In this document: positions 1-64,000 of the stretch, in pieces
Layout of the letters: each line of letters begins with the position of its first letter
How positions within the stretch are numbered: the stretch's first letter is position 1
Assembly: GCA_028699065.1 (NCBI GenBank)
Contig: JAQVVH010000001.1
Location: 186,001-250,000, forward strand
Direction: 5' to 3'
DNA from: Gallionella sp.
GTDB lineage: Bacteria; Pseudomonadota; Gammaproteobacteria; Burkholderiales; Gallionellaceae
DNA: 64,000 nucleotides
The notes under the pieces: model-generated
Seen by the model: only the letters and a program-made list of their open reading frames with translations
Told to the model about the DNA's origin: nothing
Databases searched by the model: none
Position numbers and translations under genes: made by a program

Positions 1-507
1 CAGCAGCACAATGCCTGGGTCTGGGAACACCAGGCGTTGACGCGCGCCCGCTTCTGCGCCGGCGATGCCACTGTGGGCGCAAAATTTGAAGACATCCGTC
101 ACCGGATATTGTGCCAACCGCGTGATGTCGCCGACCTGCGCCGGGAAATTCTGGCCATGCGGCAAAAAATGCACGACGGTCACCCCAATCCCACCGCGCT
201 GTTCGATATCAAACACGACCGTGGCGGGATGGTGGATATTGAGTTCATGGTGCAATTCCTCGTTCTGGCCCACGCGCAACAACATCCCGCGCTGACGGGA
301 AATATCGGCAATCTGGCACTGTTGAATCTCGCGGCCGAACTGGCGTTGATTCCATCCGGCGCGGCCGAACAGACCCGCAATCTTTATCGCACCCTGCGCA
401 AAATTCAGCACCGCCTGCGGCTCAATAATGACGGCCCCTGCCGAATCGCGCCGGAGGAAGTCGACACACACGCCTGTCGGGAATTATGGCATTTGCTGCT
501 GGAATAA
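1..507 (+). CDS. glnE: Glutamate-ammonia-ligase adenylyltransferase, C-terminal part (5' truncated by window)
   Basis: Frame 1 is open from base 1 (QQHNAWVWEHQALTRARFCAGD...); HDRGGMVDIEFMVQFLVLAHA matches the GlnE C-terminal adenylyltransferase domain. Confidence 0.9.
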   Translation, partial: QQHNAWVWEHQALTRARFCAGDATVGAKFEDIRHRILCQPRDVADLRREILAMRQKMHDGHPNPTALFDIKHDRGGMVDIEFMVQFLVLAHAQQHPALTGNIGNLALLNLAAELALIPSGAAEQTRNLYRTLRKIQHRLRLNNDGPCRIAPEEVDTHACRELWHLLLE

Positions 508-599
508 AACGCCAGCGCGTAATGCAGCTTCATAAAGCGCACGGGAACCGCTAGAATCCGCACTTCGAAACCCAAATTTGCCCTGAGGAAAATTTAATT

Positions 600-1520
600 A
601 TGTCGATGTCCAACCGCGACGGCTTCATCTGGTACGACGGCCAACTCGTTCCCTGGCGTGAGGCCACCACTCACGTCCTGACGCATACCCTGCATTACGG
701 AATGGGCGTCTTCGAGGGCGTTCGCGCCTACAAGGCCAGCAAGGGCACCGCCATCTTCCGGCTGCGCGAGCACACCGACCGGCTATTCAATTCGGCTTAC
801 ATCTTCAAGATGAAGATGCCGTTCGACCAAGAGACGCTGATGGAGGCGCAGCGCGAGGTTGTGCGCGCCAACAATCTGGAATCCTGCTACATCCGCCCGA
901 TCGTGTTTTACGGTTCGGAAGCGATGGGCATCGCCGCAACCGCCATTTCTGTCCATGTGGCTGTCGCCGCTTGGCCCTGGGGCGCCTATCTTGGCGATGA
1001 GGGCATGCGCAATGGCATCCGGGTCAAAACCTCGAGTTTTACGCGCCATCATGTGAATATCAACATGTGCCGCTCGAAGTCTGTCGGCACCTACACCAAC
1101 TCCATCCTGGCACACCAGGAAGTTGCGCACGACGGCTACGATGAAGCGTTGCTGCTGGACGTCGACGGCTATGTTGCCGAAGGCGCCGGCGAAAACATCT
1201 TCATCGTGAAAAAAGGCAAACTCTATACGCCGGACCTGACGTCCTGCCTGGAAGGAATCACACGTGATTCCATCCTGACGCTGGCCAAAGAGTCGGGGCT
1301 CGAAGTCATCGAAAAACGCATCACGCGCGATGAAGTTTATTGCGCAGACGAAGCTTTCTTCACCGGCACGGCGGCAGAAGTGACGCCGATTCGCGAGCTC
1401 GACACTCGTACCATCGGCAGCGGCACACGCGGGCCAATTACCACGCAGCTGCAGCAGACCTTCTTCGATTGTGTCGGCGGCAAGCATCCCAAACACAGCG
1501 ACTGGCTGGATTACGTTTAA
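600..1520 (+). CDS. ilvE: Branched-chain amino acid aminotransferase
   Basis: 306 aa; class IV aminotransferase motifs ([35 protein letters not shown]). Confidence 0.95.
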
Positions 1521-1532
1521 GGAGTGTGAGCG

Positions 1533-1733
1533 ATGAGTCATCAGGACATCACCCAGCGTCAAATTGAAATCACGGCGGCCGACCTGCCTCTGGCTTGCCC
1601 CATGCCAGCCATGTCACTCTGGGATGCGCACCCCAAGGTCCGCATTGCCCTCAACGCCGACGGGAAAGGACAGTGCCCGTATTGCGGTACCGAATACACA
1701 CTGACCGGCGAGATTCCCAAAGGTCATCACTGA
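1533..1733 (+). CDS. Small zinc-finger domain protein (CxxC type)
   Basis: 66 aa, C-terminal GQCPYCGTEY; directly downstream of ilvE as in many betaproteobacteria. Confidence 0.8.
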   Translation: MSHQDITQRQIEITAADLPLACPMPAMSLWDAHPKVRIALNADGKGQCPYCGTEYTLTGEIPKGHH

Positions 1734-1762
1734 CCCAAGGCTCACCCAAAAAACGCGGCGTC

Positions 1763-2776
1763 ATGCATAACCTGCTCGTCATCGCACCCAGCTGGGTCGG
1801 CGATTGCATGCTGATGCAACCGATGTTGATGCGCCTCAAGCAGCGGCATCCCGGCTGTCGCATCGATGTCTTCGCACCCCCCTGGACTGAAAAACTGTTA
1901 CGCCTGTTGCCGGAAGTCGATCAGGTCATCACCAACCCTTTTCCCCACGGCAAACTGTTGCTCGGTCAACGCTACTGGCTCGGCAAACAGCTGCGCGAGG
2001 GGCATTACGATCAGGTTATCGTTCTGCCAAATTCCTTCAAGTCCGCGCTGGTACCGTTCTTTGGACGCATTCCGTTGCGTACCGGCTTCGTTGGTGAAAT
2101 GCGCCGTGGCCTCCTGAATGACGCCCGCGTGCTCGACAAACAACAACTGCCACTTATGGTGGAACGGTTTGCCCAGCTGGCGGAAGCTCCGGGCTCTGCG
2201 ATTCCACGGCCGCTGGCCAACCCGCAGATCCATGTGCCCGCGGAGCAGTGTGATGCCGCCTTGCGCAAGTTTGGTCTCGGCACCGAAAAACCTGTTGTGG
2301 CGTTTTGTCCCGGCGCGGAATATGGTCCGGCCAAACGCTGGCCCGCGGCCTATTTCGCCGACATTGCCAACCGTTTGATGCGGCAAGGTTATGCGGTATG
2401 GCTCTTTGGTTCAGGCAAGGATCAGGCTGTGGCGAACGAGATCAACGCGCTGGCGGAGCAGCAATGCGAAAACCTGTGCGGCCGCACCGATCTGGGTGAA
2501 GCCGTCGCCCTGTTGTCGGCCACCCGGATGGTCATCAGCAATGACTCCGGACTGATGCATCTCGCCGCCGCGCTGGATAAACCCATGCTCGCGATCTTTG
2601 GCTCCAGCAGTCCGCAATTCACCCCGCCGCTGTCCGCTCACGCACAAGTGCTCCAGCACGATATTGCCTGCAGCCCCTGCTTTAAGCGCGAATGTCCGCT
2701 CGGTCATTTCAACTGCATGATGCAGCTCACGCCGGATCATGTCTGGGATCAGCTACAGACACTCGTGGCCGGCTAA
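1763..2776 (+). CDS. waaF: ADP-heptose:LPS heptosyltransferase II
   Basis: MHNLLVIAPSWVGDCMLMQPML start inside the longer ORF 1595..2776; CPGAEYGPAKRWP and SNDSGLMHLAAAL glycosyltransferase family 9 motifs. Confidence 0.92.
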   Translation: MHNLLVIAPSWVGDCMLMQPMLMRLKQRHPGCRIDVFAPPWTEKLLRLLPEVDQVITNPFPHGKLLLGQRYWLGKQLREGHYDQVIVLPNSFKSALVPFFGRIPLRTGFVGEMRRGLLNDARVLDKQQLPLMVERFAQLAEAPGSAIPRPLANPQIHVPAEQCDAALRKFGLGTEKPVVAFCPGAEYGPAKRWPAAYFADIANRLMRQGYAVWLFGSGKDQAVANEINALAEQQCENLCGRTDLGEAVALLSATRMVISNDSGLMHLAAALDKPMLAIFGSSSPQFTPPLSAHAQVLQHDIACSPCFKRECPLGHFNCMMQLTPDHVWDQLQTLVAG

Positions 2777-2778
2777 AG

Positions 2779-4155
2779 ATGCCAACCATTCCTGCCGAAA
2801 TTTTCAAGGCGTATGACATCCGCGGCATCGTTGGTAAAAATTTGACCGCCGAAATTGTAGAAGCGATCGGTCATGCAATCGGCTCGGAGGCCCGCGCCCG
2901 CCAGCAGATGAGCATCGCCATCGGCTGCGATGGGCGTTTGTCCGGCCCCGATTTTGCGCGGGCGCTCGCGCGCGGCATTCAGAAGAGCGGCATCCATGTC
3001 ATCGACCTCGGACGCGTCGCCACGCCGATGACTTATTTCGCCGCCTATCAGCTCGACACGAATTGTGCCGTGATGATTACGGGTAGCCACAATCCGCCCG
3101 ACTATAACGGTCTCAAAATCGTGCTGGCGGGCGAAACACTGGCGGGCGAGACGCTCCAGAAATTGCGCCGGCGCATCGAACTGAAAGATTTCACCCACGG
3201 CGCCGGCAGCTATTCGCAATACGACATCGCGCCGGAATACATCGCGCGTATCGTTAGTGATATCAAACTGGTCCGCCCGATGAAAATCACCGTGGATTGC
3301 GGCAATGGCGTGGCCGGAGATTTTGCGGCAAAACTCTATCGCGGGCTCGGCTGCGAAGTCACTGAACTGTTTTGTGAGGTCGACGGCCATTTTCCCAACC
3401 ATCATCCCGACCCTTCCAACCCGCACAACCTGGAGGATCTAATCGCCGCACTGCGCGATAACGACAGCGAACTCGGGCTGGCTTTCGATGGTGATGGCGA
3501 TCGCCTCGGCATCGTCACCAAGGATGGCAGGATCATTTTTCCGGACAGGCAATTAATGCTCTTCGCGGCCGATGTACTGGAACGTAATCCCGGCGCGGAA
3601 ATCATTTTTGACATCAAGTCCACGCGGAATCTGTTTAGCTGGATTCGCCATCATGGGGGGCGGCCGCTGCTCTGGAAAACCGGCCATTCTGTGCTAAAGG
3701 CCAAGATGCGCGAAACCGGTGCACTGCTTGCGGGTGAAATGAGCGGCCATGTATTTTTCAAGGAACGCTGGTACGGTTTTGATGACGGACTTTATTCAGG
3801 CGCACGCCTGCTCGAAATTCTCGGCAGGGTGGCTGATCCAAGCGCCACGCTGAACCAATTGCCCGACGCCGTCTGCACGCCCGAACTGCAGGTGCATACT
3901 GCCGAAGGTGTCAATCACACCCTGCTCAACCAGCTTCAAAAAACCGCGCAATTTACCGATGCGCGCGAGGTCATCAGCATCGATGGTCTGCGTGTGGAAT
4001 ATGACGACGGCTTCGGCCTGATGCGCCCCTCCAATACCATGCCGGTCATTGTGCTGCGCTTTGAAGCGGACAGCGAAACTGCCCTCAAGCGTATCCAGGA
4101 GGATTTTCGCCGGATACTGCTCTCTGCAGATCGGACGCTGAAACTACCGTTTTAA
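2779..4155 (+). CDS. Phosphomannomutase/phosphoglucomutase
   Basis: ITGSHNPPDYNG catalytic Ser loop, FDGDGDRLG metal loop, GEMSGHVFF; start MPTIPAEIFKAYDIRG inside ORF 2692..4155. Confidence 0.93.
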   Translation: MPTIPAEIFKAYDIRGIVGKNLTAEIVEAIGHAIGSEARARQQMSIAIGCDGRLSGPDFARALARGIQKSGIHVIDLGRVATPMTYFAAYQLDTNCAVMITGSHNPPDYNGLKIVLAGETLAGETLQKLRRRIELKDFTHGAGSYSQYDIAPEYIARIVSDIKLVRPMKITVDCGNGVAGDFAAKLYRGLGCEVTELFCEVDGHFPNHHPDPSNPHNLEDLIAALRDNDSELGLAFDGDGDRLGIVTKDGRIIFPDRQLMLFAADVLERNPGAEIIFDIKSTRNLFSWIRHHGGRPLLWKTGHSVLKAKMRETGALLAGEMSGHVFFKERWYGFDDGLYSGARLLEILGRVADPSATLNQLPDAVCTPELQVHTAEGVNHTLLNQLQKTAQFTDAREVISIDGLRVEYDDGFGLMRPSNTMPVIVLRFEADSETALKRIQEDFRRILLSADRTLKLPF

Positions 4156-4167
4156 ATCACCCCCATC

Positions 4168-4206
4168 AATGAAAAAAGCGCCCTATTCCAGGGCGCTTTT
4201 TTCATT
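4168..4206. terminator. Bidirectional intrinsic terminator between convergent phosphomannomutase gene and alaS
   Basis: aatgaaaaaagcgccct-attcc-agggcgcttttttcatt: perfect 17-bp arms with A tract and T tract. Confidence 0.9.
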
Positions 4207-4228
4207 GCCGCTTTGCATGCGCCAGGCG

Positions 4229-6850
4229 CTAGACCTTGGCGGCCACCCAGTCCGGCACCGCAGCCAGTGCCGTCGCCAGATGTTGCGGTTGCGTCCCGCC
4301 GGCCTGCGCCATATCCGGACGACCGCCACCCTTGCCGCCAACCTGTTGCGCGACAAAATTGACGAGCTCTCCGGCCTTCACCTTGCCCGTGGCATCCGCC
4401 GTCACCCCCGCGATCAGGCTGACCCTGCCCTCCGCCACCGATGCCAGCACAATCGCCGCGCTCTTGAGCTTGTCTTTGAGTTTATCCATAGTCTCGCGCA
4501 ACGTGGCCACATCGGCGCCCGCCAGTTCCGCGGCCAGCACTTTGATACCGGCAATGTCCCGGGCCTGATTCAACAACTCGTCGCCCTGCGCGGAAGCCAG
4601 TTTGGATTTCAGCGCGGCCAGTTCCTTCTCCAGCGTTTTGACATTTTCCATGATCTGGGTAATGCGCGCGGCGGCCTCATGTGGTTGCGACTTCACCGCG
4701 TTTGCAACCTGCAGCAACTGCACTTCCTGCGACTGCATCAGCGCCAGCGCGCCTTCGCCGGTCACCGCCTCGATACGCCGCACGCCGGCAGCGACACCGC
4801 TTTCGGCGACTATTTTGAACAGCCCGATGTCACCGGTACGGCGCACGTGCGTCCCTCCGCAGAGCTCCTTGGAACTGCCAATCGTCAGAACCCTCACCTC
4901 ATCGCCATATTTTTCGCCAAACAGCATCATCGCGCCGGTTTTTTGTGCGTCTTCCAGTGCCATCACTTGCGCCTGGCAATCGGCGTTGGCAAGAATCTCG
5001 GCGTTGACGATATATTCCACGCGGTGGATTTCCGCATCGCTCATCGGCTGGGTATGTACAAAGTCGAAGCGAGTCTTGTCCGAATCGACCTGCGAGCCCT
5101 TTTGCTGCACGTGTCCGCCCAATACTTCACGCAGCGCCTTGTGCATAAGATGCGTGGCCGAGTGATTGCGCATGGTTGCACGCCGGGCGTCAACATCCAC
5201 CCTTGCGCTGACGGCATTACCCAAACCCAGGGTTCCGGTCGTCACGACCCCCTGGTGGCCGAAGACGCTGGCCTGAATCTTCTGGGTGTCTTCCACCGTA
5301 AAGATCGCCTGCGTGCTGCGCAACTCACCGCTATCCCCCACCTGACCACCGGATTCGGCATAGAACGGAGTGTCGTCCAGCACGACAACGCCCACATCGC
5401 CTTCATGCAGGGTGTCGACCGGCACGCCATCCTTGTAGAGGGCAAGAATGTTTCCCGGATGCTCCAGCATCTCATAGCCGTGGAACGTAGTCGGCACACC
5501 GTTGTATTCCAGATTGGCGGCCATCTTGAATTTCCCCGCGGCGCGCGCCTGATTTTTTTGGCGTGCCATGGCGATGTTAAATGCAGCATCGTCCACCGTC
5601 ACCCCGCGTTCGCGGCAAATGTCGGCCGTAAGATCCAGCGGAAAACCGTAGGTGTCATGCAGCTTGAAGGCGGTTTCTCCGTTGAACACGGTCACACCCC
5701 GTTCCGCCATACCGGCCAGATCGTCCTCAAGAATCGCCATGCCATGTTCGATAGTCGCGAAGAAGCGATCTTCCTCTTGCCTGAGAATATCCATGACGCG
5801 AACCTGGGCAGCGGCAAGATCGGGATACGCCGCCCCCATCTGCTCCACCAGATCGGGTACCAGCTTGAAGAAAAACGCTGCCCGAGCGCCAAGTTTGTAA
5901 CCGTGGCGAATCGCCCGGCGGATAATACGGCGCAGTACATAACCGCGGCCCTCGTTACCGGGAATCACCCCATCGGCGAGCAGAAAACTGCAGGCGCGAA
6001 TATGATCCGCCAGCACTTTGAGCGAGGGAGAATCCAAATCTGCACAGCGCGTCTCGCGCGCGGCAGCCTTGATTAAAGCCTGAAACAGATCGATTTCGTA
6101 ATTGCTGTGAACATGCTGCATCACGGCCGAAATACGTTCCAACCCCATGCCGGTATCGACCGACGGCTTGGGCAGGGCGTGCATCACACCGGCTTCGTCG
6201 CGATTGAACTGCATGAACACGTTGTTCCAGATTTCGATGTAACGGTCGCCGTCTTCTTCCGGCGTTCCCGGCAAGCCGCCCGGAATTTCGGGGCCGTGGT
6301 CGTAGAAGATTTCGCTGCACGGACCGCACGGTCCCGTGTCGCCCATCATCCAGAAATTGTCGGAAGCGTAGCGCGCACCCTTATTGTCACCGATGCGGAT
6401 CACGCGCTCGGCCGGTACGCCAACCTCCTTGGTCCAGATATCATAGGCCTCGTCATCCTCGGCATAAACCGTGACGTAGAGCTTGTCTTTCGGCAGTTGC
6501 AGCGTGACCGTCAGAAACTCCCAGGCATACGCGATGGCATCCTTTTTGAAGTAATCGCCGAAGCTGAAATTGCCCAGCATTTCGAAGAAGGTGTGGTGAC
6601 GGGCGGTGTAACCAACGTTTTCCAGATCATTGTGCTTGCCACCGGCGCGCACGCATTTTTGCGACGAAACCGCACGACTATAGGGACGCTTGTCAAATCC
6701 GAGGAAGACGTCCTTGAACTGGTTCATACCTGCATTGGTGAACAGCAGAGTGGGATCTTCGTGCGGCACCAGCGAACTGGAAGACACGACGGCGTGACCT
6801 TTGGAGGCAAAATAATCTAGAAATTTCTGACGGATCTCACTGCTTTTCAT
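4229..6850 (-). CDS. alaS: Alanyl-tRNA synthetase
   Basis: 873 aa; [65 protein letters not shown]. Confidence 0.98.
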
Positions 6851-6968
6851 CTATGCACCGGACTAAGAATGTAGGTTCGAACCCAGGAACCCCCGAGGGG
6901 CGAAATCAGGCGCGAATCATACCATCGGGTGCGGCCGAACGGCAGCTCTTCAGCAGACAATCACGCAT

Positions 6969-7436
6969 TCAAGCGGCCTCTTCATCCATGCGCAACAGTT
7001 TGAAAATCACATCCATCGAAAAGCCGCGCGACTGCAGAAAGCGAACCTGCCGGGCCTTTTCTTTCATATCCTGCGGCGGACTGCCAAATTTTTTCAGCCA
7101 GACCTCGCGCGCCATGGTGAGTTCGTCTTCCCTGAGGGCCGGTACGGCCGCATTGATCAAGCTTTCGGCAATGCCCTTCTGGCGCAACTCATGCACAATG
7201 CGCTGGGTCCCGAAGCGTGTGCGGGACAGGCGAAGCAACTGCTCTGCCGCTCGCGTATCGGACAGCCAGTTCCGGCGTTCCAGATCGTCCAGTACAGCCT
7301 CCAGATCATCACCCTCCTGCAGATAAGGGCGAAGCTTGTGAAGCAATTCATGCCGGCTGTACTCGCGCCGGGCGAGATAACGCATTGCCCGGACACGCAG
7401 GGAAATTTCAGTCTTCGGCTTCACCGCCAGCTGCAT
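6969..7436 (-). CDS. recX: RecA regulatory protein RecX
   Basis: 155 aa; [31 protein letters not shown]; downstream of recA and overlapping its 3' end by 29 nt. Confidence 0.9.
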
Positions 7437-8433
7437 TCATTGCGGAGACACCCAAGGCGGCACGTACCTTGTTCTCGATCTCGCGGGAAATTTCCGGATG
7501 CTCGCGCAAATACTCGCGGGCGTTATCCTTGCCCTGTCCTATCTTCTCGCCGTTGTAGCTGTACCAGGCCCCGGCCTTTTCCACCAGCTTGTGCTGCACA
7601 CCCAGCTCGATGATTTCGCCCTGACGGGAGATGCCTTCGCCATAAAGAATGTCGAAGTTGGCCTCACGGAACGGCGGCGCAACTTTGTTCTTGACCACCT
7701 TCACGCGGGTTTCATTGCCGATCACTTCATCACCCTTCTTGATCGCACCGGTGCGGCGAATATCGAGACGCACCGACGCGTAAAATTTGAGCGCGTTGCC
7801 CCCGGTCGTCGTTTCCGGATTACCGAACATGACACCAATTTTCATGCGGATCTGGTTGATAAAGATGACCAGCGTATTGGAACGCTTGATGTTGGCGGTC
7901 AACTTGCGCAGCGCTTGGGACATCAGGCGGGCATGCAAACCCATCTGCGGATCCCCCATATCACCTTCAATTTCGGCTTTCGGCGTCAGTGCCGCGACCG
8001 AATCAATCACCACAACATCCACCGAACCGGAACGCACCAGCATATCGGCAATTTCCAACGCCTGCTCGCCGTTGTCCGGCTGGGAAATCAGCAGATCTTC
8101 GACTTTGACTCCCAGTTTTCCGGCATACACCGGATCCAGCGCATGTTCTGCATCGATAAACGCCGCCGTCCCGCCCAGTTTTTGCATTTCAGCGATGACT
8201 TGCAGCGTCAGCGTGGTTTTACCGGAAGATTCCGGTCCGTAGATTTCAACCACACGGCCGCGTGGCAACCCCCCCACACCCAGCGCGATATCCAGCCCCA
8301 GCGAACCGGTGGATACCACCTGAATATCGAGGGCCGTATCACTCTCGCCGAGGCGCATGATGGAGCCTTTTCCGAACTGTTTCTCGATTTGACTCAGTGC
8401 TGCAGCCAGTGCCTTGCTCTTGTTTTCGTCCAT
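7408..8433 (-). CDS. recA: Recombinase RecA
   Basis: 341 aa; [12 protein letters not shown] Walker [48 protein letters not shown]. Confidence 0.99.
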
Positions 8434-8541
8434 GGTATTCCCCTGTTAATAGTTCCGCATACGTGCGGGAAATTGCGCCTCCGAGGCGGCGCTGTGCAAT
8501 CAAGACGGCCGGATTGTGGCATAAGCTCGCCGCCTTGTACA

Positions 8542-8553
8542 GAACGTTCGTTC
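8542..8553 (-). promoter_or_regulatory. Candidate LexA/SOS-like box upstream of recA (GAAC-N4-GTTC)
   Basis: Minus strand reads gaacgaacgttc about 110 nt upstream of the recA ATG; single-site pattern match. Confidence 0.35.
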
Positions 8554-8561
8554 TTTTTTAT

Positions 8562-9053
8562 TCAGACTATCGCGCGTTGTTGCGCCAGAAGCTGGAACAC
8601 CCCTTCCAGGGCGACTTCCACGGCCTGCTTGCGAACGGCCGCCCGGTCTCCCGCAAACTGCAGACAACGGGTTATGACCCGGGAATCCTGCAACTGCCAA
8701 GCCAGCCAGACTGTCCCCACCGGTTTTTCAGCTGACCCACCGCCCGGCCCGGCAATGCCGCTCACGGCAACGGCCAGTTGCGCCGCACTGAAGCGCAGGG
8801 CACCCGCCGCCATCTCACGTACAACAGCTTCGGACACCGCCCCGTGCCGGTCCAATGTTTCTTGCGAAACACCCAGCATTTGCTGTTTGGATAGATTCGA
8901 ATAGGTCACAAAGCCGCGCTCGAACCAGACCGAGCTACCGGCAATATCGGTGAGTGCCTGCGCCACCCCGCCGCCGGTGCAGGATTCCGCCGTGACGAGC
9001 ATCAGTCCGTGCGCTTGCAGCGCTGCGCCCACCCGTGCCGCGAGCGACGTCAT
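8562..9053 (-). CDS. pncC: Nicotinamide-nucleotide amidase, CinA C-terminal family
   Basis: [45 protein letters not shown]. Confidence 0.92.
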
Positions 9054-10223
9054 TTACAGCCCGCGCGCGAGATCGGCCCGGATATCCGCCACCGCTTCCA
9101 GGCCGACGGCAATTCGGACCAGACCGTCGCTGACGCCGGCAGCCACACGCGCCTCCGGAGATATCCGGCCGTGTGTGGTGCTGGCTGGATGGGTGATTGT
9201 GGTGCGCGTATCGCCCAGATTGGCGGTAATCGAAAGCATGCGGGTACTGTCGATCAAATGCCACGCGGCATCCTTGCCGCCCTTGAGTTCGAACGAAACA
9301 ATTCCTCCCCCCAGTTTCTGTTGGCGCATCGCCAGATCATGTTGCGGATGCGAGGGCAAACCGGGGTAAAACACGCGCGCAACTTGGGGCTGCACCTCCA
9401 GCCAGCGGGCCAGTGCCAGCGCATTGGCGCTGTGCGCTTCCATGCGAATCTTCAAGGTTTCCATTCCCTTGAGAAATACCCAGGCATTGAAAGCACTCAT
9501 GGTTGGCCCGGCCGTACGCAGAAAGCCATAAACCGGGGCCAGCAGCACCTTGCTACCCAGCACCGCGCCGCCCAGTACCCGTCCTTGCCCGTCCAGATAT
9601 TTGGTGGCGGAGTGAATCACCAGATCGGCACCCAATTCGAGCGGGCGTTGCAAAATGGGGGTACAGAAACAGTTATCCACCGCAAGCCATGCCCCGGCAT
9701 TTTTAGCCAACGCCGCGATAGCGGCGATATCCGAAATCTCGGTCAGCGGGTTGGAAGGAGTTTCGAGGAAAAACAACCGGGTGTTCGGCTTGATTGCGGC
9801 CTGCCATTGTGCGAGATCGGTTGCGGGAACAAAGGTCGTTTCCACGCCAAACTTGCCAATAATATTGCTGAACAGATTCACCGTCGCGCCGAATAGGCTC
9901 TGCGACGCCACGATGTGATCGCCCGCCTTCAGCAATCCCATGACACAAGCCAGGATCGCCGACATGCCGGACGCTGTTGCTACGCATTTCTCCGCACCTT
10001 CCAGCGCCGCCAGCCTATCCTCAAACATCGTAACGGTGGGATTGGTGAAGCGCGCGTAGATGTTGCCCGGTTCCTGCTCGCTAAAACGCCGGGCCGCCTG
10101 AGCCGCACTCTCAAAAGTGAAACTCGAAGTGAGGAACAGCGCCTCGCTATGCTCGCCGAATTCGGTGCGCTGTGTCCCGGCGCGAATCGCCAAAGTTTCC
10201 GGTTGAAAATCCTGTTCGCTCAT
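9054..10223 (-). CDS. metZ: O-succinylhomoserine sulfhydrylase
   Basis: Cys/Met metabolism PLP enzyme; LVIHSATKYLDGQGRVLGG PLP lysine motif; ATASGMSAILA; start MSEQDFQPETLAIRAG inside ORF 9054..10247; followed by purF as is common. Confidence 0.9.
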   Translation of the reverse strand: MSEQDFQPETLAIRAGTQRTEFGEHSEALFLTSSFTFESAAQAARRFSEQEPGNIYARFTNPTVTMFEDRLAALEGAEKCVATASGMSAILACVMGLLKAGDHIVASQSLFGATVNLFSNIIGKFGVETTFVPATDLAQWQAAIKPNTRLFFLETPSNPLTEISDIAAIAALAKNAGAWLAVDNCFCTPILQRPLELGADLVIHSATKYLDGQGRVLGGAVLGSKVLLAPVYGFLRTAGPTMSAFNAWVFLKGMETLKIRMEAHSANALALARWLEVQPQVARVFYPGLPSHPQHDLAMRQQKLGGGIVSFELKGGKDAAWHLIDSTRMLSITANLGDTRTTITHPASTTHGRISPEARVAAGVSDGLVRIAVGLEAVADIRADLARGL

Positions 10224-10230
10224 ACGCCAC

Positions 10231-11760
10231 TCACATTGAGGAAACATTCATCGCCAGATCCAACTCCATCTGGTCATCGTCACCGGTACTCTTGTTGGCC
10301 TTGCCGCCGCCCCGAGCGGTCTCGATCGCTGTCAGGTAATCCTCGGTAATATCCCCCGTGATGTAACTGCCATCAAAACAGGACGCATCAAAACCGGAAA
10401 GCGCCGGATTGCAAGCCTGCACAGCCGCCTTGAGATCGTCGAGATCCTGATAGATCAGGCCATCTGCACCAATTTCGCGGCAAATCTCCTCGTCGCTGCG
10501 TCCGGTGGCAATTAGCTCCGTGCGGCTCGGCATATCGATGCCATAAACATTGGGGAAGCGAACCGGCGGGGCGGCCGAGGCAAAATACACTTTTAGCGCG
10601 CCCGCATCGCGGGCCATCTGCACAATTTCACGGCTGGTCGTACCGCGTACGATGGAATCGTCCACCAGCAGGACATTCTTGCCCTTGAATTCGACACCGA
10701 TCGCATTGAGTTTCTGCCGCACGGATTTCTTGCGCATGGCCTGGCCGGGCATGATGAACGTTCGGCCAATGTAGCGGTTCTTTACGAATCCCTCGCGAAA
10801 CGGAATATTCAAACGGTTGGCCAGCTGCAACGCGCTCGGACGACTTGAATCCGGGATCGGGATCACAACGTCAATGGCAACGTCGCACCACTGGCGTTTG
10901 AGTTTGTCGGCCAAAAACTCGCCCATATGCAGACGCGCTTCGTAGACTGGCGTGCCGTCGATCACCGAATCCGGCCGGGCAAAATAAACGTATTCGAAAA
11001 TGCAGGAATTCAGTTTGGGGTGATCACAACACTGCTGGCTGTGGAAACTCCCCTCGAAATCAATAAATACCGCCTCGCCCGGAGCTACGTCCCGAACGAA
11101 TTTAAAACCCAGCGTATCAAGCGCGACACTTTCGGAAGCAACCAGATACTCGGGGCCTTGCGCCGTTTCGTTAATACCGAACACCAGCGGGCGAATCCCG
11201 TTGGGATCGCGGAATGCCAACAAGCCGTAACCGGCGATCATCGCCACCACGGCATACGCCCCCCGGCAGCGCTGATGGACGCCATGCACTGCGGCAAAAA
11301 TGGCGGACAAATCCAAACGCAATCCGGTGGCATGCTTCTGCAGTTCATGCGCCAACACATTCAGCAGCACCTCGGAATCGGAACTGGTGTTCACATGCCG
11401 GCGGTCTTCGGCAAAAAGCTGGCGCTGCAATTCGGCGGTATTCGTCAGGTTGCCGTTATGTCCAAGCACGACACCATAGGGGGAATTGACGTAAAACGGT
11501 TGCGCCTCATTGTGGTCGACCGAAGAGCCGGCCGTCGGATAACGCACATGCGCAATGCCCGCGTTGCCCTGAAGGGCGCGCATATTGCGTGTGCGGAAGA
11601 CGTCGCGCACCATGCCGTTACCTTTGTGGAGATGAAAGGTATGCCCGTCAATGGTGGCAATACCGGCAGCGTCCTGACCACGATGCTGCAACACCTGCAA
11701 CCCGTCGTACAACAGCTGATTGGCCGGGGTTTGAGAGACGACGCCGAGAATGCCGCACAT
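10231..11760 (-). CDS. purF: Amidophosphoribosyltransferase
   Basis: MCGILGVV N-terminal Cys, [38 protein letters not shown] loop. Confidence 0.98.
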
Positions 11761-11771
11761 GTTTTTCTTCC

Positions 11772-12266
11772 TTAACTCCGAGATCCGTAATGTATCCGCC
11801 GGGAAATATCATCCGGCAGCCAGCTCTTCCCCTGCAGCGCGACACTTTCTGCAAAGCGACTGGTTTGCGCCTGTTGCCAGAAAGGCTGACCTGGAAAATC
11901 CGTCATACCCGCCAGCCAAACCATGACCAACACCACCAGCGCGCCGCGCAGCAAACCAAAAGCCGCCCCCAGCACACTATCAAACCAACCCAGCCCGATA
12001 GCGCGTATCAGTCTGGATACCAGCCACACCAGCGCGGCCCAGACCAGCATCACAATCACGAACACCGCAGCATAGGCTACCGCCGTCCGCACCATTTCGT
12101 CGCCGCCCGGCACGAGCGACAAAATCTCGGGAGAGAAGCGTTTGGCCAGCACAAAAGCCAATGGCCAGCCCAGCAGCGAGAGTACCTCGTACACCAGCCC
12201 GCGCCAGACGCCCAGCGCCAGAGAAATCAGTAAAATTGCGAACACGCCATAATCAAACAGCGTCAT
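11772..12266 (-). CDS. cvpA: CvpA family membrane protein
   Basis: 164 aa, hydrophobic; [31 protein letters not shown]; located upstream of purF. Confidence 0.88.
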
Positions 12267-12877
12267 TTGAGCGTCACAATACTGGGTTTCAAACCATGGT
12301 TCTCAAGCAACTTGGAGACCTTATCCACTTTATCCCGCTCGGTATAAGGACCAACCCGCACCCGGGTCGTGTTGCCGGACTTTTCGGTATAAGCCTTGAA
12401 GCCCCAGCTTTTCAGCTGTGCGTACTGTTTTTTCGCGGTGGAGGCATTGCTATAGGCGCCGACCTGCAAGACATAACTCCCCCCTGCCGCGACATTTTCC
12501 GTACTCACGACCGGCTTTTCCGCAGATGCTGAAGCTGGCGCCGGCAATACTGCGGGCTTGGGCAAGGCAGGGGCCTCCGTCGCCGGCTTTTCCGGTGCTG
12601 CAACCATCACGGGAACCGGCGATGCCGGCGGGACAGCAACATCGTTGGCTGCAGGTTCAGCAAGGGGTTCTGGCACCGGCATGGCAGGAATCAGCGGAGG
12701 CACCTCTTCCGGCGAGGGAATCCGCAACTCGATATCTTGTCCGCCGGATTTTGGTTCACTCTCGAGCACCATCGGCAAAATTACCACCACAGCGAGCGTC
12801 AGTGCCACAGCCCCGATCAGGCGCCGGCGCGCCTTGATTTTCAGGTTCAGTTCTTCGTCACTCAGCTCTTTGGCCAT
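12263..12877 (-). CDS. SPOR domain-containing protein (DedD-like)
   Basis: N-terminal TM segment, Pro/Ala-rich linker, C-terminal YVLQVGAYSNASTAKKQYAQLKSWGFKAYTEKSGNTTRVRVGPY. Confidence 0.88.
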   Translation of the reverse strand: MAKELSDEELNLKIKARRRLIGAVALTLAVVVILPMVLESEPKSGGQDIELRIPSPEEVPPLIPAMPVPEPLAEPAANDVAVPPASPVPVMVAAPEKPATEAPALPKPAVLPAPASASAEKPVVSTENVAAGGSYVLQVGAYSNASTAKKQYAQLKSWGFKAYTEKSGNTTRVRVGPYTERDKVDKVSKLLENHGLKPSIVTLK

Positions 12878-12880
12878 GGC

Positions 12881-14170
12881 TTAATCCCGGATATCGAAAT
12901 TTGTCAGGCTCATTCCCCGTGCTTGCATGACTTCTGCCACCGTATGGAATGATCCGAAGGCCGCGATTCTATCATTTTCACCGGCTGCTTTGCAGGCTTG
13001 CGCCAGCGCATCCGCCACCTCTTCGCACACAACAATTTCGCCCCGCACGCCGCAATCCTTCAGAAGGGAAGCCATCTGACCGGCACAGGTGCCACGCGAG
13101 CCGGACAAACTCCCCACAAACCATACATCAATGAACGCATCCAATATCCGCACCACTCCGTCAATATCCTTGTCCTGCAGCATGGCAAAGACCGCGAGCG
13201 TTCGCACCGGCGGCAACGCCGCCAGATTGGAGGCCAGCGCGCGCGCGGCGTGAGGATTGTGCGCCACATCCAGAATCAGTTGAGGTCGTCCGGGAAGCAC
13301 CTGAAAACGACCCGGCAAACTTACCTCGACCAGACCACGCCGAATGGCCTCCATACCGACTGGCAGCCTTTCCCGCAGCGCATCCAGCGCGGCCAGCGCC
13401 GCGCTCGCGTTTTGCAACTGGTATGCACCACGCAGCGCCGGAAACGGCAAGGCCAACCTGGCTCCCGCTACGCCATAAAAGTCCCACTGACCCTGATGGG
13501 CTGCGTAGCGAAAAGTCTCGTTTAGCCTCCAAAATGCGGCGCCGATTTTTTCAGCGTGTTCGCGCAATACGGAAGGAGGGGCGGCATCGGCACAAATCGC
13601 AACTTTTCCGGTGCGAAAAATACCCGCTTTCTCGAACGCAATCTTCTCGCGCGTATCGCCCAGGTAATCGACATGATCGATATCCACACTGGTCACCACC
13701 GCGCAATCGGCATCGAATACATTGACAGCATCCAGCCTGCCACCCAAGCCCACCTCCAAGATGGCAACATCGACCTGGCGTGCAATAAACGTTTGCATCG
13801 CGGCCAGCGTGCCAAATTCGAAATAGGTCAGCGGAACGTCGCCGCGCACTTCCTCAATGCATTGAAAAGAAGTGCACAACGCGGCATCGCTGACCGTTTG
13901 CCGGGCAACCCGCACGCGTTCGTTGTAGTGCAGCAAATGAGGAGAGGTATAGCAGCCAACGCGATAGCCCGCGGCATGCAGAATGGACTCCAGCATCGCG
14001 CATACCGACCCCTTGCCGTTGGTGCCGCTGACGATGACGATCGGGAATTCAGGCCGAAGACCGAGTTGGTGGCGAACTTCAGCCACACGCTCAAGACCGA
14101 GCGCGATGGTTTTGGGGTGCAACGACTCGAGATAGACCAGCCAGTCGCCTAGGGTGCGTGGCGCGTCCAT
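12881..14170 (-). CDS. folC: Bifunctional dihydrofolate/folylpolyglutamate synthase
   Basis: VSGTNGKGSVCAMLESIL, TSPHLLHYNERVRV, DVAHNPHAARAL; start MDAPRTLGDWLVYL inside ORF 12881..14218. Confidence 0.95.
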   Translation of the reverse strand: MDAPRTLGDWLVYLESLHPKTIALGLERVAEVRHQLGLRPEFPIVIVSGTNGKGSVCAMLESILHAAGYRVGCYTSPHLLHYNERVRVARQTVSDAALCTSFQCIEEVRGDVPLTYFEFGTLAAMQTFIARQVDVAILEVGLGGRLDAVNVFDADCAVVTSVDIDHVDYLGDTREKIAFEKAGIFRTGKVAICADAAPPSVLREHAEKIGAAFWRLNETFRYAAHQGQWDFYGVAGARLALPFPALRGAYQLQNASAALAALDALRERLPVGMEAIRRGLVEVSLPGRFQVLPGRPQLILDVAHNPHAARALASNLAALPPVRTLAVFAMLQDKDIDGVVRILDAFIDVWFVGSLSGSRGTCAGQMASLLKDCGVRGEIVVCEEVADALAQACKAAGENDRIAAFGSFHTVAEVMQARGMSLTNFDIRD

Positions 14171-14195
14171 CATCCGGCAAGCCCCGGAAACCGGC

Positions 14196-15077
14196 TCAGG
14201 CGGCCTCGATATCGGCAACTGCGGGCTGTTTGGTCAGCAGGGTAACCAGCGTCGCCAATTGTTTGCGCATTTCGCGCCGGTCCACAATCATGTCCACCGC
14301 ACCGTGTTCGAGCAGGAATTCGGCCCGCTGAAATCCTTCCGGCAGCGTTTCGCGTACCGTTTGCTGGATCACCCGCGCCCCGGCAAAACCGATCAACGCC
14401 CCCGGCTCGGCCACGACGACATCCCCCATGAAAGCAAAACTCGCGGATACGCCCCCCATAGTGGGATCAGTCAGTACCGAGATGAAGGGAATTTTCTCTT
14501 CGCTTAGCTGGGTCAGCGCAGCACAGGTTTTGGCCATTTGCATCAGCGACAGCAGGCCCTCCTGCATACGGGCACCACCGCTGGCCGAGAAGCAGACAAA
14601 CGGGCATTTTTGCTCCAGCGCAATCTGTACACCGCGCACAAAACGCTCACCCACGACCGAGCCCATAGAACCGCCCATGAAACTGAATTCAAATGCGGCA
14701 ACCACAACGGGCAACGCATGGATGCTGCCTTGCATCACGACCAGCGCATCATCCTCGCCGGTGCTTTGTTTGGAGCCTGCAAGCCGCTCCGAATATTTTT
14801 TGCTGTCCTTGAATTTCAGCGTGTCAACCGGCAACACCTCCGCGCCGATTTCAAACCGGCCCTCGCCATCCAGCAACCAGTCCAAACGCGTGCGCGCGGT
14901 AATCCGGTGATGGTGCGCGCATTTTGGACAGACGCTCAGATTTTTCTCCAGATCGGAATGGTAGAGAACGGCTTGGCAATTCGGGCACTTGTGCCACAAA
15001 CCCTCTGGCACACTTTTCTTGGCTTCGCTTTCACGCCGCTTGATTTTTGGCGGCAACAATTTTTGGAACCAACTCAT
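14196..15077 (-). CDS. accD: Acetyl-CoA carboxylase carboxyltransferase subunit beta
   Basis: C4 zinc ribbon [63 protein letters not shown]. Confidence 0.97.
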
Positions 15078-15889
15078 TTCGATTCTCCCCGGGCCTGATC
15101 GACGGCCTGTTTAAGTTCTTTAACCAAAGTGGACACATTGGACACCACCGTGTCCGGCATGGAATTCTCGATTTCCTGAACAATCCGGCTGCCCACGACC
15201 ACCCCGTCACACAGCTTCGCGACCGCCAGCGCGGTGGCTGCATCGCGGATGCCAAAACCCACCCCAATAGGAACTTTGATATGTTTGCGCAGTTGCGGAA
15301 TTTTTTCTGCGATGGCGGACAAATCCAGATGCCCAGCACCCGTCACGCCCTTGAGCGAGACGTAATACACATAACCACGGGCCAGCGCGGCAATGCGCTC
15401 AACACGATCCTCCCGCGTGGTGGGCGCAAGCAAAAAGATCGGATCCAGCCCGTGCGTTTCAAGATGCCTGAACGCTTCATGACTTTCCTCGGGTGGAAAA
15501 TCCACGGTCAACACGCCGTCCACGCCGACTTCGGCACAGCGTCGCGCAAAGGCTTCCCAGCTCATGGCTTCGATCGGATTACCATAACCCATCAACACCA
15601 CCGGTGTCGCCGCATCCCGCTGTCGGAATTCAGCAACCATATCCAGTACGTGATGCAAACCGACATGATGTTTGAGTGCGCGTTCCGAAGCGCGCTGAAT
15701 GGTCGGGCCATCCGCCATGGGATCGGAAAAGGGCACGCCCAGCTCCAGCACATCGGCACCCGCTTCGACCAGAGCATGCATTAACGGCACCGTCAGCCCG
15801 GGTTCGGGATCGCCCGCTGTAATGAAGGGAATCAGCGCCTTGCGCTGCTGCTGCGCGAGATTGGCAAATGTCGTCTGGATTCGACTCAT
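15074..15889 (-). CDS. trpA: Tryptophan synthase alpha subunit
   Basis: [40 protein letters not shown]. Confidence 0.98.
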
Positions 15890-17082
15890 AGCGTAATTCC
15901 TTGCAGCTTGGCCACGGTGTTGATGTCCTTATCCCCGCGCCCGGAAAGATTCACCAGCAATACGGTATCTTTGGACATCGTCGGCGCAATTTTCGCGGCA
16001 TGTGCCAGCGCGTGACTAGATTCCAGTGCGGGAATAATGCCCTCGTAGCGGCACAGATTATTAAAGGCTGCCAGCGCCTCATCGTCGTTGATAGCCACGT
16101 ATTCCGCACGGCCGCTGTCGCGCAGCCAGGCATGTTCCGGGCCAACGCCAGGATAATCCAGCCCGGCCGAAATCGAATGGGTTTCGACGATTTGCCCGTC
16201 CGCATCCTGCATCAAACAAGTTTTGTTGCCGTGCAGCACGCCGATCGGGCTGTGGGTTGTCAACGGCGCGGCATGCTTGCCGGTCTCGAGGCCATAACCC
16301 CCCGCCTCGACACCGATGAGCCTGACATTCGGCACGTCGATGTAGTGATAAAACGCGCCCATCGCATTGGATCCGCCACCGACACAGGCGATCACCGCAT
16401 CCGGCAAACGCCCTGCCACGTCCGGCATCTGGCTGATTGATTCGCGGCTCACCACCGCATTAAAATCGCGCACCATGGCCGGATAGGGATGCGGGCCCGC
16501 CACCGTACCGATGATGTAAAACGTGTCCTCGATATTGGTTACCCAATCACGCATCGCTTCATTCAACGCATCCTTGAGCGTTTTGGAGCCGCTGTGTACG
16601 GGCACCACGGTCGCCCCCAGCAATTTCATCCGGAACACGTTGGGTGATTGACGCTGCATATCCTCGGCGCCCATGTACACCACGCACTCCATTCCCAAAC
16701 GGGCGGCCACGGTAGCCGTCGCTACGCCATGCTGGCCGGCACCAGTTTCCGCGATGACGCGCCGCTTGCCCATGCGCTTGGCCAGCAGCGCCTGTCCGAC
16801 GGTGTTATTCACCTTGTGCGCGCCCGTGTGATTCAGATCTTCGCGCTTCAGATAAATCTGCGCGCCACCCAATTGGTCCGACCAGCGTTTTGCGTGATAG
16901 ATCGGACTGGGACGCCCGACGTAATAACGCAGGTCGTGTTCAAATTCGGCGATAAATTCGGGGTCGTTGCGATAGTGCTCATAGGCCGTGCGCAATTCTT
17001 CCAGTGCATCCATGAGGGTCTCCGCCACATAGATACCGCCGTAGGGACCAAAATGTCCGTTGCTATCGGGATAGTTGTACAT
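15886..17082 (-). CDS. trpB: Tryptophan synthase beta subunit
   Basis: [41 protein letters not shown]. Confidence 0.99.
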
Positions 17083-17695
17083 CGATTCTGTTTACCTCAT
17101 TGACGAACGCCGCAATCTTCGCCGCATCCTTAATACCTTTTTGCGCTTCCACTCCGCTGGATACATCCACCGCATAGGGCCGCACCTGGGCAATAGCATC
17201 GGCCACGTTAGCCCTGTCCAAACCGCCGGACAAAATCACCGGCAATGCCAGACTTTCCGGGATTAACGACCAGTCGAACGTCGCGCCCGTTCCTCCCGGA
17301 ACGCCTTCGACATGCGCGTCGAGCAACAATGCCTGAGCCTCTGTGTAACGAGCCGCGCATTGTAGCAAATCCACACCCGGACGGACGCGAATCGCCTTCA
17401 GCCAGGGACGACCAAATTGCGCGCAATACTCCGGCGTTTCGTCGCCGTGAAATTGCAGCACATCAAGCGGAACCGCCGCCAGAAGCGTGCGCACGAATTC
17501 GGCCTCGGCATCCACAAACAAGCCGACCGTCGTCACAAAGGGCGGCAAAACCGACAGCAGTTGCGCGGCGCGTTCCACGCTGACGTGACGCGGGCTTTTT
17601 TCGTAGAACACCAGACCGATCGCATCGGCACCCGCATACACCGCTGCATGAATATCCTGCTCACGCGTGAGTCCGCAAATCTTGATGCGTGTCAT
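17063..17695 (-). CDS. trpF: Phosphoribosylanthranilate isomerase
   Basis: [38 protein letters not shown]; overlaps trpB start. Confidence 0.97.
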
Positions 17696-18480
17696 GGCAA
17701 CCCCCCGAGATTCAGTTCCTCCGGCATCTGCGGCAACCCCCAGTGCGGCGCGTAATCAACCCGCCGCAAGTATAAGCCATCCGGCATAAAGGTCGGCGCC
17801 GCACGGGCGCGATCCCTGCCCGCCAGAATTTCGGCCAGCCAATCCGGGGAATATTTTCCTTTTCCCACATAAACCAGGCAACCCACGATGTTGCGCACCA
17901 TGTGGTGCAAAAATGCATTGGCGGTAAGATTGAATTCAATCAAGTCACCACGTCGGCTGATTTCCAGCTTATGCATCCGCTTGATCGGAGACTTGGCCTG
18001 ACACTCTGCCGAGCGGAATGCGCTGAAATCGTGCTCGCCCAATAGATAACGGGCGGCAGCCTGCATTGCCGCCAGATCCAGCGGCGTATGGAACCAACCC
18101 ACCTTGCCGGCCTGAATTGCCGGACGCACCGAACGGTTGATCAATAAATAACGGTAACTGCGCCTCTCTGCGGAAAAGCGGGCATGAAATTCAGGCGCGA
18201 CCGGATGAACCCAAAGTACCGCGACCCCTTGGGGCAGCAAGGCATTGCTACCGCGCACCCAAGCGCCAAGCGGGCGCTCGGCGGAAGTATCAAAATGAAC
18301 GACCTGCTCCAGCGCGTGAACGCCGGTATCGGTGCGGCCCGCTGCGGTGACAGCGACAGCCTCACCCGCAATCCGGCTCAATGCCGACTGCATGGCATCC
18401 TGCACCGTTGGCTGATCCGGCTGGCTTTGCCAACCTTTAAACGGCCGGCCATCGTATTCCAAGCCCAACGCATATCTCAT
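17692..18480 (-). CDS. truA: tRNA pseudouridine(38-40) synthase TruA
   Basis: [40 protein letters not shown]; start inside ORF 17692..18618. Confidence 0.96.
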
Positions 18481-19094
18481 CGCAAGCACCATCCCGACAC
18501 AAGCAACACCCCTGCCAGCACGATCCCGTCGCGCCAGGCAAATCGCGGCAGCAGCAACTCGACGGGATGTGCCGCATCGGCTACCGGCTGAAACAGTTGC
18601 TGCAGATGCGCCCGCCAATCACGCGCGCCGCGCAGGATGGCAACTTCGGCATAGTGCAAGGTAAGCGCCAGCCGGACAGCCACGCGCTCGCGCGACACCC
18701 GCAGCAAGACCAGCGGAGCCAGCAGCACATAAAGCCCCGCAATCAGTTGCGGGCGGTGCAAACGATCCAACAACCAGGCCAGTCCGCCCAGTGCCGCCAG
18801 CAATTTCAACAATTGAATCACCCCCTCCAGCACGCCCTCCCGGGTCGGGCTATACAGGCCAAAGCTTTCCACAAGCGCGTGGCCCGGGGTGACATAGACA
18901 TAAATCATCAGGAGTGAAAACAGGACCCAGCGCGTGCGCCGTAAAAGCAACAGAAATTTGTGGCCGGAAAGAATCCCCGTGGCGATCAACATCGCTCCGG
19001 ACAATGCAAACAGCTTCCAGCCGGACAACACTTGCAGGGTGGCCACCAGCACCACCCAGACCAGAATCAACGTCGCCGGATGCACTCGCATCAT
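18477..19094 (-). CDS. CbiQ/EcfT-like energy-coupling factor transmembrane protein
   Basis: Multi-TM protein MMRVHPATLILVWVVLVATLQVLSG... with EcfT-like ERVAVRLALTLHYAEVAILRGARDWR; start chosen inside ORF 18477..19205. Confidence 0.65.
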   Translation of the reverse strand: MMRVHPATLILVWVVLVATLQVLSGWKLFALSGAMLIATGILSGHKFLLLLRRTRWVLFSLLMIYVYVTPGHALVESFGLYSPTREGVLEGVIQLLKLLAALGGLAWLLDRLHRPQLIAGLYVLLAPLVLLRVSRERVAVRLALTLHYAEVAILRGARDWRAHLQQLFQPVADAAHPVELLLPRFAWRDGIVLAGVLLVSGWCLR

Positions 19095-19155
19095 CACATT
19101 ACGCCAAAGAAAACGGCAGCCCACGCTGCCGCTAATATTTTCTTCACCCGAAAAT

Positions 19156-21675
19156 TCACTGGAGTTGATCGAGCATATTCCGGGCGGCAACACGCTGCTC
19201 GTCATCGCCCTCAGTCATAGCTTCTTCCAGCACTTCACGCGCACCGGCAAGATCACCCATTTCGCGGTAAGCCCGCGCCAGATCCAGCTTGGTCTGCACG
19301 TCATACCATGCGGGAGGCTTTTCTTCCGCGACGTTTCCGGAAGCTGACGGCACGTCTTCCAGGCTCAAACTGATTTCACCCAGCCCGGGAATCTGGGATG
19401 CCTGAGCGGTCTTGGAAACGACCGGAGTTTCGGCAGGTTCATCCAGCTTGAAATCAATATCAAAGGCCAGCGGAGCATCATCCGCCACACTACCAAGCGG
19501 CTGCATTTCGTCGGATGCAGGTTCAGACTCCTGCGCTGGCACAGACGGCGACAATGCGGTTTCCGACTGCCCCACACTTCCGCCTGCAAGCAAATGCGTG
19601 GCGCCCATGGATGCCATCAGACTGTCCAGATCGGCATCCCCTTCCAAATCGGGAATCGCGACTTCTTTGGATCCGTCTCCGAGATCAGGCGCAGAATCCC
19701 CCATGGCACCGAGATCGAAATCCAACGCCTCTTCTTTTCCGGGGCGTACGGGCACGCCTGCCGACACGGGCGTTGCCATGATCTGAGTCGCACTTGCGGC
19801 ATCTTCCTTGTGAATTCCGGCATACAAGGGATTGGCAGGCTCCAGCATACGACCCTGAGCCTGTACCTGAGCCCATTCGGCAGCCTCAAGCTGGCCATGC
19901 ACACTCCCCGCCATCGCTGCAAACGCAGGTAAGTTTTTGCTGGCCGCATACACGCCGAACAATTTCAGGATGAGCTGACTGTCGGCAGGCGTCTGAGCCA
20001 ACGCGTCCTTGAGAATTTTTTCCGCCTGCGGATAGCGACCAAAATTGAGATAGAGATCGGCTTCGCTGAGCGGATCAATACCGGCTGACGCATGAGACTC
20101 AGGCACCGCCTGGAGATGAGTAAAGTCGCCGCCATCCTCCAGTCTGTTGAGTGTATCGGACGCCGGAGCGGCGGCCGAAACCTCGGGGAAGTCATCATCG
20201 AATTCGAGATTGCTATCGATATCCGCGGCCTGCTTGCGGCGACGCCACACGCTATAGCCCAGCCCGCCCGCTCCCAGCAGAATCACAGCAGCTCCCGCAG
20301 CCAGATAAACAGGTTCCTCGAGCAACATATCGATGAACGTGGGCTCGACCACGGGCGCAGGCGCCGGAACGGGGCGCGGTTTTTTAACCGGCGGGGCCGC
20401 TTTGACGGCGCTTGCGGCTTCCGGCGCACTGGCGGGCTGGGTCAGCGCGGCCATTTCAGACTTGAGCTCGGCGAGCCTGCGCATATCCTCAAGATTCTTC
20501 TCGAGCAGAGCCTGGCGGGAAGCCTCTTCCTTGCGCGCTTTGCTGTCGGCAATCCGGTTTTCCTGGGCAGAATCTGCGCGCTCAGCCACAGTTCCCTTGC
20601 CGCCGGCATTGACCTGATCGCCCGGGACATCACCTTTGGAGAGCGTCAGCACCTCTTTGGCCGACTCGCTGGCAACAGGAGCCTTATCCGCCACCGCACT
20701 GGAAATCTGGCCGCCGGCTTGCTGCTGTGCAGCCTCAGCCACCGCTGAAGATGCAGGCGCAGCACTCGCCAACCGCTGCCGGTAAGCATTCCAATCAGCC
20801 ACTTGGGCGCGGATTTCCCGAACCGCCTCGGCCTGTTCAACTACAGCCAAATCATCGGCATCCGGCAAGCGCAAAATTTTTCCGGCCCGCACACGGTTCA
20901 TATTTTTGCCATCAAACTGCTGGGCGTTTACACGATACAGCGCCAACAACATCCGCTCCAGGCTCACATCCTCGGGCTTGTACTGCGCCGCAATGGCGCG
21001 CAGCGTATCTCCACGCTTTAAGGTCACGGGCGGCAGCGCAGCGGCTTGTGCCGGCTTGGCTGGCGCCACTTTCTTCTCTTCTGCGGGAGAACGATCAACG
21101 GCAGCGAGTGGCGCCGGTTTTTCCGTCACGACTTCAGCGGTCGGCTTCGCAGGCAACGGCGCTTTATCTGCAGAAGCCTCCAGTGCGGATTCGGATGGTT
21201 GTGGCGTTGTGCTCAGCGCCGAAGCCGCTTCGGGCAGGATCACAGGTTCGGCCTGGGCCGCCTCAGGCTGCGCAGCCATGTAACCCGGCGGGTCCAGAAG
21301 GAAAGTATATTCACGCAACAAACGACCGGAGGCCCAGCTCAAATCCACCAGCAAACTGACGAAGGGATCGTTGACCGGCTGTTCACTGCGAACTTCGAGA
21401 AACGCTGCACCGTTGGCGTGATAGTCCAGTTTGAAGCTGTACTTGTTGGCGTGGGGAAATTCCAAGCCGGCACCCGTGTAGGCATCCGGTGAAGCCAATC
21501 GGGCAACCAGACTGGCTTTTTCCATCTTGCCCACGGCCAACAGCTCGATTTCAGCCTTGAGCGGCTGTCCCAGCGCGGACATCACCTGAATGCCCCCCAT
21601 GCCCAAGGCGGACACGGATGCCGCAAGCAGCATCCCCATCATTCCCAGCAAGAGTTTCAACAGTGATCTAGGCAC
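19156..21675 (-). CDS. fimV: FimV/TspA family pilus assembly/polar hub protein
   Basis: Signal peptide, N-terminal IQVMSALGQPLKAEIELLAV, LysM (LKRGDTLRAIAAQYKP...), TM, C-terminal TKLDLARAYREMGDLAGAREVLEEAM; GTG start at 21675. Confidence 0.9.
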   Translation of the reverse strand: MPRSLLKLLLGMMGMLLAASVSALGMGGIQVMSALGQPLKAEIELLAVGKMEKASLVARLASPDAYTGAGLEFPHANKYSFKLDYHANGAAFLEVRSEQPVNDPFVSLLVDLSWASGRLLREYTFLLDPPGYMAAQPEAAQAEPVILPEAASALSTTPQPSESALEASADKAPLPAKPTAEVVTEKPAPLAAVDRSPAEEKKVAPAKPAQAAALPPVTLKRGDTLRAIAAQYKPEDVSLERMLLALYRVNAQQFDGKNMNRVRAGKILRLPDADDLAVVEQAEAVREIRAQVADWNAYRQRLASAAPASSAVAEAAQQQAGGQISSAVADKAPVASESAKEVLTLSKGDVPGDQVNAGGKGTVAERADSAQENRIADSKARKEEASRQALLEKNLEDMRRLAELKSEMAALTQPASAPEAASAVKAAPPVKKPRPVPAPAPVVEPTFIDMLLEEPVYLAAGAAVILLGAGGLGYSVWRRRKQAADIDSNLEFDDDFPEVSAAAPASDTLNRLEDGGDFTHLQAVPESHASAGIDPLSEADLYLNFGRYPQAEKILKDALAQTPADSQLILKLFGVYAASKNLPAFAAMAGSVHGQLEAAEWAQVQAQGRMLEPANPLYAGIHKEDAASATQIMATPVSAGVPVRPGKEEALDFDLGAMGDSAPDLGDGSKEVAIPDLEGDADLDSLMASMGATHLLAGGSVGQSETALSPSVPAQESEPASDEMQPLGSVADDAPLAFDIDFKLDEPAETPVVSKTAQASQIPGLGEISLSLEDVPSASGNVAEEKPPAWYDVQTKLDLARAYREMGDLAGAREVLEEAMTEGDDEQRVAARNMLDQLQ

Positions 21676-21769
21676 GTGGCCGTCCTTTCGCTTTGGGCTA
21701 CAGAACAAAAATAACATCATGGGCTTATCGGCACAAGCTGATAAGCCCTGACAACAAGGTAAGCTCCCC

Positions 21770-22792
21770 TCAATCGAGATATTTTTCGATCAGGATTTCC
21801 GCAATCTGCACACTGTTCAGCGCGGCGCCCTTGCGCACATTGTCGCTCACCACCCACAGATTCAATCCCAACGGATGCGAGATATCTTCGCGGATGCGGC
21901 CCACATAGGTCGCATCGTTGCCGGCTGCCTCGACGGGCGTCGGGTAACCGCCCGGTTCGCGCTTGTCCATGACCTCGACGCCGGGGGCTTTTTCCAGCAG
22001 GGCGCGCGCTTCCTCAGCGGTGATTTTCTTGCGGGTCTCGATATGCACGGCTTCGGAATGGCCGTAAAACACCGGCACGCGCACAGCGGTCGGGTTCACC
22101 TCGATGCTGTCGTCCTCCATGATTTTCCGGGTTTCCCAGACCATCTTCATTTCTTCCTTGGTATAGCCATTCTCAAGGAAAACATCGATGTGCGGCAGCA
22201 CGTTAAAGGCAATGCGCTTGGGATAAACCTCAACAACCACATCCTGATGATTGAACAATGCCCGGGTCTGGTCGGCGAGCTCGTCAATCGCCTCCTTGCC
22301 GGTGCCCGACACGGCCTGATAAGTCGCCACGTTGATGCGCGCAATACCCACGGCATCCTGAATCGGTTTAAGCGCAACCAGCATCTGGATCGTGGAACAG
22401 TTGGGATTAGCGATGATGCCGCGATTCTTGTACTGCGCGATGGCATGCGGATTAACTTCCGGCACCACCAGCGGAATGTCGCGGTCGTAGCGGAAATGCG
22501 CCGTATTGTCGATCACCACGCAACCTGCGGCGGCCGCGATAGGCGCATATTTTTCCGAAACGCTACCGCCCGCGGAAAACAATCCGATCTGCGCTTTGGC
22601 AAAATCGAAATCGTCGACATTCAGAACCGTCAGCTCCTTTCCCTTGAAAGTGACCGTCGAACCGGCCGAGCGACTGGATGCCAGCGGATAAAGATTGCGC
22701 ACCGGAAAGTTGCGCTGCTCCAGAATGGACAGCATCGCTTCGCCAACGGCGCCGGTTGCGCCCAGAATACATACGTCAAATTGTTTGCTCAT
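21770..22792 (-). CDS. asd: Aspartate-semialdehyde dehydrogenase
   Basis: VCILGATGAVGEAMLSIL, NPNCSTIQMLVALKPI active-site Cys; start MSKQFDVC inside ORF to 22804. Confidence 0.96.
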   Translation of the reverse strand: MSKQFDVCILGATGAVGEAMLSILEQRNFPVRNLYPLASSRSAGSTVTFKGKELTVLNVDDFDFAKAQIGLFSAGGSVSEKYAPIAAAAGCVVIDNTAHFRYDRDIPLVVPEVNPHAIAQYKNRGIIANPNCSTIQMLVALKPIQDAVGIARINVATYQAVSGTGKEAIDELADQTRALFNHQDVVVEVYPKRIAFNVLPHIDVFLENGYTKEEMKMVWETRKIMEDDSIEVNPTAVRVPVFYGHSEAVHIETRKKITAEEARALLEKAPGVEVMDKREPGGYPTPVEAAGNDATYVGRIREDISHPLGLNLWVVSDNVRKGAALNSVQIAEILIEKYLD

Positions 22793-22819
22793 GACTTTTT
22801 CCAAATACAGTTCAATCGA

Positions 22820-23884
22820 TTAAAGCGCGGCGACAACCGCATCGCCCATCGCATTACAGCCCACGCGGTTCGTGCCTTCGGTATGGATATCGCCGGTGCG
22901 ATAGCCCTGTACCAGCGCCTGTTTCACCGCATTCTCGATGCGCGTGGCGCTGGCTTCATCCGCGAAGGTATAGCGCAGCATCATCGCCACCGACAAAATA
23001 GTCGCCAACGGATTGGCCAGATCCCTGCCCGCAATATCCGGCGCAGAACCGTGGCTGGGCTCGTACATGCCCTTGTTGTTTTCATCCAGCGAAGCGGAAG
23101 GCAGCATGCCGATCGAGCCCGTCAGCATCGAGGCTTCATCCGACAGAATGTCACCGAAGATATTGCCCGTCACCACCACGTCAAACTGCTTGGGCGCACG
23201 CACCAGTTGCATGGCGGCGTTGTCCACATACATGTGCGAAAGCTCCACTTCCGGGTAATCGCGGGCGACTTCGATCATCACCTGACGCCACAGCTCGGTG
23301 GTTTCCAGCACATTGGCCTTGTCCACGGAACACACTTTTTTGTTGCGCTTCATCGCGATGTCAAAAGCCACGCGACCGATGCGGCGCACCTCCGATTCGG
23401 TGTAACGCATGGTGTTGATGCCTTCGCGTTCACCGTTCGCCAGCGTGGAAATCCCGCGCGGCTGACCGAAATAAATATCGCCGGTCAGTTCGCGCACAAT
23501 CATGATGTCCAGCCCGGAAACCACCTCGGGCTTGAGCGTCGAAGCCGAAGCCAGCTCCGGGTACAACAGCGCAGGGCGCAGGTTTGCAAACAAATTCAAT
23601 CCCTTGCGAATGCGTAGCAAGCCGCGCTCGGGACGCAGGGGACGGTCCAGCGTATCGTATTGCGGACCACCCACAGCACCCAGCAAAACCGCGTCGGAAG
23701 CCTGGGCCAGCGCCAGTGTCGATTCCGGCAGCGGATCGCCCTCGGCGTCATAGCCCGCACCACCGATATTCCCGTATTCCATTTCTATTTTCAGGCCATC
23801 GCTGCGCAAAACCTCCAGCACCTTTACCGCCTGCGCAACAATTTCCGTTCCAATGCCATCACCCGGCAATACTGCGATCTTCAT
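22820..23884 (-). CDS. leuB: 3-isopropylmalate dehydrogenase
   Basis: [52 protein letters not shown]. Confidence 0.97.
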
Positions 23885-23910
23885 AGTTTTTCCAGTCACA
23901 CAAAATTCTC

Positions 23911-24549
23911 TCAGGCATACAGCCAGGGCTGTGCCGCACGATGTTTTTCCTCAAAGCTCTTGATATCGTCCACATGCTGCAGGGTCAGGCCAATATCGTC
24001 GAACCCGTTGAGCAGGCAATGCTTGCGGAAGGCATCGACCTCGAAGGCAATCTCGCGCCCGTCCGGCATCGCGATGACCTGGCGTTCCAGATCGACGGTC
24101 AGCTTGTAACCCTCATTCGCCTCGACCGCTTTGAACAATTCGTCCACGATGGCGGAATCCAGTCGGATCGGCAGCATGCCGTTCTTGAAGCAGTTATTGA
24201 AAAAGATGTCGGCAAAACTCGGCGCAATAATCACACGAAAACCATAATCTTCCAGCGCCCAGGGCGCGTGCTCACGCGAGGAACCGCAGCCGAAATTCTC
24301 GCGCGTCAGCAAAATCTGCGCGCCCTGATAGCGCAGCTGATTGAGCACAAAATCCGGATTCAGCGGACGCTTGCTGTTATCCATGCCCGGCTCGCCGTGA
24401 TCCAGATAACGCCACTCATCAAAAGCATTGGGACCGAAACCCGCCCGCTGGATGGATTTCAGGAACTGCTTGGGAATGATGGCATCGGTATCGACATTGG
24501 CGCGATCCAGCGGCGCCACCAGCCCGTTCAACAAGGTAAATTTCTGCAT
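23911..24549 (-). CDS. leuD: 3-isopropylmalate dehydratase small subunit
   Basis: [48 protein letters not shown]; start inside ORF to 24624. Confidence 0.97.
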
Positions 24550-24668
24550 TACTTGGTCGCCGCCTTTTCGAGTTTTGCGCCACCCGTCTGGATATCCTTG
24601 CCGAGCCCCTCCATCGTGTTGCATGCGGTCAGAAACATGACTGCAAACAGCAAAGCCACTTTTTTCAT
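24549..24668 (-). CDS. Entericidin A/B family small lipoprotein (39 aa, not in ORF track)
   Basis: Own translation [39 protein letters not shown]; lipobox LTAC; TAA overlaps the leuD ATG by 1 nt; [12 protein letters not shown] is the entericidin core. Confidence 0.88.
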
Positions 24669-24678
24669 CTTCGTCTCC

Positions 24679-26082
24679 TTACAGTGTGCCGACATCAACA
24701 AAATGTCCGGCGATAGCTGCCGCAGCCGCCATTTCCGGACTCACCAGATGGGTCCGACCACCTTGCCCCTGACGCCCCTCAAAATTCCGGTTGGACGTCG
24801 AAGCACAGCGCTCGCCCGGCGCGAGACGGTCATCGTTCATTGCAAGACACATCGAACAGCCCGGATCGCGCCATTCAAATCCCGCCTCGATAAAAATCCT
24901 GTCCAGCCCCTCGCGCTCGGCCTGCGCCTTCACCAGCCCGGAACCCGGCACGACCATCGCCAGTTTGACGCTGGCCGCTACTTTTCGCCCCTTCGCCACG
25001 GCTGCCGCGGCGCGCATATCCTCGATCCGGCCGTTCGTGCAGGAACCGATAAAGACTTTGTCGATGTTGATTTGATTGATCGGCGTGTTCGCCTGCAACC
25101 CCATGTATTGCAGGGCACGCTCCCAGTCGCCGCGCTTCACGGCATCCGGCGCATTGACGGGATCGGGAACCCGACCATCAATGGATACCACCATTTCGGG
25201 CGATGTACCCCAGGTCACCTGCGGGCGAATCGCGCCCGCATCCAGTTCGAGCACCGTGTCGAATTGCGCGCCCTCATCCGAACGCAAGGTCCGCCAGTAA
25301 GTCACGGCGGCTTCCCAAAGGTTAGCTTGCGGCGCGTAGGGACGCCCTTTCAAATACTCGATCGTAATGTCATCCACAGCCACCATGCCGGCACGCGCGC
25401 CCGCCTCGATCGCCATGTTGCACAAAGTCATGCGGCCCTCCATGCTGAGACCGCGCACCGTCGAGCCCGCAAATTCCATGGCATAACCAGTGCCGCCCGC
25501 CGTGCCGATTCTGCCGATAACCGCGAGTGCCATATCCTTGGCCGTCACCCCTTTGCCGAGCGCCCCCTCAACCCTGACCAGCATCGCTTTGGATTTCTTC
25601 GCGACCAAACATTGTGTCGCCATCACATGCTCGACTTCGGAAGTGCCGATGCCGTGCGCCAGCGCGGCAAACGCGCCATGCGTACTGGTGTGGGAATCGC
25701 CGCAAACCACCGTCATACCCGGCAGTGTCGCCCCCTGCTCCGGGCCCATAACATGGACCACGCCCTGGCGAATGTCGCCCATTTTGAATTCCGTAATACC
25801 GAATTCGGCACAGTTGGCATCCAGCGTTTCAACCTGCAGACGCGAAATCGGATCGGCAATCCCGGCCGCCCGATTGGCTGTCGGCACATTGTGATCCGGC
25901 ACCGCCAGCATCGAGACTGTTCGCCATGGCTGACGACGCGCCAGCTTCAGCCCTTCGAAGGCCTGCGGGCTGGTCACTTCATGCACCAATTGCCGGTCAA
26001 TATAAATGAGTGCGGTGCCATCGGCTTCCTGCCGCACCACGTGAGAATCCCAGAGTTTGTCGTATAAAGTTTTTGCGCTCAT
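24679..26082 (-). CDS. leuC: 3-isopropylmalate dehydratase large subunit
   Basis: 467 aa; [60 protein letters not shown]. Confidence 0.98.
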
Positions 26083-26108
26083 GCCTGCACCTTGTTCAAG
26101 GCGCGGGA

Positions 26109-27278
26109 TTATGCCACAGCCCGTGCCTGATCCGCCATGCCGGGGCGCTGCCAGCGCAACAGTAAGATTCCGGTGAGTGCTGCCAGAGCGCTCATACTAA
26201 AGAGCACTTCGGGCCCCCAAAGCTCCCAGACCGGGCCGCTGGTCAGGCTACCCAGCATGCCGCCAGCGCCGTAGGTCAGGCTGCCGAAAAGGGCCTGCCC
26301 CCGGGCCTGATGGCGACCGCGAAAGTATTCGTGGACCAGCCCGACCGAGGCCGCGTGAAAAGCACCAAACGTTAGGGCATGCAATATCTGGGCAAAAAGC
26401 ACCCAGACAATCGCATCCACCAGCCATGCGATCATCAGGAAGCGTACAACCGCCGCAAGCAAACTGATCTGCAGCAGGCGGACAAAACTGAAATGACGCA
26501 TCAGGCGCGGCATCAGGAAAAACACCCCGATTTCGCAAATCACCCCCAGTGCCCACAAGCCACCCACCATGCCTTTTGAATAACCGTGCTCCACAAGATA
26601 GATGGAGTAGAAGGTGTAGTAAGGCCCGTGCGCCATCGCCATGAGAAAACAGGCCCCGAACAGGGTAAGCACTACCGGCTGAAAGAATATCTGGCGGATG
26701 GGCTGATGATCGGTAGCATGCGGATGCGCCTGGGTCGCGGGAATGAGCCGCGAAAACAGCAGAATACCGAGCTCGCACACCAGTCCTGCCCACAGCAGCC
26801 AGGCGATGGCAATGTAATCGAAGGCGTAGCCCAGTCCTAAAACAGTAGCGATGAAGCCGAGCGATCCCCAGGAACGAATCCGGCCGTAATGCGAGGCGTT
26901 GCCGCCCAGCCAGGTCAGCGTTGTCGCCTCCACCAGCGGCATCGAAGCGCTCCAGAAAAAACTCATCAGCGCGAGGACCAGCAGCATTCCCCAGAAGCTG
27001 GTGGTCAGGAAAACGCCCAGATAAAACAGGAGGCTCAGTCCCGCCGCCACCTGAACAATCAACAAACGTTGTCCCGAGTGATCGGCCAGCCAGCCCCAGA
27101 GATTCGGCGCAATCATACGCATCACAGGCTGGACCGCCATGAGAATGCCAATATCAATCGCGCTGAAATGCAGGGATTTTAGGTAAAGACTCCAGTAGGG
27201 CGCGAACATCCCCACGAAGGCGTAGTAGAAAAAATAGAAGCCGGCGAGCCGCCAGTAGTAATTCTTGTGTGAGTCCAT
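26109..27278 (-). CDS. MFS transporter, HcaT/phenylpropionate permease-like
   Basis: 12-TM-like [51 protein letters not shown]. Confidence 0.82.
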
Positions 27279-27333
27279 GATCGGCGAAATTTCTGTCGGC
27301 GCCATTATCACCCAAAAAAAATTGGGGACGCGC

Positions 27334-27360
27334 CTTGAAATCCCGGATAACGACCCAATA
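27334..27360 (+). promoter_or_regulatory. Sigma-32 (RpoH)-type promoter for grpE
   Basis: CTTGAAA (27334-27340) - 13 nt - CCCAATA (27354-27360), ~29 nt before the grpE ATG. Confidence 0.65.
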
Positions 27361-27388
27361 AAGCGAAAGTCTCAAACAGGAGGAACTC

Positions 27389-27934
27389 ATGTCAGAACAG
27401 GAAAAAGTGGCCGATCCGGCACCGCAAACGGCACAGTCCAGCGGGGAAACCGCCACGGAAAATCAGACCGAAGTCATGCCCAGCCTGGCAGAAATGCTGC
27501 AGGAATCCGAGCGCAAGGCCCAGGAACATTACGATGCCTGGATGTATGCCAAGGCTGAAGGTGAAAACATCCGCCGCCGCGCCGCCGAAGACGTGAGCAA
27601 GGCGCAAAAATTCGCCGTCGAGCGTTTTTCCGGTGAAATGCTGGCGGTGATGGACAGCTTGCAAGCCGGCTTGTCGGTTGAAACCGAGAACGTGGAAAGC
27701 TTTAAGAACGGCATGGAGCTGACACTGAAGCAGCTGTCCAGCGTCTTTGAAAAATTTAACATTGTCGAAGTCAATCCGATCGGCGAAAAACTCGACCCGC
27801 ACAAGCACCAAGCCATCGGCATGCTGGATAGCGACCAGCCGGCCAATACGGTGGTCAGCGTTATGCAAAAGGGCTACACCCTGAATGATCGCGTGCTACG
27901 TCCGGCACTGGTGATGGTTTCAAAGGGACAGTAA
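27389..27934 (+). CDS. grpE: Nucleotide exchange factor GrpE
   Basis: 181 aa; [40 protein letters not shown]; directly upstream of dnaK. Confidence 0.96.
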
Positions 27935-27962
27935 GCGCCGGTGGCGGTCCGGGTGAATTGCT

Positions 27963-27990
27963 CTTGAAATAAGCGACACCCGCCCCACCT
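27963..27990 (+). promoter_or_regulatory. Sigma-32 (RpoH)-type promoter for dnaK
   Basis: CTTGAAA (27963-27969) - 13 nt - CCCCACCT (27983-27990); 7/7 and 7/8 to CTTGAAA/CCCCATNT consensus. Confidence 0.75.
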
Positions 27991-28042
27991 TAGGCTGCAG
28001 CGGATTACGAATACAACCAAATTCAACTGAAAGGACAGCATC

Positions 28043-29971
28043 ATGGGAAAGATTATCGGTATTGACCTCGGCACCACCAACTCTTGCGTCGCCATCATGG
28101 AAGGCGGCAAGAGCAAGGTTATCGAAAATGCGGAAGGCGCACGCACCACACCTTCCATCATTGCCTATATGGAAGATGGCGAGGTACTGGTCGGCGCACC
28201 GGCAAAACGTCAGGCAGTGACCAACCCGCAAAATACCCTGTATGGCGTCAAGCGCCTGATCGGCCGCCGTTTCGAAGAAAAAGCCGTGCAGAAAGACATC
28301 AGCATGGTGCCGTTCGAAATCGTCAAGGCCAAGAATGGCGATGCCTGGGTGAAAGTGCGCGACAAAGAAATCTCGGCACCGGAAGTCTCGGCACAAGTCC
28401 TGATGAAGATGAAAAAGACCGCCGAAGATTACCTCGGCGAACCCGTAACCGAAGCCATTATCACCGTGCCCGCCTACTTCAACGACTCGCAACGTCAAGC
28501 CACCAAGGACGCCGGCCGCATCGCCGGGCTGGAAGTGAAGCGCATCATCAACGAGCCAACCGCGGCGGCGCTGGCCTTTGGTCTGGACAAGCAGGAAGGT
28601 GACCGCAAGATCGCGGTGTATGACCTCGGCGGCGGCACATTCGACATCTCGATCATCGACATCGCCGAAATCGACGGCGAACATCAGTTCGAAGTGCTGT
28701 CCACCAACGGCGATACTTTCCTCGGTGGCGAAGACTTCGACCTGCGCGTGATCGACTACCTGATTGAAGAGTTCAAGAAGGAAAGCGGCGTCGATCTGAA
28801 GAAAGACATGCTGGCGCTGCAACGCCTGAAAGATGCGGCTGAAAAAGCCAAGATCGAGCTATCGTCTTCCCAGCAAACCGAAGTCAACCTGCCCTACATC
28901 ACGGCAGACGCGACTGGTCCGAAGCACCTGGCCGTCAAGATCACCCGTGCCAAGCTGGAAAGCCTGGTCGAAGACCTGATCGCACGCACCATCGAGCCCT
29001 GCAAGATCGCGATGAAGGACGCCGGCGTTTCCACCTCGGACATCTCCGACGTGATTCTGGTCGGCGGTCAGACCCGCATGCCCAAGGTGCAGGAAAAAGT
29101 GAAGGAGTTCTTCGGCAAGGAAGCCCGCAAGGACGTGAACCCTGACGAAGCCGTGGCCGTCGGCGCAGCGATCCAGGGCGGCGTGCTGCAGGGTGAAGTG
29201 AAGGACGTGCTGCTGCTCGACGTGACCCCGCTCAGCCTGGGGATCGAAACCATGGGCGGCGTGATGACCAAGCTGATTCAGAAGAACACCACGATTCCGA
29301 CCAAGGCATCGCAGGTCTTCTCCACCGCCGACGACAACCAATCTGCCGTGACCATCCACGTGCTGCAGGGCGAGCGCGAGATGTCGTCCGGCAACAAGAG
29401 CCTGGGCCAGTTCAACCTGTCCGACATTCCGCCGGCACCGCGCGGTATGCCGCAGATTGAAGTGACCTTCAACATCGACGCCAACGGCATTCTGCACGTC
29501 AGCGCCAAGGACAAGGCCACCAACAAGGAAGCTAACATCACCATCAAGGCCAGCTCCGGCTTGAGTGAAGAGGAAATCCAGCGCATGGTGGCGGACGCCG
29601 AGGCGCATGCCGAAGAAGACAAAAAGGCGATGGAACTGGTCACCGCGCGCAACCAGCTGGACGCGCTGATCCACACGACACAAAAGTCGCTCAAGGAATA
29701 CGGTGAGCAGCTGAGTACCGATGAAAAGTCCGCCATCGAAGCCGCGCTGAAAGAAGCCGAGGAAGTTGTGAAGAGCGACGACAAGGCCGCCATCGAAGCC
29801 AAGACTGAGGCACTGGCAACCGCTGCCCAGAAGCTGGGCGAGAAGATGTACGCCGCCGAGCAGGCCAAGGCCCAGGCAGCAGGCGGTGCCGCACCGGAAT
29901 CCGGCGCCAAGGCTGACGATGGTGACGTGGTGGATGCCGAATTCACCGAAGTCAAAGACGAAAAGAAATAA
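28043..29971 (+). CDS. dnaK: Molecular chaperone DnaK
   Basis: [52 protein letters not shown]-terminus. Confidence 0.99.
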
Positions 29972-29999
29972 GTCTCACCATCGTTAAAGTTGTAACCGG

Positions 30000-30017
30000 T
30001 GGGGCGCGTGCGCCCCA
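30000..30017 (+). other. dnaK-dnaJ intercistronic hairpin
   Basis: tggggcgc-gt-gcgcccca perfect inverted repeat, no T tract. Confidence 0.5.
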
Positions 30018-30035
30018 TCGTCACTTGGAAAAAAC

Positions 30036-31166
30036 ATGAGCAAGCGCGACTACTACGAAGTTCTCGGCGTCAACCGCGACGTATCGGACGATGACCTCAA
30101 GAAGGCTTATCGCAAGCTGGCGATGAAGTATCACCCTGACCGCAATCCGGACAATCCGAATGCGGAGGAGCACTTCAAGGAAGCCAAGGAAGCCTACGAA
30201 ACCCTATCGGACGGCCAGAAGCGTGCGGCCTACGACCAGTATGGGCACGCCGCGTTCGAAGCCGGCGGCATGGGCGGAGGCAATCCGTTTGGCGCGGGCG
30301 GCGCGCAGGGATTCGATTTTGGTGACATCTTCGGCGACATCTTCGGCGGCGGACGCGGCGGTCAGCGCAGCAATGTCCATCGCGGTGCCGACCTGCGTTA
30401 CAACCTCGAAATCTCGCTGGAACAGGCCGCGCGCGGTACGGAAACCCAGATTCGCGTGCCTACCATGGCCGAATGCGAAACCTGCCACGGCTCCGGCGCC
30501 AAGCCCGGCACCAGCCCGACCACCTGCACCACTTGCGGCGGCCATGGCCAAGTGCGCATGCAGCAGGGATTCTTCTCGATCCAGCAGACCTGCCCGCGCT
30601 GTCACGGCAGCGGCAAAATGATCTCCTCGCCCTGCAAGGACTGTAGCGGCAGCGGCCGCATCAAGCAGCACAAAACCCTCTCGGTCAAGATTCCCGCCGG
30701 CGTGGACAATGACGACCGCATCCGTCTCTCCGGCGAAGGCGAACAAGGCGTCAACGGCGGCCCGCCGGGCGACCTGTATGTCGTCGTGCACATCAAACCG
30801 CACTCGGTGTTCCAGCGCGACCACAACGACCTGCATTGCGAAATGCCGATCAGTTTCGTCACCGCCGCGCTGGGCGGCGAAATCGAAATACCGACGCTGG
30901 ACGGCTCAGCCCGCATCAAGATTCCGGCCGAAACCCAAAGCGGCCGGCAATTCCGCCTGCGCGGCAAAGGTATCAAAGGCATCCGCAGCGCCGCCCATGG
31001 CGACCTGCACTGTCATGTGATGGTGGAAACGCCGGTGAATCTGACTGATCGTCAAAAGGAATTGTTGCGCGAATTCGAAACCTCGCTCAACCAGCAGGAC
31101 GCGGACAAACACAATCCGCGCGCCAAATCCTGGATGGACAAGGTCAAGGACTTCTTCGGGCAATAA
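30036..31166 (+). CDS. dnaJ: Molecular chaperone DnaJ
   Basis: J domain with HPD, Gly/Phe region, four CxxCxGxG-type zinc motifs. Confidence 0.99.
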
Positions 31167-31170
31167 GATA

Positions 31171-31192
31171 ACGGGGAACTGCGGTTCCCCGT
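31171..31192 (+). terminator. Hairpin after dnaJ, possible (T-poor) terminator
   Basis: acggggaac-tgcg-gttccccgt inverted repeat immediately after the dnaJ stop; no T run. Confidence 0.45.
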
Positions 31193-31497
31193 CACAACAC
31201 ACCGGACTCGACCTCGTGGCACAGGTAAAACACGCCCGGCTGCTGTTCGCGGACGCGTTGCAGCAATTTTCTGGCGAGTGGTTCTTCCAGCACGAATTCG
31301 ATTTTCAGGGCCAATTCGCCGGCGAGTTCCAGAAAAACATCTTCATGCATTTTTCCGTGACGGCCAAATCCGGCCATGGCGCGAAACGCCGAGCCGCCGG
31401 AGACTCCCATTTCGCGCGCCTGATCCAACAGCCATTCGTGTACCAGTTTGCCGTCGTGACGCTGATTTTCAGTCACATAAAACGCGAGCAGATACAT
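31192..31497 (-). CDS. DUF190 family protein
   Basis: 101 aa MYLLAFYVTENQRHDGKLVHEWLLDQAREMGVSGGSAFRAMAGFGRHG; GnlII-like fold family commonly next to crcB. Confidence 0.82.
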   Translation of the reverse strand: MYLLAFYVTENQRHDGKLVHEWLLDQAREMGVSGGSAFRAMAGFGRHGKMHEDVFLELAGELALKIEFVLEEPLARKLLQRVREQQPGVFYLCHEVESGVL

Positions 31498-31498
31498 G

Positions 31499-31885
31499 TC
31501 AGCCTCCCTGTATCCATTTGAAGGTTTGAATTCCCAGAATCGTCATGAGCAACGAGCCGGCGAGATGTGCGCTGATGATGCCCGCCCCCCAAAGATATTG
31601 ACCACGCAACAATAGCGTGACAGTTTCCGCCGAGAACGTCGAGAACGTGGTGAGTCCGCCCAGAAATCCGGTGATGATGAATAGCCGCCACTCCGGCGAG
31701 AGTGCGGGATTTTGCAGAAAAAACGCCATGGCGAGGCCGATCAGATAACCGCCCAGCAGGTTGGCCGACAAAGTACCCAGCGGCAATTCCGGCACGGTGG
31801 CATTCAGCCAAAGCCCGAATCCCCAGCGCAGAGTGGCGCCGCAGGCCGCGCCGAGTCCGATCGCAATGAGTGAATAAATCAGCAT
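31499..31885 (-). CDS. crcB: Fluoride ion channel CrcB/FluC
   Basis: [48 protein letters not shown] signature. Confidence 0.95.
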
Positions 31886-31894
31886 GGGCGCATT

Positions 31895-33118
31895 CTAACC
31901 GACCACCCGGACGGGCGCGAAACCGCCACCAGACGTGCGGAAATTGGTGGTTTGCCCCTGGTACAAGCGTGCGGCGGCCAGTTGAATTCTGCCGGCATAA
32001 ACATAGCAGCGCACGTCGCATTTCAGCGCCACCGGGGGTTCGTCCATCCGCTGAATAATGCGCTCTCCGGGCGGTGCAAGCCGCTGGGCAATATAGCCGC
32101 CTTGCAGGATTTCCTCAAAAACGCGTTTGGTCAGTTTGGCGCCGCTGTAACTGCCCTTGCTGCCGTAACCGCTGACCGGCTTGAAAAACCAGTGTTTGCG
32201 CTCTGCCCACCACCGGTCGGCATCGACCTGAACAACCTGCCGCGTCTCGGGCACGCCGTTTAGCAAGGTGGCAATGTCCGCTTCACAGGCACCCAGTTGG
32301 CGCAAATCTTCTGCATCGCTCAGGCGCACCAGTTGGCGCTTGTCGGCATAACGCGCGTAATGCGCCGGACTGGGGGTCAGCACCACGCCGCCGCTCTGCC
32401 AGGCCTGGCGCAAATGCTCATGTTGCTGCAGGGAAAAATCGGTCAGCCGGTTGTAGACCAGATCAAGGCGCAGCGCCTCAAAATAAAGTCCGCCGTCGCG
32501 CGCCTGCAATTGCGAGGGATCGGCAATAATCGTGCGGATGCCTGCTGCCGCCAGCCAGCGTTGCGCGAGCAGAAATTCCGGATAGAGATATTGCTGTTCC
32601 GGTTGTTCGTCCACGATCGCTATCGTCTCCAGCGGCGCTTCACCGCGCGCTGCGCGCCATTCGGCACGGAACATCTCAGCGAACATCTCCGACAAATCTG
32701 CTGTGGCTGTCTGCACGCCGGGCGATGCCAGCGCCTGCTGACTGGCCAGCAGCAGGGCATTCAAGAATCCGCCACCGGCATTGGTGTTGATTTCAATCAG
32801 ATGCGCGCCCGAGGCGTTAAGATGAAAGTCGTAGCCATAGAAAACCCCACGCGCCGCCTCCGGCGGAGTTTCATCCCAGCCGGGCAGCTGCACCACGCGT
32901 TCCACCGCCTCAATCACCGCACGCATCTGATCGTAGTGCCTCTGACTTACAAACAGCGGCACACCGGAAAATAGGTGCGGGCACTGTGTCGCCACCCGCG
33001 CCGCCCAATTTTCACCACTGGCGTGCAATGCACGCTGCAACGCAGAGTGATCCAACACGAGCGTGGGATCAGCGTTCAGCAGCACAGCAACATCGTGGAA
33101 TCCGGAAATCTCATTCAT
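31895..33118 (-). CDS. ATP-grasp-like protein, probably circularly permuted, function unknown
   Basis: N-terminal GVFYGYDFHLNASGAHLIEINTNAGG (E-x-N motif) precedes C-terminal HWFFKPVSGYGSKGSY and DVRCYVYAGRIQLAAAR; start MNEISGFHDVAVL inside ORF to 33169. Confidence 0.65.
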   Translation of the reverse strand: MNEISGFHDVAVLLNADPTLVLDHSALQRALHASGENWAARVATQCPHLFSGVPLFVSQRHYDQMRAVIEAVERVVQLPGWDETPPEAARGVFYGYDFHLNASGAHLIEINTNAGGGFLNALLLASQQALASPGVQTATADLSEMFAEMFRAEWRAARGEAPLETIAIVDEQPEQQYLYPEFLLAQRWLAAAGIRTIIADPSQLQARDGGLYFEALRLDLVYNRLTDFSLQQHEHLRQAWQSGGVVLTPSPAHYARYADKRQLVRLSDAEDLRQLGACEADIATLLNGVPETRQVVQVDADRWWAERKHWFFKPVSGYGSKGSYSGAKLTKRVFEEILQGGYIAQRLAPPGERIIQRMDEPPVALKCDVRCYVYAGRIQLAAARLYQGQTTNFRTSGGGFAPVRVVG

Positions 33119-33216
33119 GGCTGCGGATGATACTGCATCAGTTTGAATGCACCGGGCGATATACAACAAACACGAGCAGCGTCAGCGCACAAAACCTGCC
33201 CCGATATATTACGTTT

Positions 33217-35028
33217 TCAACGCTTGGCATACAGCTCGGCGATTTGCGCGGCAAAGTGTCGCGTCACTTCATTGCGCCGCAGTTTAAGCGTGGGCGTCAG
33301 CAAACCGTTTTCTATCGTCCAGGGCTCACGCAGCAGAAGCACACGGTTAACTCTGGCGTAGCCTGGAAACCCCCGCAGGCTGCCCGCGATGCGGCGCAGT
33401 ACCCGTGCCTCGATGCGGCTGTCGTTCAGCGCCTCGGGGATATCGGGGCGTATTCCGGTTTCTTCGGCAAAATGCGTCCAGATCTCCGGATTCACCACTC
33501 CCAGCACAACGAGATAGGGATGCCCCTCCCCGAACACCATGACCTGGTCGAACAAGGAATCCTGCAGAAGCGCAATCTCCATATCAGTCGGCGGAATTTT
33601 TTCGCCATTCGACATAACGATGATTTCTTTCAGCCGTCCCGTGATCGTGATGTGACCGCTCGGGGTCATCTGCGCAATGTCACCGGTTTTAAGCCATCCT
33701 TCAGTATCAATCAGATCCCGTGTGGCCTCGGGCTGATTCCAGTAGCCCAGCATGATATTCGGCCCCTTCACCTGCAGTTCATCCCGCGGCCCCAGGCGCA
33801 CCTGCACGCCAAGCAAAGGCTGGCCCACACTGTGGGGAACATTGTCATCCGGCCGGTTACCGGCAACGACCGGCCCCGCCTCGGTCAGGCCATAGCCCTG
33901 CACAATAGGCAATCCCAGTGCAATGAACATCCTCGAAATTTCCGGCACGAGCGCCGCGCCTCCGCTGATAGCCGAACGCAAACGCCCGCCGAGGCGCGCC
34001 CTGAATTTGCGTGCGACCAGACGATCCAAAAGTGGCCAGAGTAGAAAGGCTGGTTTCCACGGGCCGCGTCCCTGAGCGTGCTCGAAGCGCGCCCAACCCA
34101 CCTCGATGGTGAAATAAAACAGCGCGCGGGCATAAGCGGCATTTTCTTCAAGTCTCGCCCGGATCGCGCCATAAATTCGTTCGTAGATTCGCGGCACGGA
34201 AATCAGCAGGGTCGGCCGGATAGTCTTCATATCGTCGGCCAGCAATGCAACAGAACGCACGAATGTCACGGTTGCGCCGCTCATCACCGGCAGGTAATAA
34301 CCCAGCGTGCGCTCGAACGCATGGGACAGCGGCAGGAAAGAGAGAAAGACATCGTCTTCGCGCACGGGGAAAGTATCCAGCGTCGCGTAAGCGTTGCTCA
34401 AGATGTTGGCATGGCTGAGCATCACGCCCTTGGGCCGCCCGGTCGTACCCGATGTGTAAATGAGTGTGGCCAGATCGTCCCCAGCGATTTCCGCCGCTTC
34501 AACCGGTGCTTGGCCGGCTTGCAGAAAATCGCGCAAACCCAGCAAGCGCGACTCCCCTGCGCCATCAATCGGCTCGGCGGAAACCAGACATTCCAAGCCG
34601 TCGAGTTGATCCAGCACCGTGCACAATCCGCGCCACTGCTCGGCACCTTCAAAGAAGAAAAGTTTAACGCCGGCATCGCGGACGATGTAGGCAATATTGT
34701 CCGGGCGATCAACCGTAAACAGCGGCACGACGACCAGCCCCAACGAAAGCGCCGCCTGATCAAACAAAATCCATGACGGACCGTTGCGCAGCATGACGGC
34801 CACACGATCTCCGCGCTGCAATCCCTGTGCGGCCAGTGCCCGGCGCCAATGCTCGATCTCCTCCGCCATTTCGCGCCAGGTAAATTCGCGCCAGCCATCC
34901 CCCATGCAATGTCGATAGGCAACCTTGTCCGGAGATTGGCGCACGCGCTCGAAAAACAGGCCGTGCAGCGTTCCAGCCTGATGCGGTGCAATACAGTAAT
35001 CCGGCGGCACGGTGTAATTTTTTCCCAT
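33217..35028 (-). CDS. AMP-dependent long-chain acyl-CoA synthetase
   Basis: LIYTSGTTGRPKGVMLSHANI, GYGLTEAGPVVAGN, GWLKTGDIAQM, GRLKEIIVMSNGEKI. Confidence 0.93.
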   Translation of the reverse strand: MGKNYTVPPDYCIAPHQAGTLHGLFFERVRQSPDKVAYRHCMGDGWREFTWREMAEEIEHWRRALAAQGLQRGDRVAVMLRNGPSWILFDQAALSLGLVVVPLFTVDRPDNIAYIVRDAGVKLFFFEGAEQWRGLCTVLDQLDGLECLVSAEPIDGAGESRLLGLRDFLQAGQAPVEAAEIAGDDLATLIYTSGTTGRPKGVMLSHANILSNAYATLDTFPVREDDVFLSFLPLSHAFERTLGYYLPVMSGATVTFVRSVALLADDMKTIRPTLLISVPRIYERIYGAIRARLEENAAYARALFYFTIEVGWARFEHAQGRGPWKPAFLLWPLLDRLVARKFRARLGGRLRSAISGGAALVPEISRMFIALGLPIVQGYGLTEAGPVVAGNRPDDNVPHSVGQPLLGVQVRLGPRDELQVKGPNIMLGYWNQPEATRDLIDTEGWLKTGDIAQMTPSGHITITGRLKEIIVMSNGEKIPPTDMEIALLQDSLFDQVMVFGEGHPYLVVLGVVNPEIWTHFAEETGIRPDIPEALNDSRIEARVLRRIAGSLRGFPGYARVNRVLLLREPWTIENGLLTPTLKLRRNEVTRHFAAQIAELYAKR

Positions 35029-35033
35029 GAACT

Positions 35034-37490
35034 TCAGTCCGCGGCCTTACGTGAGGCGCGTTTTTTCGGTCCCGCGCGCAAGTCATCCGTCTCGAACTCA
35101 TCCACCATCATGACCTTGCAACGCAAGGCGTAATCGCGCTCCAAACGCAAGGCTTGCGCCGGATCGATCAAACCGCGCGCGCGCGCCTCGGATATCCGCG
35201 CGAGTTCATCATGGGCGTGCAATTCGCCGGCACGATAAGCCGCATCCAGTTTTTTTCGAAGAATTTCACTCCCCACCGTACTCGCGAGCGCCGATTCCAG
35301 CGCGCCAAGCGGTTCATTTTCACCCTCCGGCAAATACATCCCGCCGGTCAGACGATCGCGTGACCCGCCACGACGCATCAGCATGGCAGCTACACGCTGA
35401 TCCAGCACGTCGGAAGGGGGTGTAATACGACTCCCCAAGGGAAATACCAGCATATGCAGCAGCGCGCGCAGCGGCCAAAACGGCAAATTTCGCAGCGTGC
35501 CGCTCAAGGCTTCCTGAATCCGCCACAGCGTGTCCTGCATGGCCCAATCCAGCAATGGCCGGTCTTCTGGCAGACACCCGTCATCCTCGAAACGTTTGAG
35601 TGTGGCGGAACCCAGATAGAGCAAACTCAAAACATCGCCCAGGCGCGCGAAAAGTTTTTCGCGCCGTTTGAGTGAACGCCCCGGCAGGGCTGTTACGACA
35701 TCGGCGCAAAGCGCAAAAGCGGCGGCATAGCGCGTTAGCTTGCGGAAATAGTGCGGCGCGCCCACGCCGTGTTGTACGGGAATCAGCGCACCGAAAATAC
35801 CGAATACCAGACTGCGGGCCGCATTATTGAAGAAAAATCCGACGTGGCCAAAAAATGCCTGATCGAATTTCATCCGCGCTTCCTGCGGATTGGCTTCCTT
35901 TGCGGCGGCCATTTCCTTGAGCAGATAGGGGTGCGCCCGCATTAATCCCTGACCGAAAATAACCCGGTTGCGCATCAGGCTGTTGGCACCTTCCAGTGTC
36001 GCAGCAATGGGCATTTGCTGATAAATTCGGCCGAGAAGATTTTCAGGGCCGAGACAAACGCCCTTACTGCCGACAATATCCATCGCATCATTGACGACCT
36101 GACGGGCCCGTTCCGTGGCGTGGTATTTCATGATGGCGGAGACCGCCAAAGGCTTTTCACCCAGATCCACCGCAAGCGCGGTCATGCGTCGCCCGGCATC
36201 AATCATGTAGGTATTGGCAGCGATGCGTGCAAGCGGCTCTTCGACCCCCTCGAATTTTCCGATTGGCAGACCAAACTGCCGGCGTATGCGTGCGTAGGCG
36301 CCCGTGCTGCGCGCAGCGAGCTGCATCGTGCCGACACTGCAAGCGGGGAGCGAAATACCCCGGCCCGCTGCCAGACACTCCAACAGCATAGGCCAACCCT
36401 GCCCAACCTGCGCCACGCCACCGATCAGAAATTCCAGCGGAATAAAAACATCCCTGCCCCGCGTCGGCCCGTTCAAAAACGCCGAGTTGAGCGGAAAATG
36501 TCGGCGCCCCAGCGTTACGCCCGGCGTATCCGCCGGAATCAATGCGATCGTAATTCCGCGATCCACCTCGCCGCCAAGCAAGCGCTGCGGATCATGGAGT
36601 TTAAACGCCAGACCCAATAGTGTCGCCACCGGCGCCAGCGTAATGTAGCGCTTGTCCCAGTTAAGCCGGATGCCAAGCACGTTTTCCTGTCCGCCAAAAT
36701 TTGCCCGGCATACCACGCCGTAATCGGGCATCGCGCCCGCATCAGACCCGGGAAACGGCCCCGTCAGTGCGAAACAGGGTATTTCCTGCCCGGCGGCAAG
36801 GCGCGGCAAATAGTGCTCCTTTTGTTCGTTCGTGCCGTAGCGCAGCAACAAGTCTGCCGGACCGAGTGAATTCGGCGCCATGACGGTCGCCGCAGCTGTC
36901 GAGCTGCGCGAGGCAATTTTGCCAAGGATGGCCGAACGCGCCTGTGCCGAAAATTCCCGGCCACCATAACGCCAGGGAATGGACAGTCCGAAAAATCCGT
37001 TTCCCTTGAGAAAATCCCAGACGTCGGGTGAAAAATCGGCTTGCCGATGGGTGATTTCCCAATCATTCAGCATGGCGCAAAGCCGCTCCACCTCGTTGTC
37101 GAGAAACGCCCGCTCCCCGGACTTCAGCCCGCAGCGGGGCTGGGCCAGCAACTTATCCCAGTCGGGATAACCGCTGAACAACTCCCCTTCCCAGCCCACC
37201 GATCCGGCTTCAATGGCCGACTGTTCGGCGGCAGAAGTTTGCGGCAGAAAACGGCGGAACAACGGCAAAATCAGGGGGGTCACGACACGCCGCCGGACCG
37301 GCGGGATTGCGAACAGCACGCCCAGCAGGAACATCGCAACATAAATACCCTGCAGCGCACCATCGGAAATTCGCAACTGCAGCGCCAGCACCGGCACGAA
37401 GACCATGAAGGCCAACAACCAGCTGATCGCCGACACGCGGAGGAAGGCCAGCAAGACAAAAGCTGCCAGCGCCACCAGGGTCAAAACCAT
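35034..37490 (-). CDS. fadE: Acyl-CoA dehydrogenase, FadE-like
   Basis: 818 aa; N-terminal TM segments then acyl-CoA dehydrogenase domain (CFALTGPFPGSDAGAMPDYG; YARIRRQFGLPIGKFEGVEEPLARIA); follows fadD-like gene. Confidence 0.88.
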   Translation of the reverse strand: MVLTLVALAAFVLLAFLRVSAISWLLAFMVFVPVLALQLRISDGALQGIYVAMFLLGVLFAIPPVRRRVVTPLILPLFRRFLPQTSAAEQSAIEAGSVGWEGELFSGYPDWDKLLAQPRCGLKSGERAFLDNEVERLCAMLNDWEITHRQADFSPDVWDFLKGNGFFGLSIPWRYGGREFSAQARSAILGKIASRSSTAAATVMAPNSLGPADLLLRYGTNEQKEHYLPRLAAGQEIPCFALTGPFPGSDAGAMPDYGVVCRANFGGQENVLGIRLNWDKRYITLAPVATLLGLAFKLHDPQRLLGGEVDRGITIALIPADTPGVTLGRRHFPLNSAFLNGPTRGRDVFIPLEFLIGGVAQVGQGWPMLLECLAAGRGISLPACSVGTMQLAARSTGAYARIRRQFGLPIGKFEGVEEPLARIAANTYMIDAGRRMTALAVDLGEKPLAVSAIMKYHATERARQVVNDAMDIVGSKGVCLGPENLLGRIYQQMPIAATLEGANSLMRNRVIFGQGLMRAHPYLLKEMAAAKEANPQEARMKFDQAFFGHVGFFFNNAARSLVFGIFGALIPVQHGVGAPHYFRKLTRYAAAFALCADVVTALPGRSLKRREKLFARLGDVLSLLYLGSATLKRFEDDGCLPEDRPLLDWAMQDTLWRIQEALSGTLRNLPFWPLRALLHMLVFPLGSRITPPSDVLDQRVAAMLMRRGGSRDRLTGGMYLPEGENEPLGALESALASTVGSEILRKKLDAAYRAGELHAHDELARISEARARGLIDPAQALRLERDYALRCKVMMVDEFETDDLRAGPKKRASRKAAD

Positions 37491-37603
37491 ACTTCCCCTC
37501 TCGGAATAATTATTTTTAGCCGCTGTCGCGGTGACCCGACTTTAACTTGAGAAAACGGGCGAGACAACCTGTTCCGCCGGCGAAAGTCGTGCGCTGCCCG
37601 GGT

Positions 37604-38950
37604 TTATTCATCGTCTCCGTCAAACACATCCAGCCCGGCCGTGCCCGGAACCGGCAGCGCTTCGACATCTTTCAGCTTGCGATTGATCGCGCGGGTACGC
37701 TGCCCCACGCTCTCGAATTGTTTGGACGCGGCATCCAGTTTTTTCTGGGTTGCCTCGATCACGTCACCAAACTTGCCGAATTCAGTTTTGACCGTGCCGA
37801 GCAGATTCCAGACTTCCGAGGTGCGTTTCTCGATCACGAGGGTGCGAAAGCCCATTTGCAAACTGTTGAGCAGCGCCGAAAAGCTCGTAGGACCGGAGAC
37901 GATGACGCGATATTCGCGCTGAATAGCGTCGGCCAATCCGGGCCGGCGCAGCACTTCGGCATAGAGCCCCTCGGTCGGCAAAAACATGATGCCGAAGTCG
38001 GTGGTATACGGCGGCTCGATATATTTCTCGCGGATGGATTTGGCTTCCTGTTTGATCCGCAGCTCCAGCGCCTTGGCGGCAATTTCGACCTGTTCGATAT
38101 CAGCCCGATCGTGCGCATCCATGAGGCGCTCGTAATCTTCCTTGGGGAATTTTGCATCGACCGGAAGCCAAACGGTCTGCTCCTTGCCTGGAAGTTTGAT
38201 GGCAAACTCGACCAGGTCGCGACTATTGGGAACCGTACGGACGTTGCGTTCATATTGCTCCGGCGTGAGCATCTGCTCGATGAGCGCGCCAAGCTGGACT
38301 TCGCCCCAGGTGCCGCGTGTTTTGACATTGGTAAGCACCCGTTTGAGATCGCCAACGCCCGATGCTAGATTCTGCATTTCGCCGAGGCCGCGATGCACCT
38401 GTTCCAGCTGATTTGAAACCAAATTGAATTTTTCGCCCAAACGCTGTTCCAGCGTGGCATGCAATTTCTCGTCCACCGTCTTGCGCATCTCCTCGAGTTT
38501 TCTGGCGGTATCGGCCTGAATCTCGGTGAGCCGCTCGTGCAAAGTGCCGCGCAGTTGGTTGCCGGTAGCGTTGAGCTGCTCGGTCAGCGCCTTGCTCATG
38601 GTGGTCAGCAAGGCATTCACGTCACTTTTGAGCTGGGCGCCGGATTCAAGCTGAGACTTGTTCAGAACTTCACGGTCGGTGCGCGATTCATTGATGACCT
38701 GCAGGAGTTTTTTATCCAGCGTCTCGCTCACCTGCTGCAGTCCCTGCGTCATGCTTTGGCGCAATTCCGCCAACTGCCGCTCCGTGGACTGCAACTGGCT
38801 GCGCGTTGCGCCATCGAGCCGTGACAACTCCAGACGCAGTTGCTCCAGCTGCGGGTTCTCGCTCTGCCCTGCAGGCAAGGAGAACAGTTTCCACAAAATC
38901 AGAAACAACAGCAGGGTGATCAGCCCCAACCCTATCAACAATATTGTCAT
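37604..38950 (-). CDS. rmuC: DNA recombination protein RmuC
   Basis: Coiled-coil N-terminus; RGTWGEVQLGALIEQMLTPEQYERN, DAKFPKEDYERLMDA, YTTDFGIMFLPTEGLYAEVLRRPGL. Confidence 0.93.
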   Translation of the reverse strand: MTILLIGLGLITLLLFLILWKLFSLPAGQSENPQLEQLRLELSRLDGATRSQLQSTERQLAELRQSMTQGLQQVSETLDKKLLQVINESRTDREVLNKSQLESGAQLKSDVNALLTTMSKALTEQLNATGNQLRGTLHERLTEIQADTARKLEEMRKTVDEKLHATLEQRLGEKFNLVSNQLEQVHRGLGEMQNLASGVGDLKRVLTNVKTRGTWGEVQLGALIEQMLTPEQYERNVRTVPNSRDLVEFAIKLPGKEQTVWLPVDAKFPKEDYERLMDAHDRADIEQVEIAAKALELRIKQEAKSIREKYIEPPYTTDFGIMFLPTEGLYAEVLRRPGLADAIQREYRVIVSGPTSFSALLNSLQMGFRTLVIEKRTSEVWNLLGTVKTEFGKFGDVIEATQKKLDAASKQFESVGQRTRAINRKLKDVEALPVPGTAGLDVFDGDDE

Positions 38951-38985
38951 GCCTGTTTACCCGTGAGGTTCATTGGTGGCCCGGC

Positions 38986-40347
38986 CTATCTGATCCGCGC
39001 CACGGCTTCATCCACCCGCTCCACCGTAACGATTTCCATTCCCGCAATGTTCTGCTTGGGCGCGTTGGCCTTGGGAATGATGGCATGGGTGAAACCCAGC
39101 TTGGCGGCTTCCTTCAAACGTTCCTGGCCGCGCTGCACGGGACGAACTTCGCCGGCCAGACCGACTTCCCCGAATACGACCAGTTTTTCCGGCAAGGGGC
39201 GATTGCGCAAACTGGAAACAATGGCCAGCAACACGGCAAGGTCGGCACCGGGCTCGGTAATTTTGACACCGCCCACCGCATTGATGAACACATCCTGATC
39301 GAAGCAGGCCACACCGGCGTGCCGGTGCAACACCGCCAGCAACATGGCGAGCCGATTTTGTTCCAGCCCCAGCGACAGCCGGCGCGGACTGGGGGCGTGC
39401 GCCTCATCAAGCAGCGCCTGAATTTCCACCAGTAAGGGTCGCGTCCCTTCCTGCGTCACCATCACGCACGAACCCGGCACCTGCGTGCCATGCTGCGACA
39501 AAAACAGCGCGGAAGGATTGCTGACTTCGCGCAGTCCTTTTTCGGTCATCGCGAACACGCCCAGTTCATTGACGGCGCCGAAGCGGTTCTTGAACGCGCG
39601 AATCAGGCGGAAGCTGGAATGTGTATCGCCCTCGAAATACAGCACCGTATCGACGATATGTTCCAGCACGCGCGGCCCGGCCAGCGCGCCTTCCTTGGTC
39701 ACATGTCCGACGAGAATTATGGTCACGCCCGCGCTCTTGGCTACCCGCGTGAGCTGCGCTGCACATTCGCGCACCTGCGCCACCGAGCCGGGCGCGCTGG
39801 TGAGTTGTTCGGAATAAACCGTCTGGATAGAGTCAATCACCACTACGTCCGGCTTTTCCTGATGAATGGCGGATTGAATTTTTTCGAGCTGAATCTCGGG
39901 CAGCAAATGCACCTCGCGGGCATCCAGCGCCAGACGTTTGGCGCGCAAGGCAATCTGCTGCGCCGACTCTTCGCCGCTGACATACAGAACTTTGCACCGG
40001 GGTGCGAGATGCGCCAGCGTCTGCAACAACAGTGTGGATTTTCCGATGCCGGGATCCCCGCCGATCAGCACCACCCCGCCCTCAACCAGTCCGCCACCTA
40101 GAACGCGGTCGAATTCCGCGATACCGGTCGGCGTCCGCGCCACCTCCGCAGCCTCGACTTCCGCCAAGCGTTGCATCTGTCCGCCCGCGGCGAGGGCGCT
40201 AAAGCGGTTCGCGCTTTTGCTTGCCGGCTGCTCGGCAACCGCCTCGACCAGCGTATTCCACGCCATGCAATGCGGACACTGGCCTTGCCATTTGGGTGAT
40301 TGCCCGCCGCATTCGGTGCAGGAATAAATTGTTTTTGCCTTTGCCAT
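38986..40347 (-). CDS. radA: DNA repair protein RadA
   Basis: Zinc finger CTECGGQSPKWQGQCPHC, GGDPGIGKSTLLLQTLA, KNRFGAVNELGVF; start MAKAKTIYSC inside ORF to 40440. Confidence 0.97.
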   Translation of the reverse strand: MAKAKTIYSCTECGGQSPKWQGQCPHCMAWNTLVEAVAEQPASKSANRFSALAAGGQMQRLAEVEAAEVARTPTGIAEFDRVLGGGLVEGGVVLIGGDPGIGKSTLLLQTLAHLAPRCKVLYVSGEESAQQIALRAKRLALDAREVHLLPEIQLEKIQSAIHQEKPDVVVIDSIQTVYSEQLTSAPGSVAQVRECAAQLTRVAKSAGVTIILVGHVTKEGALAGPRVLEHIVDTVLYFEGDTHSSFRLIRAFKNRFGAVNELGVFAMTEKGLREVSNPSALFLSQHGTQVPGSCVMVTQEGTRPLLVEIQALLDEAHAPSPRRLSLGLEQNRLAMLLAVLHRHAGVACFDQDVFINAVGGVKITEPGADLAVLLAIVSSLRNRPLPEKLVVFGEVGLAGEVRPVQRGQERLKEAAKLGFTHAIIPKANAPKQNIAGMEIVTVERVDEAVARIR

Positions 40348-40461
40348 ACCGACTCCAATGTTGTCGCGCACAATAACGCACAACAAAATCCGCGCGCAAT
40401 GCGTTTTTCCGCGCGGCGCATATCGCGTAAAATCACCCACCCTTCCCTGTTCCCATATCCC

Positions 40462-42402
40462 GTGTCTGCCGAAGTCGAACGTTTCTTTTCAGATCAAAGT
40501 CCGCTGGTCGCCGCTGTCAGCGGTTTTAGGCCGCGTCCGCAGCAACGCGACATGGCGCTGGCCGTGGCCAAAGCGATACAGGAAAACAGCATTCTGGTCG
40601 CCGAAGCCGGCACGGGCACGGGCAAAACCTTTGCCTATCTGGTGCCCGCGCTGCTAAATGGTGGCAAGGTCATCATTTCGACCGGCACCAAGAATTTGCA
40701 GGATCAGCTGTTCCAAAAGGATTTGCCTATGGTGCGCGACGCGCTGCGTGCGCCGGTGTCGGTGGCGCTGCTCAAGGGGCGCGCCAATTATGTCTGCCAC
40801 TATCATCTCGAACGCGCGCAATCCGAAGGCTTGTTCAAAACCCGCGAGGACGTGCGTCACCTCGCCAAGATCGTCCAATACGCCAAAGTGAGTCAAAGCG
40901 GCGATCGCAGCGGTCTGGCCGATGTGCCTGAAAATGCGCCTATCTGGATGAACGTCACCTCAACGCGTGACAATTGCCTCGGCCAGGATTGTCCGCAACA
41001 CAAGGAATGCTTTGTACTCAAGGCGCGCAGCGAAGCCATGCAGGCGGATATCGTCGTCGTCAACCACCACCTGTTTTTCGCCGATGTCATGCTGCGCGAT
41101 GAAGGTGTCGCCGAATTGCTGCCGGCCTGCAACACTGTGATTTTCGACGAGGCACATCAGCTTCCCGAAACCGCCAGCTTGTTTTTTGGTGAAAATTTTT
41201 CCACCACCCAGCTGCTCGATCTTGCGCGCGACAGCCGACTCGAAGGCGTCGCAAGTGCCAAGGACTTTGCCGAACTGCCCAAAGCCTGCGACACCCTCGA
41301 AAAAGCGGCACGCGATCTGCGACTGGTATTCAAAAAGGAAGGTCGCCTGCCCGCCGTTGCGACCGAAAATTTCCGTGAATTCGCACCCGCGCTAAAAACC
41401 CTGGGCGAACAACTTTCCGCGCTCGTATCAATACTCAAGCAACAAGCCGAACGCAGTGAAGGTCTGGAGAACTGCTGGCAGCGCGCCCAGGAACTCGGGC
41501 AGCAACTCAGGCAATGGCAGGCGGGGGATGTGCCCGACAAAGTACGCTGGCTCGAAGTCTTTCATCACGCGCTGCAACTCAACAGCACGCCGCTGTCGAT
41601 TGCGGAAATTTTTGAAAAGCAGATCGGTGGGTCGGCGCGCGCCTGGATATTTACCTCGGCTACCTTGGCGGTGAAACAGGATTTTTCGCACTACCAGTCC
41701 GAAATGGGACTGCTCAAAGCCACCACCGCCTGTTGGGACAGTCCGTTCAACTATGCCGAGCAGGGATTGCTGTATGTACCGCAATCACTCCCCGAACCCA
41801 ACAGCGAGGGCTATACCGAAGCCGTGGTTCAGGCTGCTCTGCCCATGATAGAGGCCAGTGCGGGCCGCGCCTTCCTGCTGTTTACCAGCCTACGCGCAAT
41901 GCAACGCGCGCACGAATTGTTGCAGGCCGAATTCGAACGGCGCGGCTGGACTTTTCCGCTGTTGCTACAGGGCGAAGGTTCGCGCAACGAGTTACTGACG
42001 CGCTTTCGCACGCACGGCAACGCCGTGCTGCTCGGCAGCCAGTCATTCTGGGAAGGCGTGGATGTTCGCGGTGAGGCGCTATCGCTGGTCATCATCGACA
42101 AGCTCCCCTTTGCGCCCCCGGACGACCCGGTGCTCGCGGCACGCCTCGATCAACTCAAGAAACAGGGGCGCAACGCGTTCATGGAATATCAGTTGCCGCG
42201 TGCCATCATCACCCTAAAGCAGGGCGCGGGACGTTTGATTCGCGACGAGGACGATCGCGGCGTGCTGATGATTTGCGATCCGCGTCTGATCGGCAAGCAT
42301 TATGGCCGGCGTATCTGGCAAAGTCTGCCGCCGATGCGGCGCACGCGCGAGGCCTCAGTCGCGGTCGAATTTTTCAGGCATTCAACGGCAGACGCAGCGT
42401 AG
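40462..42402 (+). CDS. ATP-dependent DNA helicase, DinG/YoaA family (XPD-like)
   Basis: AEAGTGTGKTFAYLVPAL, Fe-S Cys pattern (CHYHLERAQ...CLGQDCPQHKEC), VIFDEAHQL, GSQSFWEGVDVRGEALSLVIIDKLPF; GTG start at 40462. Confidence 0.9.
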   Translation: MSAEVERFFSDQSPLVAAVSGFRPRPQQRDMALAVAKAIQENSILVAEAGTGTGKTFAYLVPALLNGGKVIISTGTKNLQDQLFQKDLPMVRDALRAPVSVALLKGRANYVCHYHLERAQSEGLFKTREDVRHLAKIVQYAKVSQSGDRSGLADVPENAPIWMNVTSTRDNCLGQDCPQHKECFVLKARSEAMQADIVVVNHHLFFADVMLRDEGVAELLPACNTVIFDEAHQLPETASLFFGENFSTTQLLDLARDSRLEGVASAKDFAELPKACDTLEKAARDLRLVFKKEGRLPAVATENFREFAPALKTLGEQLSALVSILKQQAERSEGLENCWQRAQELGQQLRQWQAGDVPDKVRWLEVFHHALQLNSTPLSIAEIFEKQIGGSARAWIFTSATLAVKQDFSHYQSEMGLLKATTACWDSPFNYAEQGLLYVPQSLPEPNSEGYTEAVVQAALPMIEASAGRAFLLFTSLRAMQRAHELLQAEFERRGWTFPLLLQGEGSRNELLTRFRTHGNAVLLGSQSFWEGVDVRGEALSLVIIDKLPFAPPDDPVLAARLDQLKKQGRNAFMEYQLPRAIITLKQGAGRLIRDEDDRGVLMICDPRLIGKHYGRRIWQSLPPMRRTREASVAVEFFRHSTADAA

Positions 42403-43675
42403 CCACCAGCCCGCCCCCGTCGCGTTCGGACAGGCTGAACTCTCCCCCGTGCAAACGCGCTGCGCGCGCCACAATCGCCAACCCCAAACCCGAGCCGCCG
42501 GCATCGCTACGCGCGGTTTGTAACCGGATAAAAGGACGCAAAACGGCCTCGCGTTGTTCGGCGGGGATTCCCGCACCCCGGTCAGACACGCTCAATTCAG
42601 CACCCTGCGCCACCGCGCGCAAATTCAGCAGGATTTCCCCGCCACCATATTTAATGGCGTTATCCAGCAAATTGGCAACTGCGCGCTTGAGCAACACCGG
42701 ACGCAGATTCAACAACGGCAAAGATTCAATACTCAGCTCGATCGATGACGCCTGATTCTGAAAAGTCTGCGCCACGTCGCGCACCAGTGCCGGCAGATCC
42801 GTAGGCGTCGGCATCTCGCTTTCATCGAGCCGCGCATAATCGAGAAATTGTCCGATGACAGCGTCCATCTGCTCGACGTCGGTGACCAGACCGTCGCGCA
42901 AACTGTCGTCACCCGTCATTTCCGCCGCAAGCCGGATGCGCGCCAGCGGCGTACGCAGATCGTGCGAAATCCCGGCCAGCACCAACGCGCGTTCGCGTTC
43001 GTTCGCAGCCAAATCAGCAGACATTTGATTGAACGCATGGGCAACCGCCACGACCTCTCCCGTCCCCTGTTCGGGTAACGGCGCGGGTGTTGTCCCCGCC
43101 CCCAGCTGGCGTGCAGCTCGCGCGATGCGTGACAACGGGCGGGTCACTTGCAATGCAATCAAATAGCCGCCCCCCAACGCCAACAACAATACGATTCCGC
43201 CCCAAATCATCAGCATCTGCGAAGGAGAATGTGTCAGCCGCTCTGCCGGAAGCGCCAGCCAGAATTCGTACTTGCCAATGGTGAAACTGACCCACAGACC
43301 GGGTTCACCATTGCGGGCGGCGGCGAACTGCGTGCCGGATCCCAGTCGGGCACGAACCTGCGCCTCCATCAGCGCGATTTCCGGAGGGTGCTGCGGCAGC
43401 GGTGTCAGCACTTCGCCCGGCTCGGCCAGCCTGACTCGCATACCTTCGGCATCCTGTAATTCGGCCAGCAGTGCACCCCGCCATTCCGGCGCAGACGACA
43501 AGACGGCGGCGCGGGTGAGATTGACGGTGGAGATGACCATTTGCGCCATTTGCTGGGCGCGGGGCTCCAGAACGGCGTGGCGAAAAAGGACCACAGCCGC
43601 TGCGAAGGACAGCACGATCAACACCACGATCAGCAGAAAGGCGCGCAGCAGCAGGGAGTTGCGCAGCACCTTCAT
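42374..43675 (-). CDS. Two-component sensor histidine kinase (EnvZ-like)
   Basis: HAMP, H-box GISHDLRTPLARIRLAAEMTG, G boxes SDRGAGIPAEQREAV and GGSGLGLAIVARAARLHGG. Confidence 0.92.
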   Translation of the reverse strand: MKVLRNSLLLRAFLLIVVLIVLSFAAAVVLFRHAVLEPRAQQMAQMVISTVNLTRAAVLSSAPEWRGALLAELQDAEGMRVRLAEPGEVLTPLPQHPPEIALMEAQVRARLGSGTQFAAARNGEPGLWVSFTIGKYEFWLALPAERLTHSPSQMLMIWGGIVLLLALGGGYLIALQVTRPLSRIARAARQLGAGTTPAPLPEQGTGEVVAVAHAFNQMSADLAANERERALVLAGISHDLRTPLARIRLAAEMTGDDSLRDGLVTDVEQMDAVIGQFLDYARLDESEMPTPTDLPALVRDVAQTFQNQASSIELSIESLPLLNLRPVLLKRAVANLLDNAIKYGGGEILLNLRAVAQGAELSVSDRGAGIPAEQREAVLRPFIRLQTARSDAGGSGLGLAIVARAARLHGGEFSLSERDGGGLVATLRLPLNA

Positions 43676-44394
43676 TTGGCCGCAGCCGCGCCGTCAGGAA
43701 CGAAAACATAGCCGTGCCCCCACACGGTCTGAATAAATCTGGGCTTGGCGGAATCCGGTTCGATCAGCTTGCGCAGCCGCGAGATCTGCACGTCGATCGC
43801 GCGGTCGAACGGCTCATGATCACGGCCCCGCGCCAGCTCCATCAACTTGTCGCGCGATAAAGGCTGACGCGGATGCAGCACGAGCGTACGAAGCAGCGCA
43901 AATTCCCCGGTTGTCAACGCGACCGGATCGCCCGTGCGTGTCAAAATACGGGTAGCCAGATTAAGTTCACAATCACCAAAACTAACCGATTTCTCCTCGG
44001 CCTCGGGCGCGCCGATTGGCTGCCCGTCCTTGCGGCGCAACACCGCGTGAATGCGTGCCACCAGTTCGCGCGGATTAAACGGTTTGGGCAGGTAATCATC
44101 CGCGCCCATTTCCAAACCAATGATGCGATCCACATCGTCACCCTTGGCGGTAAGCAGGATGACAGGCACATTTTCCCCGGCCGCGCGCAGACGCCGCAAA
44201 ATCGCCAAACCATCCTCGCCGGGCAGCATCAAATCGAGCACCAGCAAATGGAAGCGGCCCAGGCGCAGTGCCCGGTCCATCGCCGGACCGTCGTGCACCG
44301 CACGCACCTCAAATCCCTGTTCGCCCAAATAGCGTAGTAATAGCTCGCGCAGGCGGGCATCGTCGTCAACAACCAGAATGCGATGTGTATTCAT
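43672..44394 (-). CDS. Response regulator, OmpR family
   Basis: MNTHRILVVDDDARLRELLLRYL receiver; winged helix DRAIDVQISRLRKLIEPDSAKPRFIQTVWGHGYVFVPDG; start inside ORF to 44520. Confidence 0.93.
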   Translation of the reverse strand: MNTHRILVVDDDARLRELLLRYLGEQGFEVRAVHDGPAMDRALRLGRFHLLVLDLMLPGEDGLAILRRLRAAGENVPVILLTAKGDDVDRIIGLEMGADDYLPKPFNPRELVARIHAVLRRKDGQPIGAPEAEEKSVSFGDCELNLATRILTRTGDPVALTTGEFALLRTLVLHPRQPLSRDKLMELARGRDHEPFDRAIDVQISRLRKLIEPDSAKPRFIQTVWGHGYVFVPDGAAAAK

Positions 44395-44433
44395 GGCCGG
44401 CATAATAATCCGGCCAGTCCCGGAGACTGTAAA

Positions 44434-44497
44434 AAATGTTTGCCATTCCGACCGGCTGAAACAAAGTGTTACATTCCAACGGCTGGCACAAACATTT
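44434..44497. promoter_or_regulatory. Putative operator region between divergent response regulator and repeat-protein genes
   Basis: Imperfect direct repeats cattccgaccggctgaaacaaa (44444..) and cattccaacggctggcacaaa (44472..), flanked by perfect 9-bp inverted repeat aaatgtttg (44434-44442)/caaacattt (44489-44497). Confidence 0.5.
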
Positions 44498-44563
44498 GAA
44501 TTACAGTTCAATCGCACCATGTGACCACGCCCGAACGAGGGGCTGCCCTACAAGGAGAGTGCC

Positions 44564-45205
44564 ATGAATACCATGATGAAAATGTTGTTGGCTGCCGGCT
44601 TTGCCGCAAGTCTGAGCCTGAATGCACAGGCCGCGGAAGCCCCGGCCAGCGTGCAACGCCACATGCTGCAGCTGGAACAGATGCAGCACATGACGCCCGA
44701 GCAGCGCCTGAAAAAGCGCGAAGCTCTGCATGAAGAGATGCGCCGCCTCACGCCGGAGCAACGCGCAGAACACCGCCGGGCGATGCGCGAACAATGGGAA
44801 AAAATGTCCCCGGAAAAACGCAGCCAATTGCGCCAGCAGATGCACGAGGATATGCAACGCATGAGTCCGGAACAACGCCGCGCCTATCGCGATGAAATGC
44901 GCCGCGACTGGCAGTCGCTCACACCAGAGCAGCGAGCCGAACATCGTCGCGAAATGCGTGAGCACTGGCAAAAGATGCCGCCGAAAGAGCGGCAAATGAT
45001 GAACGAAAAAATGCGCGACCACTGGCGCAATATGCCGCCGGAAGAGCGGGCCGAGCATCGGCGTGAAATGCGCGATCGTTTCGAGCAGATGACGCCAGCG
45101 GAACGTCAGGAGATGCGCCAGAAAATGGGGACGCCTTGCGGTGGCCCGTACATGGAAGATTGCCCACGCAACGGCATGGGCCCCGGCCCGGCCGACCGCG
45201 ACTAA
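44564..45205 (+). CDS. Secreted LTxxQ-like / DUF3106-like repeat protein with 19-aa tandem repeats
   Basis: Signal peptide MNTMMKMLLAAGFAASLSLNAQA then 7 full 19-aa repeats plus a partial one (consensus MTPEQRAEHRREMREHWQK); C-terminal CGGPYMEDC. Confidence 0.85.
   Translation: MNTMMKMLLAAGFAASLSLNAQAAEAPASVQRHMLQLEQMQHMTPEQRLKKREALHEEMRRLTPEQRAEHRRAMREQWEKMSPEKRSQLRQQMHEDMQRMSPEQRRAYRDEMRRDWQSLTPEQRAEHRREMREHWQKMPPKERQMMNEKMRDHWRNMPPEERAEHRREMRDRFEQMTPAERQEMRQKMGTPCGGPYMEDCPRNGMGPGPADRD
44690..45127 (+). repeat. 57-bp (19-codon) in-frame tandem repeat array, ~7.7 copies
   Basis: All seven full units are exactly 19 aa, with no indels, when aligned on [ML][TSP]PEQR. Confidence 0.9.
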
Positions 45206-45215
45206 CCGTCTAACA

Positions 45216-45238
45216 CCGCCCGCAAGGGCGGTTTATTT
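45216..45238. terminator. Intrinsic terminator between repeat-protein gene and rimO (convergent)
   Basis: ccgccc-gcaa-gggcgg followed by tttatttt. Confidence 0.8.
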
Positions 45239-46558
45239 TGCGACTTCCGCCCACAGGTCGTGGGTATCCGAGTCCGTGATGGTGACCTCAACCAGGTCAC
45301 CCACTTCCAGCGATCCGTCATCATCGATGTAAACCAGCCCGTCGATCTCCGGCGCGTCGGCGGCACTGCGCGCGATGGCACCGTCTTCATCCAATTCGTC
45401 CACCAGCACAGTCATCGTTTTGCCGACCTTGGCGCGCAATTTTTCTTCGCTGATTTCTTCCTGTAACAACATCAATCTGGCCAGTCGCTCCTCCTGCACT
45501 TCGGGTGGCACATGATCAGGTAGCGCGTTTGCGGTTGCCCCCTCGACCGGCGAATAGGCAAAGGCCCCGACGCGGTCGAGCTGCGCTTCCTCGACGAAAT
45601 CCAGCAGCTCCTCGAATTCCTCTTCGGTTTCACCGGGAAAACCCACAATAAAGGTGCTGCGCAGTGTCAGATCGGGACAGGTCTCACGCCATTGGCGGAT
45701 GCGCGCCAAGACATTATCGCTGCTGGCCGGGCGCTTCATGAGCTTGAGTATGCGCGGGTTGGCATGCTGGAACGGAATATCCAGATACGGCAGGATTTTG
45801 CCTTCGGCCATGAGCGGAATGACCTCGTCCACGTGCGGATAGGGATAAACATAATGCAGCCGCACCCACGCCCCGAGACTCCCCATCGCGGCAGCGAGTT
45901 CGGTCATGCGCGTTTTTAGCGGGCGTCCGCCCCAGAAACCCGTGCGATATTTCACATCCACGCCATAGGCACTGGTGTCTTGCGAAATCACCAGCAATTC
46001 CTTCACGCCGGACTCAACCAGCTTTTCCGCTTCCAGCATCACCTCGCCGACCGGGCGGCTGACCAGATCGCCGCGCAAACCCGGGATGATGCAAAACGTG
46101 CAGCGATGATTGCAGCCCTCGGAAATTTTCACATAAGCGTAATGGCGTGGTGTGAGCCGTATACCTTGAGGCGGCACCAGATCAGTGTACGGATCGTGCA
46201 GGCGCGGCAAATGCGCGTGCACGGCTTCCATCACCTCATCGGTCGCGTGCGGCCCGCTCACCGCCAGTACTTTCGGATGCGTCTGCCGGATGATGTCGCC
46301 CTTGGCGCCCAGACAACCGGTCACGATCACCCTGCCGTTCTCCTGCAGCGCCTCGCCGATCGCATCCAGCGATTCCGCCACCGCACTGTCGATAAAACCG
46401 CAGGTATTCACCACCACCAGATCCGCCTCCTGGTAACTGCCTGAAATCGCGTAACCTTCAGCGCGCAAGCGCGTAAGGATGTGCTCGGAATCGACCGTCG
46501 CCTTGGGACAGCCGAGTGAGACAAAACCAACTTGGGGAATAGTTTTCTTTTCTTTCAT
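45233..46558 (-). CDS. rimO: Ribosomal protein S12 methylthiotransferase RimO
   Basis: [51 protein letters not shown] radical SAM CxxxCxxC, TRAM C-terminus; start inside ORF to 46717. Confidence 0.97.
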
Positions 46559-46590
46559 TTCGCTTCCAAAAATTATTGTTCTGATAGTAC

Positions 46591-49278
46591 TCAAGAAAAT
46601 CGAGCCGCCAACCCGTCTACCGTCATATTCACCGCAATGGCCGTATGTGGAATCAACACATAGCGCCAAGGCTTTCCGCCATTTGCAGCGGCATAGTCCG
46701 AAGCGTTCTTGCACCACTTGATTGCCGCTTCCATCTTGGCCAAAACGATCTCGTCTTCCATCTGGTTGCTGGCTTTGGGCTCCAGCATGTAAATCGCATC
46801 CTTGGTCTCAGCCACGAAGTCGGGCTGATACTCCAGTTGGTTGGCACCTTGTTTATAGAAAATCTGGAATTGCCCCTTCGCTGGCTTAAACCACTTTTCT
46901 GCATCCCGATCCAAAATCACCGCCAAAACCCGCTCAGCTTCCGAGTCAAACTTTTGCACGGGATAGAGGCAACGCTTGAATCCGCCAAACACATACTTCG
47001 CCATATTGCTCTTGTCGGCAGGCGAGACGCGATAGTCGGCCGGGGGCTCATTCACCGAGTATGTGTAGGCACTGGGTTTGAATTCCGTATAGCCCTTGCT
47101 CACCACCACTTCGTAATCGACTATCTCTTCCCAGCTATGCTCCTGCATCTGCGCATGGATGAACTTTGCGATATCACGCTGATAGCAACGTAGGACTTTG
47201 CGTGCCTCTTCTTCACCCAGGTATCCGCAAAGATGCCTTACCGTTTGCCCCGCCAGGTCATATAGCTGATCAGCCTGATCGTCGTACGACACATCATCGA
47301 AGTCCACCAAGCCACTGACGATGTAATCTTCCATTCGGTTCTCTTCAATACCCCCGTGTCCCATCTGCAAGAATTGCTGTTCTTGTGTGCGAAGGATTTG
47401 CGCGACCAGCTCATCAGAAACCTTCTGATAATTCATCCCATCCAGCTTTAAGGTGAAAGGCTTGAAACCAGCCTTTACCTCTCCTTTTGGCACCACCAGA
47501 ATGCGAGGAATATCTATCGTCTGCTGTGTCACCAACTCCACCGTCTTTGCCACCACAGCGGCAAAATCCGGTTGCTCGGTTACACCTTCAATTTCCATCT
47601 GAGCCGGGCGATGCTGCTCCTGCACGGCCTTCACGATAGCCGCCTGCACCTCGGGCTTGCTCAGGTGCGCCAAGGTAGGCACCACAGTTGGCTGATTCTC
47701 CATCTTGCGGATCACCTCGTAGGCAATCTGCGCCACCTTTTGTTCTTCAGGCTTGGTAAAGACCGGCTGCACCTCCTGCCCCGCCACCTTGGTACTGCCA
47801 GTTACATCGGCAGGCTTGATACCCAACTGGGTAGCTAGCTGAGTCTGCGAAACAATGGTCGCCGTCTTTTGCCCAAAGTCATCGTTATCCAGCACCACCG
47901 TTTTCAGGTGGATAGCTGAATCAGGACGGTTAGCCTCGTCGATGATCTCTTGGAATTTGTCGTGAGCGACAATGTTCAGCCTATCCACTGCCGTTACCCC
48001 AGTGCGCTTGCCATACGGCAGACGCAAACCACGCCCGATGGATTGCTCAATCAAAATCCGGGCATTGGCCGCACGCAGCGGCACGATGGTGTAAAGGTTG
48101 GTTACGTCCCAGCCTTCTTTCAGCATATTGACGTGAATCACGATCTCGGTCGGCTCATCGGTGTGCTCCACCTTCAGCAGCCTCTCGATCATCTCTTCTT
48201 CCTTTGCCCCACTCTGGCTCGAATCGACCTGGATGACCTTATCCTTGTAACGCCCCTCGAAGAAGCCATTAGACTGGATCAACGCCAACAAAGACCCGGC
48301 ATGAGTCGTATCGCGTGCGATGACCAACACAAATGGCTTAACGATCTTGTTATTCGTTTCGCGTGCATAAGTCTCCAGCTCCACCTTCACGCTCTCGTGC
48401 AGACGCACACCGTCTTCCAGCTTGATGCGCTCGATTTCTTCCGGCGACATCCCAGCCGGATTGAAATTCTTGCGCGTCACCACGGCAGGCTCTTTCACAA
48501 AGCCATCTTCCATCGCCTTACCCAATGGGTAATCGAGAATCACGTTCTTGAACTGTGCTTCGGCTCCCTTGGCACCTTCCACAAACGGTGTCGCCGTCAG
48601 TTCCAGTCCTAGAATTGGCTTCAGTTCATTGATCGCCCGGATACCGGCACTGGCACGGTAACGGTGCGATTCATCCATCAGCAGCACCAGATCAGGCAAT
48701 CCAGCCAGATAATCGAAATAGCTCTCGCCGATATATTCCGATAACCGCTTGATGCGTGGAGCCTTGCCGCCACGTACTTCGGAATTGATCTTGGAGATAT
48801 TGAAAATATTGATACGCACCCCGCCGAATAACGCGCCACTGGCAGGATCGTGCTGATCGTAGTTATCGCCAGTAATGATCACCGGCGCATCGATGGCGAA
48901 TTCCGAAATGCCCTTGAACACATACTTGGGATGCGTGCGGTCGCTGAAATCCGCGATCAGCTTGTTATAGATAGTCAGGTTTGGTGCCAACACAAAAAAG
49001 TTGTTGATACCATGCGCAAGGTGCAAATAGCTGACAAACGCCCCCATCAACCGTGTCTTTCCCACGCCTGTAGCTAGCGCAAAGCACAACGAAGGAAACT
49101 CGCGCTCGAAATCCGTTACCGATGGAAACTCGCCGCGAATCGCATCCAGGGCAGCCGCAATGTCCGCGCCCTTGTGCGGTGGCGTGATCTCGGTGAGGCG
49201 ATCCAGAATCTCCAACGAGCGACGCTGCGGCGCACGTAAACTCAACCGCCCGGCAATAGCATTCACATGGCGGTTCAT
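46591..49278 (-). CDS. Type III restriction enzyme Res-like helicase-nuclease
   Basis: 895 aa; [17 protein letters not shown] Walker [37 protein letters not shown]-terminal [21 protein letters not shown] fits PD-(D/E)XK; 4-nt ATGA overlap with methyltransferase gene. Confidence 0.9.
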
Positions 49279-50969
49279 TGCGCTTCTCCTTCATCAAACA
49301 AACCGCCCTGTGTCGCATTCACCCCTCGCGCCTTAGTCCCCTCAGCCGTTCGCCCTGAGTTTGTCGAAGGGCTGGGTGGAGCCTTCGGCAGATTTTCAAT
49401 CTGCAACGAATAATCGTCATGCCCCCACTCGCAGCGCGTCAGTACCTGTTTGGGTATCTTCTTCACTGTGAGGTTCGGATACTCACCCTTGCCACGGAAT
49501 GCAGTACACAACACCAACAAACTACGCTCCGGCCCCACTTCATCGGAAAGCTTCTGCAGCTGCTCATTGTTCAGGTTCGCCGTGGTGACGTAGATGAAAT
49601 CCCGCTCGGTGGAATGCCCATGCATCCAGTAATGTGCATCGCTGGGCGCATAGGTAAAGCCCTCCAGCTTGCACAAGGCTTGCGCCAGCATCTCGGCGTT
49701 GTATTCCTTGTTGATGACCCACTGCCCATAAGCATCCTGCCGCAACAGGCTGGGCGCGAGTTTGTAATAGCGGAAACCGCCGCCCCCTTGCCAATTCACC
49801 GCCTCAGAAATGCCGCCCTTATCCTCGCCATCAATCACCTTTTGCAGGCGCGGGATGATGTGCGTGTGGCAATGCTCGCCCAGCTCAATCATGATCCAGC
49901 GACGACCCATTTTGTGGGCGACTGCACCGGTGGTGCCGGAACCGGCGAAGGAATCGAGGACGAGGTCGCCTGGGTTAGTAGCGATTTCAAGGACTCGCTG
50001 AATCAGCCCCTCCGGTTTAGGCGTAATGAAATCGTCCACAAGAGAAGAGCTACTCAATACTGCACGCACCTCTTTTCTAGCAGCATCAGTGTGACTCGCA
50101 TATTCGTGAGACCACAAAGTTTGCGGCACCACACCTTGATTGCGCAGCAAGTGTTTATACCGTTTGAACGAAGGCGTTTTTCCAAGGCCATCCTTTCCCC
50201 AATAAATAAAGCCTTCGGCAATATGTCGAAGATGCTCATCTTTCGAGTAAGACCAAACGCGCGTTTTGCTTGGCCATATTTCTTCGCCAGTATTAGGCTG
50301 AATAATTGCGTAATAAAGGTTTGGGCGCTCTTCAACAGACTTGCTACAAGTGTAATTATCCGGGCGAAAAATTCCTTTCTCGTCTTCGTATTTGTATTGC
50401 CGATCCTTCTCTTCGGTTCGTGGGATTAGGTTTCTTTGCCAGCTTTCTGTTTTGCGATAAACCAGCACATGATCGTGCATGGGAGCAATAGTCTTGTGGT
50501 CGTTGGCAACTGCATATTTCTTCTGCCAAACCACATTCGCCACAAAGTTTCTTCGACCAAATACCTCGTCGCACAGCACTTTCAGGTAGTGCGCTTCGTT
50601 GTCATCAATTGTGATCCACAGCGATCCATCATCTGACAATAATTGCCGGATAATCTCAAGCCGGTCACGTATCAAGGAAAGCCAGATCGAATGCTCCACT
50701 CCATCGTCGTAATGCGTGAACGCACTGCCGGTGTTGTACGGAGGATCGATGAACACGCACTTAACCTTCCCTGCAAACTCCGCCTCCAAAGCTTTCAACG
50801 CCAGCAAGTTATCGCCAAAGATAAGCTGGTTATCGAAGATGTCGTCGTCCGTCACTAGATGCTTCGCGTGATAACTCTTCGCCGGGTCTTCCAGCAAAAT
50901 GCGCGGCTCCAGCTTGGGCCGGTTCTCCTTGCCAATCCAGGTGAGTTCGAGTTTTTGTTTGCCAGCCAT
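49275..50969 (-). CDS. Site-specific DNA-methyltransferase, type III Mod-like (beta class)
   Basis: 564 aa; motif IV KCVFIDPPYNTGSAFTHYDDG precedes motif I LVLDSFAGSGTTGAVAHKMGRRWIMIEL. Confidence 0.93.
   Translation of the reverse strand: MAGKQKLELTWIGKENRPKLEPRILLEDPAKSYHAKHLVTDDDIFDNQLIFGDNLLALKALEAEFAGKVKCVFIDPPYNTGSAFTHYDDGVEHSIWLSLIRDRLEIIRQLLSDDGSLWITIDDNEAHYLKVLCDEVFGRRNFVANVVWQKKYAVANDHKTIAPMHDHVLVYRKTESWQRNLIPRTEEKDRQYKYEDEKGIFRPDNYTCSKSVEERPNLYYAIIQPNTGEEIWPSKTRVWSYSKDEHLRHIAEGFIYWGKDGLGKTPSFKRYKHLLRNQGVVPQTLWSHEYASHTDAARKEVRAVLSSSSLVDDFITPKPEGLIQRVLEIATNPGDLVLDSFAGSGTTGAVAHKMGRRWIMIELGEHCHTHIIPRLQKVIDGEDKGGISEAVNWQGGGGFRYYKLAPSLLRQDAYGQWVINKEYNAEMLAQALCKLEGFTYAPSDAHYWMHGHSTERDFIYVTTANLNNEQLQKLSDEVGPERSLLVLCTAFRGKGEYPNLTVKKIPKQVLTRCEWGHDDYSLQIENLPKAPPSPSTNSGRTAEGTKARGVNATQGGLFDEGEAQ
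49345..49372. repeat. REP-like dispersed repeat (TTCGACAAACTCAGGGCGAAC type) inside the 3' end of the methyltransferase gene
   Basis: gccgttcgccctgagtttgtcgaagggc; gccct...agggc hairpin arms; translated in frame as PSTNSGRTAEG. Confidence 0.7.
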
Positions 50970-53900
50970 TAGTGGTATTTCCCTGAGCGATTGTCGAATG
51001 CAGGTTTTGTTCCTTCCAATACAGTAACAACAGAACCATTCAACACTGTGTTTTCGATTGCACCAGCCTTGTAGTTGATAGTGGAATTAGCCGCCCGGTC
51101 GAATTGCGCATGAATGATCTGTTCCGCGTCACACACGACAGCCAAATTCGGATTGTGCGTGACCATGATGATCTGCCGGTGCTTCTTGGCTTCGGAAAGA
51201 ACGGGAACCAATAGCCTGAAAACTGTTTCGTTATCCAAATTTTCTTCCGGCTGGTCAAGAATGATAGGGAGCTTGCCGATGTCCACCAACAGGTAAAAGA
51301 TCAGCAACAAAGCGCCTCGTTGACCAGGAGAAAGCTGCTCAATTTGTGTGTCCTGGAACGACAATGAATACCTAGGTTCAAGGAAATTTAATCCGAAGAT
51401 AAGGTCATAGACGGACACTGCGGACTGGCCTTTTTTCAGCACGTTCGAAATTCCAATAGCCGAAGACCCATTCCCCTTCGCTGCCTGGGATACCTTCTCA
51501 TGCAGGGCCTTGATGAAAGCGAGCGTTCCTTCTTTTGAATTTAAATTGTGACTGTCAAACAATTTCCTGACCGTTTCCGAGGCATCATCCAGCCCCCGGA
51601 ATTCACCGGAATTTTGCTTGATCAAATTGAACAACAAATCTGAAATGGCATCCGCAGTAGCAGCCAGCGTTGCCTGAAACTGAAGTCGATAGTCCTCGCG
51701 GATCAGGCTATTTTTTTGGATTAAGTCTTGGACTGGCTTGAAAAGCTCCTCGCGTGCAAATCGTTGTGCATTCAGAGTGTCAAATATCTCACCTGACAAA
51801 TTCAGGCGTTTCTCTTCCAGCTCCTTCAGTTGTACTGGCAGCTCCTTGAGCTGAGCTATTCGCGTCTCCAATCCAACCTTGGTTTCTGGTTCGGTTGGGC
51901 TACCATTCAACTCCGCAAGCTTCTTGTTCCAGCCTAATAGTTGACGCTGATAAGATTCAAATTGCTGCTGTGGCGCATCCAGCTTCGCGGTGAGTGTTTG
52001 TTTCTTTGCGGCAAGCGTTTCTATCTCACCAGATAGCTTTTCAGACTCGACTTTCAGATTGGCCTGTTTAGCAGATATTTCTCCTGATTTCTCATCGAGC
52101 ACAGCAGTTTTAACCTCAATGGTCGCCAGATCAGTCCATGCGACTCCAAGAACATCAAGATCGTCAGATGCTTCCAGTTGGGTCTGGTCAAATGTACGCT
52201 GAAGCAGGCGCAGCCTTTCACGAATATTCGCTATCGCCTTTTGTTGCTTGGCAGACCCCGTATTCTCCGACGCAATATCTTGCGCACGCTTCTTCGCGGC
52301 CTCTGTCTGCTGATTGATTGCAGCCAGTTCTTCTGCCGCCACCTTCTGCTCTGGATTCAGAGCCTCTGCTGGCTGAAGCACTTCTGCCGGTTTCAGCTTC
52401 CCATACTCCTCAATTTGCTTGGTCTTCAACAAGAGCAAGTCCGTCAGCTTATCCAACTCGACTGGCTGTAGCTGCTCCTCGATACGCACGATTGAAGCAT
52501 TAATTGAGGCGAGGTCCTTGCGATACTCCCCCAACCGATTTCTGAGTGCCTGCTCTTGCTGCTCAGTGAGTTGATCAAAGTCCAGCGCTCCAAGGCGCAT
52601 CTCTTCCTTCGTATGAGAAAAGATCACTGACCTTAGCTCTTTTTCAAAGGCGTTCGATTTCCCGGATACATGCTCGTTACAGAGCTCTTCAAAATAGCCT
52701 TGTGGGATGTATCGCACCAACTCGGCTTTCTCCTCCGTCGGTAATTCATTCAGAGGGCGGGCCTCGGTGCTCGCATCACGCCAAGTCAGCGTTCCAGTGA
52801 AATGCCTCGCTGGCTCCCCAGATTTGCCAAAGAATCTGTCTTTTTTCAGAAAGCTGAAATGCCTCGATTGTTTAGAATGACCGAGCGTAGCGATGACATC
52901 AGCCAAGGCACTTTTGCCACTGCCTTTGTTGCCAATAATGGCTACCAAATCAGGATTCAATGGGATGTCGCAACCATGGAGCCAATGACCGACCTCGGCT
53001 TTACCCCCTGTTTTGATGACCTCAATCGAGTCTATGTAATATGTCTTGTTATAGTCTATCGATTGCAGCTTGGGGGGAATTTCGCCAATGAAGGAACGTC
53101 TTGCCGGCTCCAGAATGGCATGTTTAAGTCCACGAAACGAGGGATCAGCCTTAATCCACGTTATCTTGCCAGATGGAAAGTCTCCGTAGCCGCGCTTGTT
53201 ATTATCCCCTGGCGTACCCACGAAGCAATGCGCATCGCTCCCTGAAACTGCCAAGCGGGGCTCATTTTTCAAGGCAGCTTGGAAATTTTTTATGAACTTG
53301 GTGTTGCCAGCTGTTTCCTCACCTGCGAATGCTGCCCATAAGTCGGAATCTCTTGTCTCAAAAATTGGCGAGTTTTGAAATAAATTCATGACATATGCGT
53401 AATGCTCTTGCCATTTAACATCCGCCAAGCCGTCATTTGTGTCCCAAGGCATAAAACCTATCGCATAACCGTTAGGAACCTTGAGGATTGCCTCCCTGTA
53501 AGAATCAGGATTTATTTCTGCAATCATCGCTCCTGCCAACAACGCTTTTTCATTATTTGCATCAATCTCGTTCTTGGTGAAGCCATGCACTTTGAGCTTG
53601 TCGTCTCCAACGTCCCTTGCAAGCTCAATAAGCGCTGGTTTTGATAGCAGTCTATTAATCAGCTCAATTTTCAGCGTTGACATGAAGTCACGCAATGACT
53701 GCTCCTCAATTTCATCTGAAAATATGACATGAGCATTCAGACGTCCTTTCATTGGAGCAGCAAGCCGCAACTCTATTCCAGGGAAGACTTTCTTCCTCAG
53801 CACAGGTGCGCCGGGCTCCTTGAGTCTATTTTGCAGCGCAAACCATCCATCAAATGTCCAGTAGTCCATGATGGCAAACACAACAGGCTTCGCGTTGTTC

Positions 53901-54055
53901 ATGGCTTCAATCATCTCATCGACCAGTTTCCTGTTGTGATCCGACAACAGGTCGCCATCGAATTTTGTACCCAGCCAATGGAATGATGCTGGTGTATGCA
54001 CATGCAAGTCCCACTGATTCCACTGTGCTCCCCTCGCGAGTTCTCTTCTGCTCAT
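50969..54055 (-). CDS. PHP-domain + SMC/ABC-type ATPase fusion (TrlF-like)
   Basis: ~1028 aa; PHP motifs WDLHVHTPASF and VSGSDAHCF; Walker A VAIIGNKGSGKSALADVIATLG; long coiled coil; signature LSPGQRGALLL; Walker B PIILDQPEENLDN; H-loop IIMVTHNPN; start codon forms TGATG overlap with upstream gene. Confidence 0.87.
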   Translation of the reverse strand: MSRRELARGAQWNQWDLHVHTPASFHWLGTKFDGDLLSDHNRKLVDEMIEAMNNAKPVVFAIMDYWTFDGWFALQNRLKEPGAPVLRKKVFPGIELRLAAPMKGRLNAHVIFSDEIEEQSLRDFMSTLKIELINRLLSKPALIELARDVGDDKLKVHGFTKNEIDANNEKALLAGAMIAEINPDSYREAILKVPNGYAIGFMPWDTNDGLADVKWQEHYAYVMNLFQNSPIFETRDSDLWAAFAGEETAGNTKFIKNFQAALKNEPRLAVSGSDAHCFVGTPGDNNKRGYGDFPSGKITWIKADPSFRGLKHAILEPARRSFIGEIPPKLQSIDYNKTYYIDSIEVIKTGGKAEVGHWLHGCDIPLNPDLVAIIGNKGSGKSALADVIATLGHSKQSRHFSFLKKDRFFGKSGEPARHFTGTLTWRDASTEARPLNELPTEEKAELVRYIPQGYFEELCNEHVSGKSNAFEKELRSVIFSHTKEEMRLGALDFDQLTEQQEQALRNRLGEYRKDLASINASIVRIEEQLQPVELDKLTDLLLLKTKQIEEYGKLKPAEVLQPAEALNPEQKVAAEELAAINQQTEAAKKRAQDIASENTGSAKQQKAIANIRERLRLLQRTFDQTQLEASDDLDVLGVAWTDLATIEVKTAVLDEKSGEISAKQANLKVESEKLSGEIETLAAKKQTLTAKLDAPQQQFESYQRQLLGWNKKLAELNGSPTEPETKVGLETRIAQLKELPVQLKELEEKRLNLSGEIFDTLNAQRFAREELFKPVQDLIQKNSLIREDYRLQFQATLAATADAISDLLFNLIKQNSGEFRGLDDASETVRKLFDSHNLNSKEGTLAFIKALHEKVSQAAKGNGSSAIGISNVLKKGQSAVSVYDLIFGLNFLEPRYSLSFQDTQIEQLSPGQRGALLLIFYLLVDIGKLPIILDQPEENLDNETVFRLLVPVLSEAKKHRQIIMVTHNPNLAVVCDAEQIIHAQFDRAANSTINYKAGAIENTVLNGSVVTVLEGTKPAFDNRSGKYH

Positions 54056-64000: not shown

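Follow-up and report, generated by a model that had tools for sequence, protein, structure and literature searches.

The window analysed here, a stretch of 64,000 nucleotides from Gallionella sp., holds an operon in which an SNF2 helicase gene, a gene for a PHP-SMC ATPase, a methyltransferase gene (mod) and a res gene follow one another. The locus raises the question of whether these four genes constitute one composite defence system, as a sequence-only reading had proposed, or whether the two genes preceding mod and res stand in different relations to them. The explanation we favour, and regard as reasonably probable, is that of a horizontally acquired operon of a three-gene type, SNF2-Mod-Res. 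It would be a type III restriction-modification (R-M) system in which the SNF2 protein is a partner of Mod and Res, with the PHP-SMC ATPase, of the TrlF family, as cargo and second-line effector.

Structure of the operon and its flanks

Four large minus-strand open reading frames (ORFs) are present as first described (Table 1), with overlaps of 1 nt at the SNF2/TrlF junction (GTGTGATGAGC), 1 nt at TrlF/Mod (CACTAATGGCT) and 4 nt at Mod/Res (GCGCAATGAACC, 49275-49278), mod and res being adjacent and co-directional. An alternative in-frame ATG 15 nt upstream is possible for the PHP-ATPase gene. The leader is the sole non-coding gap 5′ of the operon, and no match to the sigma-70 consensus was found upstream of the SNF2 gene. 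The GC content of the cassette (0.46-0.57) lies below the 0.57-0.62 of most flanking kilobases, which bears out the earlier impression of an AT-rich block.

Both flanking genes named in the sequence-only reading, relA and rimO, were found, but the start of rimO had to be revised. The ORF from GTG 46717 (45233-46717) overlaps res and is over-extended, its match to TIGR01125 beginning at residue 62. A start at ATG 46558, 32 nt after res, appears better placed and suits the family model. As only 32 nt then remain between the two genes, rimO may be co-transcribed with the cassette. None of nine other large ORFs in the window had a PADLOC match, and a multi-system defence island around the operon was rejected on these grounds.

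Table 1. Coordinates (window positions) of the operon, its leader and its neighbours.
Feature	Position	Strand	Remarks
SNF2 gene, first of operon, core component	54055..57036	-	993 aa; RapA/DrmD-like translocase
TrlF-family PHP-ATPase gene, cargo	50969..54055	-	1028 aa
Type III Mod gene	49275..50969	-	564 aa; beta-class N6-adenine/N4-cytosine methyltransferase
Type III Res gene	46591..49278	-	895 aa; SF2 helicase-like motor, C-terminal PD-(D/E)XK nuclease
118-bp leader between relA stop and SNF2 start	57037..57154	-	Presumed promoter region
relA and four-gene cassette segment	46559..59155	.	Missing between ZIP-transporter gene and rimO in sister species
RelA/SpoT-family gene, upstream neighbour of operon	57155-59146		
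ZIP-transporter gene	59156-59929

Mod and Res form a type III pair

In the textbook picture, type III R-M is a two-gene system that hemimethylates an asymmetric site, cuts 25-27 bp away and needs two sites arranged head to head. The enzymes travel along DNA and require two unmethylated inverted sites, and for classical systems, EcoP15I among them, Mod and Res suffice (PMC3874151).

Mod matched PF01555 (160 bits) and PADLOC MTase_III (700 bits), and shows the beta-class order of motifs, DPPYNTG (75-81) preceding DSFAGSGTTG (339-348), conserved among 53 sequences. It is related to the EcoP15I Mod in the PDB. Res matched PF04851 and PADLOC REase_III (730 bits); its motifs I-VI and the residues P819-D820...E833-x-K835 are conserved in most of 51 sequences. 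The locus thus holds a beta-class Mod and a Res with both motor and PD-(D/E)XK motifs, encoded by adjacent co-directional genes, and the earlier assignment to type III R-M stands. For each of the four genes, the catalytic residues are intact and prove conserved when 35-60 relatives are compared; the degenerate motifs that would have spoken against a composite system are not seen. Both proteins are relatives of the EcoP15I subunits (Res only distantly, at 30 bits), and the adjacency of mod and res is that of the type III systems EcoP1I and EcoP15I. Unlike these, the operon in the window is led by a RapA-like SNF2 gene, with a cargo gene in between.

The SNF2 and TrlF proteins

The SNF2 protein matched PF00176 (122 bits), PADLOC DrmD (690 bits) and NF038318 (698 bits against a cut-off of 950). 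Its motifs DEVGLGKT, DEAH, TATP and QRIGRCHRYGQ are nearly invariant in 60 sequences. An AF2 model (pLDDT 78) aligns with RapA over the whole chain (E 1e-25), suggesting a protein built like this remover of RNA polymerase.

The product of the second gene passes NF045780 (TrlF_fam_ATP) with 668 bits, the equivalog cut-off being 350. An N-terminal PHP-type phosphoesterase domain is fused to an SMC/Rad50-like ATPase with a long coiled coil. The PHP residues D16, H18, H20, D64, E95, H109, D274 and H276 are invariant or nearly so, as are the Walker A, signature (SPGQR) and Walker B motifs. The PHP motifs (D16-x-H18-x-H20, D64-Y65, E95, H109 and D274-A-H276) are kept down to 23-29% identity, with Tyr replacing the usual His in the second of them (MDYW). 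A Pfam scan gave no PHP match, and the PHP assignment rests on these motifs together with JGI names that mention TrpH phosphoesterase. Against the equivalog for Ppl, a PHP-ATPase antiphage protein, TrlF scored 94 bits with a cut-off of 1000 (NF042955). The nearest folds to its AF2 model (pLDDT 83) are Mre11-Rad50, MukB, JetC and LmuB. It is the ATPase and coiled coil that most resemble Rad50, MukB, Wadjet JetC and Lamassu LmuB, whereas the phosphoesterase is of PHP type and fused at the N-terminus, and no kleisin or JetD/LmuA partner gene is present. At two loci outside R-M operons (L019 13184-16872, L023 13138-17897), the genes after TrlF encode a calcineurin-type phosphoesterase and an SbcC/AAA_27-like ATPase, a Mre11-Rad50-like pair.

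The family name derives from the temperature-restricting locus (TRL) of Photorhabdus, trlF-trlG-trlR, at which growth halts at 36 °C and which is without SNF2, Mod or Res (PMC7554251). In the window, by contrast, trlF has SNF2 and mod as its neighbours, with no trlG or trlR alongside, and the locus is not a TRL. Among the open-access literature matches listed for TrlF, only the Photorhabdus locus was relevant.

The four-gene order recurs in other genomes

Species genomes were scanned for TrlF, yielding 44 loci. Much the same set of four genes, in unchanged order, was found at 22 further loci in proteobacteria and Chloroflexota, some of them broken or partial, with hosts including Stutzerimonas, Stenotrophomonas, Nitrosomonas, Dyella, Variovorax, Undibacterium and Anaerolineales. 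This recurrence indicates that the arrangement is more than chance, and on this count the gene-neighbourhood check advised by the sequence-only reading came out in its favour. Where TrlF is at least 68% identical and the sequence upstream of it is available, as in 21 loci, SNF2 always lies upstream; it is adjacent to TrlF in 20 of these, a small gene block intervening in L014. One more match in this identity range (L037) consists of an isolated fragment and stands outside the 21. A 1-nt TRATG overlap was present at 13 of 17 checked junctions.

Extra genes are common in the TrlF loci, namely AIPR and GHKL between TrlF and Mod, or YhcG/DUF1016 and RhuM between Mod and Res. A second locus form carries DUF2130 between SNF2 and TrlF (L018, L022, L034). 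More generally, DUF2130 directly precedes a distinct TrlF clade (L018 8664-9956, L034 4929-6245, L020 8418-9959, L021 8688-9974), which occurs with or without SNF2-Mod-Res.

A recurring SNF2-Mod-Res core with exchangeable cargo

Loci anchored on TrlF are biased, and the survey was therefore re-anchored on SNF2. Two context-blind draws, of 387 genomes of the class (SNF2 matches in 24 genomes from 24 genera) and 399 of the phylum (19 genomes from 17 genera), gave 42 SNF2 matches outside the window's own genome. Surrounding genes were labelled by similarity to HMM-scanned representatives, and the 27 loci with at least 7 kb of downstream sequence were taken as assessable.

Type III Mod and Res were found on the strand of SNF2 in every one of these 27 loci, and also in L154, where 6 kb of downstream sequence is available. 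Mod is split by a frameshift in a few cases (L160, L191). The association extends to other Mod/Res lineages, one with a Mod of ~1100 aa and a Res of ~1100 aa, confirmed by PADLOC, and another comprising a 673/976-aa Mod/Res pair, the Res of which matched a type III family in NCBIfam. SNF2 directly precedes Mod, with no gene in the gap, in 11 loci. In the other 16 the gap is occupied by exchangeable genes, often of abortive-infection type: AIPR (AIPR/AbiU), SMC-like AAA, AAA_13/PDC-S06, AAA with subtilase, AAA_21, AlbA-GHKL, DSR2-like and unlabelled genes, several of these labels resting on BLAST similarity to one scanned representative.

TrlF itself was present in one of the 27 loci (L164), there between Mod and Res, leaving 26 cores without it. 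Of the 387 class genomes, 24 have a member of the SNF2 subfamily and 22 one of the Res subfamily, while a strong TrlF match was confined to the window's genome, with one partial match of 35% besides. The claim that the PHP-SMC gene is a fixed part must consequently be dropped, for its position is variable or empty, and the four genes were rejected as a fixed set. What survives of the proposed composite system is a recurring mobile operon in which SNF2 is tied to the type III genes, TrlF being cargo and not core. The Res subfamily mostly occurs with SNF2, but in several genomes without it; SNF2 may thus assist without being essential.

The arrangement SNF2-[cargo]-methyltransferase-Res-type helicase is repeated on annotated plasmids of Cupriavidus, Deinococcus, Salmonella, Aeromonas and a planctomycete, the cargo being absent, AIPR with VapC, an Abi family gene, AAA with DUF4276, or an unknown gene with an AAA-like one. 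Several individual cargoes were also recorded. In L186 (6687-10259) a DSR2-like (Sir2-type) gene of 1190 aa, with 478 bits to PADLOC Dsr2, lies between SNF2 and the type III Mod. A pair of AAA ATPase and subtilase (Peptidase_S8) genes recurs as cargo in these type III operons, whether or not SNF2 is present (L153, L157, L163, L177, L178). A third type, between SNF2 and Mod in L159, L199 and L200, is an AlbA_2/HATPase_c_4 gene resembling TrlG of the Photorhabdus TRL, a growth-arrest family.

Co-divergence of the operon proteins

Over 37 loci, the protein distances of SNF2 and Res were the most strongly correlated of all gene pairs (r = 0.93), with lower values for SNF2-Mod (0.64) and Mod-Res (0.58). 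For SNF2-TrlF the correlation was 0.78 (18 loci). Within the TrlF clade proper, SNF2-Res remained at 0.94 and SNF2-TrlF stood at 0.54. Joint transfer of neighbouring genes explains part of the SNF2-Res correlation. However, Mod lies between the two, and distance along the operon thus fails to explain why theirs is the highest value. Mod, the bearer of the target-recognition region, is the component swapped most.

Alternative explanations

The conserved SNF2-TrlF-Mod-Res order, the stop/start overlaps and the SNF2-TrlF correlation would all suit a single obligate four-protein machine, in which TrlF is needed for restriction itself. Such a machine is hard to reconcile with 26 of 27 context-blind cores lacking TrlF and an empty SNF2-Mod gap in 11, nor does the SNF2-TrlF correlation hold up within the TrlF clade as that of SNF2-Res does; we therefore think it improbable. 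At the other extreme, an ordinary two-gene type III system might have come to lie behind two unrelated, independently acting defence genes, with SNF2 playing no part in restriction. Systems of the EcoP15I type do work with Mod and Res alone (PMC3874151), and some loci of the Res subfamily are without SNF2. Against this, SNF2 always comes first, followed by Mod and Res, in all 27 loci and across different Mod/Res lineages, and its co-divergence with Res exceeds that of every other gene pair, which makes an independent SNF2 unlikely.

The helicase also invites comparison with DISARM and ARMADA; in a divergent system of that type, phage would be blocked by a RapA-like helicase together with a methylase, and no classical cutter would be involved. 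The MZB/DUF1998 domain (PF09369) is the hallmark of DrmB/YprA; it is absent from the whole Gallionella genome, the control search being positive in 8 of 14 genomes, and no drm genes lie in the flanks of the operon. The SNF2 protein belongs to the same helicase subfamily as DrmD of class 1 DISARM (PADLOC, NCBIfam), so the resemblance noted in the sequence-only reading is real, but it misses the DrmD equivalog cut-offs (698 of 950; 265 of 610), and the operon has a full type III Res with an intact nuclease motif. ARMADA and BREX-related systems likewise combine a RapA/BrxHII-like SNF2 helicase with a DNA adenine methylase (PMC12458937, PMC12839542), and ARMADA defence needs both (PMC12458937). 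Their methylases are PglX-like and go with YprA helicases or HKD/REase-fused effectors in place of type III Mod-Res; the window's methylase is of type III. Membership of DISARM or ARMADA was rejected on the cut-offs and the missing domain, and a divergent system of this kind is scarcely credible. Finally, TrlF might mainly be a stress- or temperature-dependent growth regulator and not a phage effector, as the growth arrest linked to the Photorhabdus locus could suggest. The mutations selected there fell in trlG and none in trlF (PMC7554251), R-M operons are where most close TrlF relatives lie, and the cargo of SNF2-Mod-Res itself includes an AlbA-GHKL gene like trlG, all of which renders this very unlikely. 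Given the R-M setting of TrlF and the TrlG-like cargo, the effect of temperature could be a by-product of a defence module.

A possible mode of action

For the favoured SNF2-Mod-Res operon with TrlF as cargo, we infer the biochemical and physiological steps from the gene set, its intact motifs and the patterns of association. Mod would methylate the recognition sites of the host, and Res, docked on Mod, would travel along unmethylated invading DNA and cut it. The SNF2 protein, moving on double-stranded DNA as the partner of Mod-Res, could clear roadblocks or help to load or license Res. TrlF would serve as the second-line effector: a single-chain counterpart of Mre11-Rad50 and a plausible sensor of DNA ends or invaders with a nuclease or phosphatase output. 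It might act upon failed restriction or DNA ends, the cell then stalling or dying before phage release. A precedent for an effector guarding an R-M complex is PrrC of EcoprrI, an abortive-infection-type gene embedded in a type Ic R-M locus and held ready for inhibited restriction (PMC12707154). The two differ in kind and setting, PrrC being an anticodon nuclease from a type I locus and TrlF a PHP-SMC ATPase from a type III one; it is by its embedded position that TrlF is a candidate guardian. Against a killing role it must be set that TrlF comes from a temperature-restriction locus in which none of the mutations selected fell in trlF (PMC7554251).

A wider proposal, which we put forward tentatively, is that many type III R-M systems are three-part machines with SNF2 as a working partner, the socket behind SNF2 taking varied abortive-infection effectors (TrlF, DSR2-like, AIPR, SMC-like ATPases, subtilase pairs) triggered by the same restriction complex. 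The components are each known; the open-access literature searched gave no description of an SNF2-led type III architecture, of SNF2 as a regular companion of Mod-Res or of the cargo position. Were the three-gene version widespread, one would have to ask how a RapA-like motor assists a restriction enzyme that slides along DNA covered with protein. Reading whichever gene lies between SNF2 and Mod offers a simple way to new abortive-infection effectors, and exchangeable cargo allows one to test whether one sensor triggers many of them. TrlF, common in databases and named for a temperature phenotype, is now placed in an antiphage setting.

Signs of foreign origin

The operon bears signs of horizontal acquisition. 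Among up to 200 related genomes, a convincing TrlF was found within the genus in the window's own genome only, and one other genome of the family carries a relative of 60% identity. No direct repeats marking insertion ends were found at either cassette boundary. A 17-nt repeat, CCTGAGYTTGTCGAAGG, has exactly two copies in the 1.96-Mb genome (one mismatch allowed), at 49354-49370 in the C-terminus of Mod and at 55670-55686 near residue 450 of SNF2. Each copy gives its protein extra residues not present in relatives, a pattern that fits a donor genome rich in the repeat.

At many sister-species loci, no more than 1.5 kb separates rimO from a ZIP gene upstream of it. With ZIP directly beside rimO in many sister species, relA and the cassette are an addition between them here. 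Matches to relA in the sister species are on other contigs or at other loci. In the window, relA (57155-59146) adjoins the cassette instead of occupying the place it has in the sister species, whose relA genes share no more than 66% identity with it. This relA and the cassette may have moved jointly.
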